Shown here one piece after another: positions 1 through 64,000 of a stretch of DNA of 64,000 bases. Source of the stretch: Nocardioides sp. HDW12B (lineage in GTDB: Bacteria; Actinomycetota; Actinomycetes; Propionibacteriales; Nocardioidaceae); assembly GCF_011299595.1 (NCBI RefSeq), contig NZ_CP049867.1:3720001-3784000 (forward strand), in the 5' to 3' direction. The number at the start of each line of letters is the position of its first letter. Within the stretch, counting starts at the first letter, position 1. The position numbers and the translations under genes are program-made. The notes below the pieces were generated by a model. It worked only from the letters and a program-made list of their open reading frames with translations. It was not told the DNA's origin and ran no database searches.

Positions 1-1
1 C

Positions 2-457
2 GACGTCGTCGTCTTCGAGGACCCGGGCGGCTGGCTCGGCGGGGAGCCGGTGCTGAACCCGCTCCAGCGCGCGATGGCCGTGGTGGGCCTCTACCCGCCC
101 GGCGGGCACCTGGTGAAGCGGGTGATCGCGGTCGGTGGCGACCAGGTCGTCTGCTGCGACGACGACGGCCGGGTCACCGTCAACGGGGTCGCGCTCGACG
201 AGGACGACTACCTCAAGCAGCCCGGTCGGCCCTCCGACCGCGACTTCGACGTCACCGTCCCCGAGGACCGGCTGTGGGTGATGGGCGACAACCGCGGCAA
301 CAGCGAGGACTCCCGCTTCCACCAGCAGCAGGACCTCGGCACGATCCCCGTCGACGCGGTGGTGGGCAAGGTGTGGGCGATCGTGTGGCCAGGCGACCGG
401 TTCTCCCTGGTCAAGCGCCCGGCGACCTTCGACGACCCCGCGCTCGACGGGTCCTGA
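2..457 (+). CDS. lepB: Signal peptidase I, C-terminal part (5' end cut by window edge)
   Basis: Type I signal peptidases are membrane-bound serine proteases that cut Sec and Tat signal peptides outside the cytoplasmic membrane. The reading frame is open from base 2, so the start and the catalytic serine lie before the window. What is visible is the LVKRVIAVGGD motif with the catalytic lysine and the GDNRGNSEDSR box (box E), both diagnostic of family S26. The apparent start at base 50 is only the first in-frame GTG and should not be used. The following gene starts 45 bp downstream on the same strand, so co-transcription is possible. Identity is secure; only the N-terminus is missing. Confidence 0.9.
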   Translation, partial: DVVVFEDPGGWLGGEPVLNPLQRAMAVVGLYPPGGHLVKRVIAVGGDQVVCCDDDGRVTVNGVALDEDDYLKQPGRPSDRDFDVTVPEDRLWVMGDNRGNSEDSRFHQQQDLGTIPVDAVVGKVWAIVWPGDRFSLVKRPATFDDPALDGS

Positions 458-502
458 CGCCCCCCGACCCATCCGGGGGCGGCTCCGGGCCGAACACCCA
501 CC

Positions 503-2143
503 ATGAGCAACGACCCTCGTGGACCTGCCTCGAGCCGGCGTGACCGGCTGCGTGGCCATGCCCCCGCCCTCCTGCTGGGGGGGCTGGTCGGGCTGCTGTC
601 GGGCGCCGCCGCCGTCGCGGTGAGCGAGGCCGTGACGGCCCTGGTCGACGGGGTCACGAGCCCGCTGCTGTCGGTGGGCAACCGTGCCGTCGACTGGGCA
701 CCGCGTCCGCTCAAGGAGTTCGCCATCGAGACCTTCGGCACGGCCGACAAGCCGGTGCTGATCGGCAGCGTCATCGCCACCGTGGCCCTGCTGGCCGTGG
801 CCGCGGGCGCCGTGGGCGCCTTCCGTCCCCGCTTGGCCCTCGCAGGCTTCCTCGTGCTCTCCGCCGTGGCTGGTGCCGCGGCCCTCACCGACCGCTCGGC
901 GACCGCCGGGACCCTCCTCCGGCTGGTGCCGGTGCTGGCGCTCGTGGTCGTCGGCCTGCTGGCGCTGGTCGTGCTGCTGGGCCGCCTCGGCGCCCCTCTG
1001 GCCACCGGGTCCGGCGCGCTGGCCACCGTCGCCGGCCGCAGCGGCGACGGCACCACCACCGGTGCCGGTCCCGTGCCCGCCGACCGGCGCCAGTTCCTGC
1101 TCGCCTCCGTCGGCGTCGTGGCCTTCGCCGCGGCCGGCGGCATCGTCTCGCGGGTCTTCGGCGGTCTGACCGCCGCGGCCGACCGCGCCGGCATCACCCT
1201 GCCCACGGCGGCCAGCAAGGCCGCCCCGGTGCCCAGCGGCACCGTCGTCGGCGTCAAGGGCGTCACCCCCTACCTGACCGAGAACAGCGACTTCTACCGC
1301 GTCGACACCGCGCTGAAGGTGCCGGACGTCCCGATCGACGGCTGGACGCTGCGGATCCACGGGATGGTCGACAACGAGATCGAGCTGACCTACGCCGACA
1401 TCCTCGAGCGCCCCCTGACCGAGAACCGCATCACCATGACCTGCGTGTCGAACCCGGTGGGCGGGGAGTACCTCGGCAACGCCCTCTGGCTGGGCATCCC
1501 GCTGCACGAGCTGCTCGCCGAGGCCGGCGTGCAGGACGGCGCCGACGCGGTGAAGTCCACCTCCGCCGACGACTTCACCGCCGGCACGCCGCTCGAGGTG
1601 CTGACCGACAAGGACCGCGGGGCCATGGTCGCGATCGGCATGAACGGCGAGCCTCTCCCCCTCGAGCACGGCTTCCCGGCCCGGATGGTCACCCCCGGTC
1701 TCTACGGGTACGTGTCGGCCACCAAGTGGCTGGTCGACCTCGAGGTCACCCGCTTCTCCGACTTCAAGGCCTACTGGACCACCCGCGGCTACTCCGCCGA
1801 GGCGCCCATCAAGACCTCCAGCCGCATCGACGTGCCGCGATCCTTCGCCCAGCTCGAGGCGGGGCCGAACAAGGTGGCCGGCGTCGCGTGGGCCCAGGCC
1901 TCCGGCATCGAGAAGGTCGAGGTCCGCGTGGACGGCGGCGACTGGGAGGAGGCCCGCCTCGGCGAGGAGGACGGCCTCGACACCTGGCGCCAGTGGGTCT
2001 ACGACTGGGACGCCGACTCCGGCAGCCACACCCTCGAGGTCCGCGCCACCGACCGCACCGGCTTCGTCCAGACCGGCAAGCGCGCCCCCATCGCTCCCGA
2101 CGGCTCGACCGGCTGGGACAGCAAGAGCGTCACCGTCGCCTGA
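503..2143 (+). CDS. Membrane-anchored molybdopterin-dependent oxidoreductase (sulfite oxidase family)
   Basis: A 546-residue protein with about five hydrophobic segments (residues 20-45, 84-106, 110-128, 139-160 and a last one at 198-216 just after an RRQFLL sequence that resembles a Tat signal). The rest is an extracytoplasmic sulfite oxidase-type fold: the molybdopterin domain spans about 265-430 and contains TMTCVSNPVGG, whose Cys314 matches the molybdenum-ligating cysteine; a Mo-co dimerisation domain follows at about 435-546. The physiological substrate cannot be read from the sequence; sulfite, sulfoxide or nitrogen-oxide compounds are possible. No haem-binding motif is visible. The fasciclin lipoprotein gene lies 123 bp downstream, a pairing also seen in other bacteria where the two are often regulated together. 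Confidence 0.85.
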   Translation: MSNDPRGPASSRRDRLRGHAPALLLGGLVGLLSGAAAVAVSEAVTALVDGVTSPLLSVGNRAVDWAPRPLKEFAIETFGTADKPVLIGSVIATVALLAVAAGAVGAFRPRLALAGFLVLSAVAGAAALTDRSATAGTLLRLVPVLALVVVGLLALVVLLGRLGAPLATGSGALATVAGRSGDGTTTGAGPVPADRRQFLLASVGVVAFAAAGGIVSRVFGGLTAAADRAGITLPTAASKAAPVPSGTVVGVKGVTPYLTENSDFYRVDTALKVPDVPIDGWTLRIHGMVDNEIELTYADILERPLTENRITMTCVSNPVGGEYLGNALWLGIPLHELLAEAGVQDGADAVKSTSADDFTAGTPLEVLTDKDRGAMVAIGMNGEPLPLEHGFPARMVTPGLYGYVSATKWLVDLEVTRFSDFKAYWTTRGYSAEAPIKTSSRIDVPRSFAQLEAGPNKVAGVAWAQASGIEKVEVRVDGGDWEEARLGEEDGLDTWRQWVYDWDADSGSHTLEVRATDRTGFVQTGKRAPIAPDGSTGWDSKSVTVA

Positions 2144-2266
2144 CGACGGACCGACATTCGAGCAGATCGACGGAACTTGGTCCCGAAGCGACCAATCCGC
2201 CCCCGTGCGAGGTCCGAACTCCTCACACAAGCAAGGGAAATCCAACCCCACGAAGGGAAACCTCCG

Positions 2267-2950
2267 ATGCGCCCCATGAAGAAGTACTCCGCCGCTCTCG
2301 CGGTGGTCGCCGCCCTGTCCATGACCGCCGCCTGCGGCAGCGACGAGGGCAGCACCGACACCGGTTCCGCCAACCAGGACAACAGCAGCGAGACCAGCGA
2401 GGCCCCCGCCCCGGAGGAGGAGTCCAGCGCTCCCGCCGACGACGCGGCCGCCAACCTCGTGGGCGCCGGCTGCGCCGACTACGCCGAGGCCGTCCCGGAC
2501 GGTGCGGGCTCCGTCGCGGGCATGGCTGAGGACCCGGTGGCTGTCGCCGCCAGCAACAACCCCCTCCTCAAGACCCTCACCGCGGCCGTTTCTGGTCAGC
2601 TGAACAAGAAGGTCAACCTCGTCGACACGCTGAACAACGACGAGTTCACCGTCTTCGCTCCCGTCGACGACGCCTTCGCCAAGCTGCCGGCCAAGACCGT
2701 CAAGACCCTCGGCACCCCCGCGGGCGCCGAGACCCTGAGCACCGTGCTGACCTACCACGTCATCCCCGGCCAGATCGCCCCCGACCAGATCGTCGGCGAG
2801 CAGACCAGCGTCCAGGGTGGCAAGGTCGAGGTGACCGGCTCGGGCGACAACCTGAAGGTCAACGGCGCCAACGTCATCTGCGGCGGCGTGCAGACCGCCA
2901 ACGCCACCGTGTACCTCATCGACTCGGTGCTGATGCCCCCGGCCGCCTGA
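2267..2950 (+). CDS. Fasciclin-domain lipoprotein
   Basis: A 227-residue exported protein. The N-terminus ([17 protein letters not shown] then SMTAAC) is a lipoprotein signal peptide with the lipobox cysteine before GSDEG, so the mature protein should be lipid-anchored outside the membrane. A Ser/Glu/Ala-rich linker follows, then one fasciclin (FAS1) domain at about residues 90-225 with the two family motifs [11 protein letters not shown] and [11 protein letters not shown]1 domains mediate adhesion or protein contacts. I chose ATG 2267 because a GAAGGGA ribosome site sits 9 bases upstream; an upstream in-frame TTG at 2177 would destroy the signal peptide. It resembles mycobacterial MPB70/MPB83. 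It follows the molybdopterin oxidoreductase and is closed by a strong hairpin. Confidence 0.88.
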
Positions 2951-2993
2951 TCCGGTCCGCCTGGACACCAGGCTGAGCACCAGGCTCGACACC

Positions 2994-3028
2994 AGCAGCC
3001 CCGACCTGTCCATCAGGTCGGGGCTGCT
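2994..3028 (+). terminator. Strong hairpin terminator after the fasciclin gene
   Basis: A perfect 15-bp stem (2994-3008 with 3014-3028) and a 5-base loop, 44 bp after the stop of the fasciclin gene. There is no T-run, as is common for actinobacterial terminators. It separates the oxidoreductase/fasciclin pair from gabT. Confidence 0.8.
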
Positions 3029-3122
3029 GCGCGTCCGCCACCGATTCCGTCGTCCCAGGCTCGCTGCGAGACGGAAGCCGTGGCCACTGGACAGGCACGC
3101 CGTGGGAAACGACGATGGAGCC

Positions 3123-4472
3123 ATGACGTCCTCCACCCCGGTCCCGCAGGAGCGCAAGCTCGTCACCGAGCTGCCCGGCCCGGCCTCCCAGGCCCTCCAC
3201 GCCCGCAAGGGCGCCGCCGTCGCGGCGGGGGTCGGCGTGGGGCTGCCGGCGTACGTCGTGCGCGCGGGCGGCGGCATCCTCGTCGACGTCGACGGCAACC
3301 AGCTCATCGACTTCGGCTCCGGCATCGCGGTGACCAGCGTCGGCAACAGCGCCCCGCGCGTGGTCGCCGCCGTCACCGACCAGGTCGCCGACTTCACGCA
3401 CACCTGCTTCATGGTCACCCCCTACGAGGAGTACGTCGAGGTCTGCGAGCAGCTGGCCGAGCTCACCCCCGGGGACCACGAGAAGCGCAGCGCGCTGTTC
3501 AACTCCGGCGCCGAGGCCGTCGAGAACGCCGTCAAGGTCGCCCGCACCGCCACCGGGAGGACCGCGGTGGTGGCCTTCGAGCACGGCTACCACGGCCGCA
3601 CCAACCTGACCATGGGGCTGACGGCGAAGAACATGCCCTACAAGCACGGCTTCGGCCCCTTCGCGCCGGAGATCTACCGCGCCCCGATGGCCTACCCGCT
3701 GCGCTGGCCAGGCGGCGCCGAGCAGTGCGCCGACCAGGCCTTCGCCGCCTTCGTCGACGTGGTGCACTCCCAGGTCGGGGAGTCCAACACCGCCGCGGTG
3801 ATCATCGAGCCGATCCAGGGCGAGGGCGGCTTCGTCGTACCCCCGCCGGGGTGGCTGCCGCGCGTGGCGGACTACTGCCGCGAGCACGGCATCGTGCTCA
3901 TCGCCGACGAGATCCAGACCGGCTTCTGCCGCACCGGCGACTGGTTCGCCTGCGACCACGAGGGCGTCGTGCCCGACCTGATCACCACCGCCAAGGGCAT
4001 CGCCGGCGGGCTGCCGCTGGCGGCGGTGACCGGCCGCGCCGACCTCATGGACTCCGTGCACTCCGGCGGGCTCGGCGGCACCTACGGCGGCAACCCGGTC
4101 GCCTGCGCCGCCGCGCTCGGCGCCATCGCGACCATGCGGGCCGAGGACCTGCCGGGCCGCGCCCAGGCCATCGAGCGGCTCTTCCGCAACCGGCTGGAGC
4201 AGCTGCGCTCGAAGTACGACGTCATCGCCGAGATCCGCGGCCGCGGCGCCATGCTCGCCATCGAGCTGACCGCCGGCGCCGGCGACCTCACGCCGAACCC
4301 CACGGCGACCGCCGCCATCAACAAGCACTGCCACAGCCAGGGTTTGGTCACCCTGACCGCGGGCACGTACGGCAACGTGTTCCGGTTCCTGCCGCCGCTG
4401 TCCTCCCCCGACCACCTGCTGGAGGAGGGCCTCGACATCATCGAGGACGCCTTCGCCCAGGTGCTGGGCTGA
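3123..4472 (+). CDS. gabT: 4-aminobutyrate aminotransferase
   Basis: Class III PLP-dependent aminotransferase, 449 residues, the usual length. It transfers the amino group of GABA to 2-oxoglutarate giving succinate semialdehyde and glutamate. Visible landmarks are the substrate/cofactor region NSGAEAVENAVK (128-139), the cofactor Asp in IADEIQTGFCRTG (Asp262) and the Schiff-base Lys291 in TTAKGIAGGLP. I prefer ATG 3123 (MTSSTPVP) because a GATGGAG site lies just upstream; an in-frame GTG at 3102 is possible. The next gene, gabD, begins 69 bp later on the same strand and completes the pathway to succinate, so the two probably form an operon. No GABA permease or GabR regulator lies next to them. 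Confidence 0.93.
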   Translation: MTSSTPVPQERKLVTELPGPASQALHARKGAAVAAGVGVGLPAYVVRAGGGILVDVDGNQLIDFGSGIAVTSVGNSAPRVVAAVTDQVADFTHTCFMVTPYEEYVEVCEQLAELTPGDHEKRSALFNSGAEAVENAVKVARTATGRTAVVAFEHGYHGRTNLTMGLTAKNMPYKHGFGPFAPEIYRAPMAYPLRWPGGAEQCADQAFAAFVDVVHSQVGESNTAAVIIEPIQGEGGFVVPPPGWLPRVADYCREHGIVLIADEIQTGFCRTGDWFACDHEGVVPDLITTAKGIAGGLPLAAVTGRADLMDSVHSGGLGGTYGGNPVACAAALGAIATMRAEDLPGRAQAIERLFRNRLEQLRSKYDVIAEIRGRGAMLAIELTAGAGDLTPNPTATAAINKHCHSQGLVTLTAGTYGNVFRFLPPLSSPDHLLEEGLDIIEDAFAQVLG

Positions 4473-4541
4473 GCCCGCCGGAGCCCGCTCCGCCGGGCTC
4501 CCTGACCGACCCGCCGACACGACGACCCCGAGGACGACACC

Positions 4542-6026
4542 GTGAGCCAGCCCGACGCCCGCAGCACCGCCGCGCAGGAGAAGGCCGCGCTGGACCAGGT
4601 CCCCACGCAGCTCTTCATCGGCGGTGAGTGGCGCGACTCCTCCGACGGCTCCTCGATCGACGTCGAGGACCCCGCCACCGGGAAGACGCTCGTCACCATC
4701 GCCGGGGCCACGGTCGAGGACGGTGCCGCCGCCCTCGACGCCGCGGTCGCCGCGCAGGCCGACTGGGCCGCGGTGGCCCCCCGGACGCGCGGGGAGATGC
4801 TGCGCTCGGCCTTCGAGCTGCTCACCGAGCGGGCCGACCACTTCGCGATGCTCATGACCCTGGAGATGGGCAAGCCGCTGGCCCAGGCCAAGGGCGAGGT
4901 CACCTACGGCTCCGAGTTCTTCCGCTGGTTCTCCGAGGAGGCCGTGCGCATCGCCGGGCGCTGGTCGACGAGCCCCGACGGCAGCACCCGCTTCCTGACC
5001 ATGCGCCAGCCCGTCGGACCCACCCTGATGATCACGCCCTGGAACTTCCCGCTCGCCATGGGCACGCGCAAGATCGGCCCGGCCATCGCCGCCGGCTGCA
5101 CGATGGTGGTCAAGCCCGCCTCGCAGACCCCGCTGACGATGCTGGCGCTCGCCGCCCTGCTCGAGGAGGTCGGCGTCCCGAAGGGCGTGCTCAACGTCGT
5201 GCCGACGAGCCGCACCGGTGACGTCATGGAGCCGATCATCGGCGACCCTCGCCTGCGCAAGCTGACCTTCACCGGCTCCACCCCGATCGGCAAGCAGCTC
5301 GTCAAGCAGTCGGCCGACCAGCTGCTGCGGGTCTCGATGGAGCTCGGCGGCAACGCCCCCTTCCTCGTCTTCCCCGACGCCGACCTCGACGCGGCCGTCG
5401 AGGGCGCGATGGTCGCCAAGATGCGCAACATGGGCGAGGCCTGCACGGCCGCCAACCGCTTCCTGGTCCACGAGGACGTCGCCGACGACTTCGCCACGAA
5501 GTTCGCCGCCAAGATGGCCGCGCAGACCCTGGGTCGCGGCACCGAGGACGGCGTCGACGTCGGCCCGCTGATCGACGCCAAGGCGCTCGACAAGGTCTCC
5601 GAGCTCGTCGACGACGCCCAGCAGCGCGGCGCGAGCGTCGCCACCGGCGGCTCACGCACCGGCGACGCCGGCTACTTCTTCCAGCCCACCGTGCTGACCG
5701 ACGTCCCCGCCGACGCCGACCTCATGCGCGAGGAGGTGTTCGGCCCCGTCGCCCCGATCACGACGTTCTCCGACGACGACAAGGCCGTCGCGATGGCCAA
5801 CGACACCGAGTACGGGCTGGTCGCCTACGCCTACACCACCGACCTCGGACGCATGATCCGCGTCAGCGAGGCCCTGGAGTTCGGCATGGTCGGGATCAAC
5901 CAGGGCATCGTGTCCAACCCGGCCGCGCCCTTCGGCGGCGTCAAGGCCTCCGGCTTCGGCCGCGAGGGCGGCCCCGAGGGCATCGACGAGTACCTCTCCG
6001 TCAAGTACGTCGGGATCGCTCCCTGA
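4542..6026 (+). CDS. gabD: Succinate-semialdehyde dehydrogenase (NAD(P)+)
   Basis: Aldehyde dehydrogenase family, 494 residues. It oxidises succinate semialdehyde, the product of GabT, to succinate for the TCA cycle. Family residues are visible: the oxyanion Asn and neighbours in TPWNFPLAM (165-173), the cofactor Lys191 in VVKPAS, the general base Glu267 in MELGGN and the nucleophile Cys301 in GEACTAANR. The GTG start at 4542 follows GAGGACGAC. The 3' end overlaps the convergent membrane-protein gene by 26 bp. Membership of the succinate-semialdehyde branch rests on its position directly after gabT and the overall sequence style; a related aldehyde could be the true substrate. Confidence 0.92.
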   Translation: MSQPDARSTAAQEKAALDQVPTQLFIGGEWRDSSDGSSIDVEDPATGKTLVTIAGATVEDGAAALDAAVAAQADWAAVAPRTRGEMLRSAFELLTERADHFAMLMTLEMGKPLAQAKGEVTYGSEFFRWFSEEAVRIAGRWSTSPDGSTRFLTMRQPVGPTLMITPWNFPLAMGTRKIGPAIAAGCTMVVKPASQTPLTMLALAALLEEVGVPKGVLNVVPTSRTGDVMEPIIGDPRLRKLTFTGSTPIGKQLVKQSADQLLRVSMELGGNAPFLVFPDADLDAAVEGAMVAKMRNMGEACTAANRFLVHEDVADDFATKFAAKMAAQTLGRGTEDGVDVGPLIDAKALDKVSELVDDAQQRGASVATGGSRTGDAGYFFQPTVLTDVPADADLMREEVFGPVAPITTFSDDDKAVAMANDTEYGLVAYAYTTDLGRMIRVSEALEFGMVGINQGIVSNPAAPFGGVKASGFGREGGPEGIDEYLSVKYVGIAP

Positions 6027-6768
6027 CCGGAGCCTGCCCCGACGTGCCCGCACCGGCTGCCCCGGAGCGGCCCAGCGTCCACGGCAGCGTCATCACCACG
6101 GCCCACACCGTGCACAGCAGGGCGACGACCACGCCGACGTACACCGGCCACGGCCCGAACCAGTCGAGCGCCGAGGCCGAGGCCGGCTTGGCGTTGAGGT
6201 AGCCGTAGTTGGTGTCGGCCGCGACGTTGAAGGCGAACGTCGCCGCTGCCCACACCAGCACCGCGGCCACCGTGAAGCGGTAGCCGCGCCACGTCGGGCG
6301 CAGGCCCAGGCCCCAGGTCAGGTAGGCCGCCGCCCACACGACGAGGAAGTGCAGCGCCCAGAAGCCGAAGTAGCGCGGGTGGGGGAAGACCTCGCCCAGG
6401 CTCGGGGTGAGCACGCCCTGCACGGTCAGCGTGAGACCGACGTAGTAGACGAACGCGGTGGCACGCCACGACCGGGACCACAGCGCCACCACCGCGAAGA
6501 CGGTGGCCAGGTCGCACAGCGCCAGCGGCAGCGAGGTGTCGACGTCGAAGTCGCCCGGGCTGAGCTGGTAGGTCTGCATCGCCACCGCGACGAGCCCCAG
6601 CGCGACCGCGAAGCCGCGTCGGGCGCGGTCCTCCGCCGGCGTCCCCGCGTGCCGGCGGCCCCAGGCCACGACCGCGACGAGACCGACCGCGAAGACGACG
6701 AGCAGCACGAGGTGCTCGGACCCGAAGGCCTCGAAGCGGGTGCTGGTACCGGCAGCAGCGAGCGTCAC
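6001..6768 (-). CDS. TIGR02206/YwaF-like integral membrane protein
   Basis: A 255-residue protein with about seven hydrophobic helices spread over residues 15-235. The FEAFGSEHL opening, the LPLALCDLA motif and the HFLVVWAA segment are typical of the TIGR02206 (YwaF) membrane family, whose function is unknown. The GTG at 6768 is the sensible start: the only ATG just upstream, at 6777, is in another frame and hits a stop after three codons. Its 5' end faces the divergent MmcQ/YjbR gene with only 6 bp between the two start codons, so the two must have overlapping promoters or leaderless mRNAs. The last 26 bp overlap the end of gabD. Confidence 0.8.
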   Translation of the reverse strand: MTLAAAGTSTRFEAFGSEHLVLLVVFAVGLVAVVAWGRRHAGTPAEDRARRGFAVALGLVAVAMQTYQLSPGDFDVDTSLPLALCDLATVFAVVALWSRSWRATAFVYYVGLTLTVQGVLTPSLGEVFPHPRYFGFWALHFLVVWAAAYLTWGLGLRPTWRGYRFTVAAVLVWAAATFAFNVAADTNYGYLNAKPASASALDWFGPWPVYVGVVVALLCTVWAVVMTLPWTLGRSGAAGAGTSGQAPVRERSRRT

Positions 6769-6774
6769 CCGACC

Positions 6775-7137
6775 ATGGTGCCCGGCCCCCGGTGTGCGCG
6801 CACCTGTGCGACGCTGCCCGGGTGGCGACCCGACGCGGTCGACCCCGCCACCGGCGAGCGGTACGACGACGTGGTCGTCGTCTGGGTGCCCGACGAGGAG
6901 GCCAAGCAGGCGCTGGTGGCCGACCCGGGGACGCCGTACTTCACCACGCCGCACTTCGACGGCCACCCGTCGGTGCTGCTGCGGTCCTCCCGGATCGGCG
7001 AGCTCACCCGCGACGAGGTGGCCGAGGTCGTGCAGGACGCCTGGCTGGCCCAGGCCTCCGCCCGGTGGGGCCGCGACTTCCTCGCGTCCCTGGAGGGCCT
7101 GGACGAACATCCGGTCTTCGTCGTCCCGGGACGCTGA
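6775..7137 (+). CDS. MmcQ/YjbR-family protein, compact version
   Basis: A 120-residue protein whose middle and C-terminus (DEEAKQALVADPG, YFTTPHFDGHPSVLLR, VQDAWLAQAS) match the MmcQ/YjbR (CyaY-like fold) family. An early ATLPGW looks like the family's N-terminal LALPG motif, but the distance from it to the ALVADPG helix is about 25 residues instead of about 40, so a strand pair normally found there (the GKxFAW region) seems missing. The start could be ATG 6775 or GTG 6778. Family members have been proposed to bind DNA but have no firm role. It is divergent from the TIGR02206 gene and convergent with the DUF429-RelA fusion gene. Confidence 0.65.
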   Translation: MVPGPRCARTCATLPGWRPDAVDPATGERYDDVVVVWVPDEEAKQALVADPGTPYFTTPHFDGHPSVLLRSSRIGELTRDEVAEVVQDAWLAQASARWGRDFLASLEGLDEHPVFVVPGR

Positions 7138-7155
7138 GGTCCCGGACGCCGGGGC

Positions 7156-8886
7156 TCACGTGCGCAGCTTCTCCCAGCGCGCCTGCAGCGAGTCGCGGCG
7201 GTGCTCGTTGCCGTGCAGGTGGACGTACTGCTCGCCGTAGCGGACCAGCAGCGCGTCGTCGAGCCGCCGGACGGCGCCCGGCGGGTACCGGTAGGCCATC
7301 CGCTCGGCCACCTCGTCGGCGTCCACGCTGTCGAGGAGCGTCTCCAGCGCCTGGACCGAGGTGATGCCGAGCTCGAGCAGGAGCCCGGAGATCCACGTGT
7401 AGTGATCGGGCCGCGACCAGCCCGCCTCCGCGTAGCGCGCGGTGAGGAACGTCGCGAGGTCCTCGCCACCGATGCGCGGGTCGTCGTCGACGCCGCCGAT
7501 CTGGCGCAGCGTGCCGGTGCGTCGCAGCGCCTCGTGGATGGCGGAGAACTCGCGGTCGGCGAGCTCCAGCAGGCCGGCGGCCAGCGTGAAGCGCCGGTCG
7601 AGCTCGGGCGCCTGCTCGTCGGGGATCTCGCCCTTGTAGCGCATCGCGTGCTCGAACTCGGCCCACGCGTGCTGCAGCACGGTGCGGACCTGGATCTGCG
7701 CCGAGCGGTCGTGCTCGCGCTCCACGAGCAGGTGCCGGCTGGCGTAGCCGAACCGGCCCTCGCTGGCGGTCTCGCGGCCCATGTCGCGGTCGTCGAGGAC
7801 GGTGAGGGTGTCGTGCAGCAGGCCGGCGACGGCGGCGACGTCGCGCCGCAGGTAGGTGATGACCCGGACGCCGACGACGTCGGTGATCTGCGTCAGCGGG
7901 TCGGCGAAGACCGGCTGCCCGGCCGCCTCGCGGTGGGCCTTGGTGGCGAAGGAGGCCACGCTCTTCGGACGCCCGGTCACGCTGAGGTAGTTGATGCCGG
8001 CGTCGTCGAGCAGCGCGGTGACCAGCTCGACGTACGCGTCGGTGGAGCGTGCCACCTCCTCGAACCCGGCGGCGTACGTCGCGATCGCGGCCCGCAGCCG
8101 GTCGTCGCGGTCGAGCCGGTTCGGCGTACGGCGGGCGCGCGGCTCGGGCACGTGGTCGGCCGGCAGCGTCGGGGTGACGATCGCCCCGGCCGTGGCGTCG
8201 CCGTACACGGTCAGGTCGCCGGGCCGGTGCACGGCGTACCGCGCGACGTAGGCGCACACGACGGCGTCCACCTGGTCCTCGGCGACCCGCAGCTCGCTCT
8301 TGCGCTCGGCCGCCTCGACGAGCGCCACCAGCGCGTTCCACGCCGGGCTGTTGCCGAGCCGCATGGCGGGCGTGGCCTCGTCGAGGCCCTCGAGGAGGGC
8401 GGTGAGGGTGAGCAGCTCACTGCGCATCGAGTCGAGGGAGCGGCCCTTCTTGTTCTTGTACTTCAGCGTCCGCCCCAGCCGGAAGAGCGCGACCGTCGCG
8501 GCGTGGGGGTAGACCTCGACGGCACGTCGCGCAGCGGTGGAGGCGGGGTCGAGCTCGAGCCCGAAGCGCTCGGCCAGCGCCGCCCCGCGGGGCACGCCCG
8601 CGAACTCCGCCTTGCCGCGGTTGGAGGGGTGGGCGCCGGCGTCGAAGCGGGCGAAGTCGCGGTTGAGCGCCGCCTCCCCCGGACGGTTGCCCGTGTCGTT
8701 CGCGACCACGAGCGGGGCGTCGATGGCGACCACGCAGTCGCCCGCGAGGTACGGCGCCAGCACGGCGTCGAGGTCGTCGTCGGTGCGCTGGGCCGAGACG
8801 TGGACCAGCACGCCCTCGTCGTCGAGGACGGCGACCCCCGAGGGGCTGCGATGACCCCAGGCGAGGTCCACTCCGACGGCGTGCAT
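7156..8886 (-). CDS. DUF429 - RelA/SpoT synthetase-domain fusion protein
   Basis: A 576-residue two-domain protein. Residues 1-225 form a DUF429 domain, predicted to have an RNase H-like fold; acidic residues sit at the expected places (Asp7 in GVDLAW, Asp56 in AIDAPL, Glu124 in VEVYPHAA, Asp207 in DQVDAVV). Residues 265-455 match the (p)ppGpp synthetase domain of RelA/SpoT proteins: GRPKSVASFATK (305-316), ITDVVGVRVI with Asp336, GYASRH (380-385) and QIQVRTVLQHAWAEFEH (397-413). The catalytic Glu of the usual E-x-Q-x-R-T motif is replaced by Gln397. A further 120 residues of helical, unassigned sequence follow. There is no HD hydrolase or TGS/ACT regulatory domain. ATG 8886 (MHAVGVDLAW) is chosen because DUF429 proteins start right at this motif. 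Function is unknown; a nucleotide-dependent nuclease or an alarmone/toxin-type synthetase is possible. Confidence 0.82.
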   Translation of the reverse strand: MHAVGVDLAWGHRSPSGVAVLDDEGVLVHVSAQRTDDDLDAVLAPYLAGDCVVAIDAPLVVANDTGNRPGEAALNRDFARFDAGAHPSNRGKAEFAGVPRGAALAERFGLELDPASTAARRAVEVYPHAATVALFRLGRTLKYKNKKGRSLDSMRSELLTLTALLEGLDEATPAMRLGNSPAWNALVALVEAAERKSELRVAEDQVDAVVCAYVARYAVHRPGDLTVYGDATAGAIVTPTLPADHVPEPRARRTPNRLDRDDRLRAAIATYAAGFEEVARSTDAYVELVTALLDDAGINYLSVTGRPKSVASFATKAHREAAGQPVFADPLTQITDVVGVRVITYLRRDVAAVAGLLHDTLTVLDDRDMGRETASEGRFGYASRHLLVEREHDRSAQIQVRTVLQHAWAEFEHAMRYKGEIPDEQAPELDRRFTLAAGLLELADREFSAIHEALRRTGTLRQIGGVDDDPRIGGEDLATFLTARYAEAGWSRPDHYTWISGLLLELGITSVQALETLLDSVDADEVAERMAYRYPPGAVRRLDDALLVRYGEQYVHLHGNEHRRDSLQARWEKLRT

Positions 8887-9002
8887 GCCCCCACCCTGCC
8901 GCACCGGCCGCCCCGACCGCGCCTCCGGGTTGGCGGGCGTGGCTAGCGTCGGCCACGGACCGCGTGCCCGCGCGGCGGACCCGCCCGGAGGAGATGCAGA
9001 CC

Positions 9003-9698
9003 ATGGAGCTCGACGGAGCCAAGGTCCTGGTCGCGGGCGCCGGCGGCGCCCTGGGCGGGCTGGTCGCCCACGCCCTGCGCGAGAAGGGCGCCCGGGTGGT
9101 GGCCGGCGGACGTGACGCCGGACGCCTGGGCGAGGTCGCCGGACGCTGCGGCACCCAGCCGGTGACCTACGACGTCGTCGACGTGGACTCCTGCACCGCC
9201 GCCGTCGACGCCGCCGTGGAGCAGCTCGGCGGGCTCGACGCGATCGTCGTGACCGTCGGCGTGGCCGGGTTCGGGCGGGCGCTCGAGACCGACCCCGCCG
9301 TCTCCGAGGAGCTGTTCGCCGTCGACGTGCTCGGCCCGATGGCGCTGGTGCGGGCCGCCGCCCGCCACCTGCCCGACGGCGGCACGGTCGCGGTGTTCTC
9401 CGCGATCCTGGCCGACCTGCCCACGGCCGGGATGGCCGACTACTCGGCGGCCAAGTCCGCGCTCTCGACCTGGCTGCAGGTGCTGCGCCGCGAGGAGCGC
9501 AAGCGCCTGACCGTGCTCGACGTGCGCCCGCCCCACCTCGACACCGGGCTCGAGACCCGTGCGCTGGCGGGCGAGCCCCCGAAGCTGCCCGCGCCGATGC
9601 CGGCGAGCGACGTCGTGCCGCTGGTGGTCGAGGCGCTCGAGCGGGGTGCCGGCGAGATCGTGTTCGACCGCTCCGCCGGCGGCCTGGTCATCCGCTGA
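9003..9698 (+). CDS. Short-chain dehydrogenase/reductase
   Basis: A 231-residue classical SDR. The N-terminal nucleotide site is VLVAGAGGALGG (residues 8-19), the catalytic Ser is in VAVFSAIL and the Tyr/Lys pair is in DYSAAKSAL (Y-x-x-x-K). Such enzymes reduce carbonyls or oxidise alcohols with NAD(P)H; the substrate is not predictable here. The start at ATG 9003 is fixed by a GGAGGAG ribosome site ending 9 bases upstream; the in-frame ATG 8994 is too close to that site. The end overlaps the convergent AI-2E transporter gene by 11 bp. Confidence 0.9.
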   Translation: MELDGAKVLVAGAGGALGGLVAHALREKGARVVAGGRDAGRLGEVAGRCGTQPVTYDVVDVDSCTAAVDAAVEQLGGLDAIVVTVGVAGFGRALETDPAVSEELFAVDVLGPMALVRAAARHLPDGGTVAVFSAILADLPTAGMADYSAAKSALSTWLQVLRREERKRLTVLDVRPPHLDTGLETRALAGEPPKLPAPMPASDVVPLVVEALERGAGEIVFDRSAGGLVIR

Positions 9699-11007
9699 TC
9701 GGCCGCCGCGGCTCGTCCTCCGGGTCGCCGGTCGCCGCCGTGGCACCACCCTCGTCGTCCCAGGCCTCGCGCTCGGCGGCCTCGCGGGCCTCCTGCTCCT
9801 CGATCTCCTCGCGGGTGGCGACGATGTCGGCGGCGATGTCGGGGTCGGACACGGTGCCGGGGGGACCCTTGACCTCGTCGGGCACCCCCGCCGGTGGCGT
9901 CTGGGCGACCACCACCTCGTTGACGTAGCGCAGCAGCACCGCCAGCACCGCCACCACGGGCACGGCGAAGAAGGCACCGGTCACCCCGAAGAGCGTGGAG
10001 CCCAGCACGATCGAGAGCAGCACGACCGCGGCGTGCAGGTCGAGGCTGCGGCCCTGCAGCCAGGGCAGCAGCACGTTGCCCTCCAGCTGCTGCACCACCA
10101 GCACGCTGGCCAGGATGATCAGGGCCGCGATCCAGCCATTGGAGACCAGGGCGACCAGGACGGCCAGCGCTCCCACCGTGACGGCTCCGATGATCGGGGC
10201 GAAGGCGGCGAAGAACGTGAGGACGGCGAGCGGCACGGCCAGCGGGACCCCCACCACCACGAGGGCGAGACCGATGAGGACGGCGTCGATGAAGCCGACC
10301 AGGGCCTGGGTGCGCACGAAGGTGCCGAGCGTGAGCCACGAGCGCGTGCCGACCTCGACCACGTGGAGGCCGGTGCGCGGTCCGAGCACGCCGCCGAGCC
10401 ACGGCAGGAACCGCTCGCCGTCCTTGAGGAAGAAGAACGACAGGACGAGCGTGACGATGAAGTTGATGAGGAACGTCGTCAGCGCACCGAGACCGACGAG
10501 CACCCCGGCCGTGATGGTCGCCGCGCTCGACTCGAGGCGGGCCTGCGCGGCCCGGACCAGGTCGTTCACCTGCGCCTCGGTGGCCAGGTTGTTGTTCGTG
10601 ACCCAGGCCTGGACCGTGACCAGGCCCTCCGACGCGCTGTCGGCGATCTCCGTGGCCTGGGTGCCGATCGAGGGCGCCAGGAGCGAGAACCCGCCGACCA
10701 GGACCGCGATCGTCACCAGCAGCACCGTGGCGGCCGCGAGCGCGGGCGGGAAGCCGAACCGCCGACGCAGCTGTCGGGCCGGTGGCTCGAGGGCTGCGGT
10801 CAGCACCATGGCGAGCACCACGGGGAGGATGACGCTCCACAGCAGCGACACCAGCTGGCCGAGGACGTAGGCGCCGACGAAGATGACGATCCAGCGCAAA
10901 GCCCAGGTCGACAGCCACCGCACCCCGACGCCGAGCAGCTCCTCACGCGAAGGAACGCCTGGTGACTCCCGAGTCGGCTCACCGGCCATGAAGCTCATGG
11001 CGCCCAT
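9688..11007 (-). CDS. AI-2E family transporter (TqsA/PerM-like)
   Basis: A 439-residue membrane protein of the AI-2 exporter superfamily (PF01594). It has about eight hydrophobic helices, starting with a pair at residues 38-75, and the family's GxxxxxPIIGAVTVGALAV-like re-entrant segment near 275-290. The C-terminal 70 residues are charged and soluble (EEIEEQEAREAAERE). Members export small molecules or ions; some are Na+/H+ antiporters, so autoinducer transport should not be assumed. Three in-frame ATGs lie within the first seven codons (11007, 10998, 10989), so the exact start is uncertain. It overlaps the SDR gene tail to tail. Confidence 0.88.
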   Translation of the reverse strand: MGAMSFMAGEPTRESPGVPSREELLGVGVRWLSTWALRWIVIFVGAYVLGQLVSLLWSVILPVVLAMVLTAALEPPARQLRRRFGFPPALAAATVLLVTIAVLVGGFSLLAPSIGTQATEIADSASEGLVTVQAWVTNNNLATEAQVNDLVRAAQARLESSAATITAGVLVGLGALTTFLINFIVTLVLSFFFLKDGERFLPWLGGVLGPRTGLHVVEVGTRSWLTLGTFVRTQALVGFIDAVLIGLALVVVGVPLAVPLAVLTFFAAFAPIIGAVTVGALAVLVALVSNGWIAALIILASVLVVQQLEGNVLLPWLQGRSLDLHAAVVLLSIVLGSTLFGVTGAFFAVPVVAVLAVLLRYVNEVVVAQTPPAGVPDEVKGPPGTVSDPDIAADIVATREEIEEQEAREAAEREAWDDEGGATAATGDPEDEPRRPISG

Positions 11008-11181
11008 CGTGCCCTAGTTCACCGCCGGTCCGGCACGTCCGACGGGGTGAGGCCGCAGGGCACCTCCGTGGACACGGCCGCCCGCGCGGGACAACCACCG
11101 CGCTGCTCCGTGCGTCTGTGGGGGTGGGACGCACCGTCGGCGTCCTGGACGACCCGGTCGACGACCACGAGAGGGAGAGCC

Positions 11182-12186
11182 GTGAGCGGTGACACCGAGG
11201 GCCTCGGGGACCTCTCCCTGCTGCTCGCCCCGTCCGCGGGCGAGCCCGCCCCACCCCCCGCCGCCCGCCACCTGGACGCCGGGCGCACGGCCCTGCGCCG
11301 CCGTCGGCTCGCCGTCGGTACGGCGACCCTGGTCGCCCTCGGAGCCGTCGGCGTCGGGGTGGGTGCCGTGGGGCAGACCGCCTCGCTGGGCGGCCCCGTC
11401 CCGGGACCGACGGACCCCGCGGACGGCCCTGCCTCGACCGGCCCCACGCCCGCCCCGACCCCCGAGCGGCCCGCTCCCGCCCGCGACCTCGACCTGCCGA
11501 CCCGGGTCGTCGACGGTCCCGACGTGATCGGGCCCGTCCGCACCGCGACCCGGCAGGAGGAAGCGGAGCTGATGCGGTTCACCGACTTCCCGGTCGACCT
11601 CGGCTCCGACGACGCCGTCGTCGTCCGCCCCGGCTGGGAGGTCGTCGAGCGCATCGACGACCCTGCTCCGGTCCGAGACCTGAACCGGATGCAGACCCCC
11701 AAGGACATCGTCGACGCGGTGGCGTTGAAGCTCGTCCCCGCTGCGGGCGAGCCCGGGCGTCCGACCTTCGCCTACCTCGACACCGCGACGACGACGGGGG
11801 GCGGCATCTCCCTGACGGAGGTCGGACCGCTGACCGGGTCGCTGTCCTGGTGGACGGTCCAGCACGTCTACGCCGACAGCCCCATGAGCAACGGCACCCC
11901 CGGCGACGACGTCCGCGTGCTCGACGATGGTCGCCTCGTCGCCGTCGACGACACCCAGGTCCTCGAGCTGCGACGCGACCCGGACGTCGGCGGGCTCGCG
12001 CGACTCGGCCAGACCTACACCGCCGCGGCACGGGTGCGCGTCGCCGACGGACGCGTGCTGTTCCTCCTCGCCAGCGAGGAGCCGGGCTGGTCCGGTGTCT
12101 TCTGGTACTCGCCGACCGACCCGCCGGACGACGTCGACGGCTTCCTCGCCCAGGTGCGCGAGGTCCACGGGGAGGGGCCGCGGTGA
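11182..12186 (+). CDS. Membrane protein, probable anti-sigma or sensor partner of the downstream ECF sigma factor
   Basis: A 334-residue protein with a short cytoplasmic N-terminus, one transmembrane helix at about residues 43-65 and a Pro/Thr/Ala-rich linker before an extracytoplasmic domain of about 230 residues that I do not recognise. There is no zinc-binding ZAS motif. Its last codon overlaps the GTG start of an ECF sigma factor (GTGA), which is the main reason to think it regulates that sigma factor. The order is unusual because most anti-sigma genes follow the sigma gene. The GTG start at 11182 has a GAGGGAG site upstream. Confidence 0.6.
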   Translation: MSGDTEGLGDLSLLLAPSAGEPAPPPAARHLDAGRTALRRRRLAVGTATLVALGAVGVGVGAVGQTASLGGPVPGPTDPADGPASTGPTPAPTPERPAPARDLDLPTRVVDGPDVIGPVRTATRQEEAELMRFTDFPVDLGSDDAVVVRPGWEVVERIDDPAPVRDLNRMQTPKDIVDAVALKLVPAAGEPGRPTFAYLDTATTTGGGISLTEVGPLTGSLSWWTVQHVYADSPMSNGTPGDDVRVLDDGRLVAVDDTQVLELRRDPDVGGLARLGQTYTAAARVRVADGRVLFLLASEEPGWSGVFWYSPTDPPDDVDGFLAQVREVHGEGPR

Positions 12187-12692
12187 GCCTGCTGCGACGC
12201 TCCGCCGAGCACGAGGCGTCGTACGTCGAGTACGTCACCGCGCGGCAGGCCCACTTGCGCCGCATCGCCCACGCGCTGTGCGGCGACTGGCACCTGGCCG
12301 ACGACCTCGTCCAGGTGGCGCTGACCAAGCTGTACGTCGCCTGGCCGCGGGTCGCCGCGATGAACAACGTCGACGCCTACGCGCGACGGGTCCTGGTCAG
12401 CACCAACATCGACCACCACCGGCGCCGCGCGGCCCGACCGGAGACGCCGACCGAGGTGCTGCCGGACCCGGGCTCCCACGACCGCGACGTCGGCGAGCGG
12501 GACCAGCTCGTCGCGGCGCTGCAGCAGCTGCCGGAGATGCAGCGCAAGACCGTGGTACTGCGTCACGTCCTCGGGCTGAGCGTCGAGGAGACGGCCTACG
12601 AGCTCGACATCTCGGTCGGGACCGTGAAGAGCCACACCTCGCGGGCCCGCTCGGCCATGCGCCTGGCCCTGACGTCCGACACTCGCGGCTGA
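12183..12692 (+). CDS. ECF RNA polymerase sigma factor, SigE family (SigE-like, TIGR02983)
   Basis: A 169-residue ECF sigma factor. Region 2 is at about 15-80 (ALCGDWHLADDLVQVALTKL is the helix that meets the -10 element and core enzyme) and region 4 at about 105-160, with the helix-turn-helix VEETAYELDISVGTVKSHTSRA. It has no region 3 or C-terminal extension. It is translationally coupled to the upstream membrane protein by a 4-bp overlap. The next gene begins 120 bp downstream. Its regulon cannot be read here. Confidence 0.9.
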   Translation: MSLLRRSAEHEASYVEYVTARQAHLRRIAHALCGDWHLADDLVQVALTKLYVAWPRVAAMNNVDAYARRVLVSTNIDHHRRRAARPETPTEVLPDPGSHDRDVGERDQLVAALQQLPEMQRKTVVLRHVLGLSVEETAYELDISVGTVKSHTSRARSAMRLALTSDTRG

Positions 12693-12812
12693 GACAGTCG
12701 GCTGACCGGGTCGACCGGGCGACCCGACCCGCGTCGTTGTGCGCCCGGACCCCCGCCCGGTGCGGGAGAGTGGGTCCCGAGCCGCGGGACGAGCAGGGAC
12801 GGGGGCGAGTGG

Positions 12813-13820
12813 GTGGACGTCGACCGGGAGGCCAAGGGCCGCGACCGCAGGGCCGCGACCCGGAAGGTCGAGGAGGCGCTGGCCCGCGGACGCATCGTGG
12901 CCGCCGACGCCGACCTCCGGATGATGCAGATCGAGTCCGCGGCGATGGTCTCGGACCTCGACCGGCTGGTCCGCGACCTCGACCCCGCGGTCGCGGCCGA
13001 CCCCTGGGCGAGCACCTCGACCCCGACCTCGACCCCGACCCCGCCCCCGACCTCGACCACCGCTCCTGCCTCCGCGCAGCGGACCGACACCGACCGGCCT
13101 CCCACACCGGCCGGCCCCTCACCGGCTCCCGTCACCGCCGACCCGTCCTCCGCCCCGCCCCGGGACGCCGGCGTCCCCGCGGGCCCGGTCTTCGCCGGCC
13201 CGGCTCCCTCGTCGCGGCCGCCCGGAGGGAGCGGGGCACCCTGGGCGCCCGGTGCCGGGCCGGTCATGAAGCCACGGAAGCGCCGCAAGACCTCCCCGGT
13301 GGCGATCCTCGTCGTGGGCACGGCGCTGACCGCCTCGTTCCTGGCCCGCGGCGGCTCGGACAGCAGCGTCGACGAGGCGACCGGCATCGGGTCGGCGTCC
13401 GACGGCATGCTCACGGAGTGGGGCTTCCGCGACGTCGTGACGGCGGTCGAGGCGCGCACGGGCGACACCGAGGTGCTCGACCTCACCCTCTACCCCACCT
13501 ACGCCGAGGTGGTGGTCCCGGACGAGCCGCGGGGCCGCACCGGCAGCCGCTTCCGCTACGGCGAGGACGGGCTGCAGCAGCAGGGCGGGGCCGTGGTCCG
13601 CGGGGCGCGCCTCGACCTGGCCGTGATCGACGCCCGCGCCGTGACCGTCGCCGTCCGGGAGGCCGAGGCCCTGCTCGCCGAGCCTGCCGGCACCTACGTC
13701 GAGGTGGTGCCCGGACGCCGCGGACCGTCGCTGCGGACCGTCGCCGGCGACGGGGGCGACGGCCTTGTCGTGGTCGAGAGCACCGCCGACGGCCGCATCC
13801 GCTCGGTCACCGGCCCCTGA
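12813..13820 (+). CDS. Uncharacterised single-pass membrane protein with Pro/Thr/Ser-rich linker
   Basis: A 335-residue protein I do not recognise. The first 57 residues are charged and helical (RRAATRKVEEALARGRIVAADADLRM) and loosely recall DUF1707/SHOCT-like segments with the pattern 'region of basic helix, GR, A, D-x-D'. Residues 64-150 are a low-complexity Pro/Ser/Thr/Ala linker containing repeated TPTSTP units. A single membrane helix lies at about 161-178 after KPRKRRK, and a 150-residue domain follows. The basic flank before the helix suggests the N-terminus is cytoplasmic. Start GTG 12813 follows a G-rich site. It may belong with the preceding ECF sigma factor but is 120 bp away. Confidence 0.6.
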   Translation: MDVDREAKGRDRRAATRKVEEALARGRIVAADADLRMMQIESAAMVSDLDRLVRDLDPAVAADPWASTSTPTSTPTPPPTSTTAPASAQRTDTDRPPTPAGPSPAPVTADPSSAPPRDAGVPAGPVFAGPAPSSRPPGGSGAPWAPGAGPVMKPRKRRKTSPVAILVVGTALTASFLARGGSDSSVDEATGIGSASDGMLTEWGFRDVVTAVEARTGDTEVLDLTLYPTYAEVVVPDEPRGRTGSRFRYGEDGLQQQGGAVVRGARLDLAVIDARAVTVAVREAEALLAEPAGTYVEVVPGRRGPSLRTVAGDGGDGLVVVESTADGRIRSVTGP

Positions 13821-13849
13821 GCCGGGCGGCGACTCACCGGGGGCAGCGA

Positions 13850-14302
13850 TCAGCTGCGGGACCGGTCCGGGCAGCCGCTGCGCAGGGCCGCGTAGTAGCC
13901 GTCCCGCATCACCGGCTCGGAGGGCGAAGGCCCGTGGAACGTGGCGTCGGCGCACAGGCGGCTCCAGGTGACCGGACCGACCACGCGGTCCGCGGAGATG
14001 CACTGCCACCGTTGGTAGGTGTAGACGCGGTCCGACGTCCCCGGCCCGAAGCTTCCGTCCACGGCGACGTACCCGCGGTCGAGGTACGGGTCACCACATC
14101 CACCTCCACCGTTGTAGAGGCCTCCGTAGTAGTAGGCGATTCCGTTCAGCATGGTCTGCAGGTTGCGCACACAGGTGCCGACACTGCCTCGCCTCAGCTG
14201 CACCTGGGTGCACGTCGCCGCCTCGGCGGCGCTGATCGGGACCAACGAGCCTCCGAGCGCCAGCAGCACGGTGGCGACGAGCGGAATCAGTCTGGTCTTC
14301 AC
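13850..14302 (-). CDS. Secreted peptidoglycan-binding-domain protein
   Basis: A 150-residue exported protein. The signal peptide is MKTRLIP then a hydrophobic stretch, with a cleavage site after AEA (about residue 28). The mature part has a PG_binding_1-like arrangement (VRNLQTMLNG ... VDGSFGPGTSDRVYTYQ ... VGPVTWSRLC) interrupted by a Tyr/Gly-rich insert (YYYGGLYNGGGGC). Several cysteines suggest disulfides. No catalytic domain is attached, so it is likely a wall-binding protein. GTG 14302 is supported by a GGGAGA site upstream. It is convergent with the preceding gene (29 bp gap). Confidence 0.75.
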   Translation of the reverse strand: MKTRLIPLVATVLLALGGSLVPISAAEAATCTQVQLRRGSVGTCVRNLQTMLNGIAYYYGGLYNGGGGCGDPYLDRGYVAVDGSFGPGTSDRVYTYQRWQCISADRVVGPVTWSRLCADATFHGPSPSEPVMRDGYYAALRSGCPDRSRS

Positions 14303-14350
14303 GGGATCTCCCTCGGTGTCATGGTGCCCGACATCGTAGGGGACGACGAA

Positions 14351-14387
14351 GGCCCCGGTTCCTGGACGATCTCCGGGACCCGGGGCC
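14351..14387 (-). terminator. Hairpin downstream of tRNA-Leu
   Basis: A GC-rich imperfect hairpin (GGCCCCGG... pairing with ...CCGGGGCC, two non-Watson-Crick positions) lies 14 bp beyond the 3' end of the minus-strand tRNA-Leu, where its transcript should end. Confidence 0.6.
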
Positions 14388-14400
14388 TTGCAGACGTACG

Positions 14401-14484
14401 TGCGCGAGGGGGGAGTTGAACCCCCACGCCCTTTCGGGCACACGGACCTGAACCGTGCGCGTCTGCCTATTCCGCCACTCGCGC
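14401..14484 (-). tRNA. tRNA-Leu (anticodon CAG)
   Basis: The minus strand gives a full cloverleaf with acceptor GCGCGAG/CTCGCGC, a 7-base anticodon loop TTCAGGT (anticodon CAG), a long class II variable arm (TGCCCGAAAGGGCG region) and a TTCAA T-loop. The discriminator base is A. The 3' CCA is not encoded. It sits divergently upstream of fhaA, the same place as leuT in mycobacteria. Confidence 0.95.
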
Positions 14485-14654
14485 GTGAAGCGTGCACAGG
14501 CTATCCCACGTGGCGGGGCCCTCCCAAACCGAGGCGGGCCGATACGATCGACTGGTCCCACTCGCCGGTGGGTATGACCAGAGTCGGGCCCGACCGGGTC
14601 CCGACGGGGCCCCGAGGGGCCCGACGAGCAACGACGAGCAGGAGAGGCGGCGCC

Positions 14655-15368
14655 ATGGGCATGCTGCAGCGGTTCGAGAACCGGCTGGAGCAGGCTGTCT
14701 CGGGTGCCTTCGCGAAGGCCTTCCGCAGCGCGGTGCAGCCGGTCGAGCTGGCCGCCGCGCTCCAGCGCGAGGTCGACAACTCCGCCCAGATCCTGTCGCG
14801 CAACCGGCGCCTGGTGCCCAACACCTTCCGCATCGAGCTCTCGGAGGTCGACCACGACCGGCTCGTGCCCTACGAGCAGACCCTGGTCACCGAGCTCATC
14901 GACCTGCTGCGCGAGCACGCCGAGGACCAGCACTACGTCTTCGCCGGCCCGGTCTCCATCGAGTTCGAGCAGGCCGAGGACCTCGTGACCGGTCGGTTCC
15001 GGGTCCGCAGCCGCGCCGCGGCGCAGGTCTCGTCGTCGGTCACCGGCAGCAACCGCAGCGTGCGTACGGCGGGCGCGGCCCTCGTGGTCAACGGCAGCCG
15101 TCACGCCCTCACCCCGCCCGGACTGGTCGTGGGACGCGGCTCGGAGGCCGACGTCCGCATCAACGACCCGGGCGTCAGCCGCCGGCACGCGGAGTTCCGC
15201 GTCACCTCCGGCGGCGGCGGCGGCACCAGCGTCTCGGTCGTCGACCTCGGCTCGACCAACGGCACCCTGGTCGGGCAGGAGCGGATCGACGAGGCCGAGC
15301 TGTCCGACGGCTCGACGGTGCGCATCGGCAACACCGACATCGTGGTCCAGCTGCGCGGGGAGGGCTGA
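14655..15368 (+). CDS. fhaA: FHA-domain protein FhaA (DUF3662 + FHA)
   Basis: A 237-residue cytoplasmic protein. Residues 1-115 are the DUF3662 domain (MGMLQRFENRLEQ opening) and residues 150-235 an FHA phosphothreonine-reading domain with GRGSEADVRI, SRRHAEF and LGSTNGT. In mycobacteria FhaA binds the phosphorylated pseudokinase domain attached to MurJ and also phosphorylated CwlM, restraining peptidoglycan synthesis; a CwlM homologue and a pseudokinase next to murJ are both in this window. ATG 14655 has a GGAGAGG site. It is the first gene of a seven-gene operon; a TACGAT -10-like sequence lies about 110 bp upstream. The mycobacterial protein has a much longer linker between the two domains. 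Confidence 0.93.
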   Translation: MGMLQRFENRLEQAVSGAFAKAFRSAVQPVELAAALQREVDNSAQILSRNRRLVPNTFRIELSEVDHDRLVPYEQTLVTELIDLLREHAEDQHYVFAGPVSIEFEQAEDLVTGRFRVRSRAAAQVSSSVTGSNRSVRTAGAALVVNGSRHALTPPGLVVGRGSEADVRINDPGVSRRHAEFRVTSGGGGGTSVSVVDLGSTNGTLVGQERIDEAELSDGSTVRIGNTDIVVQLRGEG

Positions 15369-15374
15369 GCGACC

Positions 15375-15875
15375 GTGCAGGAGCTCACCCTCGTCCTCAT
15401 CCGTTTCGCCTACCTGGCGATCCTCTGGGTCTTCGTCCTCGGCGCCATCTCGGTCATCCGCTCCGACATGTTCGGGGCCCGTCCGGACACCGCGACCGCC
15501 CCCGCCCGGCGCGAGAAGCGCGGCTCCACCAAGCAGGCCAAGCAGGCCAAGCAGTCGCGCCGCTCCGCCAAGCCGCCACGGGGGACCCCCTCGCAGGTCG
15601 TCATCGTCGACGGGCCGAGCGCCGGGTTCTCCATCTCGCTCGACGAGGTGCCGATCCTGATCGGTCGCGGTCCCGACGCCGGCATCCGCCTCGACGACGA
15701 CTACGTCTCGACGCGCCACGCACGCATCGGCCGCTCCGAGGACACCTGGTACGTCGAGGACCTGGGCTCGACGAACGGGACCTACATCGGCACCCACCGG
15801 CTCACCCAGGCCACCGCCATCCAGCTCGGCTCGAAGGTCCGTGTCGGCAAGACCACCCTCGAGCTGAAGAAGTAG
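15375..15875 (+). CDS. fhaB: FHA-domain membrane protein FhaB (FipA)
   Basis: A 166-residue protein with one N-terminal transmembrane helix (LIRFAYLAILWVFVLGAISVI), a basic linker (KRGSTKQAKQAKQ) and a C-terminal FHA domain (IGRGPDAGIRLDD, STRHARIG, LGSTNGTYIG). In mycobacteria the equivalent protein is bound and phosphorylated by PknA/PknB and helps assemble the division machinery. It starts with GTG 6 bp after fhaA and ends 3 bp before pstP, so it is part of the same operon. Confidence 0.93.
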   Translation: MQELTLVLIRFAYLAILWVFVLGAISVIRSDMFGARPDTATAPARREKRGSTKQAKQAKQSRRSAKPPRGTPSQVVIVDGPSAGFSISLDEVPILIGRGPDAGIRLDDDYVSTRHARIGRSEDTWYVEDLGSTNGTYIGTHRLTQATAIQLGSKVRVGKTTLELKK

Positions 15876-15878
15876 CCG

Positions 15879-17369
15879 ATGACCGACACCCCTTCGGGCC
15901 CCCGCCTCGCGCTGCGTTTCTCGGCGCTCAGCGACGTGGGTCGCCACCGCAAGGACAACCAGGACTCCGGCTACGCCAGCGAGAAGCTCCTGGTGGTCGC
16001 CGACGGCGTCGGGGGTGCGGCCTTCGGGGACGTGGCGAGCTCCACCGCGGTGCAGCTGCTGCGCAAGCTCGACGACGGCCCGACCGACGAGATGCTGCCG
16101 CTGCTCGCCGGGGCCGTGCACCGCGTCCACGACCGGCTGGCCGAGCTCGTCGAGAACGACAAGGAGCTCGACGGCACCAGCACCACCGTGACGGCCGCGA
16201 TGTTCGACGGCCACCAGCTCGGGTTCGCCCACGTCGGCGACAGCCGCGCCTACCTCCTGCGCGGGGGCGAGCTCCGCCAGCTCACCCACGACCACACCTT
16301 CGTCCAGACGCTGGTCGACGAGGGGCGCATCAGCGAGGACGAGGCCAAGGTCCACCCGCACCGCAACATCATCCTGCGGGCCGTGGACGGCGTGCACGAC
16401 ACCGAGCCCGACCTCTTCCACCTCCCGCTGGAGGTCGGGGACCGGGTGCTGCTGTGCTCCGACGGCTGCACCGGCGGCGTCGACGACGCCTCGCTCGCGG
16501 TCCTGCTCGGGGACGGCAACGTCGACTCCGCCGCGCTCACGCTGGTCCAGGCGGCCCTCGACGGCGGCTCGACCGACAACGTCACGGTGGTCGTGGCCGA
16601 GGCGGTCCCCGCCGACACCGCCGCCGACACCGCCGCCGACACGGGGCTGGCCGGCGCCGCCGGCCCCATGCTGGTCGGAGCCGCCGCGGCCCAGCCCCGG
16701 CGCGGCGCCGGCGCCTCCAGCAGCGGACGCGGGATCTTCCGCCGTCAGAGCGACACCGACGAGATCGACCCCGTCCCGGCCGCCGACGACGACGAGCCGG
16801 TCGACCCGGAGGAGCTGCGCTACGCCCCTCGCCCCCCGCACCGCTTCCTCGGCCTGCGGCGCCTGGTCCTCGTCCTCGTGCCGCTGCTGCTGCTCGCCGG
16901 CGGCGTCGGGTTCGGCTACGTGTGGTCGCAGAACCAGTACTACGTCGCCGCCGACGGCGACCAGGTCGCGATCTACCAGGGCGTCCAGATGGACCTGCCG
17001 CTCGTCGAGCTGTCCTCGGTCCACCAGGGCTCCGAGGTCGTCGTCGCCGAGCTGCCCTGCTTCGACCAGGAGAAGGTGCGCTCCGGCATCGTGGCCGAGG
17101 ACCTCGGCAACGCCGAGCGCATCCTCGCCAACCTCGAGGAGCAGGCCGCCCAGCAGCGCGAGCAGGCCGAGACCGAGGCCGAGCAGCAGGCGCGCGAGGC
17201 CGCCCGCGAGGCGCGCCGTCAGGAGCGCACAGGTGGCGACAACGGCGGCAACGACGTCTCCCCCTCTCCCTCCCCCTCGCCGAGCGAGGTCGACGCGACC
17301 GTCGACTGCTCCGAGACCGCGACCGGCGCCGGGACGGGCACGGGAGCCGTGACGGGGACACCCTCGTGA
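15879..17369 (+). CDS. pstP: PP2C-family Ser/Thr protein phosphatase
   Basis: A 496-residue membrane phosphatase that removes phosphate from Ser/Thr kinases and their targets. The catalytic domain (residues 1-245) shows the PP2C metal motifs: GRHRKDNQDS, VADGVGG, FAHVGDSRAYLLR, LLCSDGCTGGV and STDNVTVVV. A transmembrane helix lies near 325-345 after a linker, followed by an extracytoplasmic domain ending in a Glu/Gln/Ala-rich coil and a Ser/Pro tail. It balances PknA and PknB, encoded four and five genes downstream. Its TGA overlaps the GTG of rodA. Confidence 0.94.
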   Translation: MTDTPSGPRLALRFSALSDVGRHRKDNQDSGYASEKLLVVADGVGGAAFGDVASSTAVQLLRKLDDGPTDEMLPLLAGAVHRVHDRLAELVENDKELDGTSTTVTAAMFDGHQLGFAHVGDSRAYLLRGGELRQLTHDHTFVQTLVDEGRISEDEAKVHPHRNIILRAVDGVHDTEPDLFHLPLEVGDRVLLCSDGCTGGVDDASLAVLLGDGNVDSAALTLVQAALDGGSTDNVTVVVAEAVPADTAADTAADTGLAGAAGPMLVGAAAAQPRRGAGASSSGRGIFRRQSDTDEIDPVPAADDDEPVDPEELRYAPRPPHRFLGLRRLVLVLVPLLLLAGGVGFGYVWSQNQYYVAADGDQVAIYQGVQMDLPLVELSSVHQGSEVVVAELPCFDQEKVRSGIVAEDLGNAERILANLEEQAAQQREQAETEAEQQAREAAREARRQERTGGDNGGNDVSPSPSPSPSEVDATVDCSETATGAGTGTGAVTGTPS

Positions 17370-18739
17370 GCGCCACCAGCGCCTCGCCCGGCTTCACGCA
17401 CCGCCGCCGCCGGGGGGCCGAGCTGACGCTGCTCCTGCTCGCGCTGGCCGTCGGCGTCGGCGCGTACGCCGCGGTGGGGCTCGGTGTGGAGGGCGCGCTC
17501 CCGGCCGACATGATCGGCTACTCGATCTGGCTGGCCGCCCTGGCGCTGGCCGCCCACGTCGTCGTGCGCTGGGTGGCGCCGTGGTCCGACCCGGTGCTGC
17601 TGCCGGTGGTCACCGCGCTCAACGGCCTGGGTCTGGCCATGATCTACCGCATCGACCTGGCCAACGACACCAGCCTGTCGGCCAAGCAGCTGATGTGGAC
17701 CACCCTGGGCGTGGTGCTGTTCGCGCTGGTGCTCGTGGTGCTGCGCGACCACCGCCGCCTGCAGGCCTTCACCTACACGATCGGTCTCGCGTCGCTGGCC
17801 CTGCTGCTGCTGCCGATGATCCCCGGGCTCGGCAAGGAGATCAACGGCGCTCGCATCTGGATCGGCATCGGCGGCTTCTCCTTCCAGCCCGGCGAGGTGG
17901 CCAAGATCTGCCTCGTCATCGCCTTCGCCGGCTACCTCGTCCTGCACCGCGACGCCCTGGCCCTGGCCGGGCGTCGTGTCGTCGGCATCGACCTGCCCCG
18001 CGGTCGCGACCTCGGCCCGATCCTCGCCATGTGGCTGATCAGCCTCATGATCCTCGTCGGGCAGCGTGACCTCGGCTCCAGCCTGCTGTTCTTCGGGCTC
18101 TTCCTCGTCATGCTCTACATCGCCACCGAGCGCCCCGGCTGGCTCGTCGTCGGGTCGGTCATGTTCGTCGGCGGCGCGCTCACGGCGTTCTCGCTCTTCA
18201 GCCACGTGCAGACCCGCGTGAACGGCTGGCTCGACCCGTTCTCCGACACCGACACCTTCGGCCAGATCGTCCAGGGCCTCTACGGCATGGCGTGGGGCGG
18301 GCTCGTGGGCCGGGGGCTGGGCCAGGGCGAGCCGTGGCGGATCCCGTTCGCCTACTCCGACTTCGTGATCGCCTCGATCGCCGAGGAGCTCGGCCTCACC
18401 GGCCTCATCGCCACCCTCCTGCTGTTCGGGCTGGTCGTCGAGCGCGCGCTGCGCACGGCCCTGATCTGCCGCGACGGCTTCGGCAAGCTGATGGCGGCCG
18501 GGTTCGGCGTCGCCTTCGCCCTCCAGGTCTTCGTCGTGGTCGGCGGCGTCACCCGGCTCATCCCCCTGACCGGCCTGACGACGCCGTTCATGTCCTACGG
18601 CGGCTCCTCGCTCATCGCCAACTGGGTGCTGGTCGCGCTGCTGCTGCGCATCAGCGACCACGCCCGACGGCCGGCGCCGTCGGTGGAGGCCGAGGGCATG
18701 GCCGAGGACGACAAGACCGAGGTCGTGGTGCTGCGATGA
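17366..18739 (+). CDS. rodA: SEDS-family peptidoglycan glycosyltransferase RodA/FtsW
   Basis: A 457-residue protein with about ten transmembrane helices. SEDS proteins polymerise lipid II glycan strands and work with a class B penicillin-binding protein. Typical motifs are GARIWIGIGGFSFQPGEVAKI (split by the conserved FQPxE), VGQRDLGSSLLF with the catalytic Asp, and the C-terminal TPFMSYGGSSL. Pairing with pbpA by a 4-bp overlap identifies it as the elongation-type enzyme of this cluster; a dedicated FtsW is expected in the dcw cluster elsewhere. GTG 17366 overlaps the pstP stop. Confidence 0.93.
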   Translation: MSATSASPGFTHRRRRGAELTLLLLALAVGVGAYAAVGLGVEGALPADMIGYSIWLAALALAAHVVVRWVAPWSDPVLLPVVTALNGLGLAMIYRIDLANDTSLSAKQLMWTTLGVVLFALVLVVLRDHRRLQAFTYTIGLASLALLLLPMIPGLGKEINGARIWIGIGGFSFQPGEVAKICLVIAFAGYLVLHRDALALAGRRVVGIDLPRGRDLGPILAMWLISLMILVGQRDLGSSLLFFGLFLVMLYIATERPGWLVVGSVMFVGGALTAFSLFSHVQTRVNGWLDPFSDTDTFGQIVQGLYGMAWGGLVGRGLGQGEPWRIPFAYSDFVIASIAEELGLTGLIATLLLFGLVVERALRTALICRDGFGKLMAAGFGVAFALQVFVVVGGVTRLIPLTGLTTPFMSYGGSSLIANWVLVALLLRISDHARRPAPSVEAEGMAEDDKTEVVVLR

Positions 18740-20198
18740 ACACCCCGATCCGCCGCATGTCGGTGCTCTGCCTCGTGCTCTTCCTGGCGCTGCTGCTCAA
18801 CGCCACCTGGGTGCAGTACGTCCAGGCGGGCAGCCTCAACGACCGCAACGACAACCGTCGGGTCCGCGACGCCGAGTTCTCCCGCGAGCGGGGCGCCATC
18901 CTGGTCAACGGCAACCCGGTCGCGGAGAGCGTGCCGGTCGACGACCAGTTCAAGTACCAGCGCCGCTACCCGCAGCCGCTGAAGTACGGCCACCTCACCG
19001 GCTTCTTCTCCTACATCTACGGCGCCTCCGGCGTGGAGTCGAACCAGAACACGATCCTCTCGGGCAGCGACTCGCGCTTCTTCGTCAACCGTGTCGTCGA
19101 CACCCTGTCGAACAAGCAGCCCGAGGGCGGGTCGGTGTCGCTGACCGTCGACCCCGCCGCCCAGACCGCGGCGTTCGAGGGGATCCAGGCGCTCGGGCCC
19201 GACACCAAGGCCGCCGTCGTGGCGCTCGAGCCCTCCAGCGGCAAGATCCTGGCGATGGTGTCGAACCCGACCTACGACCCCAACAAGATCGCCACCCACG
19301 ACCTCGAGCAGAGCCAGACCGACTACGAGCGGCTCATCGAGGACCCCGACAAGCCGATGTTCAACCGGGCGATCCAGGAGGTCTATCCCCCGGGGTCGAC
19401 CTTCAAGCTGGTCACCGCGGCCGCCGCGCTCGAGAGCGGCGACTACGACCCGGACTCCCAGGTCGACGGCCGTGCGACGTACCGCCTGCCGGACACCAGC
19501 GTCGACGTCCCCAACGACAGCGGCGGCAGCTGCGGCGGCGGCGACCGCATCTCGCTCACCCTGGCGCTCCAGGTCTCCTGCAACGTCGCCTTCCTGCGGC
19601 TGGGCAACGAGCTCGGCGCCGAGGCGCTCAGCGAGCAGGCCGAGAAGTTCGGCTTCGGGCAGCGCTACCTCAGCGGGCTCGGGGCGCAGGCCGTGAGCGT
19701 CTTCCCCGACGACCTGAACGATCCCAACACCGCGCTCAGCGCGATCGGACAGTTCGAGGTCCGCGCCTCGCCGCTGCAGATGGCGCTGGTGACCGCCACC
19801 ATCGCCAACAACGGCCAGGGGATGCGTCCCTACCTCGTCGACGAGGTGCGCGCACCCGACCTGAGCGTGCTGGAGAAGACCTCCGAGGAGGAGATGCCCG
19901 ACCGGGCGATGTCCTCGACCTCGGCCAGCCTGCTGACGCAGATGATGGTCGAGACCGTCGACCAGGGCACCGCGGCGCCTGCGGCCATCCCGGACATCAA
20001 GGTGGCGGGCAAGACCGGCACCGCGCAGAGCGCGGCGGACCGCAACCCCTACGCCTGGTTCGTCTCGTTCGCGCCGGCCGACAACCCCGAGGTCGCGGTG
20101 GCCGTGCTGGTCCAGGACGCGGGGGTCGAGCGCGACGCCATCAGCGGCGGTGGTCTGGCCGCGCCCATCGCCAAGAGCGTCATGGAGGCGGTGATCCA

Positions 20199-20202
<4 letters not shown>
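18736..20202 (+). CDS. pbpA: Class B penicillin-binding protein (PbpA)
   Basis: A 488-residue transpeptidase that cross-links new peptidoglycan. It has an N-terminal membrane anchor (residues 8-26), a short dimerisation domain and a transpeptidase domain with all three active-site motifs: S221-T-F-K224, S281-C-N283 and K426-T-G428. The length and gene order match mycobacterial PbpA, which is phosphorylated by PknB. Start ATG 18736 and stop overlap rodA and pknA by 4 bp each. Confidence 0.94.
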
Positions 20203-21664
<1,462 letters not shown>

Positions 21665-21668
<4 letters not shown>

Positions 21669-23647
21669 GCGACGACGAGACCACGGTCGGGGACGGCGGA
21701 GGCGACGGCGCGGCGCCGGACGCCCGACGCGTCGGGGGCCGCTACGTGATCGGCGAGCTGCTCGGCCGGGGAGGCATGGCGGAGGTCCGCCGCGCCACCG
21801 ACGTACGCCTGGGCCGCACGGTGGCCGTCAAGCAGCTGCGCACCGACCTGGCCACCGACCCGACCTTCCAGGCCCGCTTCCGCCGCGAGGCGCAGGCGGC
21901 CGCCGGCCTCAACCACCCGAACATCGTGTCGGTCTACGACACCGGCGAGGAGATGGCGCCCGACGGCAGCCACGTCCAGCCCTACATCGTCATGGAGTAC
22001 GTCCAGGGGCGCACCCTGCGCGAGGTCCTCGACGACGGCCGCAAGCTGCTGCCCGAGCGGGCCCTGGAGATCACCGCCGGCGTGCTCGCCGCGCTGGACT
22101 ACAGCCACCGCGCCGGCATCATCCACCGCGACATCAAGCCCGCCAACGTCATGCTCACCCCCACCGGCGACGTGAAGGTGATGGACTTCGGCATCGCCCG
22201 GGCGATCGCCGACGGCACCTCGACGATGACGCAGACGTCCGCGGTCGTCGGGACGGCGCAGTACCTCTCCCCCGAGCAGGCGCGCGGCGAGACCGTCGAC
22301 TCGCGCAGCGACGTCTACTCGACCGGCTGCCTGCTCTACGAGCTGCTGACCGGTCGTCCCCCCTTCGTCGGCGACAGCCCCTTCTCGGTCGCCTACCAGC
22401 ACGTCCGGGAGGTGGCCGAGCCGCCGGGCACCCACAACGAGGAGCTCCCCGCCGAGCTCGACGCCATCACCATGAAGGCGTTGGCCAAGAAGGTGGAGGA
22501 CCGCTACCAGAGCGCCGCGGAGATGCGCGCCGACATCCAGCGCCACCTCGACGGCCAGCCCGTCGACGCCCCCACCGCCCTTGTGGCCGCCGTCCCCGTG
22601 GTGGCCGCCGCCGAGCCCGAGACGTCGATCTTCCGGCCCGCGCTCGACGAGGGCGACTACGAGGAGGAGAAGAAGAAGCGGCGCTGGCCGCTGGTGGTCG
22701 GTCTGCTCGTGGTGCTCGCGCTGCTCGTGGGCGGCATCGCCCTCGCCGTCACCCTGCTGGGCTCGGAGAAGGAGGTGCCCGTGCCCGACCTGTCCGACCA
22801 GACGCTCGGCCAGGCACGCCGTACCCTCGACGAGGCCGGCCTGACGCTCGGCTCGGTCGACCGTGAGCCCTCCGACGTGGCCCAGGGCCTGGTCATCGAC
22901 CAGGACCCCGGCGCCGACGAGCTGGCCGCGGAGGACTCCGACGTCAACGTGGTCATCTCCGCCGGCGCCGAGACCACGACCGTGCCCTACCTGCTCGGCG
23001 ACACCCGCGACGAGGCGGCCGCCAAGCTCGAGGAGCGCGAGCTCACGCCCAACTTCCAGGAGGCCGACTCCACGGAGCCGGCCGGCACGGTCATCCGCAC
23101 CGACCCCAACGCCGACACCCCCATCGAGCTGGGCGGCTCGGTCACCGTGGTGCTGTCGCTGGGCCCCGTCGAGGTGCCGGGCGTGGTCGGACGCACCGAG
23201 GAGCAGGCGCGCAGCATCCTCCAGGACGCCGACCTCGAGGTCTCCGTCGACGAGGACACCACCACCCCCGCCGAGCCCGGCCAGGTGCTGGAGCAGACGC
23301 CCGGGGCCGGCTCCGAGGTCGCCCGCGGGTCCACCGTGACCATCACGGTGTCGCGCTACGAGGAGCCCACGCCCACCCCGACCGAGACGCCCACCGAGAG
23401 CGAGACGCCTACGGAGGTGCCGACGGAGACGCCCACCGAGACGCCGACCGACTCCGAGAGCCCCGACGCCGGAACAGCCCCGGGGGCCGGTCCGTCACCC
23501 GTCGACGGTCCCGAGCCCGGACCCTCGGCCTCGGAGCAGGCGGTGCCGGCCGCGGCACCCGCCCGGAGCACGGCCCCGCACCGCCGTCCTCGTCGCCACG
23601 GTCGACGCGGTCCCCGGAGCGATCAGGAGTCCGCCGCCACGGCGTGA
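21665..23647 (+). CDS. pknB: PASTA-domain Ser/Thr protein kinase PknB
   Basis: A 660-residue transmembrane kinase controlling growth and cell-wall synthesis. The kinase domain is complete: GRGGMAE loop (34-40), Lys56, HRD 154-156, DFG 174-176, and an activation loop with the Thr-x-Thr pair (189, 191) that is autophosphorylated in mycobacterial PknB. A membrane helix at about 341-365 is followed by three PASTA repeats (370-437, 438-505, 506-573). The last 85 residues are a Thr/Pro/Glu repeat tail (TPTETPTE units) ending in an Arg-rich stretch (HRRPRRHGRRGPR). It closes the seven-gene operon and overlaps the convergent DUF881 gene by 25 bp. Confidence 0.94.
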
Positions 23648-24432
23648 CGCATCTCGAGCGAGCCGTCGTAGGCCGGCGCCTCGACGCGCGCCTCGGGGAC
23701 GACCTCCCACCCCAGGCCGTAGTCGGCCACGGACTGGAGGTAGCCCCGCAGGTAGGCGCTGTCGCCGAGCTGGCCGACCATGGCCGCGGAGTCGCCGATC
23801 CCGGAGATCCGGTACGGCGGGGAGTACGGCACGCCGTGGAGGATCACGGTGTTGCCCACGCACTTGATGCCGGTGGTGGTGATGATCCGCTGACCCTGGA
23901 TGGTGACGGCCTCTGCCCCGCCGGCCCACATCGCGTTGACGACCGCCTGCAGGTCCTGCTGGTGCACCAGCGCGTTCTGGCGGTCCTCCCCGGCGGCGTC
24001 GCGGCCCTCCTCGGGCGCGTCGTCGAGCACCACCGTGAGCCCCGGCCCTGCCACGGCCCGGAGCCCGGCCGGGTTCTCGAGCGCGGTGATGCGCCGCTCC
24101 AGCCGGGTCAGCTCCCGGCTCTGCAGCCCTGCGCTCAGCTCGGCGATGTCGGAGTTCAGGTCCGTGATGTCCTGCTGGAGCGCCTCGACGCGCTGGCTCT
24201 GCTGCTCGGCCAGGTCGGCCAGCGACTGGTAGCGCTCGGGGCGCAGGTCGGTGCCGTTGCTGTTGACCGCGCTCGCGACCAGCAGCAGCCCCGCGCCGGC
24301 GAAGGCGAGGGGCTTGGCCACCCGCCAGCCGGCGTGCCGGTCACCCCGCGTCTCCGCCCGCCGCCTCGCGGCGCGACGCAGCCGCCGGAAGGACTCCGGC
24401 AGGCCGGCGACGACGGGGCGGGGGTGCGGCAC
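23623..24432 (-). CDS. DUF881 family membrane protein
   Basis: A 269-residue protein with a basic N-terminus ([14 protein letters not shown]), one transmembrane helix (about 46-62), a coiled coil (about 68-118, with repeated Leu/Ile heptads) and a C-terminal DUF881 domain (GPGLTVVLDDAP, LVHQQDLQAVVNAMWAGGAEAV, VGNTVILHGVPYSPPYRISGIG). The family has an extracytoplasmic fold of unknown role and is always found near division or cell-wall genes in Gram-positives; Rv0012 holds this position in mycobacteria. GTG 24432 has a GGAG site; the coding part further upstream in frame is unlikely to be translated. Confidence 0.85.
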   Translation of the reverse strand: MPHPRPVVAGLPESFRRLRRAARRRAETRGDRHAGWRVAKPLAFAGAGLLLVASAVNSNGTDLRPERYQSLADLAEQQSQRVEALQQDITDLNSDIAELSAGLQSRELTRLERRITALENPAGLRAVAGPGLTVVLDDAPEEGRDAAGEDRQNALVHQQDLQAVVNAMWAGGAEAVTIQGQRIITTTGIKCVGNTVILHGVPYSPPYRISGIGDSAAMVGQLGDSAYLRGYLQSVADYGLGWEVVPEARVEAPAYDGSLEMRHAVAADS

Positions 24433-24647
24433 GGTGGCTCCGGGACGGGGTCGGTGGCGGGCGGGCGGACGCTCGGGGGACGCTCGGGGGGAGCCGAGCC
24501 GGTGGATCGGCCCGGGCGTGCGCGGCCGGTGGTGTCCGGTGCGACGGCCCCCGGCGACTACGCTAGCCGACGCGGCCCCACGAGGCCCCGGCGTGCCCGG
24601 GCCCCCGCGACGGCCCGCCGACCGACCCACCGTGCCGAGGAGAAACC

Positions 24648-25082
24648 GTGCCCAAGTCCCGTCCTTCCACCCTGGCCGCCGAGCCCCGCGGGTCCTCGAC
24701 CTCGGTGGTGCGGATGGCGCTCGTCGTGCTGCTCGTCGGCGTCGGCATCGCCTGGGTCACCTACTACCTGGCCTCTGCGCAAGACAGCGGCAAGCCGGCC
24801 TGGATGGCCGACCTGGGCGACTGGAACCTCGCCATCGGCTTCGGGGCGATCTTCCTGGGACTCGGGCTCTCCGCCCACCCGCGCTCACCCCTCGGTCGCG
24901 GCCGCGGGGTCGTCGTCGGGATGCTCGGCTGCTTCCTCATCGGGCTGGTGTGGATCGTCGTCTACTACGTCACCGGCCAGGACCTCGAGCTGCCCGTCAT
25001 CACCGACCTCGGCAACTACAACCTGCTGGTCGGAATCGGCTTCATGGCCACGGGGTTCGTGTTCGCCACCCGCTGGGAGTGA
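24648..25082 (+). CDS. crgA: Cell division protein CrgA, with two tandem CrgA units
   Basis: A 144-residue, four-helix membrane protein. CrgA is a small septal protein that recruits FtsZ-ring and peptidoglycan enzymes; the usual form is about 85-95 residues with two helices. Here the pattern 'helix, IxWVxYY, short extracytoplasmic loop, LGxWNLxIGFG helix' occurs twice: residues 21-80 ([12 protein letters not shown] ... [16 protein letters not shown]) and 88-144 ([12 protein letters not shown] ... [16 protein letters not shown]). The second half is closer to standard CrgA and ends in the normal TRW(E). GTG 24648 has a GAGGAGA site. It is divergent from DUF881, as in mycobacteria. Confidence 0.85.
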
Positions 25083-25098
25083 GCCCGGGTTCTCCCCA

Positions 25099-25168
25099 GC
25101 TGTGGACACACCTGGGGACAATGACACCGGTGTAGTTTCTCCACAGTAGTTATCCCCAGTGTGGATAA
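25099..25168. other. Cluster of DnaA-box-like sequences in the crgA-rhomboid gap
   Basis: The 261-bp gap between two convergent genes (25083-25343) holds a perfect DnaA box TGTGGATAA at 25160-25168, one-mismatch boxes TTATCCCCA (25150-25158) and TTCTCCACA (25137-25145), and weaker copies at 25101-25109 and 25113-25121. Because both flanking genes end here, the cluster is not a promoter region. A palindrome ACACCGGTGT lies at 25124-25133. The remaining bases up to 25310 show nothing I recognise. Confidence 0.6.
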
Positions 25169-25310
25169 CCTGCCGCTGCGCTCGGTGCGCGCAGCCAGGC
25201 CGCGCGCCGCTGCCTCGGGAGGGTCATTCCCCGGGTCCGGGCACGCCAAACCGGCGCGGGCAGCGGATGCTCGCGCCGGTCTGGACCGGTGGCGGTCGCC
25301 GGGCCGGGAC

Positions 25311-25347
25311 AGGTCGGGCGGGGTCAGGCGGGGTCAGGCGGGGTCAG
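25311..25347. repeat. Short tandem repeat, 10-bp unit
   Basis: Three to four copies of a GGGTCAGGCG unit (25321-25330, 25331-25340, partial 25341-25347, degenerate copy before) end in the last codons of the rhomboid gene on the other strand. Confidence 0.7.
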
Positions 25348-26234
25348 GTCAGGGTGAGGGTGCGCACCGCGATCGCCGCGAGCGTCAGCAGACCGACCAC
25401 GGTGAGCCCGGCGACCTGCCAGGCCGTCCGCCGTCGCCGCGGCGCGTAGACCAGCACGCCGCCGATCACGAGGCCCCCGACGAAGCCGCCCAGGTGACCC
25501 TGCCAGGAGATGAAGCTCGACCCGAGCACGGTGATGACCAGGTTGATCGCGACGAGCGTCAGCAGCGACTGCACGTCGCCCTTGACCTTGACCGCCACCA
25601 CGAGCAGCGCGCCCATCAGGCCGAAGATGGCGCCCGAGGCGCCGATGGTCAGCGAGTTCGGGGCCGAGAGCCAGTAGACCGCGGCCGACCCCACCAGCCC
25701 CGACATCAGGTAGAGCGCCAGGAACCGGGCCCGACCCAGCAGCAGCTCGAGCTGCGGCCCGAGGATGAACAGCGCGAGCATGTTGAAGCCGATGTGCCAG
25801 ATCTCGACGTGGGTGAACATCGAGGTCACCAGCTGCCAGACGGCACCGTCGGCCACGCCCTCGACCAGCGTGGGCCGGCCCTCGATGACGAGGCCGGTGC
25901 GCAGCGGCACCAGCGCCAGCTTCGACAGCAGCACGCTGCCGACCCCGCCGGCGGCCAGCACGAGCACGAAGATGCTCACGTTGGCCGCGATGAGCAGCTG
26001 GGTCACGGCCCCGGGTCGGGTCGGCCGCGTCCCGCCGTACGCCGTGCGCGCCTGGCGGGTGCTGCGGGCGCCCTCGGCGACGCAGTCGGGGCACTGGAAC
26101 CCGACTGCCGCCGACCGCATGCAGTCCGGGCAGATCGGGCGCTCGCACCGCTGGCACCGGATGTAGGTCTCCCGGTCGCTGTGGCGGTAGCAGGTCGGCG
26201 TCTGGGCGACCTGCCCCGGACCGGGTTGGTCCAC
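25344..26234 (-). CDS. Rhomboid family intramembrane serine protease with N-terminal zinc finger
   Basis: A 296-residue protein. Residues 13-55 form a B-box-like zinc-binding segment (CYRH, CQRCERPICPDCM, CPDC). Residues 85-290 are the rhomboid fold with about seven helices: the active-site Ser is in GASGAIFGLMGALL and the His in HLGGFVGGLVIG. Rhomboids cleave membrane proteins inside the bilayer. It starts 2 bp after the cyclophilin stop on the same strand, so the two are probably co-transcribed. Mycobacteria have a different gene (Rv0010c) here. Confidence 0.92.
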   Translation of the reverse strand: MDQPGPGQVAQTPTCYRHSDRETYIRCQRCERPICPDCMRSAAVGFQCPDCVAEGARSTRQARTAYGGTRPTRPGAVTQLLIAANVSIFVLVLAAGGVGSVLLSKLALVPLRTGLVIEGRPTLVEGVADGAVWQLVTSMFTHVEIWHIGFNMLALFILGPQLELLLGRARFLALYLMSGLVGSAAVYWLSAPNSLTIGASGAIFGLMGALLVVAVKVKGDVQSLLTLVAINLVITVLGSSFISWQGHLGGFVGGLVIGGVLVYAPRRRRTAWQVAGLTVVGLLTLAAIAVRTLTLT

Positions 26235-26236
26235 GC

Positions 26237-26758
26237 TCAGCGCTCCTCGACCTCCACCGACTCCACGACCACCGCGTCGACGGGACGGTCCATCGAGCCG
26301 GTCTCGGTCGTGGCGATCGCGTCGACGACGTCGCGGGAGGCCTGGTCGGCCACCTCGCCGAAGATCGTGTGCTTCATGTTCAGGTGGGGCGTGCGGCCGA
26401 CCGTGATGAAGAACTGCGAGCCGTTGGTGCCCGGGCCGGCGTTGGCCATGGCCAGCAGGTAGGGGCGGTCGAACTGCAGCTCGGGGTGGAACTCGTCCTT
26501 GAAGGTGTAGCCCGGACCGCCGCGACCGTCGCCGCGCGGGCAGCCGCCCTGGATCATGAAGCCGTCGATCACCCGGTGGAAGGTGAGGCCGTCGTAGAAG
26601 CGACCGGTCTTCTTCTCGCCCGAGGTGGCGTCGGTGAACTCCTTCTCACCGGTCGCGAGGCCCACGAAGTTGCCGACCGTGGTCGGGGCGTGGTCGGGGA
26701 AGAGCTTGAGGGTGATGTCGCCGCGGTTGGTCTTGAAGGTCGCGTAGGTGTCGGCCAC
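26237..26758 (-). CDS. ppiA: Cyclophilin-type peptidyl-prolyl cis-trans isomerase
   Basis: A 173-residue cytoplasmic cyclophilin that speeds proline isomerisation during folding. The active-site Arg is in FHRVIDGFMIQGG, and GTNGSQFFITV and HTIFGEV complete the family signature. GTG 26758 (MADTYATFKTNRG) is chosen because cyclophilins begin about here and an AAAGGCG site lies upstream; an in-frame ATG at 26818 would add 20 unrelated residues. It is first in a two-gene unit with the rhomboid gene, in the syntenic position of ppiA. Confidence 0.93.
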   Translation of the reverse strand: MADTYATFKTNRGDITLKLFPDHAPTTVGNFVGLATGEKEFTDATSGEKKTGRFYDGLTFHRVIDGFMIQGGCPRGDGRGGPGYTFKDEFHPELQFDRPYLLAMANAGPGTNGSQFFITVGRTPHLNMKHTIFGEVADQASRDVVDAIATTETGSMDRPVDAVVVESVEVEER

Positions 26759-26947
26759 GGGGGCACGCCTTTCGTGGAGCGGGGGGCAGGCTGCGCACGT
26801 CGTCCGGCGCTGCCGCACGGGGTCCCCCCGATCTTGTCACGTCCTCCCCAAAAGGGTTTCCTCGGTCGGTGCCTCGGGCAAGGATGGGACGGGTCCCGGC
26901 ATCGCGCCCGGACGCCCTCGGGCACCACACACTTAGGAGAGCCACTG

Positions 26948-27664
26948 ATGGGTTTGAGGAAGTCTTCATCGAAGGTCGATGTGGCCAGGCACCAGGCACA
27001 GGCCGCCGCCGCGGGGCTGAAGGTGCAGGCCGCCGACGCCCGTGACCGCGTGGGTCCCGCCGTCGCGGACGCCCGCGACCGCGTCGGTCCCACCCTGCTC
27101 GACGCCCGCGACCGCGTCGCACCGACGCTCGCCGACGCGCGTGACCGGGTCGGTCCCGCCCTCTCGGACGCCCGCGACCGCGTCGGTCCGGCCGTGTCGG
27201 AGGCCCGTGGCTTCGTCGCGCCCGCCGTGGCGGAGGCCAAGGACAAGCTCGCCGACCTGACCGAGACCGTGGCGACGAAGCTGGACGACGCGCTGCCCGA
27301 CGACCGCACCCCGGACTTCGTCAAGCAGGCCTCCTCCAACGGACGCGCGCCCGGCAAGTTCAAGACCATCGTGGCCCTGCTCGGCCTCGGCTTCCTGGCC
27401 GCGTTCGTGGCCAGCAAGCGCGCCGCCCAGAAGGAGCCGGTCTGGCAGCAGCCCTCGTCGGCCCCGCGCCCCGCGCCGCCGACCGCAGCGGGCTCCGCCG
27501 CGTCGGCCGCGACGTCCGGCGCCGCCTCGGGCGGGCCCTCGGCCGCCGACAACGCCGGGGGCAGCCCCGACGAGGCCGCGGCCGATGCCGCCGAGACCGC
27601 GCACACCCCCACCACGCCCGACGAGCCCGTGGAGGTCGTGGACCTCGAGGACAAGAAGGACTGA
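26948..27664 (+). CDS. Hendecad-repeat protein with one C-terminal membrane helix
   Basis: A 238-residue protein of unknown function. Residues 30-106 are seven tandem 11-residue units of the form (D/E)ARDRVGPxxx, an 11-residue periodicity typical of amphipathic helices that lie on membranes or form right-handed coils (LEA, apolipoprotein and synuclein-like). A hydrophobic helix at about 139-156 (KTIVALLGLGFLAAFVASKR) is followed by an Ala/Ser/Pro/Glu-rich, acidic tail. The start ATG 26948 has an AGGAGA site. A strong bidirectional hairpin closes the gene. Similar proteins without the repeat are common in Nocardioides-like genomes near this locus, but no role is known to me. Confidence 0.8.
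   Translation: MGLRKSSSKVDVARHQAQAAAAGLKVQAADARDRVGPAVADARDRVGPTLLDARDRVAPTLADARDRVGPALSDARDRVGPAVSEARGFVAPAVAEAKDKLADLTETVATKLDDALPDDRTPDFVKQASSNGRAPGKFKTIVALLGLGFLAAFVASKRAAQKEPVWQQPSSAPRPAPPTAAGSAASAATSGAASGGPSAADNAGGSPDEAAADAAETAHTPTTPDEPVEVVDLEDKKD
27035..27265 (+). repeat. 33-bp coding tandem repeat, seven units
   Basis: The DNA encodes seven units of 11 residues. The first five are nearly identical (GACGCCCGCGACCGCGTCGG core with third-position changes), the last two diverge (EARGFVAPAVA, EAKDKLADLTE). This implies recent unit duplication. Confidence 0.85.
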
Positions 27665-27683
27665 CACCCCCTGGTCGACCGGC

Positions 27684-27720
27684 GACGCCCCGACCCTTCC
27701 GTGCGGAGGGTCGGGGCGTC
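27684..27720. terminator. Bidirectional hairpin terminator
   Basis: A perfect 14-bp stem (27684-27697 with 27707-27720) and 9-base loop between the convergent hendecad-repeat gene and the DUF3817 gene, ending 2 bp before the latter's stop codon. Confidence 0.85.
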
Positions 27721-27722
27721 GT

Positions 27723-28139
27723 TCACGTCCGGACCGGGTCCCGGAGCTCCGGGTGGGCCGCGTGGACGGCGCGGGTGGCCCGACGCTCGGCCCAGAACGA
27801 CAGGATCGGCACGGTGCCGGCCAGCAGCGTGCCCAGCGTGAAGCCGAGCCCCCACCGCTCGCGGCGCGACAGGACGAAGGCGACGAGCACGAAGATCATG
27901 TAGAGCCAGCCGTGGGCCACCCCCAGGTAGGTGGAGATCGCGTCGCCCACCTGCTGGGGCTCGCTGCCGACCGGGAACCACGACGGGTCGAGCAGGTGCG
28001 CCTCGTTCAGCGGCAGTCCGACGAGGCAGAGGACCACCAGCAGGACTCCCACGATCCCGGCCATGGTGCGGTAGGCCGTCAGCAGGCCGCGGGGGGCCTC
28101 GTCGGTCGGGTCGGGAGGGGTCGGTGCGGAGGCGCTCAC
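27723..28139 (-). CDS. DUF3817 family membrane protein
   Basis: A 138-residue protein with three hydrophobic helices. The motif YLGVAHGWLYMIFVLVAFVLSRR and the preceding P(L/V)N region match DUF3817 (YdzA-like), a small membrane family of unknown function often encoded beside SURF1 or heme-copper oxidase-linked genes. GTG 28139 overlaps the SURF1 stop codon by 4 bp, showing translational coupling. Confidence 0.85.
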   Translation of the reverse strand: MSASAPTPPDPTDEAPRGLLTAYRTMAGIVGVLLVVLCLVGLPLNEAHLLDPSWFPVGSEPQQVGDAISTYLGVAHGWLYMIFVLVAFVLSRRERWGLGFTLGTLLAGTVPILSFWAERRATRAVHAAHPELRDPVRT

Positions 28140-28924
28140 ACCTCCGACGCTATCCGAGGCTCCTCGCCGGTCTGGGCGCGGGCGGTGGCCAGCTCGTCGC
28201 GGCTCCACCGCCACCACACCACCACCGCGAAGCAGCCGAAGATCCACCACTGCACGCCGTAGAGCAGGTTGCGCAGGCCGGTCGAGGCCGGCGGGCTCGG
28301 CAGCGCGGACGGCGTGACCGGCTCCAGGCTGCCGCGCACGGCGGCCGGCTCGTCGAGGATGACGAAGGCGCTGTAGAGGTCCTGCTCGAGCCGGGGCACG
28401 AAGTCCGGGATCCGCAGGGAGGGCAGCACGGCGTCGTCGGGGTCGGTGTCGGTCGAGTCGTCCTGTTCCGCCGGTTGCAGGCGGGCGACCAGGCTCGCCG
28501 TACCCGTGGGCGGGGAGAGGTCGGGGGCGGGGTCCTCGGACCAGCCCAGCACCACCGGGACGACGCTCGCGTCAGCGGCGCACGGCTCGGCCTCGCACAC
28601 CGCGAAGGGTACGACGACCCAGCGGCCGAGGTCCCCGTGCTGCAGCCGTCCCGTCACCTCGACGGTGTCCTCGGGCAGCCAGCGCCCGCTGAGGGTCACG
28701 GGACGACCTGCGTCGTCGGTCGGGAACGCGTCGTCCGGGCCGATGACCGAGGCGAGCGGCACCGGCTCGGCGTCGGCCAGGGCCTCGACCCGGTCCTCCC
28801 GGTGGCCCTGCCAGGCCCCGACCTGCCAGAACCCGAGCCAGGTCGTCGCGAGCACGGCGAGCACGAGGCCGGTGTGCAGCACCAGCATGCGCGCGGTCAG
28901 CCACTCCCGCCACCCGGCGTTCAC
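28136..28924 (-). CDS. SURF1 family cytochrome oxidase biogenesis protein
   Basis: A 262-residue membrane protein with one helix near each end (residues 13-36 and about 225-243) and an extracytoplasmic domain between, the standard SURF1 layout. Conserved spots are TWLGFWQV, LSGRWLPEDTV and GLRNLLYGVQWWIFG. SURF1 helps insert heme a and assemble cytochrome aa3 oxidase. GTG 28924 is the annotated start. It is upstream of and coupled to DUF3817 and follows the TetR gene by 27 bp on the same strand. Confidence 0.9.
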   Translation of the reverse strand: MNAGWREWLTARMLVLHTGLVLAVLATTWLGFWQVGAWQGHREDRVEALADAEPVPLASVIGPDDAFPTDDAGRPVTLSGRWLPEDTVEVTGRLQHGDLGRWVVVPFAVCEAEPCAADASVVPVVLGWSEDPAPDLSPPTGTASLVARLQPAEQDDSTDTDPDDAVLPSLRIPDFVPRLEQDLYSAFVILDEPAAVRGSLEPVTPSALPSPPASTGLRNLLYGVQWWIFGCFAVVVWWRWSRDELATARAQTGEEPRIASEV

Positions 28925-28951
28925 GGTCGAGGGAGCGGTGGTCAGCGTCGA

Positions 28952-29563
28952 TCAGCCCGCGAGGTGCCCGGCGTGGTTCAGGACCGCGATGCAGTGGTCC
29001 ACGAGCTGCTCGCGGGTGACCTGCATGCCGCCCTCGAGGTAGGCGTAGAAGAGCGCGGTGAGCGAGCCCAGCAGGCCCACGGAGATGAGGGTGCGCTGCT
29101 CGGCGGGCGTGGAGCGGGGCAGCTTGCTGCGGATCAGCTCCCCGAGCGCGGGCAGCAGCGCCTGCGACGGCTGCGCGAGGACCGCCTCGGTCAGCGGTGC
29201 GACGAGCAGCACCCGACCCTTGCGGCGGTCGTCGACCATGAGGGTCACCAGCGCCTCGATGCTGCGCCGCGCCACCTCGGCCGGGTCGCCCTCGGAGGCG
29301 GCCTCGTCGAGGACCTGGCGGACCTCGTCGGCCAGCTCCTCGTAGACCGCGAGCACCAGCGCGTCGCGGTCGGGGAAGCTCTCGTAGAAGTAGCGCTCGG
29401 TCAGCTGGGCCGAGCGGCACGCCGCCCGCACCGAGAGCGTGGCGCCGGGGGTGCCGAGCAGGTCGAGCCCGACCTCCACCAGCTTCTCGCGACGCGCTTT
29501 CTGACGGGTCGCCAGCGTGGTCCCGCCCCAGATCCTGGGGGTGTCGGTCGATGCAGTGTTCAC
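28952..29563 (-). CDS. TetR family transcriptional regulator
   Basis: A 203-residue regulator. The N-terminal helix-turn-helix is at about 20-66 (RQKARREKLVEVGLDLLG ... LTERYFYESFPDRDALVLAVYEE), and the remainder is a TetR ligand/dimer domain. It is divergent from the LuxR-type gene and lies 27 bp upstream of SURF1 in the same direction, so it may control either side. The effector is unknown. GTG 29563 start; a G/C-rich inverted patch lies in the 142-bp divergent gap. Confidence 0.9.
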   Translation of the reverse strand: MNTASTDTPRIWGGTTLATRQKARREKLVEVGLDLLGTPGATLSVRAACRSAQLTERYFYESFPDRDALVLAVYEELADEVRQVLDEAASEGDPAEVARRSIEALVTLMVDDRRKGRVLLVAPLTEAVLAQPSQALLPALGELIRSKLPRSTPAEQRTLISVGLLGSLTALFYAYLEGGMQVTREQLVDHCIAVLNHAGHLAG

Positions 29564-29693
29564 AGTGGGTGTCCCTCCCTGGGAGAAGCCAGAGGACGAA
29601 AGCCGCTTGTGGCCCCCTCTCGCCCTCCACCCCCATCATCCCCCGAGCGTCCCCGAAGGACAAAAGCGCCGCCCCGCGCAGGCCCGACCGCCC

Positions 29694-29699
29694 TACGAT
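29694..29699 (+). promoter_or_regulatory. -10 element (TACGAT) placing a leaderless start at GTG 29706
   Basis: TACGAT matches the actinobacterial -10 pattern TANNNT. It ends 6 bases before GTG 29706, the spacing expected when transcription begins at the start codon. No Shine-Dalgarno sequence is present, which fits a leaderless mRNA. Confidence 0.6.
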
Positions 29700-29705
29700 G
29701 GGCGG

Positions 29706-30356
29706 GTGCCGCTGCGACTCGCCATCGTCAACGACTACGAGGTCGTGGTCCGGGGCCTGGCCGACATGCTCGCTCCCTTCGCCGACGAGGTGAGCGTCGT
29801 GGAGCTCAACACCTCCGTGCCGGTCAACCAGCCCGTCGACATCGCGCTCTTCGACACTTTTGCCCAGCGTCCCGAGGACGGGCCCGGCGTCGCCGACCTG
29901 CTGGCCGACCCGCTGGTGGGCCGGGTCGTGGTCTACACCTGGAACATCGAGACCCGCTTCCTCGACGGCAGCCTCCACGGCGAGGTCGCGGCGTACCTGT
30001 CGAAGACCCTGTCGGCCGACGAGCTGGTCGCCGCGCTGCGTGCTGTGCACGCGGGCGAGCGGCTGGTGGTCGCCGACCCGGCGGACGTCCCGGTGCTCAC
30101 CGGCGACTGGCCGGGCCGGTCGGAGGGCCTGACCGCCCGGGAGGCCGAGGTGGTCGCGCTGATCACCCAGGGCCTGAGCAACGCCGAGATCGCCCTCCGG
30201 GCGTCGCTGTCGATCAACTCGGTGAAGACCTACATCCGCAGCAGCTACCGCAAGATGGGCGTGACGAGCCGGACCACCGCGGTGCTGTGGGGCCTGGAGC
30301 ACGGCTTCGCCCCCGACCGCACGCGCGTCACCGCCCCCACCGCCTCCAGCGCCTGA
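29706..30356 (+). CDS. LuxR-type response regulator-like transcription factor
   Basis: A 216-residue protein. Residues 1-120 resemble a receiver domain (LRLAIVNDYEVVVRGLADML; a phospho-acceptor-like Asp in IALFDTF; conserved Lys in YLSKTLSADEL), but the region around the acidic pocket is degenerate (ND rather than DD). Residues 145-205 are a LuxR helix-turn-helix (LTAREAEVVALITQGLSNAEIALR, SINSVKTYIRSSYRKMG). No histidine kinase lies beside it, so it is an orphan regulator. GTG 29706 is supported by a -10 element 6 bases upstream. Confidence 0.88.
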   Translation: MPLRLAIVNDYEVVVRGLADMLAPFADEVSVVELNTSVPVNQPVDIALFDTFAQRPEDGPGVADLLADPLVGRVVVYTWNIETRFLDGSLHGEVAAYLSKTLSADELVAALRAVHAGERLVVADPADVPVLTGDWPGRSEGLTAREAEVVALITQGLSNAEIALRASLSINSVKTYIRSSYRKMGVTSRTTAVLWGLEHGFAPDRTRVTAPTASSA

Positions 30357-30498
30357 GAGCAGGCTGAGAATCCGGGCCGCACGTGGTGCGGGACACATCC
30401 GGACGTCGCCGGACCGCGAACCCGTCCTGACAACGTGCATCGTCGCCTGGGTCGCCTCGACCCGGATCCCGTCGGTGCCGAAGCTGACGGAGGTTGCG

Positions 30499-32223
30499 AT
30501 GAGAACCAGATCCATGCGAGCAGTGGCGGGAGGGTCGGTGGCGGGACTCGCCGTCGGCGTCCTCTCGGTGACCGCTGCCCCGGCGAGCGCCGCGACGTAC
30601 GAGGTCGACAGCGAAGCGGAGCTGAGGGACGCAGTGGCCGCGGCGAACGCCAGCCCCGGCCTCGACGTCATCCGCCTGACCGGGTCCGTCACCCTCGGAA
30701 CGCCGCCCACGGGAGAGGCGGACGGGCCGGCCGCGGGCGACCTCGACCTGACCGACGACCTGCGCGTGGTGGGCAGCAACGAGACCATCGACGCCGCCGG
30801 CACGGACCGCGTCTTCGACGTCCCGGCCGGTGTCTCGCTGTCGCTCGAGGACCTGGTGCTGCGCAACGGGCTGCCCGCCACCGGCTCCAGCGGCGGCGCC
30901 GTCCGCAGCGCCGGCACCCTGGAGGTCCTCGACACCCTGTTCGTCGACAACGCCGCGCGGGGCACCGGCGCCAGCGGTGGCGCCATCTTCAACGACGGAG
31001 GAAGCCTGACGGCCGTGTTCTCCCGGTTCCGCGCGAACACCGCCGACCGCGCGGGCGGCGCCATCGAGGCGCTGGCCGGCACCACCCGCGTCGAGGGCTC
31101 CCGCATGACCGGCAACACGACCGGGACCATGCCGGGCAACGGCGGCGGCGTCCACCTGACCGGCGCCGGGACCGTCGACGTCGTCGACACGGTCGTCATC
31201 GGCAACACGGCCGGCTCGGAGGGCGGTGGTCTGTGGAACAGCAGCACCGGGACGATGCGGGTCGTCGACACCTACCTGACCGAGAACACCGCGCGCGGAG
31301 CGGCCGCCGACAACGGCGGCGGGGCGCTCTTCAACGACGGTGGCGTGCTCGTCGTGCGCGGCAGCCTCGTCGAGGACAACGAGGCCACCGGCGCCGCCGG
31401 CTCCGGCGGCGGACTGCTGAACCTCGGCGAGGCACGCGTGCGCAGCTCCGAGCTGATCGACAACCGGGCCCGGCGTGCCGGCGGTGCGATCGAGGCGGTC
31501 GGCGGCACCACGGCCCTGACCAGGGTGAGCATGGTCGGCAACACCACCGGGGCAGCCCCCGGCAACGGCGGCGGACTGCACCTCACCGGTGCCGGCGACG
31601 TCAGCGTGACCGACAGCCTGGTCAGCGAGAACCGCGCCGCCAACGAGGGCGGCGGGCTGTGGAACAGCGCCGACGGCACCATGCGGGTCAGCGGCACCAC
31701 GGTGTCCGACAACGTGGCGAACGGTGACGCCTCCGACAGCGGCGGCGGCGGGCTCTACAACGACGGCGGCGACCTGAGCGTCAGCGGCGGCACCGCCGTC
31801 CTCCGCAACCAGGCGCCGGGCACGTCCGGCTCGGGCGGCGGCATCCTGGACAACCAGGGCACGCTGTCGGTCACCGGCTCTCGGGTGGTCGACAACTCCG
31901 CGACCCGCGCGGGCGGCGGCATCGAGACCAACGCCGGCCAGGTCGAGCTGCGCAACGTGCGGCTGCTGCGCAACACGACGGGCGCGAACCCCGGCAACGG
32001 CGGCGGGCTGCACGTCACCGGCGCGGCGGTCGTGGAGTACGTCGGCGGGCTCGTGCAGGGCAACGTCGCAGCCTTCCAGGGCGGAGGCCTGTGGAACTCC
32101 AGCACCGGCGTTCTCACGGTCCGCGACGTCACGGTCCGGCGCAACCAGGCCGAGCGGCGTCCGAACCTCTACAACGACGGTGGCGCCTTCACCGTCGACG
32201 GGCGTCCGGTCCCCGTCGGCTGA
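30499..32223 (+). CDS. Secreted right-handed beta-helix repeat protein
   Basis: A 574-residue exported protein. The signal peptide (residues 1-31) ends in APASA. From residue 85 the chain is a string of short beta-helix turns rich in GGG(L/I)xN and DNxAxxxGGA motifs, as in polymorphic outer-membrane/pectate-lyase-like proteins. The turns are organised in a larger unit of about 142 residues that is repeated (184-325, 326-469, partial 470-560) with long identical stretches such as GNGGG, EGGGLWNS and NDGG. No LPXTG, membrane anchor or enzyme active site is visible, so it is probably secreted or wall-associated. ATG 30499 has a CGGAGG site. Confidence 0.85.
   Translation: MRTRSMRAVAGGSVAGLAVGVLSVTAAPASAATYEVDSEAELRDAVAAANASPGLDVIRLTGSVTLGTPPTGEADGPAAGDLDLTDDLRVVGSNETIDAAGTDRVFDVPAGVSLSLEDLVLRNGLPATGSSGGAVRSAGTLEVLDTLFVDNAARGTGASGGAIFNDGGSLTAVFSRFRANTADRAGGAIEALAGTTRVEGSRMTGNTTGTMPGNGGGVHLTGAGTVDVVDTVVIGNTAGSEGGGLWNSSTGTMRVVDTYLTENTARGAAADNGGGALFNDGGVLVVRGSLVEDNEATGAAGSGGGLLNLGEARVRSSELIDNRARRAGGAIEAVGGTTALTRVSMVGNTTGAAPGNGGGLHLTGAGDVSVTDSLVSENRAANEGGGLWNSADGTMRVSGTTVSDNVANGDASDSGGGGLYNDGGDLSVSGGTAVLRNQAPGTSGSGGGILDNQGTLSVTGSRVVDNSATRAGGGIETNAGQVELRNVRLLRNTTGANPGNGGGLHVTGAAVVEYVGGLVQGNVAAFQGGGLWNSSTGVLTVRDVTVRRNQAERRPNLYNDGGAFTVDGRPVPVG
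31048..32180 (+). repeat. Internal ~430-bp tandem duplication in the beta-helix gene
   Basis: Units begin at about 31048 (RAGGAIEALAG), 31474 (RAGGAIEAVGG) and 31906 (RAGGGIETNAG). The first two are full (142-144 codons) and the third partial. Conserved markers recur in the same order in each: GNTTG, PGNGGG, GGGLWNS, NDGG. Confidence 0.8.
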
Positions 32224-32315
32224 TCCACCCGGTCCCACCGGACGCAGGCCGTCGAACGGCGGTCGGCGGGTCACCCCGCCGGCCGCCCCCGGGCCGCGAC
32301 CAACGAGTCGTGCGT

Positions 32316-32379
32316 ACATGAGCGACGTCTCGCACGCACACGAGCGACGCTTCGCATGGACACGAGTGCGCTTCGCGGG
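32316..32379. repeat. 22-bp intergenic direct repeat, about three copies
   Basis: In the 170-bp gap between the beta-helix gene and tRNA-Ala, the unit ACACGAGCGACGCTTCGCAT occurs as 32316-32337, 32338-32359 and 32360-32379 with a few changes. It has no open frame of note and may be a dispersed element or transcription-end structure. Confidence 0.6.
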
Positions 32380-32393
32380 TGGGGTGTTGGTGT

Positions 32394-32469
32394 TGGTGGA
32401 GCCAAGGGGACTCGAACCCCTAACCCCCTGCTTGCAAAGCAGGTGCGCTACCAATTGCGCCATGGCCCC
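32394..32469 (-). tRNA. tRNA-Ala (anticodon TGC)
   Basis: A complete cloverleaf on the minus strand with anticodon loop TTTGCAA, the G3-U70 wobble pair that marks alanine tRNAs (GGGGCCA pairing with TGGCTCC) and an encoded 3' CCA. It is the classic Ala member of the Ala-Ile pair beside gyrA. Confidence 0.96.
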
Positions 32470-32515
32470 GGGACGGTGACCCAGCCGGACCGACCAGCCG
32501 GTCACCCGGAGAGCG

Positions 32516-32644
32516 TCAGCTGCTCCGCTTGACGCTGTCGGTGGCCTCGGCCCAGAGCGCCTGCTCGTGCTGGGTCTCCTTGGCCTTGGTGAGGGCCACC
32601 ACGCCGCCGACGACGGCCGCGGCGAGAAGAACGATCTTCTTCAT
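32516..32644 (-). CDS. DLW-39 family microprotein
   Basis: A 42-residue product beginning [20 protein letters not shown], then a charged tail containing [12 protein letters not shown]. This matches the DLW-39 family, tiny conserved actinobacterial proteins encoded between tRNA-Ile and tRNA-Ala near gyrA. The N-terminal half is one membrane helix with a basic start, so a membrane protein is expected; its function is unknown. ATG 32644 has a GGAAAGGA ribosome site. It is too short for most ORF filters. Confidence 0.88.
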
Positions 32645-32662
32645 GGGGGTCCTTTCCTCGAG

Positions 32663-32736
32663 TGGGCCTAACAGGACTTGAACCTGTGACCTCTTCCTTA
32701 TCAGGGAAGCGCTCTAACCGTCTGAGCTATAGGCCC
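32663..32736 (-). tRNA. tRNA-Ile (anticodon GAT)
   Basis: Full cloverleaf on the minus strand: acceptor GGGCCTA with TAGGCCC, D-loop AGACGGTTAGA, anticodon loop CTGATAA (anticodon GAT), T-loop TTCAAGT. The CCA is not encoded. Confidence 0.95.
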
Positions 32737-32866
32737 GCACACAGGCGGCCAGGACATGTTCGCCTGGCCGACGAGGAAGATTACCGCACCCGCGGCGCCG
32801 CTCCCAAACCGAGCCCGGCCCGCCGTACGCCGCTCCGTCGCGCGCCGGGTGCCGGGACCGCTGGAC

Positions 32867-33501
32867 TCAGCGCTCCTCCTCCGCGAAGACGATCTCCAGG
32901 CCGCCCAGGAGCGCGGCGGCGAGGTTGTAGAGGAAGGCTCCGAGGGTGGCCACGACGGTGATGAGGAAGACGTCGACGACCGCCAGCAGCATGGTGATGC
33001 CCATGATCCGACTCGTGCCCAGGTAGTCCTCGATCGCGAAGTCGCCACCGGTGTCGCCGGCCACGTCGGCCACCGCGCGGTTGATCGAGTCCCAGACGCC
33101 GGCCGCGCCCAGCACCGACCAGACGATGCCGACCGCGACCACCGTGACGATGCCGATCGCGATCGAGAGCAGGAACGCGGTCTTCATCACCGACCACGGG
33201 TCGATGTGGGTCAGCCGCAGCCGGGCTCGGCGCACCCGGCGCGGCGCGGGGCGCGCGCCCGAGCCGCGGCCGGCCTTCGTGACGGGCGAGGTGCTCCCGG
33301 TTGTCGACGTCGCCGATGTCGCCGCCGTGTCGTCGTTGCGCGAGCCCCGACCGCTGTCACGGGCCTTCGAGACCGCGGCCGCGACCCGCTCCTGGCCCCG
33401 GCTGAGGCTGCTCTGCCCCTGGGGGCTCGACGACCCGGTCGTCCCCGCACCGCTGCTGCGGTCGGGGGCGGCGGGCCTGTCGTCGGTGCGCCGGTCAGCC
33501 A

Positions 33502-33502
<1 letters not shown>
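32867..33502 (-). CDS. DUF3566 domain-containing membrane protein
   Basis: A 211-residue protein. Residues 1-90 are low-complexity Ser/Thr/Gly/Arg, then the DUF3566 domain (95-210) with two membrane helices (about 108-132 and 169-196) and RARLRLTHIDPWSVMKTAF at its start. Rv0007 is the mycobacterial counterpart in the same place. The family function is unknown, though its invariant location beside gyrA suggests envelope or growth roles. Its ATG shares one base with the gyrA stop (TGATG), so it is coupled to gyrA. Confidence 0.88.
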
Positions 33503-36159
<2,657 letters not shown>

Positions 36160-36384
36160 CGGTCACTCCTCGTGGCAGCGAGCGCGTCCTGCGCCCAGGT
36201 CGGGAACGGGACCGGGGTGGTCCGGTGGGGCGCGCGGCTGCGTGGCCGGGCGCGCATCAAAGAGGCGTGGCGTCTCGTCGCCGAGGGCGACCCGAGCGGA
36301 AGCCCCGGACGACACGGCGACAGCGCGTCTGGCCAGGCAGCCGGCGGCCCGCCGGACCACCCCACCCCGCATCGCCCGGTGGGA

Positions 36385-38571
<2,187 letters not shown>

Positions 38572-38797
38572 TCAGTGGCTGACGGGGGAACGACCTCGTC
38601 GTCCCACCTTACCTCTCAGAGGCCCGGAATCGGAGGTCGGGCATGCCCAATCTGGGGACGACGCCCTGAAATTGCCCGGTTGTGGGCCTCACAGGGCCGT
38701 CCAGGGCCCTTGACAGGGGGCGTCGTGAGTCCCCATACCGGCCAGCGGGCGTTCCGGGGCCCTGTCCGGCGCCTGCGGCTCCTGGCGCTCGGGCCGA

Positions 38798-39469
38798 TCA
38801 GCCGTAGGTGTCGCGCGGCCCGCGCCCGCCCCGCACCGACCGCCGGCCGTGGCTCCAGGTCGGCGCGGACGGCCCGCGCACCTCGATGAAGGTGACCGTG
38901 CCCTCCCCCAGCTCGCCGTTGAGCCGCTTGAGCACCGTGGGCGCCAGCAGCCGCATCTGGGTCGCCCAGGCCGTCGAGTCCGTCTGCACCACGAGGCGGC
39001 CGCCGTCGGTGGCGTCGTCCTTGCGGAAGGAGACCGGCTGGGCGTGCTGGGCGACCTGGTCACCGACGATGGCGCCCCACCGCGAGAACACCCCGTGCAC
39101 GCGGACGTCCTGCTCCCAGCCCTGCTGGGAGATGAAGCGACCGATGGTGGAGTCGAGGGTCTGGGGGTCGCGGTCGTCGGGGTGGGAGCCGGAGGCCTGC
39201 GGGTCCACGCGCCGTCCGCGCCGACGTCCTCCCGCGCCGCCGGAGCGCCCGCCCTGCCCGCGCCGGGCGTCGCCGGGTCGGCCCGGCCGCGACGCGAGCC
39301 CCCGCGCGATGCTGCGCGCCAGGTCCAGGCCGGTGTCGCGGTGGGGCTCCTCCTCGGGGGCGTTCTCGGCCGCCTCCCGACTGGCGCCGGTCGGGGCGCC
39401 CGACGGCTCCTCACGTCCCTCGCGGGCCTCGTCCCGGTCCCGCCCGCGCTGCCCCTCCTGCTCAGCCAT
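38798..39469 (-). CDS. DUF721 (DciA-like) protein
   Basis: A 223-residue protein. The first 120 residues are a charged Arg/Gly-rich linker, then the DUF721/DciA domain ([41 protein letters not shown]), which in bacteria without DnaC loads or activates the replicative helicase DnaB. The gene lies in the invariant recF-DUF721-gyrB order. Its start overlaps the recF stop by 8 bp. Confidence 0.85.
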
Positions 39470-40652
39470 CGCCGCCTCCTGTGACCAGGTCGCGGACCTG
39501 CAGGCGGGTGCCGCTCAGCACCTCGGGCACGTCCGCCTCCACCGCGGCGGTCACCAGCACCTGCTCGGCGTCGGAGACCAGCTCGGCCAGCCGGTCACGC
39601 CGGGCCACGTCGAGCTCGGCGAACACGTCGTCGAGGATCAGGACCGGGTCGTCGCCGTCGGCCTTGAGCAGCTCGTACGACGCCAGCCGGAGCGCGAGCG
39701 CGTAGGACCACGACTCCCCGTGGGAGGCGTAGCCCTTCACCGGCAGGGTGCCGACGGCCAGCGCCAGCTCGTCGCGGTGGGGACCGACCAGGGTCACGCC
39801 CCGGGCCAGCTCCTCGCGCCGCCGGGCCGTCAGCGCCTCCTGGAACGAGACGGCGAGCGCCTCCCGGTCGAGGCCGCCGCCGGGGTCGCCACCCATGTCG
39901 CCAGCAGGGTCGTCCTGGTCGTCGCCGGGCGCGCTGGTGAGGGGGACCGAGGGCACGTAGTCCACCAGCGCCTCGGAACGGGCCGCGTCCTTGGCGACCT
40001 CGGCGTACGCCTGGGCGACCAGCGGGCGCAGGGAGGTAACCATCGCGGCCCGGACCGCGGTGATCTCGGCGCCCAGCCGCACCAGCTGGTCGTCCCAGAC
40101 GGCGAGCGTGCTCTCGAAGTACTCGCTGGGGCGGCGGCGGTCCTGCCCGGCGTTCTTCAGCAGCGCGTTGCGCTGGCGCAGCACCTTGTCGTAGTCGCCG
40201 CGGACCCCCAGCAGCCGCGGCGTCCGCAGCACCATGAGGTCGTCGAGGAAGCGTCGGCGGTCCGACGGGTCGCCCTTGACCAGCGCGAGGTCCTCGGGCG
40301 AGAACAGCACGGTGCGGACCAGGCCGGCGATGTCGCGGGCCCGGGGCAGCGGGGAGCGGTTGATCCGGGCCCGGTTGGAGCGGCCCGGGTTGATCTCGAC
40401 CTCGAGCACCGCCTGGCGGCCGTCCTTGACGACGGCGGCCCGCACCACTGCCTGCTCGGCGCCCTGCTTGACCAGGGGCGCGTCGCTGGAGACCCGGTGC
40501 GACGAGAGCCGCGCCAGGTAGTCGATGGCCTCGACGATGTTGGTCTTGCCCTGCCCGTTGCTGCCCACGATCGCCGTGGGTCCCGGGGTCAGGGGCAGGT
40601 CGAGGGCGTCGTAGGAGCGGAAGGCGTGCAGCGTGAGGTGCGCGACGTGCAC
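39462..40652 (-). CDS. recF: DNA replication/repair protein RecF
   Basis: A 396-residue SMC-like ATPase that helps load RecA at single-strand gaps. Walker A is [11 protein letters not shown] (residues 28-38), the signature-like LLRDDL... region and [11 protein letters not shown] (Walker B) follow. GTG 40652 ([14 protein letters not shown]) is the expected start for RecF; frame continues upstream without a good ribosome site. It is encoded between gnd (10 bp upstream) and DUF721. Confidence 0.95.
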
Positions 40653-40662
40653 GTCGTACGCC

Positions 40663-41646
40663 TCAGGAGCCGGTCGGGCTCCCGCCCGACCCCTGACCGC
40701 CCGCGTGACCACCGGCGTCGCCCGCCGGCGGCCCGGCGTGCACGGCGTGACCGCCGAACTGGTTGCGCATCGCCGCCACGGCCTTCATGGCCGGGCTGTC
40801 CTCCTGCCGGGACACGAAGCGGGCGAAGAGCGACGCCGCGATCGCCGGGGTGGCGACCGCGTGCTCGATGGCCGCCTCGACGGTCCAGCGTCCCTCGCCC
40901 GAGTCCTCGGCGTAGCCCTGGATGCCCTGGAGGTCGGTGTCCTCGTCGAGCGCCTGGACGAGGAGGTCGAGCAGCCAGGACCGGATGACGGTGCCCTCGC
41001 GCCAGGAGCGGAACACCTCCGTGACGTTGTCGACCATGTCGGCGGCCTGGAGCAGCTCGTAGCCCTCGGCGTAGGCCTGCATGACGGCGTACTCGATGCC
41101 GTTGTGGACCATCTTCGAGAAGTGGCCCGAGCCGGCACGGCCGGCGTGGACGAACCCCAGCTCGCCCTCGGGCTTGAGCGCGTCGAAGAAGGGCCTGAGC
41201 TGCTCGATGTGCTCGGGAGCACCGCCCGCCATGAGGCCGTAGCCGTTCTCGAGGCCCCAGACCCCGCCCGAGACGCCGCAGTCGACGTAGGCGACGCCGT
41301 GGGCGTCGAGCTCCGCGGCGTGGCGCTCGTCGTCGGTCCAGCGGGAGTTGCCGCCGTCGACGACCAGGTCGCCCTCGTCGAGCAGGTCGGCCAGGGCGGT
41401 CACCGTCTCGTCGGTGGGCCCACCGGCCGGGACCATGATCCACACGACGCGGGGCTGCGGAAGCGCCTGGACCAGCGCCTCGAGGGACTCGGTGTCGCTG
41501 ACCTCGGGGTTCCGGTCGTAGCCGACCACCGTCAGCCCGGCGCCCCGCATGCGGTCGCGCATGTTCTTGCCCATCTTGCCCAGGCCGACCATGCCGATGT
41601 GGTCGAGCGCCTCCGTGCTCCCGCCCCGGCTCGTCTGCTCACTCAT
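40663..41646 (-). CDS. gnd: 6-phosphogluconate dehydrogenase (decarboxylating), short form
   Basis: A 327-residue enzyme. The N-terminal Rossmann motif is [12 protein letters not shown]; substrate-site motifs [18 protein letters not shown] and the catalytic Lys in [13 protein letters not shown] are present. It makes ribulose 5-phosphate, CO2 and NADPH in the pentose phosphate pathway. The short form (about 300-330 residues) is GndA/YqeC-like. Its place between dnaN and recF matches Streptomyces and relatives. Confidence 0.93.
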
Positions 41647-41652
41647 CGGGCC

Positions 41653-42801
41653 TCAGCTCAGCAGCCGGCGCGGCATCAGGAGGTACTGGAAGTCGGTGTT
41701 GCGCTCCCCGTCGAGGTCGGGGACCCCGGTGATGACCGCCGGCTTGGCGGCCTGGGTGAAGGCGAGCTCGACGACCGGCTCCTCGATGGCGGTGAGGCCG
41801 TCGAGCAGGAACTGCGGGTTGAAGCCGGTGACGATGCCCTCGCCCTTGACCTGGGCGTCGATCAGCTCGGTCGCCAGCGCCTCGTCGCCGTGCCCGGCGT
41901 CGAGGGTCAGCCCGTCGTCGTCGAACTTGAGCTGGACCGCGGTGTTCCGCTCGGCGACCAGCGAGACGCGCTTGACGGCCTCGATCAGCTCGGTGCGGTT
42001 GAGACGGGCGGTGGTGGCGTGCTCGGCCGGGAACAGCGTGCGGACCCGGGGGAACTCGCCGTCGAGCAGGCGCGTGGTGGTCCGGCGGAAGCCGCCGCCG
42101 ACCTCGCCCTCGAAGCCGATGATGCCCTCGCCGGCACCGGTGCCCGACAGGGCGATGGTGACGGTCGAGCCGGAGGTGAGCGCGCGGGCCGTCTCGGCCA
42201 GCACCCGGGCCGGCACCAGGGCGTGGGCCTCGACGTCGGTCGGCTGGGGGTCCCAGGAGAGCTCGCGCAGGGAGAGCCGGAAGCGGTCGGTGGCCAGCAG
42301 GGAGATGTTGCTCCCGGCGATCTCGATGCGCACACCGGTCAGCACGGGGAGCATGTCGTCGCGACCGGCCGCGGTCACGGCCTGCCCGACGGCCTGGGCG
42401 AAGACGTCGCTGCTGACCGAGCCCGTCGACTGCGGCATCGCGGGCAGCGCCGGGTACTCGTCGACCGGCATGGTCTGGAGGGTGAACTTCGCCGAACCGC
42501 AGGTCAGCACCACCTTGGCGCCGTCGATCGCCATGTCGACCGGCTTGGCAGGGAGGCTGCGGCAGATGTCGGCCAGCAGCCGGCCGGAGACCAGCGCCTT
42601 GCCCTCGTCCTGGACCGTCGCCGGGATCGAGGCCCGTGCGGACGTCTCGTAGTCGAAGGTCGAGAGGACCAGCCCGTCACCGGTGTCGGTGGTCTCGATG
42701 AGGAGGCCGGCGAGCACCGGCACGCTGGGACGGACCGGGAGTCCGCGGGCGGCCCACGCCACGGCCTCGGTCAGCACGTCGCGTTCGACTCGGAACTTCA
42801 C
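41653..42801 (-). CDS. dnaN: DNA polymerase III beta sliding clamp
   Basis: A 382-residue three-domain clamp that tethers the replicative polymerase to DNA. It starts MKFRVERDVLTEAV, has the second-domain motif VLTGVRIEI, and ends YLLMPRRL. GTG 42801 is chosen by alignment to DnaN and by a GGAGG site; the longer in-frame ATG at 42861 lies inside the DnaA-box region. It is transcribed away from dnaA across the 331-bp candidate origin. Confidence 0.97.
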   Translation of the reverse strand: MKFRVERDVLTEAVAWAARGLPVRPSVPVLAGLLIETTDTGDGLVLSTFDYETSARASIPATVQDEGKALVSGRLLADICRSLPAKPVDMAIDGAKVVLTCGSAKFTLQTMPVDEYPALPAMPQSTGSVSSDVFAQAVGQAVTAAGRDDMLPVLTGVRIEIAGSNISLLATDRFRLSLRELSWDPQPTDVEAHALVPARVLAETARALTSGSTVTIALSGTGAGEGIIGFEGEVGGGFRRTTTRLLDGEFPRVRTLFPAEHATTARLNRTELIEAVKRVSLVAERNTAVQLKFDDDGLTLDAGHGDEALATELIDAQVKGEGIVTGFNPQFLLDGLTAIEEPVVELAFTQAAKPAVITGVPDLDGERNTDFQYLLMPRRLLS

Positions 42802-43132
42802 GGCTGCTGCCTCCAAAGAGTTGAGTTGCCCGATCCTGCCACGGCGAGGTCGTTCATCCACAGGTCGGGCGCCCTGGAGGAATTCACCGAGGAGGAGGAC
42901 ATGGGAATTACAGGGTTAGTCGTAGCACCGGTGGAAACTGTGGAGAACCCATGTCGGTGCTGGTCAGCGGCCAGAAGTTGTTCGACGGGGCCTGTGGACG
43001 ACGCGCCGGGAACAGCGGCCCGGGTGGGGACGACGCCGCGGCCGTCCCCGGCGAACCACATGTTCTCCACAGGCTCTCCCGCGCTCGTCGACGGCCGCCC
43101 CCAGGTGGGTGCACATCTTCCACCGGTGTAGT
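42802..43132. other. Candidate chromosomal origin (oriC) between dnaN and dnaA
   Basis: A 331-bp non-coding gap, relatively AT-rich for this genome, with DnaA-box-like sequences at 42854-42862 (TCATCCACA), 42939-42947 (TGTGGAGAA), 42993-43001 (two mismatches) and 43063-43071 (TTCTCCACA). No perfect TTATCCACA is present. The position between dnaA and dnaN is where most actinobacterial origins lie. A CACCGGTGTAGTT sequence near the dnaA end (43122) is shared with the 25.1-kb cluster. Confidence 0.6.
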
Positions 43133-44620
43133 TCATCCCTGCTGGGCCTGCTGCTTGATGCGGTTGGTCAGCTCGGTGACGGTGTTGAACGTGCTGCGCC
43201 GCTCGGCGAGCTCGTCGCGGATCCGGTTGTTGGCGTACATCACCGTGGTGTGGTCGCGGCCGCCGAACTGCTGCCCGATCTTCGGCAGCGACAGGTCGGT
43301 GAGCTCGCGGCACAGGTACATCGCGATCTGGCGGCCGGTGACGAGGTTGCGCGAGCGGCTGGGCCCGCAGAGGTCGTCGATCGACAGCCCGAAGTACGAC
43401 GCGGTCTGGGCGATGATCAGCGGCGCGGTGATCTCGGGCTCGTTGCCGTGCGGGATCAGGTCCTTGAGCACGATCTCGGTGAGCGTGAGGTCGACCGGCT
43501 GCCCGTTGAGGCTCGCGAAGGCCGTGACCCGGATGAGGGCGCCCTCGAGCTCGCGGATGTTGGTCTGGATCTTGCTGGCGATGAACTCGAGCACGTCCGG
43601 CGGTGCGGTCAGCCGCTCGATGGCGGCCTTCTTGCGCAGGATCGCGATGCGCGTCTCCAGGTCCGGCGGCTGCACGTCGGTGATGAGGCCCCACTCGAAG
43701 CGGTTGCGCAGCCGGTCCTCGAGCGCCTCGAGGCGCTTGGGCGGACGGTCGGAGGTGATGACGATCTGCTTGTTCGCGTTGTGGAGGGTGTTGAACGTGT
43801 GGAAGAACTCCTCCTGCGTCTGGATCTTGCCCTCGAGGAACTGGATGTCGTCGATGAGCAGGACGTCGACGTCGCGGTAGCGTCGGTGGAACATCGAGGT
43901 CTTGTCGTCGCGGATCGCGTTGATGAACTCGTTGGTGAACTCCTCGCTGGACACGTAGCGCACCCGCGCGCCGGCGACGAGGCTGCGGACGTAGTGACCG
44001 ATCGCGTGGAGCAGGTGGGTCTTGCCCAGCCCCGAGCCGCCGTAGATCAGCAGCGGGTTGTAGGCGCGCCCGGGGGCCTCGGCCGCGGCGACCGCCGCGG
44101 CGTGGGCGAAGCGGTTGGACGAGCCGATGACGAAGGTCTCGAAGATGTACTTCGGGTTCAGCCGCGCCTCGACGATGCTGCCGGTCGGACGCCCCATGCC
44201 GTAGCCGTCGTCGACACCTCGATTTGTCGACTTGTCGGGAAAGGTATCCGTCGACATGGAGACCGGGACCGGGGCGGGCTCGAGCGTGGAGGCGGGCTCC
44301 GCGGGGACCGGGAGGTTGTCGTCGACCTCGACCTGGAGGCGGATCGAGCGGCCGAAGGCGTCGGCGAGCGCGTCCTCGAGCCAGGTGCGCAGGCGGCCCT
44401 CGAGCCGGGTGCGGGTGAACTCGTCCCCCACCGCGATCGTGGCGATGTTGTCGCGCAGGTGCCGCGGCTGGCTGGCGTTGAGCCACACGCGCTGGTTCGG
44501 CGGCAGGTTCTCCACCAGCTGGCGCCAGACCCGGAGCAGGTCGTCCGGTGGGGTGGGGGAGGCGCCGGTCGCCGTGGGGTTCTCGGGGGGAATGCCTGGG
44601 GGGTTGCCGCCGAACGTCAC
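43133..44620 (-). CDS. dnaA: Chromosomal replication initiator DnaA
   Basis: A 495-residue initiator. Domain I is about 25-100, a variable linker about 101-150, the AAA+ domain about 155-370 with Walker A GGSGLGKT (194-201) and Walker [11 protein letters not shown], and the C-terminal domain IV with the DNA-binding signature [14 protein letters not shown] 44620 (MTFGGNPPG) is chosen because the longer in-frame frame upstream crosses a perfect DnaA box at 44736-44744 and lacks a ribosome site. Expression is probably autoregulated by that box. Confidence 0.97.
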
Positions 44621-44735
44621 GTCGGTTTCGCGTCCTCTCCTGGGCCGAACCGGGGCGCGGCACCCGGGGGCGGCGCGGCCGGGACGACGTGGTGCTCCGA
44701 GGGCGGGGTGCCTCGTGAGGTGGTCGTCCACACCC

Positions 44736-44744
44736 TTATCCACA
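44736..44744 (+). promoter_or_regulatory. Perfect DnaA box upstream of dnaA
   Basis: TTATCCACA, the consensus DnaA box, 116 bp before the dnaA start and downstream of the predicted promoter. A one-mismatch copy TTCTCCACA is at 44953-44961. Likely used for dnaA autorepression and/or as part of the origin. Confidence 0.8.
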
Positions 44745-44918
44745 GGTTGTGCAGCGTGGGAGGGGTCTGGTGTCTCCGGCGAGGACCAGGCGCCTTGGAT
44801 CGTTCCAGCCGTGGCCCGGCGCGGCGCTCGGCCGGTGCAGGACCGGGGGAGCGAGAGGTGTCGCGGGGGCGTGCAGGACGGTCGACGAGCCAGAGGGGGA
44901 AGTCTCGGGGAGGGGGTG

Positions 44919-44948
44919 AACCTAACAAGGGAATCACCCGGGGATCAA
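44919..44948 (-). promoter_or_regulatory. Predicted dnaA promoter
   Basis: On the minus strand TTGATC (44948-44943) and TAGGTT (44924-44919) are separated by 18 bp, a good housekeeping promoter. It would give a leader of about 290 bases containing the DnaA box. The 598-bp gap between dnaA and rpmH (44621-45218) also holds the rpmH promoter and an 11-bp tandem repeat. Confidence 0.55.
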
Positions 44949-45014
44949 GGAGTTCTCCACAGGCTGGATGGTGCACCGACGAGGCGTGGACAGCTCCGGC
45001 GGACCGCCCCGTCC

Positions 45015-45054
45015 CGGCCCGCTCCCGGTCCGCTCCCGGTCCGCTCCCGGTCCG
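45015..45054. repeat. 11-bp tandem repeat in the dnaA-rpmH gap
   Basis: Four units starting at 45015, 45026, 45037 and 45048 of CGGTCCGCTCC type (first unit CGGCCCGCTCC, last incomplete). It abuts the -35 of the rpmH promoter. Confidence 0.85.
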
Positions 45055-45056
45055 GT

Positions 45057-45086
45057 TTGACCCTCGTCAGGCCCACGCCGTACCGT
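45057..45086 (+). promoter_or_regulatory. Predicted rpmH promoter
   Basis: TTGACC (45057-45062), an 18-bp spacer and TACCGT (45081-45086) give a plausible housekeeping promoter about 130 bp upstream of rpmH, the usual strong promoter of the rpmH-rnpA operon. Confidence 0.55.
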
Positions 45087-45218
45087 GGAGCAGACGACCG
45101 GATCGTCGAGTGCCGCATGTCCACAGCGCCACGGGCCGCCCGCCCGTCGGGGTCACCGACGTGCTCGAGCACCCCGGTCCTTCCAGACTGTCTCATTCCT
45201 CGACACCCGGAGATACTC

Positions 45219-45356
45219 GTGAGCAAGCGGACCTACCAGCCGAACAACCGTCGCCGCGCCAGGACGCACGGCTTCCGCCTGCGCATGCGCACCCGCGCCG
45301 GCCGCGCCATCCTGTCCACGCGTCGCAGCAAGGGCCGCAAGCGCCTCTCCGTCTGA
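45219..45356 (+). CDS. rpmH: 50S ribosomal protein L34
   Basis: A 45-residue, very basic ribosomal protein ([19 protein letters not shown] start, GRKRLSV end), textbook L34. GTG 45219 is preceded by a GGAGAT site. It is divergent from dnaA and the first gene of the rpmH-rnpA-yidD-yidC-jag-rsmG-parAB series. Confidence 0.97.
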
Positions 45357-45417
45357 GGCGGGGACCTGGTGCCCCCGGTGCCCCCCGTGACCTCGGAGCC
45401 TCGCGCGTCGCACGTCT

Positions 45418-45435
45418 GGCTGCGCGCGCGCAGCC
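45418..45435 (+). terminator. GC palindrome between rpmH and rnpA
   Basis: An 18-bp perfect inverted repeat (GGCTGCGCG with its complement), 61 bp after the rpmH stop. It can form a hairpin that may attenuate transcription into rnpA, keeping L34 mRNA more abundant than RnpA mRNA, or mark RNase processing. Confidence 0.55.
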
Positions 45436-45456
45436 GCGCGCGGAACGGCTGAGCCC

Positions 45457-45819
45457 GTGCTCGCGCGCCCGCACCGTCTGACCGGTGCCCAGGACTTCGG
45501 CTCGACCGTACGCCGCGGCGCGCGCGCCGGGTCCGGCACCCTCGTCGGGCACCTGCTCGTGGAGCCCGACGCCGGCCCGCCCCGCGTGGGGTTCGTCGTG
45601 AGTCGTGCCGTGGGCAATGCGGTTGTGCGCAACCGGACCCAGCGCCGCCTCCGGCACCTGGTGGCCGACCGGCTCGACACCCTGCCTCCGGGCGCCACCC
45701 TCGTGGTGCGGGCGCTCCCGGCCGCTGCGGCGGCCGACGCGGAGCGGCTGGGGAACGACCTCGACCACGTGCTGCGGCGCGTCGGACGGTCCCGGACCGC
45801 CGTCGAGGTGGACGCGTGA
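45457..45819 (+). CDS. rnpA: Ribonuclease P protein component
   Basis: A 120-residue basic protein that assists the RNase P RNA in cutting tRNA 5' leaders. The RNR signature is [16 protein letters not shown] (residues 51-66) and the early RLTGAQDF motif is present. GTG 45457 lies 100 bp after rpmH. Its last 4 bp overlap yidD. Confidence 0.95.
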
Positions 45820-46070
45820 GGTACCTGCTCATCGGCTTCCTCCGGGCCTACCGCCTCCTCATCAGCCCGCTCTACGGCCAGGTCTGCCGCTTCCACCCGT
45901 CGTGCTCGGCGTACGCCCTCGAGGCGGTCACCGTGCACGGCAGTCTGAGAGGCTCATGGCTGGCCGGACGCCGGATCGTGCGCTGCCACCCGTGGAACCC
46001 GGGCGGCTACGACCCGGTCCCGCCCCGCACCACCACCACCGACCCTGACTCGAGGAGCCAGCGTGTTTGA
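45816..46070 (+). CDS. yidD: Membrane protein insertion efficiency factor YidD
   Basis: An 84-residue protein with the YidD signature [28 protein letters not shown] and [21 protein letters not shown]. YidD sits at the membrane and helps YidC insert proteins. It overlaps rnpA by 4 bp and yidC by 8 bp. Confidence 0.95.
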
Positions 46071-47091
46071 CGCGATCGGTTCGTTCTTCGGCGCCATCCT
46101 GACGCCGCTCTACTGGATCACCTCGCTGGTCCTCTCGGGCTTCCACAGCGTCTTCGGCGCGATCTTCGGTGACGCCTCCGGCGCCTCCTGGGCGCTGTCG
46201 ATCGTCGGTCTGACCCTGGTGGTCCGGGCCTCGCTGATCCCGCTGTTCGTCAAGCAGATCAAGTCCAGCCGCAACATGCAGCTGATCCAGCCGCGGGTGC
46301 GCGAGCTGCAGAAGAAGTACAAGCACGACCGGGAGCGTCTCGCCCAGGAGCAGATGAAGCTCTACAAGGACACGAACACCAACCCGTTCTCCGCGTGCCT
46401 CCCGCTGCTGCTGCAGATGCCGATCTTCCTGGCTCTCTTCCACCTCATCGACAGCGCTGCCAACGGCGAGAAGAAGGGCGTGCTCACCCAGAAGCAGGTC
46501 GACCAGCTCTCCTCGGCCGAGCTCTTCGGTGCCCGCATCGCCGACACGTTCCTCGGCGCCTCGGGTGACGCCGCCACCCAGGTCAAGCTGCTCGCCGCCG
46601 TGCTCGTCGTCGCGATGACCGCGACGACGTTCCTCACGCAGCGCCAGCTGATGACCAAGAACATGCCGGCCGACGCGCTCACCGGCCAGTACGCCCAGCA
46701 GCAGAAGCTGCTGCTCTACGTGCTCCCCCTCGTCTTCGCCGTCGGCGGCATCGCCTTCCCCATCGGTGTCCTCCTCTACTGGACGACGTCGAACCTGTGG
46801 ACGATGGGCCAGCAGTTCTACGTGATCCGCAACAACCCGGTCCCCGGCACCCCGGCCGCCAAGGCCAAGGAGGACCGGGACGCGGCGAAGCGGCGCAAGA
46901 AGGGCCTGCCCGACGAGCCCGCCGCCGGCACCACGCTGACCGCGACCGAGACGCCGGCGCCGCCCGCCCCGCCGCGGCAGCAGCCGAAGAAGCAGACCCG
47001 TGAGCAGCGGCGCAAGCAGGGACCGCCGCGGGCTCCACGGCAGGCTGCACCCCGCCGACCCGGGCCGTCCGAGCAGAAGAACCCGGACTGA
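46063..47091 (+). CDS. yidC: Membrane protein insertase YidC/OxaA
   Basis: A 342-residue insertase with five hydrophobic segments. The conserved positively charged groove Arg is in [14 protein letters not shown], followed by the cytoplasmic hairpin ([22 protein letters not shown]) and [20 protein letters not shown]. The C-terminal 80 residues are Lys/Arg/Pro-rich and cytoplasmic (the usual ribosome-binding tail). GTG 46063 overlaps yidD. Confidence 0.95.
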
Positions 47092-47193
47092 CCCCCCACC
47101 GACCACCGGGAGCAGCACCACCCGCTCCCCCGCCCGGCCGCCGGGCGACCACCCGCTGCCCCCGCGGCAGCGCCAACGTTGAGGAGCACCCCC

Positions 47194-47793
47194 GTGAGTG
47201 ACCAGACCACCACCCAGACCGACGACGTCGTCGACGACGGCGTGGAGAGCGACGACTCCGTCGAGACCGCCGGCTCGGACGAGGCCACCGAGGCCACCGA
47301 GACCGACGCCCCGGCGGCGACCAGCAGCAAGGTCGAGCAGCTCGAGCGCGAGGGCGACATCGCCGCCGACTACCTCGAGGAGCTCCTCGACATCGCCGAC
47401 TTCGACGGCGACCTGGACATGGACGTCGAGAACGGCCGCGCCTCGGTGTCGATCGTCGGCGGCGACCTGGGCCGTCTCGTGGGCGAGCGCGGCGAGGTCC
47501 TCGACGCGCTCCAGGAGCTGACCCGTCTGGCGGTGCTGCGCGAGACCGGCGACCGGTCCCGGCTGATGCTGGACATCGGCGGGCACCGCGCCCAGCGTCG
47601 TACGGAGCTGCAGGAGGTGGCGCGGGCCGCGGTCGCCGAGGTGCAGGCGTCCGGCGAGCCGAAGGCCCTGGAGCCGATGAACTCGTTCGAGCGCAAGGTC
47701 GTCCACGACGTCGTCGCCGAGGCCGGACTGGCCTCCGACTCCGACGGCGTCGAGCCGCGTCGCCACGTCGTCGTCCGGCCCGCCGAGGCCTGA
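47194..47793 (+). CDS. jag: Jag/KhpB-type RNA-binding protein (KH + R3H)
   Basis: A 199-residue cytoplasmic protein. Residues 1-55 are acidic and low-complexity; a KH domain follows (60-125) with the GxxG loop GERGEVLDAL; then an R3H domain (135-199) with SFERKVVHDVVAE and a C-terminal RRHVVVRPA. It binds RNA and in other Gram-positives affects cell elongation and small RNAs. GTG 47194 has a GAGGAG site. The stop is followed at once by the rsmG ATG (overlap of one base). Confidence 0.92.
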   Translation: MSDQTTTQTDDVVDDGVESDDSVETAGSDEATEATETDAPAATSSKVEQLEREGDIAADYLEELLDIADFDGDLDMDVENGRASVSIVGGDLGRLVGERGEVLDALQELTRLAVLRETGDRSRLMLDIGGHRAQRRTELQEVARAAVAEVQASGEPKALEPMNSFERKVVHDVVAEAGLASDSDGVEPRRHVVVRPAEA

Positions 47794-48452
47794 TGAACGA
47801 CCCTGTTTCACGTGGAACGCCCCCGCCGCCGCCCTCGGTCGCGGGGGTTTTCCATGCCCGCACCCCCCTGATCGAGGCGTACGCCGACTGGCTCGCCGGC
47901 CCGGGCATCGAGCGCGGCCTGATCGGCCCCCGTGAGCTGCCTCGCCTGTGGGACCGCCACGTCCTCAACTGCGCGGCCCTGGCGGCGGTGGTGGCGCCGG
48001 ACCGCCGGGTGGCGGACGTGGGCAGCGGTGCCGGCCTGCCGGGCCTCGTGCTCGCGATCGCCCGCCCCGACCTGCAGGTGACCCTCATCGAGCCCCTGCT
48101 GCGCCGGACGACCTTCCTGGAGGAGGTGGTCGCCGACCTCGGCCTCGGCGACCAGGTCGCGGTGGCGCGCGGGCGCGCCGAGGAGGTCCCCGGCCAGGGC
48201 ACGTTCGACGTGGTGACCTCCCGCGCCGTCGCCGCGCTCGACAAGCTGCTGCGCTGGTCGCTGCCGTTGTGCACCCCCGCGGGCGAGGTGCTGGCCCTCA
48301 AGGGGCGCAGCGCCCCGGACGAGATCGAGGCGGCGCGACCGGCGCTGCACCGGCTGCGGTGCGGCACCCCCGAGGTGCTCCTGGTCGAAAAGGACTGGCT
48401 TTCTTCACCGGTCACGGTGGTGCGAGTGGAAGCGCGTCCGGCGTCTCGTTAG
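47793..48452 (+). CDS. rsmG: 16S rRNA (guanine527-N7)-methyltransferase RsmG
   Basis: A 219-residue Rossmann methyltransferase (GidB) that modifies G527 of 16S rRNA. The SAM motif is VADVGSGAGLPGLVLAI (72-88), followed by the acidic motif VTLIEP and substrate motifs VTSRAVA. Loss of RsmG gives low-level streptomycin resistance. Its start codons encode a parS site (47804-47819). Confidence 0.95.
   Translation: MNDPVSRGTPPPPPSVAGVFHARTPLIEAYADWLAGPGIERGLIGPRELPRLWDRHVLNCAALAAVVAPDRRVADVGSGAGLPGLVLAIARPDLQVTLIEPLLRRTTFLEEVVADLGLGDQVAVARGRAEEVPGQGTFDVVTSRAVAALDKLLRWSLPLCTPAGEVLALKGRSAPDEIEAARPALHRLRCGTPEVLLVEKDWLSSPVTVVRVEARPASR
47804..47819. promoter_or_regulatory. parS site 1 (inside rsmG start)
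   Basis: TGTTTCACGTGGAACG, two mismatches from the 14-bp core GTTTCACGTGAAAC plus flanks. It is the ParB-binding centromere sequence and is located within the first 9 codons of rsmG. Confidence 0.8.
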
Positions 48453-48521
48453 GTTGGGCCGACAGCGCGACGCGGTCCCTCCGGGGCCGCTCCGCCCGGC
48501 CACGACGAGGAGGCACCCACC

Positions 48522-49835
48522 GTGTCAGTGCGACGCCCGACCGCTCAACCAGGCGTCCAGCGAGGGCTCGGGTGGCCGCAGAAGATGAAGGAGCTGGGTC
48601 GTTCGCGTCTCGGCTGGCCGGCCGCTCCGGCGGTCGCCCCGCGCCACTCCCTGCGCTCCACTCCCCCGCCGACACCCGCTCCCTCGGGCTCGGCAGCGCC
48701 GTCCGGGCTCGTCGGCGCGCCCGCTCCGTCCCCGTCCACGACCGGTGTTTCACGTGGAACGACCGACGACTCCGACGGCGGGACCGCCTCCGGCGCCCCG
48801 GGCGCTGTCAGCGCGACGGACGACGCCCCGGTGGCTCCGGACCCCACCGTTTCCCGTGAAACGGCCTCGATCCCGGCCCAGGCGGCGCCGGAGGAGATCG
48901 TGTCCGAGTCCACTCCCCTCGCGGCAGCCGTGCAGAAGCAGCTCCAGCTGCGTCGGGGCCTGCTGCAGCGCGAGAGCCTCCCCCGGCCGGACCGCGCGCG
49001 GGTCATGGTCGTCGCGAACCAGAAGGGCGGCGTGGGCAAGACCACGACCGCGGTGAACCTCGCCGCCGGGCTCGCCCAGGGCGGCCTGCGGGTGCTCGTC
49101 ATCGACCTCGACCCCCAGGGGAACGCCTCGACAGCCCTGGCGGTCGAGCACACGCGCGGCACGCTCTCGACGTACGACGCCCTCGTGGACGGCGTCCCAT
49201 TGTCCGAGGTGGCCCAGCCCTGCGAGGAGCTGCCCGGACTGATGGTCGTGCCGGCCACGATCGACCTGGCCGGCGCCGAGATCGAGCTGGTCAGCGTCGT
49301 TGCCCGGGAGAACCGCCTGCGTAAGGCGATCCTGGGCTGGGACCGGGTCTCCGGGGACGGGGAGGACCGCTTCGACTACGTCCTCATCGACTGCCCGCCC
49401 TCCCTGGGGCTGCTGACGCTCAACGCGCTCGTCGCCGCGGAGGAGCTGCTGCTGCCGATCCAGGCGGAGTACTACGCGCTCGAGGGCGTCGGCCAGCTGC
49501 TGGAGACCGTCGAGCTCGTCCGGGCGAACCTCAACCCCCGGCTGCGCATCAGCACCGTGCTGCTGACGATGTACGACGGCCGCACCCGGCTCTCCGCGGC
49601 CGTGGCCGACGAGGTGCGCGGCCACTTCGGTGACCGGGTGCTCAGCACCGCGATCCCCCGGGCCGTGCGGGTCTCCGAGGCCCCCAGCTACGCCCAGACC
49701 GTGATGACCTACGACCCGGCGTCGTCGGGTGCGCTGAGCTACCGCGAGGCCGCTCGTGAGCTGGCCCAGCAGGTGGAGAAGAAGGAAACGGAGCCCCACG
49801 TCGTGGCGGCCGGCAGCCAGGGAGGCACCGCATGA
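48522..49835 (+). CDS. parA: Chromosome partitioning ATPase ParA
   Basis: A Walker-type (MinD/ParA) ATPase that moves ParB-parS complexes. The P-loop is KGGVGKTT at 168-175 (signature Lys), then [14 protein letters not shown] and [10 protein letters not shown]. The full 437-residue frame carries a 160-residue low-complexity extension; two parS-like sites are written in it as VSRGT and VSRET. An internal start at GTG 48900, with a GGAGGAG site, would give a normal-length 311-residue protein. Mycobacterial ParA also has a VSRET-containing extension, so the long form is plausible. Confidence 0.93.
48746..48761. promoter_or_regulatory. parS site 2 (in the 5' part of parA)
   Basis: TGTTTCACGTGGAACG, identical in sequence to parS site 1, with the conserved core CACGTG. 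It lies in the N-terminal extension coding region. Confidence 0.8.
48848..48863. promoter_or_regulatory. Degenerate parS-like site 3
   Basis: CGTTTCCCGTGAAACG differs from the 14-bp core at one base (A to C in the centre). It is 102 bp after site 2, also in parA, and encodes VSRET. Confidence 0.6.
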
Positions 49836-50875
49836 GCACCAACCAGCGTCGGGGACTGGGACGAGGGCTCGGCTCCCTGATCCCCACCGCACCGGTGAAC
49901 GACGAGGACACCGGGGGCACCACGACCGCGACCCTGGCGCCGGGGGAGACGGCACCGCCGCGCCAGGCCACCCCGACGGACTGGATCGGTCGCATCGACC
50001 CTCCGGCCGCCGAGGGTGAGGCGACCGCCTCCGACGCCGTCGAGACCGGCCCCGCACCGGTGGCCGGCGCCCACTTCGCCGAGCTGTCGGTCACCGACAT
50101 CCGGCCCAACCCGCGCCAGCCGCGCGAGGTCTTCGACGAGGAGGCCCTCACCGAGCTCGTCGACTCGATCACCGAGGTGGGCCTGCTGCAGCCGGTCGTG
50201 GTGCGTCCCGCGGTCGGCGGCGGCTACGAGCTGATCATGGGGGAGCGGCGCTGGCGCGCGACCCAGCGTGCGGGCCTCACCACGATCCCGGCGATCGTGC
50301 GCGACACCACTGACGACGACCTGCTGCGCGACGCCCTGCTCGAGAACCTGCACCGGGCCCAGCTCAACCCGCTCGAGGAGGCAGCCGCCTACCAGCAGCT
50401 CCTCGACGACTTCGGGTGCACCCAGGAGGAGCTCTCCCGCCGGATCGGCCGCAGCCGACCCCAGATCAGCAACACGCTGCGCCTGCTCAAGCTGTCGCCG
50501 GCCGTCCAGCGTCGCGTCGCCGCCGGTGTGCTGTCGGCCGGCCACGCACGCACGCTGGTCTCGGTCCCGGAGGCGACCCTGCAGGACCGGCTCGCCGAGC
50601 GGGTCGTGGCCGAGGGCATCTCCGTCCGCGCGCTCGAGGAGATCGTGGCGGTGGGGGAGTACGGCGGCGACGCCGCGCCCCGGGTCCGTCGGGCCAAGCC
50701 GGTGGCACCGCACGCGGCCGAGGTCGCCCAGCGGCTCTCGGACCTCTACGAGACGCGGGTCAAGGTCGACCTGGGGCAGCGCAAGGGGCGCATCACCATC
50801 GAGTTCGCCTCGCTGGCCGACCTCGAGCGCATCGTGGCCACGATGGACCCCCGGGGAGCCGGGCACACGGAGTAA
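49832..50875 (+). CDS. parB: Chromosome partitioning protein ParB (CTPase)
   Basis: A 347-residue protein. After a 75-residue variable head, the Noc/ParB N domain carries the CTP-binding motifs ([27 protein letters not shown]), then an HTH parS-binding domain ([21 protein letters not shown]) and a C-terminal dimer domain ([10 protein letters not shown]). It overlaps parA by 4 bp. Confidence 0.96.
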
Positions 50876-50878
50876 CAA

Positions 50879-50972
50879 GTCGCTTTGTCGACAAAGCGAC
50901 CTGACGACACATTGATTCGTCGCTTCACTGACACATCGATAGGTCGATGAGTCACTCAGTCGACCGGTCGAC
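50879..50972. promoter_or_regulatory. Palindrome block between parB and DUF445
   Basis: Three perfect palindromes in 94 bp: a 22-bp one at 50879-50900 (around TTTGTCGACAAA), an 11-bp TGAGTCACTCA at 50948-50958 and a 14-bp GTCGACCGGTCGAC at 50959-50972. A parS site follows at 50977-50990. A degenerate direct repeat (CTGACGACACATTGATTCGTCG versus CTGACACATCGATAGGTCG) lies between the first two. The first one can act as the parB terminator. Confidence 0.7.
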
Positions 50973-50975
50973 GTC

Positions 50976-50991
50976 CGCTTCACGTGAAACC
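50976..50991. promoter_or_regulatory. parS site 4 downstream of parB
   Basis: CGCTTCACGTGAAACC; the 14-bp core at 50977-50990 has a single mismatch (T to C) from GTTTCACGTGAAAC. It is the only site here outside a gene. Confidence 0.8.
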
Positions 50992-51065
50992 GGCGCGTTG
51001 ACCTCGGTCGGCGTGCCGGTCGTCACAACCTGACGCCATCGGCCTCGGGAGCAGGCGATTGTGGC

Positions 51066-51071
51066 TAGGCT
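51066..51071 (+). promoter_or_regulatory. -10 element (TAGGCT) for a leaderless DUF445 mRNA
   Basis: TAGGCT fits TANNNT and ends 6 bases before GTG 51078, with no Shine-Dalgarno sequence in between. Same arrangement as at 29694. Confidence 0.6.
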
Positions 51072-51077
51072 CGGCCG

Positions 51078-52382
51078 GTGGACGGGATCTCGACTTTCTT
51101 CGAGAACGAATGGGTCATTTTCTGGACGATCCCGATCTTCACCGGCACGGTCGGCTGGTTGATCAACTGGACCGGTCTGATCATGCTCTTCAAGCCCGTC
51201 CGGCTGTACGGCGTACGCGTGCCCGGCCTGGCCGAGGTGGCCCGCCTGCTGCCGCACAAGCTGCAGGAGATCCCGGGACTGCTCTACGGACGGCTGGGCT
51301 GGCAGGGGATCGTGCCGGCCCGTGCGGCGAAGATGGGCAGCATCGCCGTCGACAAGGCGATCGCCAAGATCGGCACGCCGCAGGAGTTCTACCAGCACCT
51401 CGACCCGCCGGTCATCGGCGAGCACATCGTCTCGATCATGGAGCCGAAGGTGCCCGAGATCGTCGAGGGCGTCATGCTGCGCCAGCACCCGCAGCTGTGG
51501 AAGAGCCTGCCGCCGCGGCTCAAGGACGCGATCATCCAGCGGGTCAAGCAGCAGCTGCCCAACATCGTCGAGGAGATCACCGACGAGATCGGTGAGCACA
51601 TCGACCAGCTCCTCGACCCGAAGATCATGGTCATCGAGCACTTCCGCAAGAACCCGGCCCTGGTCAACAAGATCTTCTACGACGTCGGCGAGCGCGAGCT
51701 CAAGCTCATGGTGCGCGTCGGGTTCGTCTTCGGCTTCCTGCTCGGCATCCCGGTCGCGATCATCGACGTGTTCTTCCACCTGTGGTGGACGCTGCCGTTC
51801 CTCGGGGTCATCGTCGGCTGGATCACCAACCTGCTCGGGATGGCGCTGATCTTCTCGCCGGTCGAGGAGAGGCGGATCCTCGGCATCAAGGTCCACGGCC
51901 TCTTCCTGCGCCGCCAGGACGAGGTGGCCTCGATCTACGCCAAGATCATCGCCGACGACGTCATCACGCTCGAGAACATCGGGGACTTCCTGCTCTACGG
52001 TCCGCGCGGCGACCGCACCCACCAGATGCTGGAGGAGGCGATGGGCCCGGCGATCGACCGGGCCGCCGGCCCGGTGCGCGGGGCGCTGCGGGTGGCGGTC
52101 GGCACACGGGAGTTCGACGCGATCCGCGACCAGGTGGCCCACGACTCGGCCGCCCACACCATCGAGCCCTTCAAGGACCCCAGTTTCTCGGCGCGCCAGA
52201 GCGAGAAGATCCGCCTGCTGTTCGAGAAGCGCACCCGCGAGCTCCCCTCCCAGGATTTCGTGGAGATGCTGCGTGCCGCGATCAAGGAGGATGAGTGGAT
52301 GCTCTACGCGCACGGGGCGGTGATGGGGTTCGGCGGCGGACTCCTGCACGTCCTCATCTTCAGCTCGGACAAGTTCCTGTGA
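51078..52382 (+). CDS. DUF445 family membrane protein
   Basis: A 434-residue protein with membrane helices at about residues 12-38 and 216-250 (FGFLLGIPVAIIDVFF, LPFLGVIVGWITNLLGMALI) and a soluble helical region in between. The paired 'GxxxNWxxLxMLFxP' motif (LINWTGLIMLFKPVRLYG and ITNLLGMALIFSPVEERRILG) is characteristic of DUF445 (YheB-like). Function is unknown. It is followed with a 4-bp overlap by the Abi-alpha gene. Confidence 0.85.
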   Translation: MDGISTFFENEWVIFWTIPIFTGTVGWLINWTGLIMLFKPVRLYGVRVPGLAEVARLLPHKLQEIPGLLYGRLGWQGIVPARAAKMGSIAVDKAIAKIGTPQEFYQHLDPPVIGEHIVSIMEPKVPEIVEGVMLRQHPQLWKSLPPRLKDAIIQRVKQQLPNIVEEITDEIGEHIDQLLDPKIMVIEHFRKNPALVNKIFYDVGERELKLMVRVGFVFGFLLGIPVAIIDVFFHLWWTLPFLGVIVGWITNLLGMALIFSPVEERRILGIKVHGLFLRRQDEVASIYAKIIADDVITLENIGDFLLYGPRGDRTHQMLEEAMGPAIDRAAGPVRGALRVAVGTREFDAIRDQVAHDSAAHTIEPFKDPSFSARQSEKIRLLFEKRTRELPSQDFVEMLRAAIKEDEWMLYAHGAVMGFGGGLLHVLIFSSDKFL

Positions 52383-53266
52383 GCCTGGAGAGGCGCGCCC
52401 CCGCGGGGGAGCCCGACGGCTTCGGAGCCCGCGACGTCGTCGGGCTCGCCAAGGTCGTCACCGTCTCCGGGTTCCGGGTCGGCGCGTGGGCGGCGTACAC
52501 CGGTCTGTCGGCGACGCGACGCGTCGTCGACGTCGCCCTCCACCCCGACCACGCCTGGGAGCTGGCCGAGGACGTGCGCTACGCCGCCGGCGCCGTGACG
52601 CGCGCGATGGTGGGGGACCGGCTCGACGACGTCCGCGCGGCCGCGGCCGGCAACCCGGTGGTCCGCGTCGTGGCCGAGACCCTGGACAACGTGACCCCGA
52701 GCCAGCCGCCGGCACAGCCGGACCCGGAGCCCGAGAACCCCCTGCACGCGGCGGGCCGCGACCTGCTGCACCGCTCGCGCGACGTGTGGGCCGACGACCA
52801 CGGCCACCCCGCCTACGCCCGGATCATCGAGGAGCTTGCGCCGGACGAGGGCCGGATCCTGCTGCTGCTGCTGCGGCGCGGACCGCAGGCGGCGGTCGAC
52901 GTCCGCACCGGCGGCCTCATCGGCGCCGTGTCGTCGACACTGGTCGCCCCCCAGCTCAACATGATCGGCGCGCACGCGGGCTGCCGGTACGTCGACCGGG
53001 TGCCGTCCTACCTGCACAACCTGGAGCGGCTCGGGCTGATCTGGTTCTCACCCGAGCTGGTGACCGACCCGATGGACTACCAGGTGCTCGAGGCCCAGCC
53101 CGACGTCATCGAGGCCATGGAGTCGGTCAAGCGCGCCAAGTGCGTGCGCCGCAGCCTGCACCTGACACCCTTCGGCGAGGACTTCTGCCGCGAGGGCCTG
53201 GGCCTGCACCTGTCGACCGAGGAGCTCGCCGAGGTGCCCAAGCACGCCAACCCCGCCCAGGACTGA
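52379..53266 (+). CDS. Abi-alpha (DUF4393) family protein
   Basis: A 295-residue protein. The N-terminal 120 residues are variable; the C-terminal 170 (YARIIEELAPDEGRILLLLLRRGPQAAVDVR, APQLNMIGAHAG, RYVDRVPSYLHNLERLGLIWFS, LTPFGEDFC) match Abi-alpha, a family named after abortive-infection proteins but often found as chromosomal genes of unknown role. The last motif resembles a winged-helix end. GTG 52379 overlaps the DUF445 stop by 4 bp, so it should be made together with that membrane protein. Confidence 0.78.
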   Translation: MSLERRAPAGEPDGFGARDVVGLAKVVTVSGFRVGAWAAYTGLSATRRVVDVALHPDHAWELAEDVRYAAGAVTRAMVGDRLDDVRAAAAGNPVVRVVAETLDNVTPSQPPAQPDPEPENPLHAAGRDLLHRSRDVWADDHGHPAYARIIEELAPDEGRILLLLLRRGPQAAVDVRTGGLIGAVSSTLVAPQLNMIGAHAGCRYVDRVPSYLHNLERLGLIWFSPELVTDPMDYQVLEAQPDVIEAMESVKRAKCVRRSLHLTPFGEDFCREGLGLHLSTEELAEVPKHANPAQD

Positions 53267-53287
53267 CCCGCGAGACGTCGCGCGAGG

Positions 53288-54070
53288 CTAGGCCTTCTTG
53301 GCGCGGGCGGCCTCGGCCTTGGCGCGGCGCTTCTCCGCGCGGCGCTTGAGCTCCTCGCGGTCGAGCTCCTTGGCGCGCTCGGGCGTCGGGGCCGAGCCGC
53401 CGTAGGACTCGGGCAGCCACCAGGAGCCCGGCGGCTGCTCCTCGGGCGGGTACTCGCGGATCGCCTTGTCGAGCATGGCGGACATGTGCTCGTGGAGGAC
53501 CTTGGTCTTCTCGACCGCGGTCTCGCCCTCGGGACGGAACGGCTCGCCGATCGTGATCGAGATCGTCTTGTGCCGTGAGAGGTCGCGCGGGTGGTCCTTG
53601 GTCATGATGCGCTGGGTGCCCCACAGGATCAGGGGGATCAGCGGCACGTCGGCGTCCTCGGCCATCCGCACGGCGCCGGTCTTGAGCTCCTTGATCAGGA
53701 AGCTCCGCGAGATCGTCGCCTCGGGGAACACACCGACCAGCTCGCCGTCGCGCAGGTAGCGCACCGCCTCGTCGTACGACGCCTGGCCGTCGGCGCGGTC
53801 GACGCTGATGTGCTTGCAGTTGCGCATGATCGGCCCGGTCACCGGGTGGTCGAAGGTCTCCCGCTTGGCCATGAACCGGGTCAGCCGGTTCACCGAGCGC
53901 GGGCCGAGGCCGGCCATGATGAAGTCGACGTAGGAGACGTGGTTGATCGCCAGGACCGCGCCCGCGTCGGCGGGGATGTGCTCCTCGCCGGTGATCTGGA
54001 AGCGGAAGTCCATGGCCTTGAACCAGGTCCGCGCCGCTCCGATGATCGAGTAGTACGTCAGGTCGGTCAC
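53288..54070 (-). CDS. 1-acyl-sn-glycerol-3-phosphate acyltransferase-like protein
   Basis: A 260-residue PlsC-family acyltransferase. The catalytic HX4D is in INHVSYVDFIMAG and the second motif reads FPEATISRSF (usually FPEGTRS, so the Gly is Ala here). It would esterify lysophosphatidate-like lipids in the membrane. The last 35 residues are a highly charged Glu/Arg/Lys/Ala helix. It ends 21 bp after the convergent Abi-alpha gene and starts 9 bp after ddl, so it may be co-transcribed with ddl. Confidence 0.88.
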   Translation of the reverse strand: MTDLTYYSIIGAARTWFKAMDFRFQITGEEHIPADAGAVLAINHVSYVDFIMAGLGPRSVNRLTRFMAKRETFDHPVTGPIMRNCKHISVDRADGQASYDEAVRYLRDGELVGVFPEATISRSFLIKELKTGAVRMAEDADVPLIPLILWGTQRIMTKDHPRDLSRHKTISITIGEPFRPEGETAVEKTKVLHEHMSAMLDKAIREYPPEEQPPGSWWLPESYGGSAPTPERAKELDREELKRRAEKRRAKAEAARAKKA

Positions 54071-54079
54071 CGGGACAGG

Positions 54080-55036
54080 CTACTGGCCCGTAGCCGCGCG
54101 GGCGACCGCTCTCCCCACGAGGCGCGCCATGACCGCGCCGAGGTCCTCCCCGGCGGCGTCGACGGCCAGCGGCACCGTCGAGGTCTCGGTCAGGCCGGGC
54201 GCGACGTTGACCTCGAGGAACCACACCTGCCCGTCGGCGTCGACCATGAGGTCGGAGCGGGAGAGGTCACGCAGCCCGAGGGTGCGGTGCGCCGTCAGCG
54301 CGACCGTGCGGCACGCGTCGATGACCTCGTCCGACAGGTCGGCCGGTACGTCGAACGCGGTCGAGCCGGCGGTGTAGCGGGCCGTGTAGTCGTAGACGCC
54401 GCCGTCGGGCCGGATCCCCACGACCGGCAGGGCCTCGGGGCCGGCGTCGGTCTCGACGACCGGCACGGCCACCTCGGACCCGACGACGAACGCCTCGACG
54501 AGGGCGGTGTCGCCGTACGAGAAGGCGTGGACCATGGCGCCGGGCAGCTGCGCGGCCTCGGTGACCAGGCTGCAGCCGAGGGCGGAGCCGCCGCGGGCGG
54601 GCTTGACCATCATCGGCAACCCGACGGTCTCGACCATCGCGGCCATGACCGCGGAGGCGCCGAGCTCGCGGAACGCCTCGGCCGGCAGGGTGACGCTCGC
54701 CGGCGTCCGGACCCCGGCCCGACCGACCAGCGTCTTGGCCACCGGCTTGTCGAAGGCGAGGCGGCACGCGCTGGGCCGCGAGCCCACGTAGGGCAGCGCG
54801 AGCAGCTCGAGGACCTCGCGCAGGGCGCCGTCCTCCCCGGACTCGCCGTGCAGCAGGGGCACGACGCAGGTCGGCCGGTCCTGCTGGAGCCGCTCGAGCA
54901 GGCCGGAGCCGACGTCGCTGACCTCGACGTCGTGCCCGTGGTCGCGCAGGGCCTCCGCGACCCGGCGACCCGAGCGCAGCGAGACGTCGCGCTCGTGGGA
55001 GAGGCCTCCGGCCAGGACCAGCACGCGCTCACTCAC
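54080..55036 (-). CDS. ddl: D-alanine-D-alanine ligase family protein
   Basis: A 318-residue ATP-grasp enzyme that makes D-Ala-D-Ala for peptidoglycan. Motifs: GGLSHERDVSLRSG (residues 10-23), HGESGEDGALREVLELL, KPARGGSALGC, LEVNVAPGLTETS. It is somewhat shorter than housekeeping Ddl (about 340-370) and the key Q-G before the linker is R-E here, so it could be a paralogue acting on another D-amino-acid pair. Downstream of it is the acyltransferase; upstream the aminotransferase 69 bp away. Confidence 0.87.
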   Translation of the reverse strand: MSERVLVLAGGLSHERDVSLRSGRRVAEALRDHGHDVEVSDVGSGLLERLQQDRPTCVVPLLHGESGEDGALREVLELLALPYVGSRPSACRLAFDKPVAKTLVGRAGVRTPASVTLPAEAFRELGASAVMAAMVETVGLPMMVKPARGGSALGCSLVTEAAQLPGAMVHAFSYGDTALVEAFVVGSEVAVPVVETDAGPEALPVVGIRPDGGVYDYTARYTAGSTAFDVPADLSDEVIDACRTVALTAHRTLGLRDLSRSDLMVDADGQVWFLEVNVAPGLTETSTVPLAVDAAGEDLGAVMARLVGRAVARAATGQ

Positions 55037-55105
55037 AAGGACGACCTCCGGGTCGGACGGGGACAGCGGGGACGGGACCCGGGTGGGTCCCGGACGGACA
55101 GGGGC

Positions 55106-56425
55106 TCACGTCAGGTCGGACTGGGGACCCTCGTAGCCCCGCGCCACGACGTCGGCGACGGTGCCGAAGGTCTGGCGGAGCTCGAGCTCGTCCTCGATGA
55201 CCCCCACGAGGCGGCGCACACCCTCCCGGATGCGCTCCGGCGTGGGGTAGCAGTAGGACAGCCGCATCGACTGCGCCCCGAAGCCGTCGGCGAAGAAGGC
55301 GGTGCCCGGGACGTAGGCGACGCGGGCGGTGACGGCGCGGGGCAGCATCGCCTTGGCGTCGAGGCCGTCGGGCAGCGTGAGCCAGACGTAGAAGCCGCCG
55401 GCCGGGACGTTCCACCGGGCGGTGGCCGGCATCAGGTCGTCGAGGGCCTCGATCATCGCGTCGCGCCGGTCGCGGTACATCTCACGGAACTGCTTGACCT
55501 GGCCCTGCCAGTCGTGGGTGCGCAGGTACGCCGACACCGCCATCTGGCTGAACGACGGGGGGCACAGCGTGGCCGACTCCTGGGCCAGCACCAGCTTCTC
55601 CCGCACGGCGTGGGGCGCCAGCGCCCACCCCACCCGGAACCCGGGGGCGAAGGTCTTGGAGAACGACCCGAGGTAGATCACGCCCTCCGCCTCGTCGGCC
55701 CGCATCGCGCGGATCGGCTCGCCCTCGAAGCCGAGCAGGCCGTAGGGGTTGTCCTCGAGCACGAGCACGTCGGCCTCGCGACAGATCTGGAGGATCTCGG
55801 TGCGTCGCTCGGCGCTGAGCGTCACGCCGGCGGGGTTGTGGAAGTTCGGGATCGTGTAGACGAACTTGATGGTCCGGCCGGCTGCCTGCACGTGGGCGAT
55901 GGCCTGGCGCAGCGCCTCGGGCACCATGCCGTCGGCGTCCATCTCGACGTGGACCACGTCGCACTCGTAGGCGCGGAAGACGCCGAGCGCGCCGACGTAC
56001 GACGGGGCCTCGCAGATGACGACGTCGCCGGGGTCGCAGAAGATCCGCGTCACCAGGTCGACGGCCTGCTGGGAGCCGACGGTGACCACGACGTCGTCGG
56101 GGTGGGCCTCGATGCCCTCGAGCCGCATCACGTCGCAGATCTGCTCGCGCAGCACCGGGTCGCCCTGGCCGGAGCCGTACTGCATGGCGGTGGCCCCGTG
56201 GTCGGCGACGAGGTCGCTGATCGCGCCGCCGACGACGTCGAGCGGGAGGCCGGAGATGTTCGGCATGCCCCCGGCGAGGCTCACCACCTCGGGCCGGCTG
56301 GCGACCGAGAACAGCGCGCGGATCTCCGAGGCCGTCATGCCCTTGGTGCGGGCGGCGTACCGGTCGACGTAGCTGTCGAGACGGGTGCTGCTGCGAGCGG
56401 GCAGCTCGGGCGGCGGGACTGACAT
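55106..56425 (-). CDS. PLP-dependent aminotransferase, class I/II (MocR-related, no DNA-binding domain)
   Basis: A 439-residue fold-type I enzyme. The cofactor Lys is in SFSKTFAPGFRVGW; the substrate-site motifs are GQGDPVLREQI, IPNFHNPAGVTLS and LEDNPYG. This subgroup includes 2-aminoadipate and alpha-aminotransferases (LysN-like). ATG 56425 has a CAGGAG site 10 bases upstream, which rules out the much longer frame that reaches 57403. Its promoter region is shared with the divergent GNAT gene. Confidence 0.9.
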   Translation of the reverse strand: MSVPPPELPARSSTRLDSYVDRYAARTKGMTASEIRALFSVASRPEVVSLAGGMPNISGLPLDVVGGAISDLVADHGATAMQYGSGQGDPVLREQICDVMRLEGIEAHPDDVVVTVGSQQAVDLVTRIFCDPGDVVICEAPSYVGALGVFRAYECDVVHVEMDADGMVPEALRQAIAHVQAAGRTIKFVYTIPNFHNPAGVTLSAERRTEILQICREADVLVLEDNPYGLLGFEGEPIRAMRADEAEGVIYLGSFSKTFAPGFRVGWALAPHAVREKLVLAQESATLCPPSFSQMAVSAYLRTHDWQGQVKQFREMYRDRRDAMIEALDDLMPATARWNVPAGGFYVWLTLPDGLDAKAMLPRAVTARVAYVPGTAFFADGFGAQSMRLSYCYPTPERIREGVRRLVGVIEDELELRQTFGTVADVVARGYEGPQSDLT

Positions 56426-56482
56426 GGGTGCGAACTCCTGGCGGCTGACTACCATCCCAGTATCCACACCCGAGGAGGTGCC

Positions 56483-57265
56483 GTGTCGCGACGCGTCGCA
56501 CGTCTCACCGTGGACTCGCTCGCCGCCCTGCCCGACGAGGTGAGGACCTGCGTGGCCTGGGAGCTCGACCCGGTCGAGCGGGCGCGGGCCGAGCGTGAGG
56601 GCACCGCGGCCGAGGAGAAGGCCGCCTGGCTCTCCCGCGTGCTGCTGGAGTGGGGATCGTGCGGCCGCGTGGTGTGGATCGACGACGCGGTCGCGGGCGT
56701 GGTCGTCTACGCCCCGCCCGCGTTCCTGCCGGGGACCGTGGTGATGCCGACGGCGCCGGTCGCGGAGGACGCGGTGCAGATCGCCAGCGCCTTCGTCGCC
56801 GAGGAGCACGCCGGCGGCGGCCTGGGCCGGCTGCTCATGCAGCTGGCCGTCAAGGACGTGCTGCAGCGGGGCGGCTACCGCGCCGTGGAGTGCTTCGGCC
56901 GCGAGCCGGGCGTCTCGCCCGACGCGGACGCCTGCTGCCTGCCGGTCGAGTTCCTCCAGCGCGTCGGTTTCCGCACCGCCCGCGGTCACGTGCGGCACCC
57001 GCGCCTGCGGCTGGACCTCAAGTCGGTGGTGAGCTGGCGCGAGGAGGTCGAGCTCGCCTGGGAGCGGCTGCTGGGCGCGGTGCGGCCGCCGGTGCCCGCC
57101 CCGGTACCCCGGGCCTCGAGCCGTGGGGTGAGCCGTGAGACGAGCCGGGGGGCGAGCCGCGTCGGGCGGTCGGCTCAGCCGCCGTCGGGGGACGCGTGGC
57201 GCAGTGCGCGGAGGTCGGCGATGCGCAGCACGCCCGTGTGGTGGTCGGAGTCCGGGTCCAGGTAG
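56483..57265 (+). CDS. GNAT family N-acetyltransferase
   Basis: A 260-residue protein. The acetyl-CoA site is GGGLGRLLMQLAVKDVLQRG (residues 112-131), preceded by the QIASAFVAEEHAGG strand. The last 60 residues are Ser/Arg-rich low complexity (RASSRGVSRETSRGAS) and are probably not part of the fold. The 3' end overlaps the convergent CwlM-like gene by 91 bp. GTG 56483 has a GAGGAGG site. Confidence 0.85.
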   Translation: MSRRVARLTVDSLAALPDEVRTCVAWELDPVERARAEREGTAAEEKAAWLSRVLLEWGSCGRVVWIDDAVAGVVVYAPPAFLPGTVVMPTAPVAEDAVQIASAFVAEEHAGGGLGRLLMQLAVKDVLQRGGYRAVECFGREPGVSPDADACCLPVEFLQRVGFRTARGHVRHPRLRLDLKSVVSWREEVELAWERLLGAVRPPVPAPVPRASSRGVSRETSRGASRVGRSAQPPSGDAWRSARRSAMRSTPVWWSESGSR

Positions 57266-58365
57266 AGCCGCTGCACGGCGATGACCACGGCCTCGGCCAC
57301 GGTGTCGCGCAGGTGCTCGTCGCGCCCCGACGCCACGGACGCGGCGTCGTAGCCGACCTCGACGCACACGGTCGGCATCTTGGTCTGGCGCAGCAGGTCC
57401 CACGACCGGGCGTGCGTGCGGAGGTCGGGCAGCGCGGTGCGGGCCACGATCTCGCGCTGCACCAGCCCGGCGAAGCGCTCGCCGACCCAGGAGCGCAGCC
57501 CGTGCGCCTCCATCCCGAAGAAGTACGTCGACACGCCGCGGTCGGCGGGCTCGGCGGCCGGGTCGACCAGCAACGAGACGCAGAGGTGGGCGTCGGCCCG
57601 GTTGGCGAAGGCGGCCCGGACGCCCTCGTCCTCCTCGACGCCGGCGTGCGGCACCGACAGGAACGCTTGCACCCCGGTCGCGAGCAGGCGGCCCTCGACG
57701 CGGCGGGCGAGGTCGCTGCTGGCCTCGTGGGCTTGGGCCCGCCGCTCGCGGTCCTGCGCGGAGCGGCCGTCGGCGGTCTCGCCGGCGGAGGGGTCGATCA
57801 CGACGACCTTGCCGCTCAGCCGCGGCCCGGCGGTGCGGATCCGCTCCTCGGCGCGCAGCGCGTTGGGGCGCCCGCCCGAGACCCGCGGCGCCAGCCGCGT
57901 CAGCGCCTTGAGGGTGGCCGGACCGCAGGTGCCGTCGGCGGGGACGCCGATGTTGTGCTGGAACTCGCGCACCGCGCGCTCGGTCACGGAGCCGAAGCGG
58001 CCGTCGACACGGCCGGTCTTGAAGCCGAGCTCGAGCAGCTGGCGCTGCAGCGCGATGACGTCGTCACCGGTCTGCACGGTGCCGGGCAGGTGGACCAGCA
58101 CCCGGTCGCCGAGGCGCCAGTGCGCCTCCTCCAGCGCCCGGAAGGTGGAGCGGCCCACGACGCCGTCGGCGTTGAGGCCCCGGCGCTGCTGGAAGGCACG
58201 CACGGCGCGCTCGAGCGCGTCGTCGTACGCCTCGGGGTCGCCGAGGTCGGCGGCCGGCAGCTGGTCGAGGGCGACCAGACGGTGCTTCAGCTCCGCGACC
58301 TCGGGCGCCCGGTCCCCGAGCCGGAACACCACGGAGGTGCGGCTCGGGGCGGGGACGTCGCTCAT
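57175..58365 (-). CDS. cwlM: CwlM-like peptidoglycan-binding / amidase-fold regulatory protein
   Basis: A 396-residue protein without a signal peptide. Two PG_binding_1 domains (about 10-80 and 95-155: LKHRLVALDQL..., LQRQLLELGFKTGRVDGRFG) are followed by an amidase_3 fold (185-390). The zinc ligands are not all present: the His of DPGHGG is Ala194 (DPSAGE) and that of SIHAN is Leu266 (SLLVD), while Glu214 and Glu336 remain. In Mycobacterium CwlM is a cytoplasmic, catalytically dead activator of MurA, phosphorylated by PknB. The neighbours trxA-trxB and rsmA-sigM match Mycobacterium. ATG 58365 start. Confidence 0.88.
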   Translation of the reverse strand: MSDVPAPSRTSVVFRLGDRAPEVAELKHRLVALDQLPAADLGDPEAYDDALERAVRAFQQRRGLNADGVVGRSTFRALEEAHWRLGDRVLVHLPGTVQTGDDVIALQRQLLELGFKTGRVDGRFGSVTERAVREFQHNIGVPADGTCGPATLKALTRLAPRVSGGRPNALRAEERIRTAGPRLSGKVVVIDPSAGETADGRSAQDRERRAQAHEASSDLARRVEGRLLATGVQAFLSVPHAGVEEDEGVRAAFANRADAHLCVSLLVDPAAEPADRGVSTYFFGMEAHGLRSWVGERFAGLVQREIVARTALPDLRTHARSWDLLRQTKMPTVCVEVGYDAASVASGRDEHLRDTVAEAVVIAVQRLYLDPDSDHHTGVLRIADLRALRHASPDGG

Positions 58366-58369
58366 CGGC

Positions 58370-58696
58370 TCAGCCGATGAAGTCGGCGAGCTCCTTGAGG
58401 ATCGCGGCCTTCGGGCGCGCCCCCACGATCTGCTTGACGACCTCACCGTTGTGGTAGAGGTTCATCGTCGGGATGCCGGAGACGCGGTACTGCGCGGGCA
58501 CGACCGGGTTCTCGTCGACGTTCATCTTCACGATCTCGACCTTGTCGCCGTGCTCGGCGCTGATCTCGGCGAGGATCGGGGCGACCTGGCGGCACGGACC
58601 GCACCACTCGGCCCAGAAGTCGACCAGCACGGGCTTGTCGGACTTGAGGACCTCCGCCTCGAAGTCGGCGTCGGTGACTTTCTTCATCTCGGCCAC
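58370..58696 (-). CDS. trxA: Thioredoxin
   Basis: A 108-residue thioredoxin with the active site WCGPC (residues 31-35: AEWCGPCRQ) and the cis-Pro in GIPTMNLY. It reduces disulfides with electrons from the TrxB reductase encoded upstream. GTG 58696 follows GGAAGGA. It ends 4 bp before the cwlM start. Confidence 0.96.
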   Translation of the reverse strand: MAEMKKVTDADFEAEVLKSDKPVLVDFWAEWCGPCRQVAPILAEISAEHGDKVEIVKMNVDENPVVPAQYRVSGIPTMNLYHNGEVVKQIVGARPKAAILKELADFIG

Positions 58697-58820
58697 GGAT
58701 CAGGTCCTTCCGTTCGTGGGTCGTGCGGGATCGGTGCGGGGGGTCGTGCTGGTTCGTGCGTGCTGAGTCAACACCACGGCGGCGACGGATTGTTCCCGGC
58801 GCCGGGTGCGCGCGGGCGGC

Positions 58821-59813
58821 TCAGACGTTGGCGGGCTCGCGGCCCACCCCGACGCCGGCCTGCTTGGCGGCGTGGTCGAGGTCGGCGAGGTGGCGCTCGG
58901 CGTCGAGCGCGGCCGAGCAGCCGGTGCCGGCGGCGGTGATGGCCTGGCGGTACTCGTGGTCGACGAGGTCGCCGCAGGCGAAGACGCCCTCGATGTTGGT
59001 GCGCGTCGACGGGTGCTGGACCAGCACGTAGCCCTCGTCGTCGAGGTCCACCTGGCCGGCCAGCAGCTCCGAGCGCGGGTCGTGGCCGATGGCGATGAAC
59101 AGCCCGGTGACCGGCAGCTCACGGGTCTCGCCGGTGACGGTGTCGCTCAGCGTGACGGCGCTCAGCTTGTCCTGGCCGTGCAGCGAGGTGACGGTGCTGT
59201 TCCACACCATCTCGAGCTTCTCGTCGGCGAAAGCCCGCTCCTGCATGATCTTGGAGGCGCGCAGCTCGTCGCGGCGGTGGATCAGGTAGACCTTCTTGGC
59301 GAAGCGCGTGAGGAAGGTCGCCTCCTCGATGGCCGAGTCGCCACCGCCGACGACCGCGATCTCCTGGTCGCGGAAGAAGAACCCGTCGCAGGTCGCGCAC
59401 CACGAGACGCCGTGGCCCGAGAGCCGCTCCTCGTCGGCGATGCCGAGCTTGCGGTAGCCCGAGCCGGTGGCCAGGACGACCGTCCGCGCCCGGTAGCGGG
59501 TGCCGTCGCCGTCGGTGACCTCCTTGACCTCGCCGGTCAGGGAGACCTCGGTGACGTCGTCGGTGACGAAGACGGCGCCGAAGCGCTCGGCCTGCGCGCG
59601 CATCTCGTCCATCAGCGCCGGGCCCATGATGCCGTCCTGGAAGCCGGGGAAGTTCTCCACCTCGGTGGTGTTCATCAGGGCGCCGCCGGCGGTGACCGCG
59701 CCCTCGAAGACGAGGGGCTTCAGGTTGGCGCGCGCCGCGTAGATCGCGGCGGTGTAGCCCGAGGGTCCCGACCCGATGATGATGACGTCGTGGACTTCGG
59801 TCTCGGAGGTCAT
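58821..59813 (-). CDS. trxB: Thioredoxin reductase (NADPH)
   Basis: A 330-residue flavoprotein. FAD-binding motif [17 protein letters not shown] (12-28), redox-active CATC in WCATCDGFF, and NADPH motif [13 protein letters not shown] SigR-type promoter (59885-59910) precedes it, so the trxB-trxA pair is expected to be induced by thiol oxidation. A GC palindrome CCCGGCGCCGGG after its stop (58797-58808) may attenuate read-through into trxA. Confidence 0.96.
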
Positions 59814-59884
59814 GGATGTCCTTCGCTCGCGGTTGCTGGGTGGATCCGGCCCGTCGTGATCACGCGCGGCGGGGCCGTCGGCAC

Positions 59885-59910
59885 AACCGATCCTAGGTGG
59901 CGACTATTCC
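59885..59910 (-). promoter_or_regulatory. SigR/SigH-type promoter of trxB
   Basis: On the minus strand the sequence reads GGAAT, exactly 18 bp, then GTT (-35 at 59910-59906, -10 at 59887-59885). This is the consensus for Streptomyces SigR and mycobacterial SigH, whose best-known target is trxBA. The -35 overlaps the stop codon of the upstream anti-sigma gene. Start would be near 59878, about 65 bases before the ATG. Confidence 0.85.
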
Positions 59911-60749
59911 CCCGCGGGACCGATCTCGACCCCGTCCAGCAGCAACCCCAGCTCGCAGTCGTAGACCCGCCCGTCGAGGCGGTCACCCGTCCGGCGTACG
60001 ACGAGGGTGGCGGGGTCGCCCCGGTAGCTCACCAAGGTGCGTCGACCGGGGCCCCCCGGGGTCACGCAACGGTCCGCGCCGGCCCGGTTGGCGGCTCCCG
60101 GGGCCTCGTCGCCCGTCAGGTAGTCGAGGGAGCCGCGGTCGGCGAGGGCGGCGAGGTCGCCGGCGGCGGTGCCGCGGACGGCGGCGCGGAGATCGGCGTC
60201 GTCGGAGATGCGCAGCAGCCGGGGCAGCCGGGGCGCGCGGGCGGACTCGGAGACCCGGCCGGGCTGGTCGAGCGCGTCGGCGTCACCGGAGTCATCAGCC
60301 GCACCCGAGCCTCCGGACCCGCCGGCGTCGCGGCGCGCCTGCCCTTGGTCGCTGCCCGCGCCGGACTCGGTGGCGGCGCTCTCCTCGCTCGACTCCGCCT
60401 GCGCTCCGCCGGCGTCCCCGGCGGCCGCGCTGTCGGAGCCGGACCCGCCGGTCAGGTCGTCCACCACGCTCAGGCCGACCCCGGCGACGCCCAGCACGGT
60501 GGCCGCGACGAGCAGCCGAGCGCCCCAGGTGCGGCGACGCCGGGCCCGCTCCGCGTCGAGGGACACCGCCGGGGTCGCGGCACCGTCGGCGGTCCGCGCC
60601 GCGACCAGGTCGGCCAGGACGGCGTCCAGGCGAGACACCACGTCCGGCGGGGTCGGCTCGACGGGCCCGGCAGCGCCCAGCAGGCGGGCGACCTCCTCCT
60701 CGGAGAGCCCTCCCGCGGGCACGCCGGAGCCGGGTCGGTCCTCACTCAT
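59904..60749 (-). CDS. Probable anti-sigma factor partner of SigM
   Basis: A 281-residue single-pass membrane protein: N-terminal 75 residues cytoplasmic (LSEEEVARLLG..., ARRRRTWGARL), one helix (77-97), then a Gly/Ser/Ala/Glu linker (100-165) and an extracytoplasmic domain ending DRLDGRVYDCELGLLL. There is no zinc-binding ZAS site. In Mycobacterium the equivalent position holds RsmA (Rv3912), the SigM anti-sigma. It overlaps sigM by 8 bp. Confidence 0.75.
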   Translation of the reverse strand: MSEDRPGSGVPAGGLSEEEVARLLGAAGPVEPTPPDVVSRLDAVLADLVAARTADGAATPAVSLDAERARRRRTWGARLLVAATVLGVAGVGLSVVDDLTGGSGSDSAAAGDAGGAQAESSEESAATESGAGSDQGQARRDAGGSGGSGAADDSGDADALDQPGRVSESARAPRLPRLLRISDDADLRAAVRGTAAGDLAALADRGSLDYLTGDEAPGAANRAGADRCVTPGGPGRRTLVSYRGDPATLVVRRTGDRLDGRVYDCELGLLLDGVEIGPAGE

Positions 60750-61446
60750 CGCTGGTCACACCTCCTGCCGGGGTCTCGTCGGTCCTGGATGGGACGCGCG
60801 CGGGACCGTCGCGGTTCCCGCCGGCCGACCCCGGGGCCAGGTCGGCGAGCAGCTCGGCCAGCCGGTGACGCCCTCGCGAGCACCGGCTCTTGACCGTCCC
60901 GACGGCGACGCCGAGCACCTCCGCGGCCTCGCCGACCCCGAGGCCCTGCATGTCGACCAGCACCAGGGCGGCCCGTTGCTCGACGGGGAGGGCGGCCAGG
61001 GCGGCGTGCACCACCCGCTGCTGCTCGGACCGCTCGGCCACGGCCTCGGGGTCGCCGTCGCTGCGGGGCCGGAGCACGCCCGTGCCGGGCCCGGGGTCCG
61101 GGACATCGGTGACCCGCTCGGTCTCCGGCAGCGCCTCGGTGCGCCGGACGGCCTGGCGCCGGTGCCGGTCGAGGCAGGCGTTGACCACGACCCGGTGGAG
61201 CCAGGTGGTGACAGCCGCGTCGCCGCGGTAGCTCCCCGCCCGCCGGAAGGCCGCCATGAGTGCGTCCTGCAGCGCGTCCGCGGCGTCCTCGCGGTTGCCG
61301 GTGGTGCGCAGCGCCACCGCCCAGAGCCGGTCGCGGTGCCGGGCGAAGAGCACGCCGAACGCCTCGGGGTCACCGGCCACGTGGGCGGCCAGCAGGGCGC
61401 GGTCGTCGCTCGCGGCCAGGTCGCGGGGCCCGGTCGGCTCGGTCAC
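60742..61446 (-). CDS. sigM: ECF RNA polymerase sigma factor SigM
   Basis: A 234-residue ECF sigma factor: region 2 (15-85, DPEAFGVLFARHRDRLWAVALR, DALQDALMAAFR) and region 4 (130-195, LPVEQRAALVLVDMQGLGVGEAAEVLG, VGTVKSRCSRGRHRLAELL). GTG 61446 is the first start after an in-frame unlikely extension. In Mycobacterium SigM governs cell-envelope lipid and ESX genes; here only the position identifies it. It starts immediately after the pseudokinase gene stop (1 bp gap). Confidence 0.88.
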   Translation of the reverse strand: MTEPTGPRDLAASDDRALLAAHVAGDPEAFGVLFARHRDRLWAVALRTTGNREDAADALQDALMAAFRRAGSYRGDAAVTTWLHRVVVNACLDRHRRQAVRRTEALPETERVTDVPDPGPGTGVLRPRSDGDPEAVAERSEQQRVVHAALAALPVEQRAALVLVDMQGLGVGEAAEVLGVAVGTVKSRCSRGRHRLAELLADLAPGSAGGNRDGPARVPSRTDETPAGGVTSDE

Positions 61447-61447
61447 G

Positions 61448-63349
61448 TCACGACCGTACGACGACCTCGGCCACCTGGCCCTGGTAGCCGCCGTCGACAC
61501 TCGGGAGCGCCGTCAGCCAGAGCACGAGGTAGCGAGTGGTGACCGGGGAGTCGGGGGCGAGCACGACCCGGCCGCCGACGCCGGTCTGCGTCGCCACCCG
61601 GTCCAGCCCCGTCGCCGTGGTGGGGGCGCCGGCGCCCTCGCCGGCCGCGAGCAGCTGCACCGAGTAGCCCGCGCCGGGCAGCTGGGCGACGACGTCGGTG
61701 ACCTCGGTCTCCTGCCCGAGGTCGAGCAGCAGCCCGACCCCCGACTTGTACGGCGGCAGCGCCGGCCCGTCGAAGTAGGTCTCGGTCTCCCAGACGGTCC
61801 CGGGGCGCCCGTCGACGGCCAGCGGCAGCAGCTCGGGGTTCTCCTCGGGGGTGCCGCCGTCCTGCTCGGGGTCGAAGTCGGAGATGGACGCGACGGGCAC
61901 CGGCTGGGGCGGGTCCGGCTCGGCCGACGCCTCCGGCGTGGGCTCGTCGGAGGGCTCGCCGCCCGGCACGAGGTCGGGGCCGCCGAGGTTGGCCACCACC
62001 ACGAGGGTGAGGACGAGCAGGAGCAGCCCCGCCAGCGCGGCGCCCAGGCGCATCCAGCTCGAGCCCGGGCGCTCGGGAGCCTCGCGCAGCACCGGGAGCG
62101 ACCCCGTGTCGTCGGCGTCGGGGCCCCAGTCCTGCGGCACCGCGCCCGCGCCCATCCCCAGCCGGGGGTCGCGCGGCGGCGTGGCGCGGTCGGGGACCGG
62201 CACCACCTGCGTCCGTCCGCTCGGGTCGGCGTCGTGCCCGGCCCCGGGAGCCGGCCCAGCCCTCCGCGGTGACGCGGAGGGAGCCGCCTGGGTCGCCTCG
62301 GGGTCGGCGGCCGGGGCACCCCGGCCGGCCGGGCCGGCCCCGGTGTCGTCGAGGTCCCAGCGCGGCTGGGGCGAGGCCTGGGTCGCCTCCGGGTCCGCGA
62401 ACGGCGCGCCGGACGCCTGGGTGGGCAGGAGGTCGTGGGAGCCGAGGCTGTCGTCCTCGGGGCGGTTGGTGCCGCCGGGCCCGGTGAGGGCGTCGGGCGC
62501 CAGGAACGCGGTGGCGGCGGAGACGTTGGTGACGGCGTGGGGGCCGCCCTCGCCGAGGTAGCGGCTGAGGGCCTCGGCCACCGAGGAGGCGGTGACGACG
62601 ACCGAGGGGTTCTCCTGGACCCGCAGCAGCCGGCGGCACAGCGTGTCGAGCTCGCGCGGCACCCCGGCCCGCACCTGGCGGGGCCGGCAGACCTGGCCGT
62701 GGTCGAGGGGGGCGTCGGGCACCACCGAGGCGGGGCGGCCGGGCCAGCGGCCCACGAGCGCGGTGTAGAGCAGCGCCCCGAGGTTGCGCACGTCGTTCTC
62801 GTGGTCGCTCAGGTGCACGCCCTCGAGGTCGCCGGTCAGGTCCTCGGGCGACAGCCGGCCGTAGAGGACCGCGTCGACGACGAAGCCGATGAGCTTGACC
62901 GACCCGGCGTCGGACACGAGGACGTTCTCGGGCAGCAGGCGTCCGTGGGCCACCCCCTGGGCGTGGGTGGCGGCGATGGTCTGGGCCACCTCGCGCACCA
63001 GCCAGGCGGCGCGGCGCGGGGCGAGCGGCTCCTCGGCGACCATGCGGTCCAGCGACATCCCGGAGCCCCACTCGTGGACCACGTGCACCACGTCGTCCTC
63101 CTGCACGGCGTCGAGCACCCGGAGCAGCCGGGGCTCGCTCACGGTCGCGGAGGTGCGGGCGGCCGTGAGCACGGCCGAGGCACGCCGGTCCTGGGCGGCG
63201 ATGACGTGGATGGCGACGTTGCGGGCGAGCGTCAGGTCGGTGGCGCGCCAGAAGCGGGCGCCGGAGCGCTCGTCCAGCAGGTCCTCGAGGCGGAACCGGG
63301 AGGCGACGATGCTCCCGGGACCCCAGGCGTCCTGCCCTCCCTGGCTCAT
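61448..63349 (-). CDS. Transmembrane pseudokinase with discoidin-like C-terminal domain
   Basis: A 633-residue protein. The kinase-like domain (15-270) lacks every catalytic residue: the VAIK Lys is His48, HRDLKPEN reads HGRLLPEN (Asp absent), and the DFG motif reads GFV. A long Pro/Ala/Asp-rich cytoplasmic linker, a membrane helix near 478-500 and an extracytoplasmic F5/8-type C-like domain (545-633, AVDGRPGTVWET) follow. In Mycobacterium these modules are fused to the C-terminus of MurJ (Rv3910) and its phospho-Thr binds FhaA. ATG 63349 has a G-rich site. Confidence 0.88.
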   Translation of the reverse strand: MSQGGQDAWGPGSIVASRFRLEDLLDERSGARFWRATDLTLARNVAIHVIAAQDRRASAVLTAARTSATVSEPRLLRVLDAVQEDDVVHVVHEWGSGMSLDRMVAEEPLAPRRAAWLVREVAQTIAATHAQGVAHGRLLPENVLVSDAGSVKLIGFVVDAVLYGRLSPEDLTGDLEGVHLSDHENDVRNLGALLYTALVGRWPGRPASVVPDAPLDHGQVCRPRQVRAGVPRELDTLCRRLLRVQENPSVVVTASSVAEALSRYLGEGGPHAVTNVSAATAFLAPDALTGPGGTNRPEDDSLGSHDLLPTQASGAPFADPEATQASPQPRWDLDDTGAGPAGRGAPAADPEATQAAPSASPRRAGPAPGAGHDADPSGRTQVVPVPDRATPPRDPRLGMGAGAVPQDWGPDADDTGSLPVLREAPERPGSSWMRLGAALAGLLLLVLTLVVVANLGGPDLVPGGEPSDEPTPEASAEPDPPQPVPVASISDFDPEQDGGTPEENPELLPLAVDGRPGTVWETETYFDGPALPPYKSGVGLLLDLGQETEVTDVVAQLPGAGYSVQLLAAGEGAGAPTTATGLDRVATQTGVGGRVVLAPDSPVTTRYLVLWLTALPSVDGGYQGQVAEVVVRS

Positions 63350-63501
63350 GCCGTCCTGCTCCCTCCCCGGTCCCGGTGGCTCCCCGGCCCCGGGTCGTGT
63401 CTCCCGTGACACCGGCGCATCCACGCCGTCCCCGGCGTCTCGTGCGACCGGCGGCGCTGGTCGACCTCCATGGTAGGCGGGTCGGCCCCGCCCGGTGGAA
63501 C

Positions 63502-64000
63502 TCAGCGTCGCAGCCGGCTCGTGACGAGGGACGTCACCTCGGAGATCTCCGTGATCCGCAGCGCCCGCGCCACCACCAGCAGCACCACCAGGTCGACCAG
63601 GCCGGTGGTGCCGAGCACCAGCAGCGAGGTGAGCTTGCCCTCGACGCCCGCGCCCCCGGGGTCGAGCAGGGTGTCGACCAGGCTGCGCCAGCCGTACGCC
63701 GCCGCCCCGGCGACCCCGGCCGCCAGCAGGATGCGGACCCCGAAGCGGACCAGCTCGGGAATCTCCAGCGACCCCAGGACGCGCCGCAGCACGAGGGTCG
63801 AGGTGACCGCCCCCACGGCGTACGCCCCGCCGTAGGCGAGCGCGAGGCCCGGCGCGGTCAGCCGGGGCGAGACCGCGCCGACCACCAGCAGCGCGAGCAC
63901 GACGTTGACGACGGCGATCACGCACTGGACCTGGAAGACGGTGCGGGTGCGCTCGAGGGCGTAGAACCCGCGCAGCGTCAGGTAGTGGAGGGTGAAGAAG
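63502..64000 (-). CDS. murJ: Lipid II flippase MurJ (MviN), C-terminal part (5' end beyond window)
   Basis: The last 165 codons of a murein flippase, a multi-helix transporter that flips lipid II across the membrane. The window edge shows LTLRGFYALERTRTVFQVQ, the characteristic YAxxRTxTxxQ motif, then four or five more helices to the stop. The ATG/GTG at 63921 is internal. The gene ends 152 bp before the pseudokinase start, so in this organism the two are separate genes. Confidence 0.9.
   Translation of the reverse strand, partial: FFTLHYLTLRGFYALERTRTVFQVQCVIAVVNVVLALLVVGAVSPRLTAPGLALAYGGAYAVGAVTSTLVLRRVLGSLEIPELVRFGVRILLAAGVAGAAAYGWRSLVDTLLDPGGAGVEGKLTSLLVLGTTGLVDLVVLLVVARALRITEISEVTSLVTSRLRR

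What the first reader, a model, noticed from the sequence alone, without database searches (positions are those of the whole stretch)
25083..25343. Dense DnaA-box cluster between convergent genes 18 kb from dnaA
Within 70 bp there is one perfect TGTGGATAA, two one-mismatch boxes and several two-mismatch boxes. The dnaN-dnaA gap, the expected origin, has only imperfect boxes. Since the two flanking genes end here, the cluster serves no promoter and may be a DnaA titration site (datA/DARS-like) or an auxiliary/alternative origin. The motif CACCGGTGTAGTT is shared with the end of the dnaN-dnaA gap.
Basis: partly seen in the sequence, partly recalled or inferred. Interest (0 to 1): 0.6.

Follow-up and report, generated by a model that had tools for sequence, protein, structure and literature searches.

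The report
Ancient DnaA-control element beside crgA
Between the genes crgA and a rhomboid protease, about 18 kb from the replication origin, lies a precisely arranged mirror-image cluster of binding sites for the replication starter DnaA, conserved across much of the Actinomycetota and matching a little-understood DnaA site of the tuberculosis bacterium, so it is probably an old switch that tunes when cells copy their chromosome.

Summary
Each half is a box triad: a close inverted pair plus a tandem pair, 23 bp from first to last start. The palindrome follows crgA in 77 of 80 family sequences. Palindrome plus boxes follow crgA in 77 of 110 sampled genomes from 33 other families; controls gave 1 of 980 and 0 of 161 windows. 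Some copies reach other classes. In the six sampled genomes of one Mycobacterium-like genus the palindrome ends 66 bp before an Rv0010c-like gene. This fits the palindrome in the DnaA-bound Rv0010c-Rv0011c region of M. tuberculosis (PMC7738170). The triad has the order and strands of the E. coli DARS cores, with a tighter inverted pair. I read it as an origin-proximal DnaA-control site, probably DARS-like and helped by a second protein on the palindrome. Titration remains open; terminator, crgA promoter and auxiliary origin are poorly supported. DnaA binding in this species, and the palindrome's protein, are inferred.

The parts
24648..25082 (+). crgA (cell division protein), ends just before the element
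   Evidence: PF06781 E 2e-31
25090..25098 (+). DnaA box C' TTCTCCCCA (left triad)
25101..25109 (-). DnaA box B' GTGTCCACA (left triad, weakest)
25113..25121 (-). DnaA box A' TTGTCCCCA (left triad)
25120..25137 (.). Core palindrome AATGACACCGGTGTAGTT; among the most conserved parts; probable site of a second, unidentified dimeric protein
25137..25145 (+). DnaA box A TTCTCCACA (right triad)
25150..25158 (+). DnaA box B TTATCCCCA (right triad)
25160..25168 (-). DnaA box C TTATCCACA, perfect (right triad); one of 5 in the genome
25344..26234 (-). Rhomboid-family gene, convergent with crgA
   Evidence: PF01694 E 1.3e-35
26237..26818 (-). Cyclophilin-type peptidyl-prolyl isomerase, part of the neighbourhood
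   Evidence: PF00160 E 6.5e-45; found near the element in other genomes too
43116..43133 (.). Degenerate copy of the core (3 mismatches) at the end of dnaA in the dnaA-dnaN gap; significance unknown
42862..43132 (.). dnaA-dnaN gap, conventional oriC candidate; 4 relaxed boxes, no perfect one, no triad

Best explanation
The element is an ancient, origin-proximal DnaA-control site rather than a signal for the neighbouring genes. Shown here: a DnaA-box triad at set distances from an 18-bp palindrome, mirrored on both sides in this genome, and conserved beside crgA/rhomboid in many Actinomycetota. Shown by others in mycobacteria: DnaA binds the region that fits its homologue, in vitro and in vivo, and recurrent variants of that region give longer cells, as dnaA variants do. 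Inferred: DnaA molecules assemble on the triad in a set geometry, the close inverted pair bringing two of them face to face as proposed for E. coli DARS; a second protein on the palindrome (the part IHF and Fis play for DARS2) makes assembly depend on cell-cycle or growth state; the outcome changes DnaA's nucleotide state or availability and so adjusts initiation and its link to division.
For: Six boxes in dyad symmetry. Core after crgA in 77 of 80 family sequences at >=10 of 12 positions; 553 control windows never exceed 8. Outside the family: core (>=9 of 12) plus >=2 boxes after crgA in 77 of 110 genomes, in 27 of 33 families; controls 1 of 980 and 0 of 161 (core alone: 18 of 980 and 5 of 161). 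Box positions relative to the core cluster sharply, in a scan without a triad requirement: + at -2/-1 and 11/12, - at 9/10 and 21/22 (81 cores). Triads were scored in 73 of 81 class cores and 70 of 77 family cores; of 171 triads, 106 are ++- (13,10 or 12,11) and 48 are +-- (11,12 or 10,13); one triad in 760,000 control strand-bases. The E. coli DARS1 and DARS2 regions show +-- with starts 14 and 12 apart, the same order and strands. 28 of 30 genomes keep it within 57 kb of dnaA. In three genomes whose CrgA match lies across dnaA, the element stayed at the rhomboid end. [quoted passage not shown] variants of that region lengthened cells as dnaA variants did, and the authors compare this with reduced-activity dnaA alleles.
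Against: No DnaA-binding or ADP-release data for this organism. The inverted pair is 3-4 bp closer than in E. coli DARS; three boxes give only four orientation classes, so topology alone matches by chance about one time in four; and at <=2 mismatches other box combinations can also be drawn at DARS2. The triad scan itself limited where the first and last box could lie. Mycobacterial mutants had an unchanged initiation rate according to the authors' discussion. Six of 33 families lacked the full element and 33 of 110 genomes failed the test, three of these families keeping boxes without the core; triads were scored on both sides in only 27 of 77 family copies, on one side in 43, on none in 7. 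No partner protein is identified. Gene order near oriC is itself conserved, which may explain the constant nearness to dnaA. My recollection of Streptomyces work (a DnaA-box cluster whose deletion raised initiation) favours titration there.
Confidence: 0.5

Rival explanations
1. Plain titration site: the boxes only soak up DnaA near oriC, doubling early in the cycle and lowering free DnaA, as proposed for datA, the B. subtilis DnaA-box clusters and the Streptomyces clusters.
For: Dense boxes close to oriC. Streptomyces-like f20 genomes keep boxes after crgA but not the core in 8 of 8, and f18 in 9 of 12, enough for titration.
Against: Titration needs number and affinity, not set spacing, strand order and a palindrome. 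The authors of the mycobacterial work liken the phenotype to reduced DnaA activity.
Confidence: 0.27
2. The palindrome is a WhiA (with WhiB2) site, and the element links a cell-division regulator to DnaA; DnaA and WhiA/WhiB compete or cooperate there. (Compatible with the best explanation.)
For: Some core half-sites contain GACAC/GTGTC, the WhiA motif (PMC3781837, section 8 read). Exact cores elsewhere lie upstream of WhiB-family genes (L245, L269 by Pfam), DUF3263 genes (L243, L253) and dnaA (L244). By model score the second copy in this genome is upstream of nrdR; S. venezuelae nrdR is a footprinted WhiA target.
Against: The family consensus around the core is AATTACAC/AACTACAC, not GACAC; WhiA is described as binding an asymmetric site as a monomer; crgA is not mentioned in the main text of the WhiA or the WhiB paper.
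Confidence: 0.2
3. Transcriptional control of the neighbours (crgA, rhomboid or the Rv0010c-like gene) by DnaA.
For: In 11 of 11 f5 genomes a codirectional frame starts within about 70 bp after the core.
Against: Here the neighbours converge and no promoter-like site is seen. In M. tuberculosis neither Rv0010c nor Rv0011c expression changes in dnaA mutants. The element stays when the CrgA match is elsewhere.
Confidence: 0.07
4. Bidirectional transcription terminator between convergent genes, the palindrome acting as an RNA hairpin.
For: A palindrome between convergent genes.
Against: No terminator-like site, no Rfam match. Variable core positions pair no better than shuffled (31 vs 34, 49 vs 47, 39 vs 37 of 77). 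Followed by a codirectional frame in f5. DnaA boxes are not explained.
Confidence: 0.03
5. Auxiliary or alternative replication origin.
For: Dense boxes; the GC-skew minimum of the window lies on a 24-36 kb plateau rather than at 43 kb; the element (59% GC) is less GC-rich than the dnaA-dnaN gap (66%).
Against: oriC and the crgA site are separate DnaA peaks in mycobacteria (PMC7738170); the array is a compact 79 bp with no unwinding region recognised.
Confidence: 0.05

Closest known systems
DnaA-bound region Rv0010c-Rv0011c of M. tuberculosis / homologue in M. smegmatis (PMC7738170)
   Same: Same place (Rv0011c is crgA, recalled), DnaA-box-like sequences plus a palindrome at the same distance from the Rv0010c-like start
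   Different: In f5 genomes mostly one scored triad before a codirectional frame; here two mirrored triads between convergent genes. The paper sees no obvious correspondence in other bacterial species
E. coli DARS1/DARS2
   Same: Three boxes in +-- order, tandem pair starts 12 apart; non-coding, outside oriC
   Different: Inverted pair starts 14 apart there, 10-11 here; IHF/Fis sites at DARS2 (PMC8682772), an 18-bp palindrome here; nucleotide exchange untested here
E. coli datA
   Same: Intergenic DnaA-box cluster outside oriC
   Different: datA works with IHF (abstracts in search listings); no triad plus palindrome is described for it in what I saw
B. subtilis oriC-proximal DnaA-box clusters and Streptomyces clusters H69/H24/D78 (recalled; the Streptomyces paper is not held)
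   Same: DnaA-box clusters near oriC; f20 (Streptomyces-like) genomes have boxes after crgA in 8 of 8; H69 may be this very site (recalled cosmid name)
   Different: f20 copies lack the core; triads were not scored in them

Membership tests
DARS (DnaA-reactivating sequence) | Three-box core, boxes I and II opposed, III in tandem | tested here: met
   Triads of order +-- or its reverse ++- in both halves, class-wide in 73 of 81 cores
DARS (DnaA-reactivating sequence) | Core spacing as in E. coli (starts 14 and 12) | tested here: not met
   Here 11,12 and 13,10; E. coli 14,12 at both loci. That the E. coli triads found are the published cores is inferred
DARS (DnaA-reactivating sequence) | Stimulates ADP release from DnaA | not testable with these tools
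   Needs biochemistry
DARS (DnaA-reactivating sequence) | IHF and Fis sites (DARS2) | not tested
   A palindrome takes the adjoining place; its protein is unknown
datA | IHF-dependent DnaA-ATP hydrolysis | not testable with these tools
   Not addressed by sequence
Mycobacterial Rv0010c-Rv0011c DnaA site | After crgA, palindrome about 65 bp before an Rv0010c-like start, same core | tested here: met
   Met for f5 genus g9: 66 bp in L135, L136, L147, L151, L159, L195 (in L136 and L195 by counting residues in a longer printed frame). Model R1 matches those loci and the window. The window itself has no Rv0010c-like gene after the element. That g9 is Mycobacterium is my inference
Mycobacterial Rv0010c-Rv0011c DnaA site | Bound by DnaA | not testable with these tools
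   Shown for M. tuberculosis and M. smegmatis by PMC7738170, not for this genome
oriC | Unwinding region and initiation | tested here: inconclusive
   59% GC against 66% in the dnaA-dnaN gap; GC skew undecided; initiation not measurable
Intrinsic terminator | Hairpin plus T run, paired positions covary | tested here: not met

The most novel reading that the evidence does not exclude
A phylum-wide DnaA-reactivation element of DARS type far outside the proteobacteria, in which a DnaA triad is coupled to a dedicated palindrome read by an actinobacterial division or growth regulator (WhiA/WhiB2 the leading candidate), so that one 50-100 bp site joins replication initiation to cell division; it would explain why selection in clinical tuberculosis strains hits this palindrome.
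Probability: 0.25. Interest if true: 0.88.

Novelty: new variant of a known kind. Interest (0 to 1): 0.74.

Why it matters
How Actinomycetota tune DnaA is poorly known. A conserved, compact element with a set geometry gives a concrete target in harmless laboratory species, turns a 'cryptic' tuberculosis DnaA site into a member of a widespread class, and predicts an unknown protein partner at its palindrome. The two triads and the palindrome can be separated and tested.

Tried and rejected
Terminator, RNA element and promoter readings: no consensus sites, no Rfam match, no pairing covariation. Alternative origin: little support, but composition and skew do not exclude it. A crgA-specific role: in G044, G165 and G175 the CrgA match lies across dnaA while the element stays at the rhomboid end. 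G168 looked similar but both contigs end there, so I dropped it. Searches for print: (all 10 used; one search failed); among what these listed I saw no paper describing the site beyond mycobacteria. The 2006 Streptomyces cluster paper is not held, so what I say of it is recalled.

Results against or limiting the reading: 67 of 296 class genomes gave no model match at E<=0.01, and some of the 229 matches may be oriC or other places. 3 of 80 family sequences lack the core (L016, L035, L059) and L074 was too short to score; 9 of 79 had no <=1-mismatch box within 300 bp. 33 of 110 class samples fail the core-plus-boxes test: f18 12 of 12, f20 8 of 8, f38 2 of 2, f4, f9 and f33 1 of 1 each, and 8 misses in f15, f19, f26, f27 and f37; a few of the 110 stretches were short because contigs end (L141, L168, L169, L217). 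A core score of 9 or more alone occurs in 18 of 980 control windows. The 110 were the 30 loci returned for the best CrgA scores plus 80 that I chose from the printed list to cover families; own-family genomes and extra members of large families were left out. The alignment behind model R1 used 58 of the 76 printed references, chosen by me, mostly with both flanks. Of 17 loci outside the class (L283-L300 without L289), at least 5 have a CrgA-like ORF next to the element; one was checked by Pfam, the others by eye or tblastn; frames were looked at in 7 of the 17; L283 lies in a different setting and L287 and L295 carry dnaA. In one search two of the 32 genomes were left out (G018, no core; G213, no element placed by crgA), and six positions were taken as approximate from CrgA coordinates. 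Mended on checking: GC content no longer counts against an origin, and that rival went from 0.03 to 0.05.

Full report
What is there. The window lies in a 4.19 Mb single-contig genome whose nearest CrgA relatives are, by record title, almost all Nocardioides and other Nocardioidaceae. crgA ends at 25082 and a rhomboid gene ends at 25344 on the other strand; a cyclophilin gene follows. The 261 bp between them contain six DnaA boxes at <=1 mismatch (position 3 free, A or C at position 7), all within 25090-25168. The perfect TTATCCACA at 25160 is one of five in the genome; two others lie at the 5' end of the longest dnaA frame (44736 in the window) and about 160 bp before the probable start of dnaB (C1:3812806; DnaB by Pfam; frame). 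No other place in the window has a box triad.

Anatomy. From left to right the boxes run C'(+), B'(-), A'(-), then the palindrome AATGACACCGGTGTAGTT, then A(+), B(+), C(-): a dyad-symmetric array. Starts are 11 and 12 apart on the left and 13 and 10 apart on the right, 23 in total on both sides.

Conservation in the family. Eighty CrgA relatives were fetched from named genomes. Of 79 with enough sequence, 70 have a <=1-mismatch TTATCCACA within 300 bp after crgA; the rest of those loci has 18 such boxes in 484,899 bp. With the window included, 77 of 80 have the palindrome at >=10 of 12 fixed positions, while 553 control windows from the same loci reach at most 8. Of the 77, triads were scored on both sides in 27, on one side in 43 and on neither in 7. 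So the unit is palindrome plus one triad; the full mirror form seen in this window is one common form, not the rule.

Conservation in the class and beyond. A sequence-only model of 58 copies matches 229 of 296 class genomes at E<=0.01; all 30 loci returned for the best matches (18 of the own family, 12 of others) carry crgA beside the match. Independently, CrgA was located in 175 of 177 genomes and I read up to 400 bp after it in 110 of them (30 best CrgA scores plus 80 chosen for family spread). Palindrome (>=9 of 12) plus two or more boxes: 77 of 110, in 27 of 33 families; boxes alone (at least one exact, two in all): 90 of 110. The same tests give 1 and 7 of 980 windows of this genome, and 0 and 2 of 161 neighbouring windows; the palindrome criterion alone gives 18 of 980 and 5 of 161. 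Two families (f18, f20; the latter Streptomyces-like by size) keep boxes (9 of 12, 8 of 8) but not the palindrome. At phylum level 47 of 119 genomes matched at E<=0.001, class members included; at least five of 17 non-class loci have a CrgA-like ORF adjoining.

Geometry. Around 81 class cores, boxes at <=1 mismatch pile up at -2/-1 (+), 11/12 (+), 9/10 (-) and 21/22 (-) after the core end. Triads, in a scan that limited the outer positions, fall into two mirror types seen from the palindrome: ++- with starts 13,10 (55) or 12,11 (51), or +-- with starts 11,12 (32) or 10,13 (16); 17 others of 171. In 19 control loci of this genome (760,000 strand-bases) one triad occurs; a slightly looser test over 20 loci finds two, at C1:3134421 and upstream of dnaB. 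Both E. coli DARS regions scanned here show +-- with starts 14 and 12, although at <=2 mismatches other combinations can be drawn at DARS2. [quoted passage not shown]

Position. In 30 genomes where I could place both, 28 have the element 9.7-56.7 kb from dnaA; two of family f19 have it at 127 and 131 kb (coordinates, some approximate). In G044, G165 and G175 the CrgA match lies on the far side of dnaA, yet the element remains at the end of the rhomboid gene, about 10 kb from dnaA. So the site is tied to the origin region or to the rhomboid, not to crgA.

Link to tuberculosis work. Hicks and colleagues (PMC7738170; sections 9 and 10 and passages read) mapped DnaA by IDAP-seq and EMSA in M. tuberculosis and by ChIP-seq in M. 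smegmatis. Five regions stood out: oriC, Rv0010c-Rv0011c, upstream of dnaB, Rv3843c-RVnc0040, rpmH-dnaA. All but one of the recurrent clinical changes in Rv0010c-Rv0011c lie in a palindrome 65 bp upstream of Rv0010c; three recurrent variants built in the laboratory gave longer cells and fitness effects under isoniazid like dnaA variants. The authors see no obvious correspondence in other species and leave the function open. Rv0011c being crgA is recalled. In f5 genomes the palindrome follows crgA, and in all six genus-g9 genomes (of 11 f5 genomes) it ends exactly 66 bp before an Rv0010c-like start (two of the six by counting residues in a longer printed frame). Model R1 matches both those loci and the window. 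Besides oriC, three of the five mycobacterial regions (crgA site, dnaB, rpmH-dnaA) have a perfect box in this genome; the two remaining perfect boxes here (C1:853610, C1:3134433) were not matched to anything.

What reads the palindrome. Cores without the triad exist: in this genome before an NlpC/P60 gene (C1:174999), two copies before an amidase-like gene (C1:802524, 802557) and, with one close box and several further off, before nrdR (C1:1509795). In other families exact copies precede WhiB-family genes, DUF3263 genes and dnaA. The GACAC half-site and nrdR point to WhiA, which in S. venezuelae footprints nrdR and acts together with WhiB (PMC3781837, section 8 read; PMC4850268, passages read). 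But this family's half-site is mostly TACAC, so the case is a lead only.

How it probably works. Shown: architecture, conservation, position. Shown elsewhere: DnaA binding at the mycobacterial site. Inferred: triad-bound DnaA forms a defined complex, the palindrome's protein gates it, and DnaA activity is adjusted. I favour a DARS-like positive role over titration because geometry is constrained and because the authors liken the mycobacterial phenotype to reduced DnaA activity; the unchanged initiation rate they state and my recollection of Streptomyces results speak for caution. Deletion and spacing mutants in laboratory species would settle it.

Verdict. The finding is real, larger than described, and most likely a DnaA-control element; its kind is known (datA, DARS, DnaA-box clusters), while its architecture and spread appear new as far as the searches show.

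Noticed in passing
L085 9740-9830 (G000 C1:3812740-3812830), outside the window: DnaA boxes including a perfect TTATCCACA and a loose triad just upstream of dnaB (Pfam DnaB), as reported for mycobacteria.
   Followed up: partly
L081 9795-9875 (G000 C1:1509795-1509875): Core-like palindrome plus several DnaA boxes upstream of nrdR (Pfam).
   Followed up: partly
L082 10024-10074 (G000 C1:802524-802574): Two core palindromes, starts 33 bp apart, without DnaA boxes, before an amidase/FG-GAP protein gene; a direct repeat resembling MtrA sites (recalled) follows.
   Followed up: partly
L272 5000-5017 (G000 C1:174999): Core palindrome about 110 bp before the frame of an NlpC/P60 protein.
   Followed up: partly
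L245, L247, L249, L251, L269: Exact core palindromes upstream of WhiB-family genes in two families (L245 and L269 by Pfam, the others by eye).
   Followed up: partly
L083 9421-9455 (G000 C1:3134421-3134455): A second DnaA-box triad of type ++- (12,11) without a core, between other genes; it includes a perfect box.
   Followed up: no
   Followed up: no
f1 genus g2 genomes (G026, G104, G115, G228, G246, G255, G271, G279): These relatives have 5-10 model matches each (both strands counted), suggesting extra copies of the element.
   Followed up: no
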